This document shows, in pieces, positions 1-21,427 of a stretch of DNA of 21,427 nucleotides (position 1 is its first letter; each line of letters opens with the position of its first letter). The position numbers were made by a program, and so were the translations under genes. The notes beneath the pieces are model-generated. The model searched no databases, was not told where the DNA came from, and was given only the letters and a program-made list of their open reading frames with translations. Source of the stretch: a virus; the IMG/VR virus record IMGVR_UViG_3300025151_000359, positions 1 through 21,427 of that record, one strand, 5' to 3'.

Positions 1-2
1 CA

Positions 3-137
3 ATGGAGTATGAAACACCTAACTTAAACCCTATCGAAACTTTTAATATCGAAGGTAATATTGAAGAGGATGTACGATATGCGTTTAATATAGACGAGGG
101 TTATCAGGTTAATGTTGATGTAGAGAAAGGACAATGA
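3..137 (+). CDS. Small acidic hypothetical protein (possibly 5'-truncated)
   Basis: An open frame runs from an ATG at base 3 to TGA at 135-137 and encodes 44 residues, starting MEYETPNLNP and ending DVEKGQ. It is strongly acidic, with many Glu and Asp. The frame stays open to the window edge, so the true start may lie upstream and this may be only the C-terminal end of a longer gene. The stop lies three bases before the next ATG, which fits the tight packing of the operon. I do not recognise the family. The context suggests an early or replication-module accessory protein. Confidence 0.5.
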   Translation: MEYETPNLNPIETFNIEGNIEEDVRYAFNIDEGYQVNVDVEKGQ

Positions 138-140
138 GGG

Positions 141-350
141 ATGACCTATGCAGTAGAGATTGAGATTGAACTAGGTGAGTTCACCTTTGTCCGTAAAGAG
201 AACCCTTGGACAGAAGACCAAAAGGTATGGGTGTTCAACAACAGGTGGGAAGCAGAAGAAGAAGCTAAACGGTGGGCGACAGGAAGAGTTGTACCTTATA
301 TTTTTTATGGAGATGCTAATGGAAATCGCTCTGATAAGAACACTACTTGA
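141..350 (+). CDS. Small conserved-looking phage hypothetical protein
   Basis: This encodes 69 residues starting MTYAVEIEIE. It begins with an alternating hydrophobic/acidic stretch that looks like a beta strand, followed by an amphipathic helix (about residues 35-46) and a short C-terminal strand (GRVVPYIF). An AAAGGA at 126-131 gives a reasonable Shine-Dalgarno nine bases before the ATG. The 3' end overlaps the predicted helicase start by 32 bases, which suggests translational coupling. The fold would suit a small single-domain protein, but I do not recognise it. Position and packing make it a real gene; function is unknown. Confidence 0.65.
   Translation: MTYAVEIEIELGEFTFVRKENPWTEDQKVWVFNNRWEAEEEAKRWATGRVVPYIFYGDANGNRSDKNTT
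309..312 (+). promoter_or_regulatory. Ribosome binding site deciding the helicase start
   Basis: GGAG at 309-312 lies six bases before the ATG at 319. This is ideal spacing, and it favours that ATG over the in-frame ATGs at 307 and 313 and over a longer frame from 175. The extra N-terminal residues from 175 are basic, out of character, and lie inside the preceding gene in another frame. Confidence 0.6.
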
Positions 351-1539
351 CAGGGACTTTTACGAAGACCACAAGGGTATTCGTACCCCGGACAAGTTGT
401 TCACAGCAGAACTACGTAAGATAAAGAACACGTTAGACTACGCTATGCAGCAGTACGATAAGACTATCACACCTGCTGAGCTTGAGGCGTTGTTCTTTAC
501 ACGCAATGTCCTTACCACATCTAACAAAGATATGTACAAGGATTTGTTTAAGAAGATCGACAGAGAGAAACCACTATCAAAGGAGATTGCACAAGAGGTA
601 CTATCAAAACTATTTCAACAGGTAGTAGGAGAAGAGATTGCTAAGCTAGGTTTCCAGTACGTTAATGGAGCAGAGAAAACACTAGAGCCTATGCGTCAAC
701 TCTTGTCCAACTATCAGGATGACTTCATGCCTAACCTCAAGATAGATTGGGGTGACATATCTATTGACAGCTTACTTGAGGCTAACGATGTACAGTCTAA
801 GTGGAAGTTTAACATACCGTCCCTACGCAACCGTGTAGAGGGCATCAGTGGGGGTCACTTAGTTATTGTAGGGGCAAGGCCCAACACAGGCAAGACCAGC
901 TTCCACGCCTCTCTCATTGCGTCTGACGATGGGTTTGCTAGACAAGGCGCTAAGTGTATCGTCCTGTGTAACGAAGAGCATTACTCTCGTGTAGGTGCTA
1001 GGTATCTGAGTGCTGCTACTGACATGTCTATGGAAGAGGTCAAGGGTAACTATGCCTTAGCTAACACAAGATACAAACCAGTGCATGACAACATCAAGAT
1101 ATACGACAGCACAGGTAAGGATATGTCTTGGGTTGAAGCTGTAGTCAAAGCATACAAGCCTGATGTATTGGTGCTTGATATGGGTGACAAGTTTGCAACA
1201 CGTAACACAGATAAGTCAGACATCTACTTGAAAGAGGCAGCGATACATGCTAGGAATATTGCGAAGCAGTATGACTGTGCAATCATATGGATGTCTCAGT
1301 TGTCTGCTGTAGCTGAAGGTAAGGTGTACGTGGATCAGTCAATGATGGAAGGCAGTAAGACAGGCAAGGCAGCAGAGGCTGACCTTATGATCCTTATTGC
1401 TAAGAACCCTGTAGTCGAAGGGCAAGATGAGCAAGACACACAGCGACACCTTAACATAGCTAAGAACAAGTTACGTGGTGGATGGCACGGTGTTGTACAC
1501 TGCGAACTAGATGGAGCAAGAGCGAGGTACATGGCATAA
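319..1539 (+). CDS. Replicative DNA helicase, T7 gp4/DnaB family, without primase domain
   Basis: This is a 406-residue RecA-fold hexameric helicase that should unwind the replication fork using NTP. The helicase motifs are visible in order: Walker A GARPNTGKT at residues 185-193, an acidic motif NEEH at 218-221, Walker B VLVLD ending at Asp287, a sensor loop MSQLS with Gln327, and a C-terminal KNKLRGG motif at 382-388. The N-terminal ~160 residues are helical and lack primase zinc-finger or TOPRIM motifs, so primase must be a separate gene outside the window, unlike the T7 gp4 fusion. The stop codon overlaps the polymerase start (TAATG), so helicase and polymerase are probably made together. 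The start at 319 is chosen by its Shine-Dalgarno. The family call is secure; assignment to the gp4 or DnaB branch is less so. Confidence 0.9.
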   Translation: MEIALIRTLLDRDFYEDHKGIRTPDKLFTAELRKIKNTLDYAMQQYDKTITPAELEALFFTRNVLTTSNKDMYKDLFKKIDREKPLSKEIAQEVLSKLFQQVVGEEIAKLGFQYVNGAEKTLEPMRQLLSNYQDDFMPNLKIDWGDISIDSLLEANDVQSKWKFNIPSLRNRVEGISGGHLVIVGARPNTGKTSFHASLIASDDGFARQGAKCIVLCNEEHYSRVGARYLSAATDMSMEEVKGNYALANTRYKPVHDNIKIYDSTGKDMSWVEAVVKAYKPDVLVLDMGDKFATRNTDKSDIYLKEAAIHARNIAKQYDCAIIWMSQLSAVAEGKVYVDQSMMEGSKTGKAAEADLMILIAKNPVVEGQDEQDTQRHLNIAKNKLRGGWHGVVHCELDGARARYMA

Positions 1540-3584
1540 TGAAACGAGTACTAGACGTAGAGAATAGCATTACCTTACGTAACGGTAAGATATTTAACGA
1601 CCCCTTTGAACCTACCAACACGCTGACAGAGGTGGGTGTGCTGTGCTTAGAGACAGACGAAAAGGATTTACTTTGCTTTGATCACTCAGAGCGCAATGAC
1701 TCAGAGGAAAACAAAGCTAAACTACAGGCATGGCTAGACACAACAACACTACTGATAGGTCACAACTTACAGTATGATCTGTCTTGGTTGTGGGCTAGTG
1801 GTTTTAAATATGATGGAGATATATACGACACCATGCTTTCGGAGTATATCTTGCAGCGTGGTCAGAAACAACCGCTTAGCTTAGAGCAATGTGCAATACG
1901 CAGAAACTTAGATCATCAAAAGGATGATACGCTAAAGCAGTATTACAAGAAAGGATACAATACAAATGAGATACCCTTGGATAAACTCAGTCACTACCTT
2001 GAGCTTGACTTGCGTACTACTGGTGAGTTGTACAAGTCCATCGAAGAAGACTATGCCGACCCCACCGCCCACTCCCTCAGAAGTGTTCAGGACATTACCT
2101 TCCGTACCTGCCGCACCTTGGGACGAATGTACATGTCTGGAATCAGGGTGGATAAACCCGCCCTTGAACACGTCCGAGATGAGTTCCAACGGGAAAAAGC
2201 AGATATCGAATCCCGGTTGTCCTCAGAGGTGCGAACCTTAATGGGTGCTACACCTATAAACTTAAACTCTCCAGAGCAACTATCGCAGGTTATCTTTAGT
2301 CGTAAGATACACAACAAAAGAGAATGGTCAGACTTGTTTGAGTACGCTGACAAACCAGAGGACTACAAGTCAATCATAGCAGCTAACAGTAACCTGATGT
2401 TAAAGACTATACCCCTACACTGCAGTACATGTGACGGTAAGGGTAAGACCTTCAAGACTAAGAAGGATGGCACACTATTCAAGAAAGGAAACGTATGTAA
2501 AGATTGTGGTGGCAAAGGCTACCGACTTAAAGAAACTAAAGAGATGGCAGGGTTAGGGTTTAACCCACCACCAAGTAGAAAATGGATAAGCTATAATGGC
2601 TTCGCAACAGGAAAGGATAAATTAGATGCGCTTATTGCAACCGCTAGTAACAATGGGATGGATTCAGCAAAGAGGTTCTTACAGGATGTTAAAAGGCTTA
2701 GTGCTATTAGCAGTTATCTCAGTAGCTTTGTGGATGGTATTTCAACCTACACTAAACAAGACGGATTTCTCCACGTCAACCTTACCCAGCACATCACCAG
2801 TACAGGTAGATTCTCTGGACGAAACCCCAACATGCAAAACATGCCTAGAGGTGGAACCTTCCCCGTAAAGCGTGTGTTTATCTCTCGCTGGGATGGCGGT
2901 CAGATAATGGAGTGTGACTTTGCTCAGCTTGAGTTTCGTGTCGCAGCTTTCCTTGCACAAGACAAGGTTGCTATGGATGAGATTGATACAGGGTTCGATG
3001 TACACAGCTACACTGCTAAGGTTATCAGTGATGCAGGACAACCTACGTCACGTCAAGATGCCAAGGCCCACACCTTCGCCCCTCTCTTTGGGGCAACAGG
3101 GTATGGCAGAAGTAAAGCAGAGGCTGCATACTACACACACTTCACTGAGAAGTACAAAGGCATAGCTGAGTGGCACAAGAAGCTAGGCAATGAAGCTGTT
3201 AGGTTTAACAAGATCACTAACGTAAGTGGTAGGCAGTACGCCTTCCCTGATGTTACACGTAGGTCTAACGGTACGCCATCTCACTTTACTATGATTAAGA
3301 ACTACCCTGTTCAAGGCTTTGCTACAGGTGATGTAGTCCCGGTTGTTCTTAACGAAATGGATGATAGACTTAATAGTTATCACTCATGCATTGTAAATAG
3401 TGTACATGACTCTATGGTTATAGACGTACATCCAGATGAGAAAGATCAAGTATTACAAATAGTTAGCGACCTCAATGACAACCTTGGTAGCTTGATTGAG
3501 AGAGCCTACAATGTAAAGATGAATGTACCTATGTTATTAGAAGCTAAGATAGGTAACAATTGGCTTGACACAGTAGACGTTTAG
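1539..3584 (+). CDS. Family A DNA polymerase with DnaJ-like zinc-ribbon insert
   Basis: This is a replicative DNA polymerase of 681 residues. The N-terminal 3'-5' proofreading domain has Asp6 and Glu8 (LDVEN), Asp80 (HNLQYD) and Tyr153/Asp157 (YLELD). An insert at about 290-330 carries two CxxCxGKG units (Cys295/Cys298 and Cys320/Cys323), resembling half of the DnaJ central zinc domain. The polymerase domain follows: the TGRFSGRNPNMQNMP region at 422-436, motif A with Asp460, Glu465 and Arg467, motif B with Arg505, Lys509 and Phe513, and motif C HDS at 623-625. Phe513 aligns with E. coli Pol I Phe762. Motif C has Ser where Pol I and T7 have Glu. The ATG at 1539 overlaps the helicase stop; a longer frame from 1482 would overlap the helicase and is not needed. 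HMO-2011-type phages are known for this DnaJ-like insert. Confidence 0.95.
   Translation: MKRVLDVENSITLRNGKIFNDPFEPTNTLTEVGVLCLETDEKDLLCFDHSERNDSEENKAKLQAWLDTTTLLIGHNLQYDLSWLWASGFKYDGDIYDTMLSEYILQRGQKQPLSLEQCAIRRNLDHQKDDTLKQYYKKGYNTNEIPLDKLSHYLELDLRTTGELYKSIEEDYADPTAHSLRSVQDITFRTCRTLGRMYMSGIRVDKPALEHVRDEFQREKADIESRLSSEVRTLMGATPINLNSPEQLSQVIFSRKIHNKREWSDLFEYADKPEDYKSIIAANSNLMLKTIPLHCSTCDGKGKTFKTKKDGTLFKKGNVCKDCGGKGYRLKETKEMAGLGFNPPPSRKWISYNGFATGKDKLDALIATASNNGMDSAKRFLQDVKRLSAISSYLSSFVDGISTYTKQDGFLHVNLTQHITSTGRFSGRNPNMQNMPRGGTFPVKRVFISRWDGGQIMECDFAQLEFRVAAFLAQDKVAMDEIDTGFDVHSYTAKVISDAGQPTSRQDAKAHTFAPLFGATGYGRSKAEAAYYTHFTEKYKGIAEWHKKLGNEAVRFNKITNVSGRQYAFPDVTRRSNGTPSHFTMIKNYPVQGFATGDVVPVVLNEMDDRLNSYHSCIVNSVHDSMVIDVHPDEKDQVLQIVSDLNDNLGSLIERAYNVKMNVPMLLEAKIGNNWLDTVDV
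2421..2519 (+). other. DnaJ-type CxxCxGxG zinc-ribbon insert within the DNA polymerase
   Basis: This segment encodes polymerase residues 295-327. It contains CSTCDGKG and CKDCGGKG, separated by a Lys-rich stretch of about 17 residues. Two such units can bind one zinc ion; DnaJ itself has four units binding two. The insert sits between the exonuclease and polymerase domains. It may contact DNA or a processivity partner, the role played in T7 by the thioredoxin-binding loop, though T7's loop is in the thumb. That role is inference. Confidence 0.85.
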
Positions 3585-3612
3585 TGATATAACATGGCTT
3601 CTAACTTAATTG

Positions 3613-3618
3613 AAAGGA
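3613..3618 (+). promoter_or_regulatory. Ribosome binding site of the putative ssDNA-binding protein
   Basis: AAAGGA lies six bases before the ATG at 3625. It supports that start over an in-frame TTG at 3610, which lies upstream of this Shine-Dalgarno and would add five residues. The 40-base gap after the polymerase (3585-3624) is the largest between genes in this half, so a weak promoter there is possible, but I see no convincing -35/-10 pair. Confidence 0.6.
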
Positions 3619-3624
3619 CATAGA

Positions 3625-4467
3625 ATGAATAACGTAGTTCCCCTAAGTGTACAGAACATGAACCTAGCAGATGCAATGGGTTTTTCTTCTGGTGCTGGTA
3701 CATCTAAACCAACATCAGACTTGTATCGTGTCTCCACAGGAGTGATCCAAGAAGTAGTAGACGGTAAGGTAGCTAACTCACCTGTCTTCAAGATCAAGAA
3801 AGGAGATGATGAGTTCCTTAGTCGGTCAATCAGTGTGCGCTTCTTTGTTGAGCGGCAACGATGGCAGAAGTGGGATAGTGCAGTCAATGCTTTCCAACGT
3901 ACTGTGATGTCTACTAACTTAAACGCAGACCTAAAGGATACACTAGGTACGTTTAACTTAGGCCGACCATCAGGGTACATCAAAGACTTTAACGCATTAC
4001 CTAAAGATCAGCAAGACTTTATCCGTAGTGTTAGTCGTGTGAAGGTTCTGATGGGTATGGCTACCTTTGGTGACACCTTCACAGAAGATGGCGAAGATGC
4101 TGTAGAACACAACGGTGAAGTGCCTGTCGTGTTCGATGTAAAGAACAGAGAAAGCTTGAAGTCTTTGGATGAAACTATCGGTAAGCTTATGACTAAGCGT
4201 GTGTCACCAGTTGAGAACTTGATAGGTCTAACCCCTGAGACACGATCAATGCCTAACGGTAATATGTTTGCAGTTATCAGTGCATCATTAGGTGCTACCG
4301 TAGGTTTCTCTGATGGTGATAACGATACGCTAGGTAACTTTATTGATTACGTTGAGCGTAACAACGAGTACATTCTTAACAAGTGGGAAGAGTTAAACGT
4401 GGAGCGTATCTCTGATGAAGAACAAGATATCGTTTCCAAGATCGTTGACGTGCAGGACTTTGAGTAA
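3625..4467 (+). CDS. Putative single-stranded-DNA-binding protein
   Basis: This encodes 280 residues. No motif is diagnostic, but two features suggest the phage ssDNA-binding protein. The gene lies between DNA polymerase and recombination nucleases, the place T7-like phages put gp2.5. It also ends in an acidic tail (DEEQDIVSKIVDVQDFE) with an aromatic residue next to the end, like the acidic, Phe-ending tail of T7 gp2.5 that docks polymerase and helicase. The body has basic and aromatic patches (RSISVRFFVERQRWQKW) that could contact ssDNA. The stop overlaps the next start (TAATG). It is longer than T7 gp2.5 (232 aa). Alternatives are a recombination mediator or another nucleic-acid-binding protein. 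The CDS is certain and the function is inference. Confidence 0.85.
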   Translation: MNNVVPLSVQNMNLADAMGFSSGAGTSKPTSDLYRVSTGVIQEVVDGKVANSPVFKIKKGDDEFLSRSISVRFFVERQRWQKWDSAVNAFQRTVMSTNLNADLKDTLGTFNLGRPSGYIKDFNALPKDQQDFIRSVSRVKVLMGMATFGDTFTEDGEDAVEHNGEVPVVFDVKNRESLKSLDETIGKLMTKRVSPVENLIGLTPETRSMPNGNMFAVISASLGATVGFSDGDNDTLGNFIDYVERNNEYILNKWEELNVERISDEEQDIVSKIVDVQDFE

Positions 4468-5339
4468 TGCAGCACGTAGCAGAGTTAGCTGTCCACTCAT
4501 TCCTTAGAGGTGTGCTTGATGGTAAGGCCTCTATGCCTGACGATGTTATTGACAAAGTAGCAGACGATGTACGTGAGGCTCTTACCAAACAGTTTCAAGA
4601 TGACACTAAGAAGCGTGAGTTTAAACTGAGGATGTCCAACATTGGGCGTCCTACCTGTCAGCTTTGGATGCAGAAGAACTATCCTGACCAAGAAACGGAC
4701 AAGCCTGTATCCTTCAAGATCAACATGATGATTGGTGATATTGTAGAGGCTGTGTTCAAGGGTATCCTACGTGCAGCTAAGGTTGACTTCCAAGACAACG
4801 AAAGAGTTGCATTACAATTAGGAAAAAGTAAGGAGATTAGCGGAGAGTATGACATGATACTAGACGGTAAGGTAGATGACGTAAAGTCTGCATCGCCGTG
4901 GTCTTATGAGCATAAGTTCCAAGACTTCCATACGCTAAGTAAAGACGATACCTTTGGTTACGTATCACAACTCGTAGGTTACGCCAAGGCTGCTGATAAA
5001 GAAGTAGGTGGTTGGTGGGTAGTCAACAAGTCAAACGGTGACTTCAAGTATGTCTCTGCCAGTGAGGTAGATCAAGACGAAACCTTGAAGAAGATCGAAG
5101 ACACCTATGACTACATCAACAATGACGAACCCTTTGAGCGTTGCTTTGAGCCTGTGCCTGAGACTTACAGAGGTAAGTTTAGTGGCAACATGAAACTGTC
5201 TAAGACGTGTGGGTGGTGTGACTTCAAGCATAAGTGCTGGCCTACACTACAGGCTCTACCTTCTAAGGTTTACAAGGGTGGTAAGACACCCCCAACAGTG
5301 GAGTATGTATCCGTTGCCCAAGCCAAAGAGGAAGCATAA
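4467..5339 (+). CDS. PD-(D/E)XK exonuclease, Cas4/RecB-like, with Fe-S cysteines
   Basis: This is a 290-residue nuclease predicted to degrade or resect DNA ends during recombination, packaging or host-DNA breakdown. The core shows an IGDIVEAV segment (89-96), Asp129 in GEYDMILDG, the catalytic DDVKS with Asp138 and Lys140, and the helix QLVGYAKA with Gln168 and Tyr172. Four cysteines have the layout of the 4Fe-4S cluster found in Cas4, AddB and Dna2 nucleases: Cys64 before the core and Cys248-x2-Cys251-x5-Cys257 near the C-terminus. The gene starts on the ATG overlapping the previous stop. Its 3' end overlaps the resolvase gene by 35 bases. In T7 the corresponding position holds the unrelated gp6 5'-3' exonuclease, so this is probably a functional substitute. 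The fold call is strong; polarity and substrate cannot be read from sequence. Confidence 0.88.
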   Translation: MQHVAELAVHSFLRGVLDGKASMPDDVIDKVADDVREALTKQFQDDTKKREFKLRMSNIGRPTCQLWMQKNYPDQETDKPVSFKINMMIGDIVEAVFKGILRAAKVDFQDNERVALQLGKSKEISGEYDMILDGKVDDVKSASPWSYEHKFQDFHTLSKDDTFGYVSQLVGYAKAADKEVGGWWVVNKSNGDFKYVSASEVDQDETLKKIEDTYDYINNDEPFERCFEPVPETYRGKFSGNMKLSKTCGWCDFKHKCWPTLQALPSKVYKGGKTPPTVEYVSVAQAKEEA

Positions 5340-5757
5340 CCCAAGAAGGTATCGCAGTGGACTTGAGCGTGAGGTTGCTGCGTACCTCAAAGACAAACAG
5401 CGTATGGTCAGGTACGAGGTTCTAAAGATAGAGTGGGAAGACCTACGATATAGAACCTACACGCCTGACTTTATGCTAGATAACGGTATCATCATAGAGA
5501 CTAAGGGTATCTTCGATAGTGAAGACAGACGTAAACATTTAGAAGTACGTAAGCAACACCCTCATCTAGACATACGCTTCGTGTTTAGTAATTCTATGGC
5601 GAGACTATACAAAGGCTCTAAGACTAGGTACTTCCAGTGGTGTGACAAGAACGACTTTCTTTGGGCGCACCGTGTCATACCTGAGGATTGGCTTAAAGAG
5701 AAGGGCAGAGTAATAAAGAGCAAGAGGATTGTCTTAAAAGAAAAGGTAGATAAATGA
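5305..5757 (+). CDS. Endonuclease I, T7 gp3-type Holliday junction resolvase
   Basis: This 150-residue protein cleaves branched DNA such as Holliday junctions, debranching replicating phage DNA before packaging. It aligns closely with T7 gp3 (149 aa). RSGLE carries Glu21; YTPDF carries Asp55; IIIETKG carries Glu65 and Lys67. The last three are the same residue numbers as the T7 catalytic Asp55, Glu65 and Lys67. The stretch RKHLEVRKQHPHLDIRFVFS is also nearly T7-like. The basic N-terminus (KPKRKHNPRRYR) fits a DNA contact. ATG 5305 is the only in-frame ATG before the conserved region; a longer frame from 5209 would lie wholly inside the upstream exonuclease. It overlaps the exonuclease by 35 bases and the next gene by ATGA. 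Confidence 0.95.
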   Translation: MYPLPKPKRKHNPRRYRSGLEREVAAYLKDKQRMVRYEVLKIEWEDLRYRTYTPDFMLDNGIIIETKGIFDSEDRRKHLEVRKQHPHLDIRFVFSNSMARLYKGSKTRYFQWCDKNDFLWAHRVIPEDWLKEKGRVIKSKRIVLKEKVDK

Positions 5758-6095
5758 AACGTTACATAGAAGAAGATGAAGTTGCCTTGATATTGAAACC
5801 TGCAAGTTTTGATGAGCAAGGGTGGACAGGAGAGCTAAGCACAGGGCTGTTGGTAGGTGAGTTGAAAAACCTACACATGGAAGACGCAGCGTACCTTGTG
5901 CATTTAGCTACGCTTATGGGTGCGTTCTTACATAAAGCACAGCTTGATGATGACCTGTATGAGGAAGTAGAAAGTTACAGGAATGATCAGATGGGTGTTG
6001 ACAATCCTTTAGAAAAGAGGTATGAAGAAGTAGAAGGTACAGACGGTAAGGTACTAAAGCTTACACGTTTTACTAAAACATTAGGGAGTGCTTAA
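5754..6095 (+). CDS. Small acidic phage hypothetical protein
   Basis: This encodes 113 residues beginning MKRYIEEDEV. A short N-terminal beta-like stretch is followed by a helix with mixed hydrophobic residues (about 43-63, EDAAYLVHLATLMGAFLHKA) and a charged C-terminal part with many Glu. No catalytic motif is visible and I do not recognise the family. The start overlaps the resolvase stop (ATGA), and the stop immediately precedes the DUF3310 gene, so it is translated with the recombination and nucleotide genes. It could be a small regulator or a host-takeover protein; this is only context. Confidence 0.8.
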   Translation: MKRYIEEDEVALILKPASFDEQGWTGELSTGLLVGELKNLHMEDAAYLVHLATLMGAFLHKAQLDDDLYEEVESYRNDQMGVDNPLEKRYEEVEGTDGKVLKLTRFTKTLGSA

Positions 6096-6329
6096 ATGTC
6101 AGACTACGATCCAGTAAGTAAACCTATGCATTACGCATTGAGTGGTATAGAATGTATTGATTATATCAAGGAAAGATTAACACCTGAAGAGTTTAAAGGA
6201 TACTGCCACGGCAACCTTATTAAGTATCAACACAGGCATAACTACAAAGGCAAGCCTATAGAAGACATGGAGAAGGCGCAGTACTACTTAGTCAAGATGA
6301 TAGAGTCAATGAGGGAGATGCATAAATGA
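6096..6329 (+). CDS. DUF3310 family protein
   Basis: This encodes 77 residues matching the common phage DUF3310 pattern: HY near residues 12-13, GIECIDYI, LTPEEFKGYCHGNLIKY, then a basic helix and a C-terminal segment EDMEKAQYYLVKMIE. The family is widespread in phages of many hosts. It is often annotated, on thin evidence, as nucleotide-kinase-like. Its position just ahead of MazG and ribonucleotide reductase suits a nucleotide-metabolism or DNA-replication accessory role, but the biochemical function is not established. The length is normal for the family. The ATG directly follows the previous stop, and its own stop overlaps the next start (ATGA). Confidence 0.88.
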   Translation: MSDYDPVSKPMHYALSGIECIDYIKERLTPEEFKGYCHGNLIKYQHRHNYKGKPIEDMEKAQYYLVKMIESMREMHK

Positions 6330-6496
6330 ACAAGAAGTTCAGTGTCACTTTTGTTGTTGAGGTTGAAGAGGATGGCAACATCCTATCTTTAGTTGAGGAT
6401 GCACACACAGAAGATGTATATGATTTGATACACAACACCTTCCATGACATAGATGATATAGAGATAGATAAGTTACAAGTAAAGGAGAGATGGTAA
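6326..6496 (+). CDS. 56-residue acidic hypothetical protein
   Basis: This short gene starts at ATG 6326, overlapping the DUF3310 stop by ATGA, and ends at TAA 6494-6496, which overlaps the MazG start. The product begins MNKKFSVTFVVEVEEDGN and ends KLQVKERW. It has a beta-strand-like N-terminus and an acidic middle with a run of Asp/Ile (HDIDDIEIDKL). The exact fit between two couplings and the absence of any other gene on either strand here support it as real. It may be a small beta-alpha-beta protein. I do not recognise a family and assign no function. Confidence 0.75.
   Translation: MNKKFSVTFVVEVEEDGNILSLVEDAHTEDVYDLIHNTFHDIDDIEIDKLQVKERW
6484..6487 (+). promoter_or_regulatory. Ribosome binding site deciding the MazG start
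   Basis: GGAG at 6484-6487 lies eight bases before ATG 6496 but only two before the in-frame ATG 6490. The spacing favours 6496, which also forms the TAATG overlap typical of this operon. The site lies inside the end of the preceding small gene. Confidence 0.6.
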
Positions 6497-6858
6497 TGAT
6501 TACGCAAGATGACATTGATGCGTTCAAAAGGTTCAACGATGTAGACTACTTATTAAACGAGTATCAAGACATGGCTGCAGCTACTGCAATCTACAAAGCA
6601 GAACATCAGGTAATCTACCCTGCTTTGGGCTTAGCTGCGGAAGCCGGGGAAGTTGCAAATAAAGTAAAGAAGATTATGCGAGATGGTACGTTTGATCGTG
6701 AGGGTATTGCAGATGAGGTAGGGGATTGCCTGTGGTATATTGCTGCACTGTGCCGTGATCTAAACGTAGAGATGTCAGTGGTAGCTAAGAATAACATAGC
6801 TAAGCTAAAGGCACGAAAAGAAAAAGGGACACTTAAAGGAAGCGGAGATAAGCGATAA
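6496..6858 (+). CDS. mazG: MazG-family nucleoside triphosphate pyrophosphohydrolase
   Basis: This encodes 120 residues with the MazG metal-binding signature: Glu49 and Glu52 (EAGE) in the first helix and Glu74 and Asp77 (DEVGD) in the second. A C-terminal helix KLKARKEKG is typical of phage MazG. The enzyme hydrolyses nucleoside triphosphates to monophosphate plus pyrophosphate. In marine phages it is proposed to alter the host nucleotide pool or stress signalling, although direct (p)ppGpp hydrolysis by phage MazG is contested. It is a single-domain form, about half of E. coli MazG (263 aa). It sits directly before ribonucleotide reductase with a TAATG overlap, which points to dNTP supply. 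The start at 6496 is preferred over 6490 on Shine-Dalgarno spacing. Confidence 0.92.
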   Translation: MITQDDIDAFKRFNDVDYLLNEYQDMAAATAIYKAEHQVIYPALGLAAEAGEVANKVKKIMRDGTFDREGIADEVGDCLWYIAALCRDLNVEMSVVAKNNIAKLKARKEKGTLKGSGDKR

Positions 6859-8756
6859 TGGATAACTACTTACCGACAGACTACCAATCATTTATACACA
6901 AATCTAGATATGCAAAATACTTTGATAACAAAGGGCGAGAGTCTTGGAGTGATACAGTAGAGCGCTACATGGATAATGTAGTACGCCCTAAGATTGGTGA
7001 TGACTCTTACGTAAACAAGATACGTGATGCCATACTGAACCTAGAGGTGATGCCCTCTATGCGAGCCATGATGACTGCTGGACCTGCACTAGACCGTGAC
7101 AACACAGCAGGTTATAACTGTAGTTACTTACCCGTAGATGACCCTAAGTCCTTCGATGAGGCTATGTTCATATTGCTCTGTGGCACGGGCGTTGGCTTCT
7201 CTGTTGAACGGCAGTTCATCTCTAAGCTCCCCGAAATCCCCGACCTCTACGATAGTGAAACCGTCATCGTTGTCAGGGACAGTAAGGAAGGTTGGGCTAA
7301 GTCTTTCCGTCAATTGCTGGCACTCCTTTGGGCTGGTGAGATTCCTAAGTGGGATGTCTCTAAGGTTCGTCCTGCAGGTGCAAGACTTAAAACTTTTGGC
7401 GGTAGAGCCTCAGGCCCAGCGCCTTTGGTTGAACTGTTTAACTTTGCAGTGCAGACATTTAAGAACGCTCAAGGGCGCAAGCTGTCTAGCATTGAGTGCC
7501 ATGACCTGATGTGTTTCATTGGTCAGATCGTAGTTGTAGGTGGTGTACGCCGTAGTGCTATGATCTCTCTGTCTAACTTGAGTGATGATCGTATGCGTCA
7601 TGCTAAGTCAGGGCAATGGTGGGAGACTGCAGCCCACCGTGCCTTGGCGAACAACTCTGTGTCGTACACTGAGAAGCCAGATATAGAGACATTCATGCGT
7701 GAGTGGACTGCACTGGTAGAATCTAAGTCAGGTGAAAGAGGAGTGTTTAACCGTGAAGCTAGTAAGAAACAAGCATCTAAGAATGGTAGGCGTGATACTG
7801 AACACGAGTTTGGAACCAATCCGTGCAGTGAAATCATTCTTCGTCCGTATGAGTTCTGCAATCTTACAGAGGTGGTTGTACGATCCACTGACACGATTGA
7901 AGACTTGGAGCGAAAAGTCAGATGCGCCACTATACTTGGGACAATCCAAAGCTCGTACACAAAGTTCCCCTACCTCAGAAAAATCTGGCAGAAAAACACA
8001 GAAGAAGAACGACTCTTAGGTGTATCTCTTACAGGTATCATGGACAACCGACTACTAACCACAAAGAATAGAGGGTTAGATAAAACGCTAGAGCATCTAA
8101 AAGATGTAGCTATTATCACAAATGCTGAATGGTCACATCGTTTAGATATACCTCAGTCTACAGCTATAAGCTGCGTCAAGCCAAGCGGAACGGTGTCACA
8201 ACTTGTTGACAGTTCGAGTGGGATACACGCACGTCATAGCCCCTACTACATTCGCACTGTACGTGGAGATAACAAAGACCCACTAACGCAGTTTATGATT
8301 GATAGCGGCATACCCAACGAGCCTTGTGTGTTTAAGGGTGATACTACAACGGTGTTCAGCTTCCCTGTCAAGTCACCCCAAAATGCAGTAACTCGTGATG
8401 ATATGACTGCTATCGAACAACTAGAGACATGGCTTATGTACCAGCGTCACTGGTGTGAACATAAACCTAGCGTGACAATATCAGTCCGTGATTCGGAATG
8501 GCTAGACGTGGGTGCATTCGTGTACCGTCACTTTGATGAAATGTCAGGTGTGTCTTTCTTGCCACACTCTGATCATACTTATCAGCAAGCACCTTATCAA
8601 GATTGCACTAAGGAAGAGTATGAAGTAGTATTAAGTTCAATGCCAGATAGAATAGATTGGTCTAAGCTCTCTGAGTATGAACAAGAAGACAACACTGTGG
8701 CAATGCAGACAATGGCTTGCTCTGGTGATGTGTGTGAAATAGTAGACCTAACATAA
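6858..8756 (+). CDS. nrdJ: Adenosylcobalamin-dependent (class II) ribonucleotide reductase, monomeric type
   Basis: This 632-residue enzyme reduces ribonucleotides to deoxyribonucleotides for phage DNA synthesis, using a radical generated from coenzyme B12, so no NrdB radical subunit is needed and none is in the window. The active-site motif NPCSE gives Asn321, Cys323 and Glu325, the triad known from the Lactobacillus leichmannii enzyme (Asn406, Cys408, Glu410). Cys88 (GYNCSY) and Cys334 (YEFCNL) match its redox pair. KPSGT at 441-445 is the phosphate-binding loop. The C-terminal shuttle pair is Cys621-x4-Cys626 (CSGDVC). It is about 100 residues shorter than the 739-aa Lactobacillus protein. 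No thioredoxin or glutaredoxin gene is adjacent, so host reductant is presumed. Activity also requires cobalamin from the host or environment. The gene is coupled to MazG by TAATG. Confidence 0.95.
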   Translation: MDNYLPTDYQSFIHKSRYAKYFDNKGRESWSDTVERYMDNVVRPKIGDDSYVNKIRDAILNLEVMPSMRAMMTAGPALDRDNTAGYNCSYLPVDDPKSFDEAMFILLCGTGVGFSVERQFISKLPEIPDLYDSETVIVVRDSKEGWAKSFRQLLALLWAGEIPKWDVSKVRPAGARLKTFGGRASGPAPLVELFNFAVQTFKNAQGRKLSSIECHDLMCFIGQIVVVGGVRRSAMISLSNLSDDRMRHAKSGQWWETAAHRALANNSVSYTEKPDIETFMREWTALVESKSGERGVFNREASKKQASKNGRRDTEHEFGTNPCSEIILRPYEFCNLTEVVVRSTDTIEDLERKVRCATILGTIQSSYTKFPYLRKIWQKNTEEERLLGVSLTGIMDNRLLTTKNRGLDKTLEHLKDVAIITNAEWSHRLDIPQSTAISCVKPSGTVSQLVDSSSGIHARHSPYYIRTVRGDNKDPLTQFMIDSGIPNEPCVFKGDTTTVFSFPVKSPQNAVTRDDMTAIEQLETWLMYQRHWCEHKPSVTISVRDSEWLDVGAFVYRHFDEMSGVSFLPHSDHTYQQAPYQDCTKEEYEVVLSSMPDRIDWSKLSEYEQEDNTVAMQTMACSGDVCEIVDLT

Positions 8757-8761
8757 AGGAG
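8756..8761 (+). promoter_or_regulatory. Strong ribosome binding site ahead of the tiny-gene cluster
   Basis: AAGGAG, starting on the last base of the reductase stop codon, lies six bases before ATG 8768. It is one of the best Shine-Dalgarno sites in the window and is the main evidence that the 37-codon frame that follows is translated. Confidence 0.7.
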
Positions 8762-8767
8762 ATTATT

Positions 8768-8881
8768 ATGGTTGAAGCATTTCAGTTTTTAGTAACAGCA
8801 GTTATTGGTTTCGGAGTCGTAGATTCCATTGTAGTACCTGCTGTAACATACGGAGTTGACTTAGTTAAGTCGGTCTTATGA
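8768..8881 (+). CDS. 37-residue hydrophobic peptide
   Basis: This short gene follows the reductase with a strong AAGGAG site. The product starts MVEAFQFLVTAVIGFG and is mostly hydrophobic with few charges. It contains a possible membrane span at about residues 6-30 that is interrupted by an Asp and a Pro. The stop overlaps the next start (ATGA at 8878-8881), so it is coupled to the 63-residue gene. Candidate roles are a small membrane effector or a holin-like peptide, but nothing in the sequence settles this. I do not recognise a family. Confidence 0.65.
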   Translation: MVEAFQFLVTAVIGFGVVDSIVVPAVTYGVDLVKSVL

Positions 8882-9069
8882 AGTGGATACTAATATTTAT
8901 TATGTTTAATAATGGTATGCACCACGTACAGAGCCAGCCTATAATGTATCACGACTACGATAGATGTAAGCTGGCTGCTGCAAAAATCAGGAATCTTTTA
9001 AACGATACAAAGCCTACTGACACAGCGTACTCTATATCATTTTGTGTAGCCGTACCAGAACATGTCTGA
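8878..9069 (+). CDS. 63-residue small protein with hydrophobic N-terminus, possibly exported
   Basis: The product begins MKWILIFIMFNNG, a short hydrophobic segment after a single Lys that could act as a weak signal or anchor sequence. It is followed by a polar domain with two cysteines (Cys30 and Cys56) that could form a disulfide outside the cytoplasm. Small proteins of the same general design, with a hydrophobic start then a Cys-bearing domain containing an ARKIR-like helix (here KLAAAKIRNLL), are common in marine podoviruses but have no assigned function. The start is coupled to the preceding gene by ATGA. The stop overlaps the next gene by eight bases. Confidence 0.7.
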   Translation: MKWILIFIMFNNGMHHVQSQPIMYHDYDRCKLAAAKIRNLLNDTKPTDTAYSISFCVAVPEHV

Positions 9070-9202
9070 AAGTAAACTAGAACAAGAGGCAAAAAGATTC
9101 TTACAGGGAAGAGACAATGACGGTGATGTTGAAAAGCTACGCAAGGAGTTAATCATATTACTTGAAAGGTTTCTACAACAACTAAAAAATAAGGGGGCTT
9201 AG
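9062..9202 (+). CDS. 46-residue charged helical hypothetical protein
   Basis: This is the last gene of the + strand block, starting at ATG 9062 inside the end of the preceding gene and ending TAG 9200-9202. The product (MSESKLEQEAKRFLQGRD at the start, FLQQLKNKGA at the end) is highly charged and predicted helical, with a leucine-rich amphipathic stretch at about residues 24-42 that could dimerise. The last codons lie within the ascending stem of the terminator, so the end of the gene and transcription termination share bases. No family is recognised. It is probably real because it fills the space exactly and overlaps the upstream gene in the style of the operon. Confidence 0.6.
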   Translation: MSESKLEQEAKRFLQGRDNDGDVEKLRKELIILLERFLQQLKNKGA

Positions 9203-9217
9203 CGGCCCCCTCTTTTT
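9184..9217. terminator. Bidirectional intrinsic terminator between convergent gene blocks
   Basis: GGGGGC at 9193-9198 pairs with GCCCCC at 9205-9210 around a six-base loop, and A9192 can also pair with T9211. On the + strand the stem is followed by TCTTTTT. On the - strand it is followed by the complement of the A-run at 9184-9189, giving another T-tract. Genes end on both sides (+ at 9202, - at 9221), so one hairpin can stop transcription from both directions. Confidence 0.9.
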
Positions 9218-9220
9218 GTG

Positions 9221-12200
9221 TCAGTACTTTGTCTCTAGATGCTCTATGAAAGAGTTGAACATCATCAGTTCTCGCATACTACTTAAATCCCTAACCTCGT
9301 TCACATCTACCCCACGTTCACGCATCATCTCCATAGCTTTCTGTCGGAGAAACTTATCACCTTTCTGAGATGCTTTATACTTTAATCTCTCGAAGAAGTC
9401 CGTACCTGACGTAGAATCCAAGTAACCACGCACTAACTTTCTAGTAGGGTTAAGGACAAACTCTTTGATCAGCTTTCTACGCTCACCTATGTTAGCCTCT
9501 AAGAATCTTTTATTCTTTATTAGTTTATTCATACGTGTCTCTAACACTGGTGCGATTGTAGTGTTGAAAACCTTGTCGTACTCAGGTATCTTTGTACGCA
9601 TGTCTTGTGTCCAAGATTTCATCTCAGCCATAGAGTACGCTTTCTCTGTAGCTGTGCGGCCTTGCTTGATAGTAAGACCAAAGATTTTAGCCAACGGGTT
9701 AGGGTCGTACACCTCGCCTTCTCTACTGGCTACACGTAACTGCTCCCCCTTGACTGTCTCAATCTCATCAGAAAAAGCACCAAGTATATTATCAAAGTAT
9801 CTTGTTGCAGCTTGAGTAAATATCTTTCCACCTTCAGCTTGCCGTACATCTTTTGAGTAGTCTGTACCGTTTACAAAACCTACTGCTTTATTTACAAAGT
9901 CTAGAGGTCTAGTAACACCTGCAGCAATATTACCACCTGCTTTGAACAACGCTTCTAGTGTATCGTTTTTAGGGTTAGGCATAAAGCTACCATCACTCTC
10001 TTTACCAAAACCCCTAGACATGTAATCACCTACGCTACGCAAGTCATTACCAAACTGTACATCCCTTGCAACCTGTCCTATGGCAAGCTGTTCAGTCATG
10101 TCTGTAAAGTTCTCCTGTGTCGCTTCACCCTTACGAAGCCTATTGAAGTACCTACCTGTAGCTAAGAAAGAAGAAAAGGGGAAGGCGTTCTTAACATCTA
10201 TCTTTGTACCGCCTACACCCTCTACTATATTGTAGTCTAGTCCTTTCTTTTCTTGCTCTTCAGAGAACTGCATTGCAAGAGCTAAAGCACCTGTGCCTAC
10301 AACACCTCTAGACATAGCTTCCATATTACTTATATTACGCTTCTCTGTTTTATATATAGCTCTCATAGAATCTACTAAAGCCAAAGGTGACCACTGATAT
10401 GTTGTAGCTACAACGTTATTCATAAACCTACCAAAGGGTAACACGGTTCCAATCAAGGGTGTGTTAGATATACCTTCAATCAGTTTAGCTGCTCCACGTA
10501 TTAGCTCTGGTTGATCCTTTGTAGTATAGTCTTTAGAAAACACAGAACGCATAGTTGTATCAATAGCTGCACCTACAACATCATCATCAATCAATCCCAT
10601 GTCGTTTGACTTGAGAACATCAGCAAGTGTTCTTTCGTGCTTGAGCCTGAGATACTTATCCATCTCTGTCATAAACATTTGTGACTTAGTAAAGGTGTCT
10701 TGAATACGAACACCAGTGATAGTAGAAGCTGCATTAGTTAGGTTTTCTATACCAAACCTACCGTACAAAAACTTATTGTTCTCACTCATGTTGTATCTTT
10801 TAGATGAGGCTTCTGCAGCATTACCTATAGTTTCAAACAAAAGTTTCTTTGCGTCTTCGTTCTCGTCTAAGTAACGCATATAGACATCGTGGGTAGTCTT
10901 AGCGTCCATAAAGTTACGCATCTTTTGCCCTTGTATGGCACGATACACGTTAGCTTTTTTCATCATCTCTGCAGCTTCTTCAGGATTAGTCAAAGACTTT
11001 GCACCTGCAAGAATACCATACGTAGCAAAACTAAGCATGTCAGCAACAGACTGAAGTATACCATACGTAGCGAAACCTTGTACGTTAGCCATAGTTGTAG
11101 CAGGGGATGAAACAAGTAGACGCTTCCATATACTTTGTCCATAAGCAAAAGGTCTAGCTTTACCAGCTTCAGCAGCTTCCTTACCCATAATCTCCCTAGC
11201 TTCAGCTTGAGCTACGTCATTCACAAGCCTATCATTACCTGCAACTACACCACCATGTAGCGCACGTCTAACCTGCGACATGACTGAAAGAGTGGAACCT
11301 GCTCTACTAATATCTGCAGCAAGAACATCACCTATAGTCATACCTAAATCTGCTGTGTCACTTAGGTCAATATGTATTACCTCTTTGAGAGACTTACTCA
11401 AGTCCTGTAAGTCTTCTTGTGGCATGTAGCGTATTACATTAGTCATAATGTCTGACACAAGTGTGTTTCTTTTAGGGTGTACACCGTTGTCTTTTAGTAG
11501 CTTAACTAATCCACCTATCTCATCAGGCTTATCGCCTAACATGATAGTTTTTAGTAAGCTCTCAGGTACAGCAAGGTTCTCTAGCTTTCTACCGCCACGC
11601 TCTACCTTGTCTACCCAATTAGTAAAGTTCTTTTTGATAATCTTAGTAGCTTCTTTTTGTGCTTCTGGTCTAAGCAAAGGCTTATCCATAGTTTTACTTT
11701 TAGCTACGCCTATCTTAGCTAGTATATCTTTGTACTCTACACTGTCCTCGCCAAACTCTTCAGCAGCTTTAGCTAAACGATCTTCTAAGTTAGCTATCTG
11801 ATTCAGGGTTTTTTTATGTGGGTGGTCTTCTACAAAACGCTTGATGTCAAACGTATCCATAGCCTCGCCTAGCTTACCTGTACCCTTCAAAGCCTGACCT
11901 GTTAAGTGGAACGCACCACCCACACCACCAAGTAAACCTGATAGAATGGTTTCAGTTCTACTATACTTCTCTTGTGCGCCAACGTCAATGTAAAGGCTTT
12001 GTATAGCATCAGCTTGCACCATAGATATGATAGCATCTGCAGAGGTTGTACCTAGTAGCCCGTATATACCCCCGATACGCTCTCTCTTTTTAAGTACATC
12101 TTTCTTAGCTTGCGCACCAGCCTGTGCAAGCACCTCTCGCCTTGCCCTTATAGCTGCAGCATTGACTGCCTCACTAGATATTCTAGAGTTAGCACCGTAA

Positions 12201-12859
12201 GTTACCATCTTCTTTGTCATGGCCTCTGCAGCTTCAGTACCTGCCTTCTTAGCGGCTTCTTTAGTTGCACCATTCAGCATAGCTCTTTTAGCAGCCTTGT
12301 CTGCTGCCGACTTTAGCGCAGCTTTACTGGATGAGGTAACACCCATAGCTGCAGCCTTACCTACACCGCCAGTAAGAGCACCAATGTAATTTGTAGGGTC
12401 TGTTACTGCAGCAAACACATAATCCTTCACACCGTCTACTGCACCGTACAAACCATCGTTAGTCCACATGCTTTCTAAGCTATCATACAGATCGTATGCT
12501 TCCTTTGCAGCCTTCTTATCTAAGTCATCTCCTTTAGATATAAACATGACTTCACCTGCAGTAGACACGGTGTTGGTATTGAACCAACGCATGTGATCTA
12601 CAAAATCTTCTACAAGTTTCTCGTCTTCTACATCTTCGTAGTCAACACCTTTGTTACGTGTCATGTATTCACGAATGATGTTTTTATTTCTGTAGCTGTA
12701 GAGGTCTTTCTTTTTTAGTTTAGTCTTTGTAGCTTCTTCGTCTTTGTCAAACAACTCTTCTCCACCAACACGGGTAGGTGTTGTGTTGCGCTCAGCTTTA
12801 CCTGCAGACCTAACAAAGTCACGTCCTGTTGTTTCTTTATAAAACTCTTGAAATGTCAT
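9221..12859 (-). CDS. Large internal virion / DNA-ejection protein (T7 gp16-like by size and position)
   Basis: This encodes 1212 residues with no cysteine-rich or classical enzyme motif visible. The N-terminus (MTFQEFYKETTGRDF) is soluble and charged to about residue 135. A long Ala/Lys-rich helical region follows at about 165-265, then glycine-rich hydrophobic stretches (IGGIYGLLGTTSADAIISMV near 263-282, LSGLLGGVGGAFHL near 305-320). Near 590-645 are more hydrophobic helices, including a duplicated FATYGIL. This mix of amphipathic and membrane-competent helices, and a length near T7 gp16 (1318 aa), fits a core protein injected into the host envelope with the genome. T7 gp16's lytic transglycosylase domain is not seen; a lysozyme-like domain is instead in the 475-aa protein upstream. 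It is the last gene of the - strand block and ends beside the terminator. Function is inference. Confidence 0.85.
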   Translation of the reverse strand: MTFQEFYKETTGRDFVRSAGKAERNTTPTRVGGEELFDKDEEATKTKLKKKDLYSYRNKNIIREYMTRNKGVDYEDVEDEKLVEDFVDHMRWFNTNTVSTAGEVMFISKGDDLDKKAAKEAYDLYDSLESMWTNDGLYGAVDGVKDYVFAAVTDPTNYIGALTGGVGKAAAMGVTSSSKAALKSAADKAAKRAMLNGATKEAAKKAGTEAAEAMTKKMVTYGANSRISSEAVNAAAIRARREVLAQAGAQAKKDVLKKRERIGGIYGLLGTTSADAIISMVQADAIQSLYIDVGAQEKYSRTETILSGLLGGVGGAFHLTGQALKGTGKLGEAMDTFDIKRFVEDHPHKKTLNQIANLEDRLAKAAEEFGEDSVEYKDILAKIGVAKSKTMDKPLLRPEAQKEATKIIKKNFTNWVDKVERGGRKLENLAVPESLLKTIMLGDKPDEIGGLVKLLKDNGVHPKRNTLVSDIMTNVIRYMPQEDLQDLSKSLKEVIHIDLSDTADLGMTIGDVLAADISRAGSTLSVMSQVRRALHGGVVAGNDRLVNDVAQAEAREIMGKEAAEAGKARPFAYGQSIWKRLLVSSPATTMANVQGFATYGILQSVADMLSFATYGILAGAKSLTNPEEAAEMMKKANVYRAIQGQKMRNFMDAKTTHDVYMRYLDENEDAKKLLFETIGNAAEASSKRYNMSENNKFLYGRFGIENLTNAASTITGVRIQDTFTKSQMFMTEMDKYLRLKHERTLADVLKSNDMGLIDDDVVGAAIDTTMRSVFSKDYTTKDQPELIRGAAKLIEGISNTPLIGTVLPFGRFMNNVVATTYQWSPLALVDSMRAIYKTEKRNISNMEAMSRGVVGTGALALAMQFSEEQEKKGLDYNIVEGVGGTKIDVKNAFPFSSFLATGRYFNRLRKGEATQENFTDMTEQLAIGQVARDVQFGNDLRSVGDYMSRGFGKESDGSFMPNPKNDTLEALFKAGGNIAAGVTRPLDFVNKAVGFVNGTDYSKDVRQAEGGKIFTQAATRYFDNILGAFSDEIETVKGEQLRVASREGEVYDPNPLAKIFGLTIKQGRTATEKAYSMAEMKSWTQDMRTKIPEYDKVFNTTIAPVLETRMNKLIKNKRFLEANIGERRKLIKEFVLNPTRKLVRGYLDSTSGTDFFERLKYKASQKGDKFLRQKAMEMMRERGVDVNEVRDLSSMRELMMFNSFIEHLETKY
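11013..11076 (-). repeat. Short direct repeat encoding a duplicated FATYGIL segment
   Basis: The 19-base word ATACCATACGTAGC(A/G)AAAC occurs at 11013-11031 and 11058-11076, differing at one base and spaced 45 bases apart, exactly 15 codons. It encodes FATYGIL twice in the hydrophobic part of the 1212-residue protein. The high DNA identity suggests recent duplication or constraint on both helices. Confidence 0.8.
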
Positions 12860-12873
12860 ACTTATCTACCGTT

Positions 12874-14802
12874 TTATTGTGTTTGTTCTATTAGGTTTTT
12901 AAGAATAAGGTCAGTCAAAGACGGGCTTATGTTGTTCTGTTTTGCCCAGCGCTTAAACGCAGATGGTAAACTTTTAGGGTTCTTCCTTTGAAAGTCCGTT
13001 ATAGTAGTAGACCAGTTGTTTATTATCTCAACAGGGTCTTGCTCTACTACATCGTCAGGTTCCTCTACTACTAAAGATTTACGGGCATCACCCATAGGTG
13101 TGAAGTCTCTCTCAAGAGCGCTTGCTGATTTTTCCTTGTAGTCTTTATCGGGGTCAGTATCCTCTTTAATAGTTACGTTTGTTCCTATTTGTGCTTCAGG
13201 TATAGCTGATAGGTCTTCACCCCTTACTCTAAACGTACCTATCTTACCTCTTATTTTTATGAGATACGTTTCATTTGTAGGGTTAGAGTACATATCTAAT
13301 GAAGTTGTTACATCTGGTTTTTCTACTAACGATTCTAGAGTGTCTTCAGCTATAGCGTCTGCAGTATCTTCTACTGGTAAAGGATAACCTGTAGCAGGAT
13401 CATGCGTTTCTCCATATTTTTGCATCCATTTCTCAGAAGGTGATTTAGCTGCAGGGCCACGCAGCATAGGCTGTCTTTCACTAGAATCACTTTCTGACGG
13501 CATTGGAGTAACTATAATAGGTGTGCCATCGTTATTGTATTTACCTTTATACTTTTTATCCCATGCTTTCTTTAGAGCGAAATCTTGCTTAGCTGTAGGT
13601 CTTTTTTCTACAGTCTTTGGTGTATCTGCTAGAGTAGTTACATCTATTTCAGGTTGTGCTCCACTTGCTGTTATAGGCGGTTCTGTTTCTGGCGCACTAT
13701 CTATAAGCGTTGCATGGTTTTTATATAAGCCTCTTTCTTTAGCTGTTTCTAAAGCATCTTCTAGCATATTGTTTGGTATAGTTCTTCCGTTAAGAGAACC
13801 CGAAACAGGTATACCGTTTTCATCAAAGGTAAACTTATATGTTTCTTCATTACCTTCAGCATCTGTAAAGGTTTGAGGTTGGCCTATCTCTTCATTAATA
13901 ACAGCGTTAATATTGGCTATGGTTTCATTCTGAGGGTCTTCTAGATCAATAAAGGAATGATATATTTCAGGGTAATCTTTTGCAATGTCTATATCTAAAG
14001 TTTTGTCCTTTAAGAAAGACTTACCCCACGGTGCTGAAGCGTATCTACGGATTAGCTTTTCTGTTATTCTCTTTTTTTCTTGTTCAAAGGCTTCTGGGTC
14101 TACCTGAATAGATTCAGGGATGTCGGCGATATCCGCTTTTAGCTCTGCATCAAATTCCCCTGCAATCTTAACTGAGTTGTAAGACACACCACCAAACGTA
14201 GCGTAGGCACCCGGCACTAAACTCTCGTAGGCTTCCTGAGATGCTAGTGTGTTAAGGTCCATGATAGAGTACCCCTCAAAGTAGGGGTCTTTATCTAAGT
14301 CTGCTCGTGCTATATCCTTAGCACCAAAACCAAGAATCTCACCAATGAAAGGCACGTCTGGTCGTGTCTCGCTTCCTGTCGTAGGCTTGGCTAAACCATA
14401 TGACTGTCTGATAAACGAGTCAAGCGTAAAATCCTCACCCAAATCTTCTTTCATTAACTCAGGTGTTTCTATAAGAGAGTCAATCTCAGTCTGTGTAAAT
14501 TTTGTCTTGTTTTGTTTTTTAGCGTAGTCAATAACTTCATCAGCAAATGTAAACAAAGCATCAGGCCCAGACGCTACAGCAGCAGCTATCTGTTCATCTG
14601 TAACACCAAGCCTACTTAACTGACTAGCTTTACCTACCGCAAGATTAGCTAAGGCTTTACGTTTTTGTATCTGTAACTTAGACTTATCAGCTTTGTCTTT
14701 CTGTTTATCTTTGTAGTCTTTTGCTTCCTTTAGCCGTTCATCAATACGTTTAGCGGTTTCATTCATAAAACCAGTCTGAAAAGCTTTCCAATTAAATGCC
14801 AT
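12874..14802 (-). CDS. Putative internal virion protein (T7 gp15-like by size and position)
   Basis: This encodes 642 residues that I cannot assign to a family by motif. The first ~50 residues are a Lys-rich helix (KRIDERLKEAKDYKDKQKDK). A helical and mixed domain follows to about 360. A long Pro/Thr/Glu-rich region at about 365-480 (DSAPETEPPITASG, PMPSESDSSERQPM) looks disordered. A beta-rich stretch YLIKIRGKIGTFRVRGEDL near 515-535 and a short helical C-terminus complete it. It lies between the 203- and 1212-residue genes with gaps of 4 and 14 bases, in the same order as T7 genes 14-15-16, where gp15 (747 aa) forms the middle part of the ejection tube. A virion-internal role is inferred from order and size only. 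Confidence 0.82.
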   Translation of the reverse strand: MAFNWKAFQTGFMNETAKRIDERLKEAKDYKDKQKDKADKSKLQIQKRKALANLAVGKASQLSRLGVTDEQIAAAVASGPDALFTFADEVIDYAKKQNKTKFTQTEIDSLIETPELMKEDLGEDFTLDSFIRQSYGLAKPTTGSETRPDVPFIGEILGFGAKDIARADLDKDPYFEGYSIMDLNTLASQEAYESLVPGAYATFGGVSYNSVKIAGEFDAELKADIADIPESIQVDPEAFEQEKKRITEKLIRRYASAPWGKSFLKDKTLDIDIAKDYPEIYHSFIDLEDPQNETIANINAVINEEIGQPQTFTDAEGNEETYKFTFDENGIPVSGSLNGRTIPNNMLEDALETAKERGLYKNHATLIDSAPETEPPITASGAQPEIDVTTLADTPKTVEKRPTAKQDFALKKAWDKKYKGKYNNDGTPIIVTPMPSESDSSERQPMLRGPAAKSPSEKWMQKYGETHDPATGYPLPVEDTADAIAEDTLESLVEKPDVTTSLDMYSNPTNETYLIKIRGKIGTFRVRGEDLSAIPEAQIGTNVTIKEDTDPDKDYKEKSASALERDFTPMGDARKSLVVEEPDDVVEQDPVEIINNWSTTITDFQRKNPKSLPSAFKRWAKQNNISPSLTDLILKNLIEQTQ

Positions 14803-14806
14803 TTAT

Positions 14807-15418
14807 TTACCCTCTCGCCATAAGCCCTTGCCCTTGCGGTTCAGCAGGGGGTTGCTCCATATTTGCATCTTGTAAGTCTACAGCCTCAGGTGGTTGCTCC
14901 TCTGCAGCAGCTTCTTCCGCTTCTTCTCTTGTCATATCAGTCTCTAAGTAGTCAGACATCTGTTGTAAGACTTCTGTACCTTTATCTACTGTGCCTTCTT
15001 TTTTAGCTTTTTCGATTGCACCAGATATAAGCAGAGACATACGAGCACGTTCTTTGTCTTCCATTTCTTTTTTAACATCTCTATTAGAGAACTTATACTC
15101 TACCCCGTAGCTATCTGCCACAGCAGCGAAGAACTCCATGAGCGCTGGGGCTACAAGAAGTCCTATATCTAAGCTGTGAACACCTCGCATTACGGAAGAC
15201 ATATACAAAGACTCCACCATAGGTTTGACTGCTACGCCTGACTCAAGAGCAATCATAAAGTCATCCATAATCTCATCATCTGCTAGACTATTCATATAGA
15301 ATGATAAGGTATCCTCTACAGAGTTTAACTGTGGTGGGCGTTCCCAAGCCCTTTCTCCGGGTTTACCTGACGCCAGAGACTGACCCGGTAGTGGTTGTTT
15401 TAAAGTAGATACTTCCAT
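14807..15418 (-). CDS. Putative small internal virion protein (T7 gp14-like by size and position)
   Basis: This encodes 203 residues. The N-terminus is Pro/Gly-rich (LKQPLPGQSLASGKPGERAW). A central helical domain follows at about 33-115, with a moderately hydrophobic segment (SLDIGLLVAPALMEFFAAVA). After it come a charged helix and a disordered acidic and Pro/Gln-rich tail (EEAEEAAAEEQPPEAV, QPPAEPQGQG). No membrane span is strong enough to call with confidence. The length is close to T7 gp14 (196 aa), and the next two downstream genes resemble gp15 and gp16 in size, so it may be the first member of an ejection-protein trio. A SNARE-like or scaffold role cannot be excluded. A Shine-Dalgarno AGGAA lies upstream on the - strand. 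Family not recognised. Confidence 0.82.
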   Translation of the reverse strand: MEVSTLKQPLPGQSLASGKPGERAWERPPQLNSVEDTLSFYMNSLADDEIMDDFMIALESGVAVKPMVESLYMSSVMRGVHSLDIGLLVAPALMEFFAAVADSYGVEYKFSNRDVKKEMEDKERARMSLLISGAIEKAKKEGTVDKGTEVLQQMSDYLETDMTREEAEEAAAEEQPPEAVDLQDANMEQPPAEPQGQGLMARG

Positions 15419-15429
15419 TACTTTTTTTC

Positions 15430-15873
15430 CTACTTAGTAAACCCTGCACCAAAGTACAGGCCTACGATTGCTGATACTATATGTGTGTCTAGTGGTGTGA
15501 TTACAAAGCCCTGCGCTACCTTCCACTGTATTGCTTCATCTGGTCCAAACAACCAGTTAAGGAAACCGCCTGTAGCTTCTGTGTATCCTACGTAAACACC
15601 AACTTCAGGATACCACACAGCGACTAGCTTTGGCAAGACAATAATGCTGAACACTGCAGATAATGCTATGATCCTACGTGTCCAAGCAAAGTGCTTATCG
15701 TTCTTTCCTGCATCCCTAGCTGCATTGACTTGATCTGCTCTGAACTGTGCGTTGGCGAGCATCATCTTGTTCTGCTCTTGGCGGTTCTTCATGCTCTGAC
15801 CCCAGATAGACATGAAGCCGCCTAGTAGGGTGGAGAAGAGCATTGTGATTAGTTCAAGGGGTAAGCCGAACAT
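15430..15873 (-). CDS. Small membrane protein with three predicted spans; candidate holin
   Basis: This encodes 147 residues with three hydrophobic segments: about 5-25 (PLELITMLFSTLLGGFMSIWG), 66-87 (RRIIALSAVFSIIVLPKLVAV) and 127-144 (PLDTHIVSAIVGLYFGAGF). A polar, charged loop (26-65) lies between the first two. Three-span topology, small size and position right after a lysozyme-like gene suggest a holin that releases endolysin. A membrane component of the DNA-ejection machinery is an alternative, because the downstream genes look like internal virion proteins. The loop NRQEQNKMMLANAQFRADQ is helical and could oligomerise. The stop of the upstream lysozyme-like gene directly abuts its ATG. 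The membrane prediction is by eye. Confidence 0.85.
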   Translation of the reverse strand: MFGLPLELITMLFSTLLGGFMSIWGQSMKNRQEQNKMMLANAQFRADQVNAARDAGKNDKHFAWTRRIIALSAVFSIIVLPKLVAVWYPEVGVYVGYTEATGGFLNWLFGPDEAIQWKVAQGFVITPLDTHIVSAIVGLYFGAGFTK

Positions 15874-17301
15874 TTATGTACTACCGTTTTGTGGTATACC
15901 TGCAACTTTATAATTAGCTAAGGGTAATACAGAGGCTACTTCGTCTAGGTTGCTTATAATGCCTGAATAGTAAAGCTCTTTAGCAACCCTATTATCCATA
16001 CCTGCAGTAAAACTTCCAGAATCTTTTCTACGCATATGCTTAGTAAACTCTTTTATGTTTTTGTCTTTTGCAGCTTGAAGAACGGCTGTCCAGTTTCTAC
16101 CTGCCTTCTTACCACCTACGTTGAAAGCTAAGGATGTCAGTGCATTTTTATATTTATAGTCAAGTTCATCCCATGAAATACCAATCTTTTTAAGTTTAGA
16201 ATCCCAACCCTCTTCAATACCTGTATCCCCAGAGAGGTCTTTACGTGCTAAGGATAACTCTGAAGCCATATCCTTATTAAGTATTTCTACCTTTTGAGCC
16301 TCCGTTAAAGCTATGTATGTACCGTCATCCTTTTTAAACGTAATACCATGTATCTTTCCAGAAGCATCTTCTGAATCTTTTACTTTGTGTCCAAAACCCA
16401 CATCCTTACTGCGTTGTGCTATAGGTATATTTTTCTCACGTTTATCATTTGTTGGTTTAGGTACAGAGCCGTGATCTGACTCTGCTTTTTTACCCATATC
16501 TAAGTAAAACTGTAAGGTTTTTTCTTTAATAGCTTCTTCTATAGGGCTAAAAGTAACGTCATCTACTGTACGAGATTTTTCTGGTGTCTCTCCTTTACTA
16601 TCAAGTCTAGGACTCATCAACCCTTTCCCATCTGAGGGGGCTGCACCTCCATCAGCATTGTCGGTGTCAAGATCAATATCAGTGTCAGTATCGCTAAGGG
16701 TAGTAGCCTCTTCATTATCTAACTCCTCAGGCTCATCTATAAGAGCCTTATCTTTTTTTACAGCCTCTATCAAATCTAGCACGTTAAAACCCATTTGAGG
16801 TAAGCTACGTGGTAGAGACTTAGTTATACCCATTTCCATACGCTCAAGTGCGGCTTCCTCTGCTGATTGCCTAGCCAACTCTTCCATACGATCTAGAAAA
16901 TTTTCTGAGTGGTCGCCTCTGTTTCTGATTTTGATAGTGCTTCTTTCAGGGCTGTAATCCCTCAAGTTACGAGCATATACGTACAAAGGAGTGTCGTACC
17001 TATTATGCAGTGTCTCAGAGTTTACCATAACGTCAGTTATTTCAGGTGCATCTTTCTCGCTATACCTAATGTTATTAGTGTCTTCTGCTTCCTCTGACAA
17101 GCGAAGTATAAACTCTTTTATCCTATCTCTTGCTTTAGGTTTGGCATCCTGTTCTTCTTGTTGTGCTTCTACAGAGGTACGTGTTCCGGGTAAGCTGGAC
17201 ATCAAACCTGTACTTGTTGCTTTCTCTTCCTCAGGCTTATCACCAGAGACAATGTTAGAAAGCATGTCACTTATAAGATTCTTTACGGTAGTATCTTCCA
17301 T
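15874..17301 (-). CDS. Virion/lysis protein with C-terminal GH24 (T4-type) lysozyme-like domain
   Basis: This encodes 475 residues. The first ~270 are acidic and largely disordered, with an Asp/Thr alternating run at 204-215 (DTDTDIDLDTD). The C-terminal ~180 show the GH24 muramidase pattern: GFGHK at 302-306, ALTEAQKVEILNKDM at 331-345, ALTSLAFNVGG at 387-397 (cf. ALxSFxFNVG in many endolysins) and a terminal GMDNRVAKELYYSG at 434-447. This fold cleaves peptidoglycan, either for lysis or to open the wall during DNA entry. The long N-terminal extension and location among structural genes favour a virion-associated enzyme. The canonical E-8x-D-5x-T catalytic spacing before GFGH is not evident: Asp300 replaces the usual Thr and no matching Glu is at the expected distance. 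It may be diverged or inactive. The next gene abuts it directly, and a holin-like protein follows. Confidence 0.85.
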   Translation of the reverse strand: MEDTTVKNLISDMLSNIVSGDKPEEEKATSTGLMSSLPGTRTSVEAQQEEQDAKPKARDRIKEFILRLSEEAEDTNNIRYSEKDAPEITDVMVNSETLHNRYDTPLYVYARNLRDYSPERSTIKIRNRGDHSENFLDRMEELARQSAEEAALERMEMGITKSLPRSLPQMGFNVLDLIEAVKKDKALIDEPEELDNEEATTLSDTDTDIDLDTDNADGGAAPSDGKGLMSPRLDSKGETPEKSRTVDDVTFSPIEEAIKEKTLQFYLDMGKKAESDHGSVPKPTNDKREKNIPIAQRSKDVGFGHKVKDSEDASGKIHGITFKKDDGTYIALTEAQKVEILNKDMASELSLARKDLSGDTGIEEGWDSKLKKIGISWDELDYKYKNALTSLAFNVGGKKAGRNWTAVLQAAKDKNIKEFTKHMRRKDSGSFTAGMDNRVAKELYYSGIISNLDEVASVLPLANYKVAGIPQNGST

Positions 17302-17314
17302 GTCTTACTTATCC

Positions 17315-20300
17315 TTATTCAAATACTTTACCAAGAACAGCATCAAAAACCTTGCCCAGTAAGTTACCTGCAGACTTACCTCTTTCTGTTTCTTCTGCAT
17401 TGTCTGCTCTAACTTTTTCTATCACAAGCTGATTGTCTCTTTCTAGCTGGTTATTCGCTGCTCTCCAAGCAAAGTCCATCAAGTCACGCTCTTGTTGCCA
17501 CAACTCAGCTAAACCCTGCAAGGTCAGGCTGTTCTGCGCCATAACCTCTGCCATGTTAGCCTCATTGAGTGCAGCAGTATTAGCTGTAGCAATAGTCTGT
17601 CGCCACACGGTGTTAGCTTGTGCAATAACCAGTTCGTTCTGTGCGTTAAACATATCACGCTGATTGTCAAGTTCAGCTTGGAACTTAGTCATGGTGTTCT
17701 CTTCACCTGCGTTGAACTGCTCCATAGCATTAGACTGCGCTACGTTAAACTGGTTAATCTGAGTTGCCATACTGTCATAGAACTGATTAACTTGGTTAAT
17801 ACTTTCAGCGTTAAACTGTAGTTGTGCATTCTCTGCAGCTTGGTCTGAGAATATACTCTGTACAAGAGACTGCGCCTCAAACATAACAGCCTGTTGCTCG
17901 TTGTCTAGGTTAGCCATATCCACCTGCAAGAAGGCCTGTGCTTGCTGAGCCTGTGCTTGTTGTCTGTTGTTGAGGTTAGCCATGTCAACATCTGTGAGTG
18001 CAGCACAGTCAGCTAATAGTTTAGCTTGCTCATTATTGAGGTTAGCCAAGTCTACGGACATAGCCATCTCAGAGTTACGCAGTGCTCTTGTCTGCGACTC
18101 TGTAAAGTTCATGTTAGCAATCTCAGCAATACGCTCAGACTTAATTACAGCAACCTGTTGTTTGTTTGTAAGCTCCTGCCCTTTCATTGCAGCTTCGATC
18201 TGGGCGTTAGCTAGAGCAGTAGCTTGACGATTAGAAAGGTCAGCCATATCAACAGTCATCTTGTTAGACATGTTGAAGATAGCTGTCTGTTGCTCGTTGT
18301 TAAGTTCTATCTCACGCTCAGACATTTGATTAGAGATATTGAAAAGAGCAGTCTGTTGTCTGTTATCTAGGACACGACCTTCCATAGCTGCACGAGCAAC
18401 AGCGTCTTGGATAAACGCTTGCTGTCTGTTTGTAGCGTCCTGCATGTTTGTTTCAAATGCTTGGGTGCTCTCAATCACAGCCATCTGCTGATCATTAGTC
18501 AACTCTTGGCCCATCATTGCAGCTTTAACTTGTAGGTTAGATAAGGCAGTCTGCTGTGCGTTTGACAGGTTAGCCATCTCTACTTCTAAGTTTTGGCTGG
18601 ACTTCAAGATAGATGTCTGTTGTCTGTTAGTAAGGTTGATGTCATTTACTGCAGCATATCGTGCAGCATTTGCGATAGCTACGTTAGCGCTAATGTCAAG
18701 CTCTTGGCCTAGTAATGCAGCCTTAAACTGTGCAGTAGCAAGCACGGCCTCTTGTTCGTTTGACAAGTTCTTTAGTTGAAGGTTGGCATTATTCATGCTG
18801 TTTTGGATACGTACAGCCTGTTCGTTGGATAGGTTAGTCAACTCAAAGTTCTGTGCAGCAGCAGCATTAGCTAAAGCTACGGCCTGTTCATTACGAACAT
18901 TCTCCATATCCATTGCAGCAAAGGTAGCAGCATCAGATTGTGCGATAGGGATAGACGCTTCCATAGCGGCTTGTACGATTGCAGCACCTGCCATAGAGCT
19001 ACCAGCTAAACCACGAGCAGCCATAGCCGCATTAGCTTTACGTAAAGCACCTGCAGCCCACGGTGGCGTACCATCGTCAAACTGCTTCATAAGTTTTTCC
19101 ATTTGATACGCAACAGTAGAAGAGGCAGACACCTCGCCCTTTACAGCCTTAGCTTCTAGCTGTTGTGTAAACGTAGCAGTTGCAGCCTTTGCAGTAGAGG
19201 CTTCGTTAAGAGCTTCCAATGTCTTAGCTGTGACGATAACTTCTTCATCGTTAAGGATGTCATTTACATCAGCTAGTTCATCATCACTAACAGTTGTTTG
19301 TTCTGCTGTTACGTCAGGTACAAACTCAGACTTCTTTTCATCTGCAGTTGCATACTCATCAAAATTAGCAGCATCTTCTACCTTACTCTTTTCTACTTCT
19401 GCAACTTGAGAGGGTGGTAGGTTGTAGTCTACTTTAGCTTCTGCTTCTGGCGTTGTAGTTTCAAACTTGGCAGGGTCAATCTTTTCTACCTCACCCTCAA
19501 AGGTAACATCAGGTGCTGTCGTATATTTATCAAAGAGTGCCGCATCTGGTTGTTCGCCATCTTGTAAGCTACGAACTACCTTTGTTACTTCACGAATAAT
19601 ATCTAGTGAAGCTGGGTCTTTAAATCTACCTTTAAGCTGCTCTAACTCTTCAGGTTTCATCGTTGCAGCATCCATCAAAGCTTTATCTGATGGTGAACCT
19701 GTAGCTGCAGCAAAGTCAGCCAGTGCTGCTTTAACATCAGCGTTAGACTCTATAGCATCGTATGTTTCTGTAGAATCTTTTACTGCATCCTGTTCAATCT
19801 GAGTTTGCTGTGCTGCATAGTATTCGTCCCTAGCCTTTTCAAGCTCTTCAGGTGGCATCGTTCTACTAGGGTATTCATTAAGAAAGAAGTCTGTAAATGA
19901 CTGATTAGGTTCTTGAAGACCTGTAGCCATACGTAAATACTGAGTGCTATCCCCTACAGTTATCTGACCATCGCCGTCTACATCATACTTAGTTATATCT
20001 TCAGGTGTTAATTTTTCTGTTCCTACAACATGTCGTAATACTTTTTGTGCCAAAAGTGTACCTGCAGCTTTACGCTCTTCTGGTGTACCATCCTCAACAC
20101 TAATATAAGGTTCCGCCTTAGGTATAAACGGTGGATACTTATCATTACGCTCTTCAGGAGTTAAACCTTGAAGATACGCTTTTGATTTCTTAAATACAGG
20201 GTTCTCTACATTATCTGCAGCTTGTGCTTGCTTAACTAAAAGAGTAAGCGCATCAGCTACCTGACCTGTTGTACTATCAATAAGCTGATCATCTTTAACT

Positions 20301-21187
20301 TCCAAGCCGTACACTGTAGGCTGAGCTAGGACAGCACTAGGTGTAGATATAGCTTTACCCAAAGCCTCACCAGTAGAGGGTACGTCTGTAGTCTCAAACC
20401 TTTTCTGGGCTGTGCTTACAGCAGCCTGTGTTTGTGTAACTGAAAGTTCAGCATCTTCTACTGCTTTTTGTAAAGCTTCGTAAGCGTCCTTGTCTGCTTG
20501 CGGTGCATCATCTGCAGGTATAGTTACGCCACTCAAAGCTAGTTGTGCATCTGTAAGAGCGCCCATAGCTGTGCTGTAGGCTTTCTGTGCTTCATCTAAG
20601 GAAGTGGCAGCTTCAGTAACCTCAGGTGTTTCTGTACCTTGCTTTAATATGAAGTCAGGCTTTTGAGTTGTGTCTGGTTGGTCTTCTATTATGGGTCGGC
20701 TTATGGGTCTTTTTTCGGGTATTCTAGTTTCGGGTATTCTAGGTTCCCTATCTATGTCTTTTATTCTAGACACAGGTTTTAAACCAAAGGTAGATTCTAT
20801 ATTTTCTTCTAGTGTCTTTTTATCTATTGGATCGCTTGGCCTACTTTTTAGGCCGCTACGATACGCATAATCTTCATCAGACTCGCCTTCCATCTTACCA
20901 ACGCCAAAAGAAACCCTTGCATCTTTACCGCCACGAGTAGCTCTTTGTCTTTCTTTTTCAACGACACCTGCATTAATCGAACTACCTTCAGCAAAACCTG
21001 TAGGGGCTAAAGGTTCACCTTCTACACGCTGTCTAGCAATATCTGTGTAACGTCCTATCTTTGCAGCAGCACGAGGGCTAGACGCAAGGAACGCATCCAT
21101 TTCATCCTTCTGTGCTGGGCCTGTAAAGCCCATCTCTTTAAGGAGAGTATGTGTTTGCTGATTGGTAAAACCTTTAAACTTTTTCAT
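17315..21187 (-). CDS. Giant repeat-containing structural protein with EF-hand loop and hendecad coiled coil
   Basis: This 1290-residue protein has clear modular structure. Residues 1-190 are polar, with a Pro/Arg segment (PRIPETRIPEKRPISRP, 149-165). Residues 195-265 are Ala/Gln-rich helix. Residues 400-420 contain one dockerin-like EF-hand loop (DVDGDGQITVGD, 402-413). Residues 430-700 are acidic and low-complexity. An Ala-rich hydrophobic stretch (711-760) leads into sixteen consecutive 22-residue repeats (764-1115) with consensus L-[ST]-N-x-Q-Q-x-A-[LIV], without any insertion. These are followed by six 11-residue units with Phe at 1125, 1136, 1147, 1158, 1169 and 1180. The C-terminus ends in an amphipathic helix with two LGKVF copies. 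Periodicities of 11 and 22 fit a long right-handed or straight coiled coil. A virion role (core, ejection tube or fibre) is inferred from position. I recognise no named family. Confidence 0.88.
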   Translation of the reverse strand: MKKFKGFTNQQTHTLLKEMGFTGPAQKDEMDAFLASSPRAAAKIGRYTDIARQRVEGEPLAPTGFAEGSSINAGVVEKERQRATRGGKDARVSFGVGKMEGESDEDYAYRSGLKSRPSDPIDKKTLEENIESTFGLKPVSRIKDIDREPRIPETRIPEKRPISRPIIEDQPDTTQKPDFILKQGTETPEVTEAATSLDEAQKAYSTAMGALTDAQLALSGVTIPADDAPQADKDAYEALQKAVEDAELSVTQTQAAVSTAQKRFETTDVPSTGEALGKAISTPSAVLAQPTVYGLEVKDDQLIDSTTGQVADALTLLVKQAQAADNVENPVFKKSKAYLQGLTPEERNDKYPPFIPKAEPYISVEDGTPEERKAAGTLLAQKVLRHVVGTEKLTPEDITKYDVDGDGQITVGDSTQYLRMATGLQEPNQSFTDFFLNEYPSRTMPPEELEKARDEYYAAQQTQIEQDAVKDSTETYDAIESNADVKAALADFAAATGSPSDKALMDAATMKPEELEQLKGRFKDPASLDIIREVTKVVRSLQDGEQPDAALFDKYTTAPDVTFEGEVEKIDPAKFETTTPEAEAKVDYNLPPSQVAEVEKSKVEDAANFDEYATADEKKSEFVPDVTAEQTTVSDDELADVNDILNDEEVIVTAKTLEALNEASTAKAATATFTQQLEAKAVKGEVSASSTVAYQMEKLMKQFDDGTPPWAAGALRKANAAMAARGLAGSSMAGAAIVQAAMEASIPIAQSDAATFAAMDMENVRNEQAVALANAAAAQNFELTNLSNEQAVRIQNSMNNANLQLKNLSNEQEAVLATAQFKAALLGQELDISANVAIANAARYAAVNDINLTNRQQTSILKSSQNLEVEMANLSNAQQTALSNLQVKAAMMGQELTNDQQMAVIESTQAFETNMQDATNRQQAFIQDAVARAAMEGRVLDNRQQTALFNISNQMSEREIELNNEQQTAIFNMSNKMTVDMADLSNRQATALANAQIEAAMKGQELTNKQQVAVIKSERIAEIANMNFTESQTRALRNSEMAMSVDLANLNNEQAKLLADCAALTDVDMANLNNRQQAQAQQAQAFLQVDMANLDNEQQAVMFEAQSLVQSIFSDQAAENAQLQFNAESINQVNQFYDSMATQINQFNVAQSNAMEQFNAGEENTMTKFQAELDNQRDMFNAQNELVIAQANTVWRQTIATANTAALNEANMAEVMAQNSLTLQGLAELWQQERDLMDFAWRAANNQLERDNQLVIEKVRADNAEETERGKSAGNLLGKVFDAVLGKVFE
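17630..17827 (-). repeat. Six 11-residue (33-bp) hendecad repeats
   Basis: This encodes residues 1121-1186 of the 1290-residue protein. Phe recurs every eleven residues at 1125, 1136, 1147, 1158, 1169 and 1180, usually in a [QKM]-F-[NQ] context (NQFN, EQFN, TKFQ, DMFN). Eleven residues make almost exactly three helical turns, so the Phe side chains would line one face of a long helix. It continues directly from the 22-residue repeats. Confidence 0.8.
17843..18898 (-). repeat. Sixteen tandem 22-residue (66-bp) coding repeats
   Basis: This encodes residues 764-1115 of the 1290-residue protein. Each unit starts with a hydrophobic residue (usually Leu), then usually [ST/N]-N-x-Q-[QA] and Ala four residues later. 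Unit starts fall at 764, 786, 808 and every 22 residues to 1094, with no insertion or deletion. Units ending in a GQE-like sequence alternate with units ending in DMAN-like sequence. The DNA copies are diverged but share words such as GTTGTCTGTT and TTAGCCAT on the + strand. Confidence 0.92.
19949..19984 (-). other. Dockerin-like EF-hand calcium-binding loop in the 1290-residue protein
   Basis: This encodes residues 402-413, DVDGDGQITVGD. Asp402, Asp404, Asp406, Gln408, Thr410 and Asp413 occupy the six EF-hand coordination positions, with the invariant Gly407 and hydrophobic Ile409. Asp at position 12 and the following helix (STQYLRMATG) resemble half of a type I dockerin more than a calmodulin-type EF-hand. 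Confidence 0.8.
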
Positions 21188-21189
21188 TG

Positions 21190-21408
21190 CTACCTAGTTC
21201 CTATCCATACAAAGCCAACCAAACAACCTGTACAAAAAATAAATACAGCCACACCTGCTGACCATTCTATTATTTTTTGTTTGATTTCTATTTGTCTGTG
21301 CTCGTGTTCTTTCTTTTCTTTTCTTAGCTGTGCTTCTATCTCAAGTATCTCTTGCCATTTTGATGGACCATAGTATACAGAAATAAAATCTTTTAATTCT
21401 TTTCGCAT
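21190..21408 (-). CDS. 72-residue membrane-anchored coiled-coil protein (5' end may be upstream)
   Basis: The product begins MRKELKDFISVYYGP, has a highly charged helix at about 18-48 (EIEAQLRKEKKEHEHRQIEIKQK) and one C-terminal membrane span at about 50-69 (SAGVAVFIFCTGCLVGFVWIG). The frame stays open to the window edge without another Met, so a start upstream cannot be excluded. The Shine-Dalgarno ahead of ATG 21408 is weak. It lies two bases before the 1290-residue gene and is certainly co-transcribed with it. A tail-anchored coiled coil could be a spanin-like, holin-accessory or ejection-complex membrane component. I see no lipobox, so a classical outer-membrane spanin is not supported. 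Family not recognised. Confidence 0.75.
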   Translation of the reverse strand: MRKELKDFISVYYGPSKWQEILEIEAQLRKEKKEHEHRQIEIKQKIIEWSAGVAVFIFCTGCLVGFVWIGTR

Positions 21409-21427
21409 GGACTCAGCTTTTTGTTTA

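Follow-up and report, generated by a model that had tools for sequence, protein, structure and literature searches.

Gene Organization of the Late Region

The window, that is, the whole stretch of DNA analyzed here, is a virus record of 21,427 bases and represents a fragment of an HMO-2011-type marine podovirus. Its plus-strand genes (helicase, DNA polymerase, and ribonucleotide reductase) agree with the layout of that group; the late genes are located on the minus strand and encode, in the order of transcription, proteins of 1290 (R), 475 (L), 147 (H), 203 (C), 642 (B), and 1212 (A) amino acids. In an earlier note on this DNA, the proteins of 203, 642, and 1212 amino acids were described as an unassigned trio in the order of T7 gp14-gp15-gp16. 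This observation is confirmed. The three minus-strand ORFs are present, they follow each other in the order C, B, A with intergenic gaps of 4 and 14 bases, and for none of the proteins did PHROG (at E≤0.01) or Pfam (above cut-off) give a match; in the isolate records examined, all three genes are annotated as "hypothetical protein."

The equivalent block of phage CRP-603 is R1141-L313-H147-C189-B533-A1152, which is found after annotated tail and coat genes and faces the replication genes. Further isolates keep this order, with H or L being absent or replaced in some of them. A six-frame search with family profiles, covering 187 sequences, revealed the order R-(L or a small protein X)-(H)-C-B-A almost throughout. 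It is thus a conserved late cassette that closes the structural operon, downstream of the tail genes, the latter being seen in the isolates. Among 119 cassettes that are complete and non-redundant, 118 show an increase in protein size from C over B to A; the cassettes are related to one another and do not count as independent events, and the single exception is ctQWt234, whose C call is doubtful. This order is not due to chance. The sizes range from 150 to 335 amino acids for C, from 252 to 928 for B, and from 684 to 1708 for A. In some of these cassettes, B was accepted by position, in that the largest of the ORFs separating C from A was taken, since the profile often missed it, and some of the A genes were found with a starting profile that included HTVC104P, Slicky01, MQM1, and CRP-3, members placed by position, for whose proteins the profile comparison detected no homology to A of the window.

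The Large Protein A

Protein A (1212 amino acids; 9221..12859, minus strand) is the largest member of the trio. Its AlphaFold2 model, calculated for residues 13-1212 from 71 sequences, is all-helical (pLDDT 77.2, pTM 0.66). When this model was compared by Foldseek with the viral fold library BFVD, 35 matches at E≤0.001 were obtained. They include LPD/polyvalent proteins (E-values of 9e-16, 1.5e-12, and 1.0e-8) as well as internal virion proteins, namely those of Pelagibacter phage Eyrgjafa (7e-8) and of the Synechococcus phages S-CBP3 (4e-7) and S-CBP2 (2e-5). Other named matches are polyvalent proteins of the ADP-ribosyltransferase type, a MuF C-terminal-domain protein, nucleases, and EF-hand proteins from phage genomes, while the remaining ones are unnamed or uncharacterized. 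Judging from their length, two of the top three matches would be CRP-9 gp36 and CRP-13 gp35 (1141 and 1168 amino acids). The named matches comprise polyvalent or effector-type proteins and internal virion proteins, and no tail or capsid protein is among them; the matches to tail or capsid families that the earlier note had named as refuting its reading were not seen for A. The reading of A as a gp16-type protein is, therefore, supported by predicted fold and by position.

The S-CBP3 match (873 amino acids) corresponds by length to SYPG_00039. Counted from tail tubular protein B, this gene is the fourth to follow, which places it in the gp16 region of a T7-like genome. The TM-scores of A against the internal virion proteins are low (0.24-0.45; 0.34/0.45 for S-CBP3), so that the models indicate a kinship of parts and not a close fold match. 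A sequence link to S-CBP3 proteins was not found in the profile comparison (best value, 6.8%). Among 350,542 PDB chains, the A model has no match below E 0.18, from which it follows that helical content alone does not produce E-values of the BFVD level. In a second look at PDB folds, the best Z-score was 7.3 over 43 residues; neither T7 gp16, whose absence excludes nothing, nor the P22 ejection proteins gp7, gp20, and gp16 were among the entries listed.

An N-terminal module of A, comprising approximately residues 42-323 (11891..12736, minus strand), is common to the large protein of phage HTVC033P (hhalign probability 98.1%, E 9.7e-14). The HTVC033P protein is otherwise unlike A and carries an LPD38 domain at residues 981-1166 (E 1.3e-23), outside the common module. 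In A of the window itself, neither an LPD match in Pfam nor any enzymatic domain was found. A hydrolase domain is present in none of 33 A proteins scanned at E≤0.01. One out of seven further proteins at the A position that were scanned singly, that of HTVC104P, possesses a fused C-terminal lysozyme domain; it was considered as a homologue of A and rejected, as no homology was detected in the profile comparison (0.4%).

Proteins B and C

Protein B (642 amino acids; 12874..14802, minus strand) is the middle protein of the trio and evolves fast. With B as query, tblastn matches CRP-603 and CRP-207 only, across about a third of its length, while an ORF is found at the B position in all 119 cassettes.

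Protein C (203 amino acids; 14807..15418, minus strand) is small and conserved, with an N-terminal motif of the PIPGQSL type, one hydrophobic helix region, and a C-terminal GLM tag. A simple hydropathy scan detects one hydrophobic segment in C and none in T7 gp14, for which four or five transmembrane helices of an outer-membrane pore have been reported. The idea that C also occurs in T4-like myoviruses was not supported; its matches are confined to the same group of up to 27 records. It is by position, order, and size that B and C are candidate equivalents of gp15 and gp14, respectively.

The Repeat Protein R

Protein R (1290 amino acids; 17315..21187, minus strand) is a repeat protein whose C-terminal half is predicted to form a long helical rod. 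The conserved C-terminal region (residues 672-1290; 17318..19174, minus strand) has repeats often spaced 22 residues apart and is 47-53% identical to most IMG/VR relatives. AlphaFold2 predicts helices only, several of them 67-95 residues long (pLDDT 69.7, pTM 0.27); at this pTM, only the helical character of the model is to be trusted. R is rich in asparagine, glutamine, and alanine, and poor in proline and glycine (Q+N 0.225; P+G 0.031).

Relatives of R and relatives of C occur in the same 27 out of 50,697 phage records, which correspond to 25 phages, since HMO-2011 and CHOED are each present twice; the C query was taken from HTVC033P, the R query from MQM1, and the record lists were compared by eye. 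R is to be regarded as the best conserved part of the cassette and as a core component. These data contradict the wording of the earlier note, in which the 1290-amino acid repeat protein is counted as an extra component. A PDB fold search with R gave no match at E≤0.001, and a second look revealed common helical arrangements, with one chain of the cyanophage A4 pre-ejectosome at a Z-score of 3.4. The profiles do not connect R with gp7, gp14, gp15, or gp20, the weak local score between R and gp14 being at noise level. A gp14-like patch of small residues in R was considered and discarded (profile score 0.6%; no pattern common to T7 gp14, P22 gp7, or the S-CBP3 gene).

The Hydrolase Slot and Its Neighbor

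Between R and C, protein L (475 amino acids; 15874..17301, minus strand) has a lysozyme-like (GH24) region at its C-terminus, preceded by a long linker that carries GLM tags. The GH24-like stretch (residues 384-442; 15976..16152, minus strand) matches PF00959 at E 0.015 and 16.1 bits, which is under the Pfam cut-off of 22.3. Upstream of it, an AESDHG...DVGFGHK pattern is found, which occurs in six relatives besides the window entry and its second copy. Pfam analysis of 55 proteins occupying this position assigned GH24 phage lysozyme to 12 (best PF00959 E-value, 6.8e-25), LysM to nine, two peptidoglycan-binding families to eight and seven, phage tail lysozyme and SLT to seven each, GH19 to three, cell wall hydrolase to two, and GH108 to one; a single protein may match several families, and some match none. 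By these domain assignments, the L position is a hydrolase slot in which folds are swapped. L may begin with an X-like domain, for which the best E-value was 2.5e-4 and most were weaker.

The neighboring protein H (147 amino acids; 15430..15873, minus strand) is hydrophobic and holin-like. It matches PHROG 38283, a family of unknown function, at E 2.4e-12; Pfam gave no match above cut-off, and no match to a known holin family was obtained. Its hydrophobicity and its neighborhood suggest a holin. H is modular, being present in 26 records, many of them of unrelated pelagiphages, where it is found beside an annotated peptidase M15.

L may be either an endolysin or a virion hydrolase. The chances are about even that L and H constitute an ordinary lysis cassette of endolysin and holin that is inserted in the ejection operon, with L not being a virion protein. 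Besides the pelagiphage neighborhood of H, this would be consistent with the situation in CRP-603, CRP-2, and CRP-207, all of which contain both L and H and lack the three hydrolase families covered by the genome-wide search elsewhere in the genome; L of CRP-207 is a LysM/GH19 protein, and no hydrolase was found in eight other ORFs of these phages. Since the slot adjoins a holin-like gene and no other endolysin has been recognized in the three phages, L may be the lysis enzyme. In line with this, CRP-1, CRP-9, and CRP-13, which are devoid of H, have an M15-like ORF elsewhere, although only that of CRP-13 is above cut-off. CRP-13, however, possesses an SLT-like L in addition to the separate M15, and CRP-207 gp73 is annotated as "putative lysozyme," yet has no Pfam hydrolase match. 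Moreover, L bears the GLM tag that also ends C, and its long linkers would be unusual for an endolysin.

The earlier note had proposed that the peptidoglycan-cutting function carried by T7 gp16 has moved to the gene at 15874-17301. The lack of a hydrolase domain in the 33 A proteins and the variety of hydrolase folds in the slot fit this proposal, whereas the holin-like neighbor leaves lysis as the possible role of L. The lack of the domain in A does not call for any relocation, because P22 is described as being without a hydrolase domain anyway (PMC8954989).

A Short Motif Common to C, L, and X

Nearly all C proteins end in GLM-[AS]-[RK]; in the window, the tag is GLMAR at residues 198-202 (14813..14827, minus strand). 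L of the window carries GLMSP at residues 227-231 (16609..16623, minus strand) and the tag-like variant GLMSS at residues 32-36 (17194..17208, minus strand), which is outside the counted pattern G[LIVM][ML][ASTGLQ][RKP]. Of 145 C proteins, 131 contain this pattern, compared with 3.5 expected in shuffled sequences, and it is always located within 10 residues of the C-terminal end. X, defined as an ORF of 50-130 amino acids directly upstream of C where H is absent, contains the pattern in 26 of 46 cases (0.35 in shuffles). The corresponding values are 36/75 for L (3.45), 15/137 for B (6.6), and 0/62 for H (1.8), and the pattern was also counted in 2/127 R proteins, 25/137 A proteins, and 28/1117 other ORFs of at least 150 amino acids. 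After clustering, 89/100 C, 23/38 X, 30/62 L, and 13/106 B proteins have the tag. In L, it lies mostly within the linker region and is present in 33 of 50 proteins where H is present versus 3 of 25 without H. All of these counts are descriptive, as the members are related and this looser pattern was chosen after the X sequences had been seen; the first, narrower pattern (130/145 C; 19/53 L) had itself been chosen after C and some L sequences were seen. The gene between portal and scaffold was considered as a further carrier and dismissed, with the pattern in one of six examined (CRP-9 gp54) and a looser variant at the end of CRP-207 gp58.

The simplest reading of the tag would be a docking or loading signal; a cleavage site would be another one. 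It is proposed tentatively, and with the odds rather against it, that GLM-x-R/K/P serves as a common docking or loading signal on C, on the linkers of hydrolases with several different folds, and on X, which takes the place of these hydrolases, and that such tagging lets the phages swap hydrolases into the ejection machine. A limited literature search brought up no publication that names a tag of this kind. The tag that is common to C, to the hydrolases, and to the small alternative protein X constitutes a new element.

Comparison with Known Ejection Systems

Several ejection systems are known in which a small, a medium-sized, and a large protein are encoded consecutively. In the T7 record, gp14, gp15, and gp16 have 196, 747, and 1318 amino acids; gp7, gp20, and gp16 of P22 have 229, 471, and 609, likewise in increasing order. 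For 14 podoviruses including P22-like ones, the same gene order has been described, with 181-240 amino acids for the gp14-like, 431-982 for the gp15-like, and 609-1337 for the gp16-like protein (PMC8954989). Since this arrangement is general among podovirus ejection proteins, the match in size and order is weak evidence for T7 in particular. According to Hardies et al. (PMC10386132), podoviruses with an ejectosome can be recognized by candidate ejectosome genes that follow a tail-tube B gene. In profile-profile comparisons of A, B, C, and R with the families of T7 gp14/gp15/gp16 and P22 gp7/gp20/gp16, no value exceeded 1.1%. The control pairs between T7 and P22 reached at most 0.2%, and because these accepted functional pairs were missed, the comparison is blind. 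PDB sequence-profile searches with A, C, and R did not return ejection proteins, and in the PDB fold searches with A and R no ejection protein rose above noise.

An equivalence to the P22 or cyanophage type is possible, though somewhat short of even odds. R would then form the conduit or pore, with C as an adaptor, and B and A would leave late. Besides the common size order, the coat protein of HMO-2011 is annotated as P22-like, the largest protein of P22 is described as lacking a hydrolase domain as well (PMC8954989), and the strong conservation of R, its composition, and its predicted long helices would suit a conduit. On the other hand, A is twice as large as P22 gp16, and the profiles link neither R to any of the candidate counterparts nor the cassette to P22 by sequence, in a test that is equally blind to the kinship of T7 and P22.

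A strict equivalence to T7 appears unlikely. In that case, C would be the gp14 outer-membrane pore, B the gp15 periplasmic tunnel, and A gp16, with the hydrolase split off into L and R added. The cassette resembles the T7 system in having three consecutive late genes for proteins of similar, increasing size, a large all-helical last protein, and, with S-CBP3, a fold relative of A at the gp16 position of a T7-like cyanophage; the distribution of hydrolase domains between A and L would also be compatible with such a split, as L has one in many relatives. It differs in the lack of a hydrolase domain in A, in the fourth conserved component R, and in the terminal motifs of C, which are absent from anything known for gp14. 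R, occurring in the same records as C, is not an add-on, B is poorly conserved, and P22-like phages are described as being without a hydrolase domain, yet with no relocation (PMC8954989). Sequence kinship with T7 was not detected, in a test that also misses T7 versus P22. Of the T7-like ejectosome suggested in the earlier note, the ejection cassette is probably right and A is gp16-type by predicted fold, while the one-to-one mapping is not supported, gp14 and gp15 being matched by order and size.

Likeness also exists to the LPD polyvalent proteins, several of which match the A model, and to which the HTVC033P equivalent with its LPD38 domain and the N-terminal module of A provides a connection; A of the window differs in that neither an LPD match in Pfam nor an enzymatic domain was found. 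Phage polyvalent proteins are described as being packaged and injected together with the DNA (PMC5512222). Three co-operonic ejection proteins, small, medium, and large, are further described for N4 and DEV (gp50-gp51-gp52), where, in contrast, the large one is the virion RNA polymerase (PMC12633501); this system was compared by description.

It is improbable that the trio acts in tail assembly or scaffolding and is not ejected: many of its neighbors are annotated as tail proteins in the isolate records, and ejection is read here from genes and models, but the structural relatives of A are internal virion and polyvalent proteins and not tail or capsid families.

Proposed Model

Summarizing, R, C, B, and A most probably form the cassette of internal (ejection or "pilot") proteins of an HMO-2011-type podovirus, a reading to which we assign a probability of roughly 0.7, with virion presence, ejection, and sites of action being inferred. 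It is supported by the cassette order, the increase in size from C over B to A, the co-occurrence of R and C, and the fold relatives of A; the sizes are inside or near the published ranges of ejection proteins. Virion proteomics for the HMO-2011-type group was not found in the literature searched.

According to this model, R, C, B, and A would be loaded into the head or the tail lumen and would leave before the DNA, so that the short tail is extended through the envelope. The first to leave upon adsorption would be C, R, and B, which would build the conduit. This conduit would span the envelope, and R, a long rod of helices, would probably either line it or make it up. C, bearing a short motif at each terminus, would act as a small adaptor, and B would be a middle component that evolves fast. 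L would supply a swappable peptidoglycan hydrolase, and either L or a host enzyme would open the peptidoglycan. This opening step and the one that follows are drawn by analogy with T7 as described in PMC8954989: A would leave the virion last and engage the DNA at the inner membrane, probably reaching the inner membrane or the cytoplasm.

HMO-2011-type phages are described as being among the most abundant marine viruses (PMC9038755, PMC6918029). With a likely ejection cassette named, of which R is a core part, virion proteomics and cryo-EM in this group have concrete targets. If the tag is functional, it would give a first glimpse of the way in which interchangeable hydrolases or adaptors might be brought to the ejection machine of podoviruses.

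Across relatives of this HMO-2011-type podovirus, peptidoglycan hydrolases of several unrelated folds occupy a single gene position, that of the 475-residue gene L (15874-17301 in the window). The CRP-207 product gp73 (L319:15424-16005) is annotated as a 'putative lysozyme'; its comparison with Pfam gave no hydrolase match, the sole matches being weak and of coiled-coil type. In HTVC104P, a C-terminal lysozyme domain is found in a protein of 1638 amino acids (L023:16490-21406) located at the position of A, the largest protein of the putative ejection cassette.

A short tag, GLM-x-R/K/P, is common to the cassette protein C, the hydrolase-slot proteins, and X, a small alternative protein encoded just upstream of C where H is absent; it lies at 14813-14827 and 16609-16623 of the window and, among relatives, in loci L015, L021, and L112-L186. 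Outside the cassette, the large proteins encoded between portal and scaffold in CRP-9 (L003:41038-45225) and CRP-207 (L319:5860-8697) terminate in GGLMAKKKKK-like or GGLASKKK-like tails. GIM[ST]RP or GLMARP, resembling the tag pattern either by chance or through a possible shared use, occurs near the C-terminus of terminase large subunits in four loci (L002:47857-49452, L003:47554-49140, L015:29336-30895, and L018:3-1859).

The holin-like gene H (window 15430-15873) is 82-84% identical to its counterparts in CRP-603 and CRP-2, yet is also found in unrelated Cobavirus-type roseophages and pelagiphages, which points to recent movement between phage groups.
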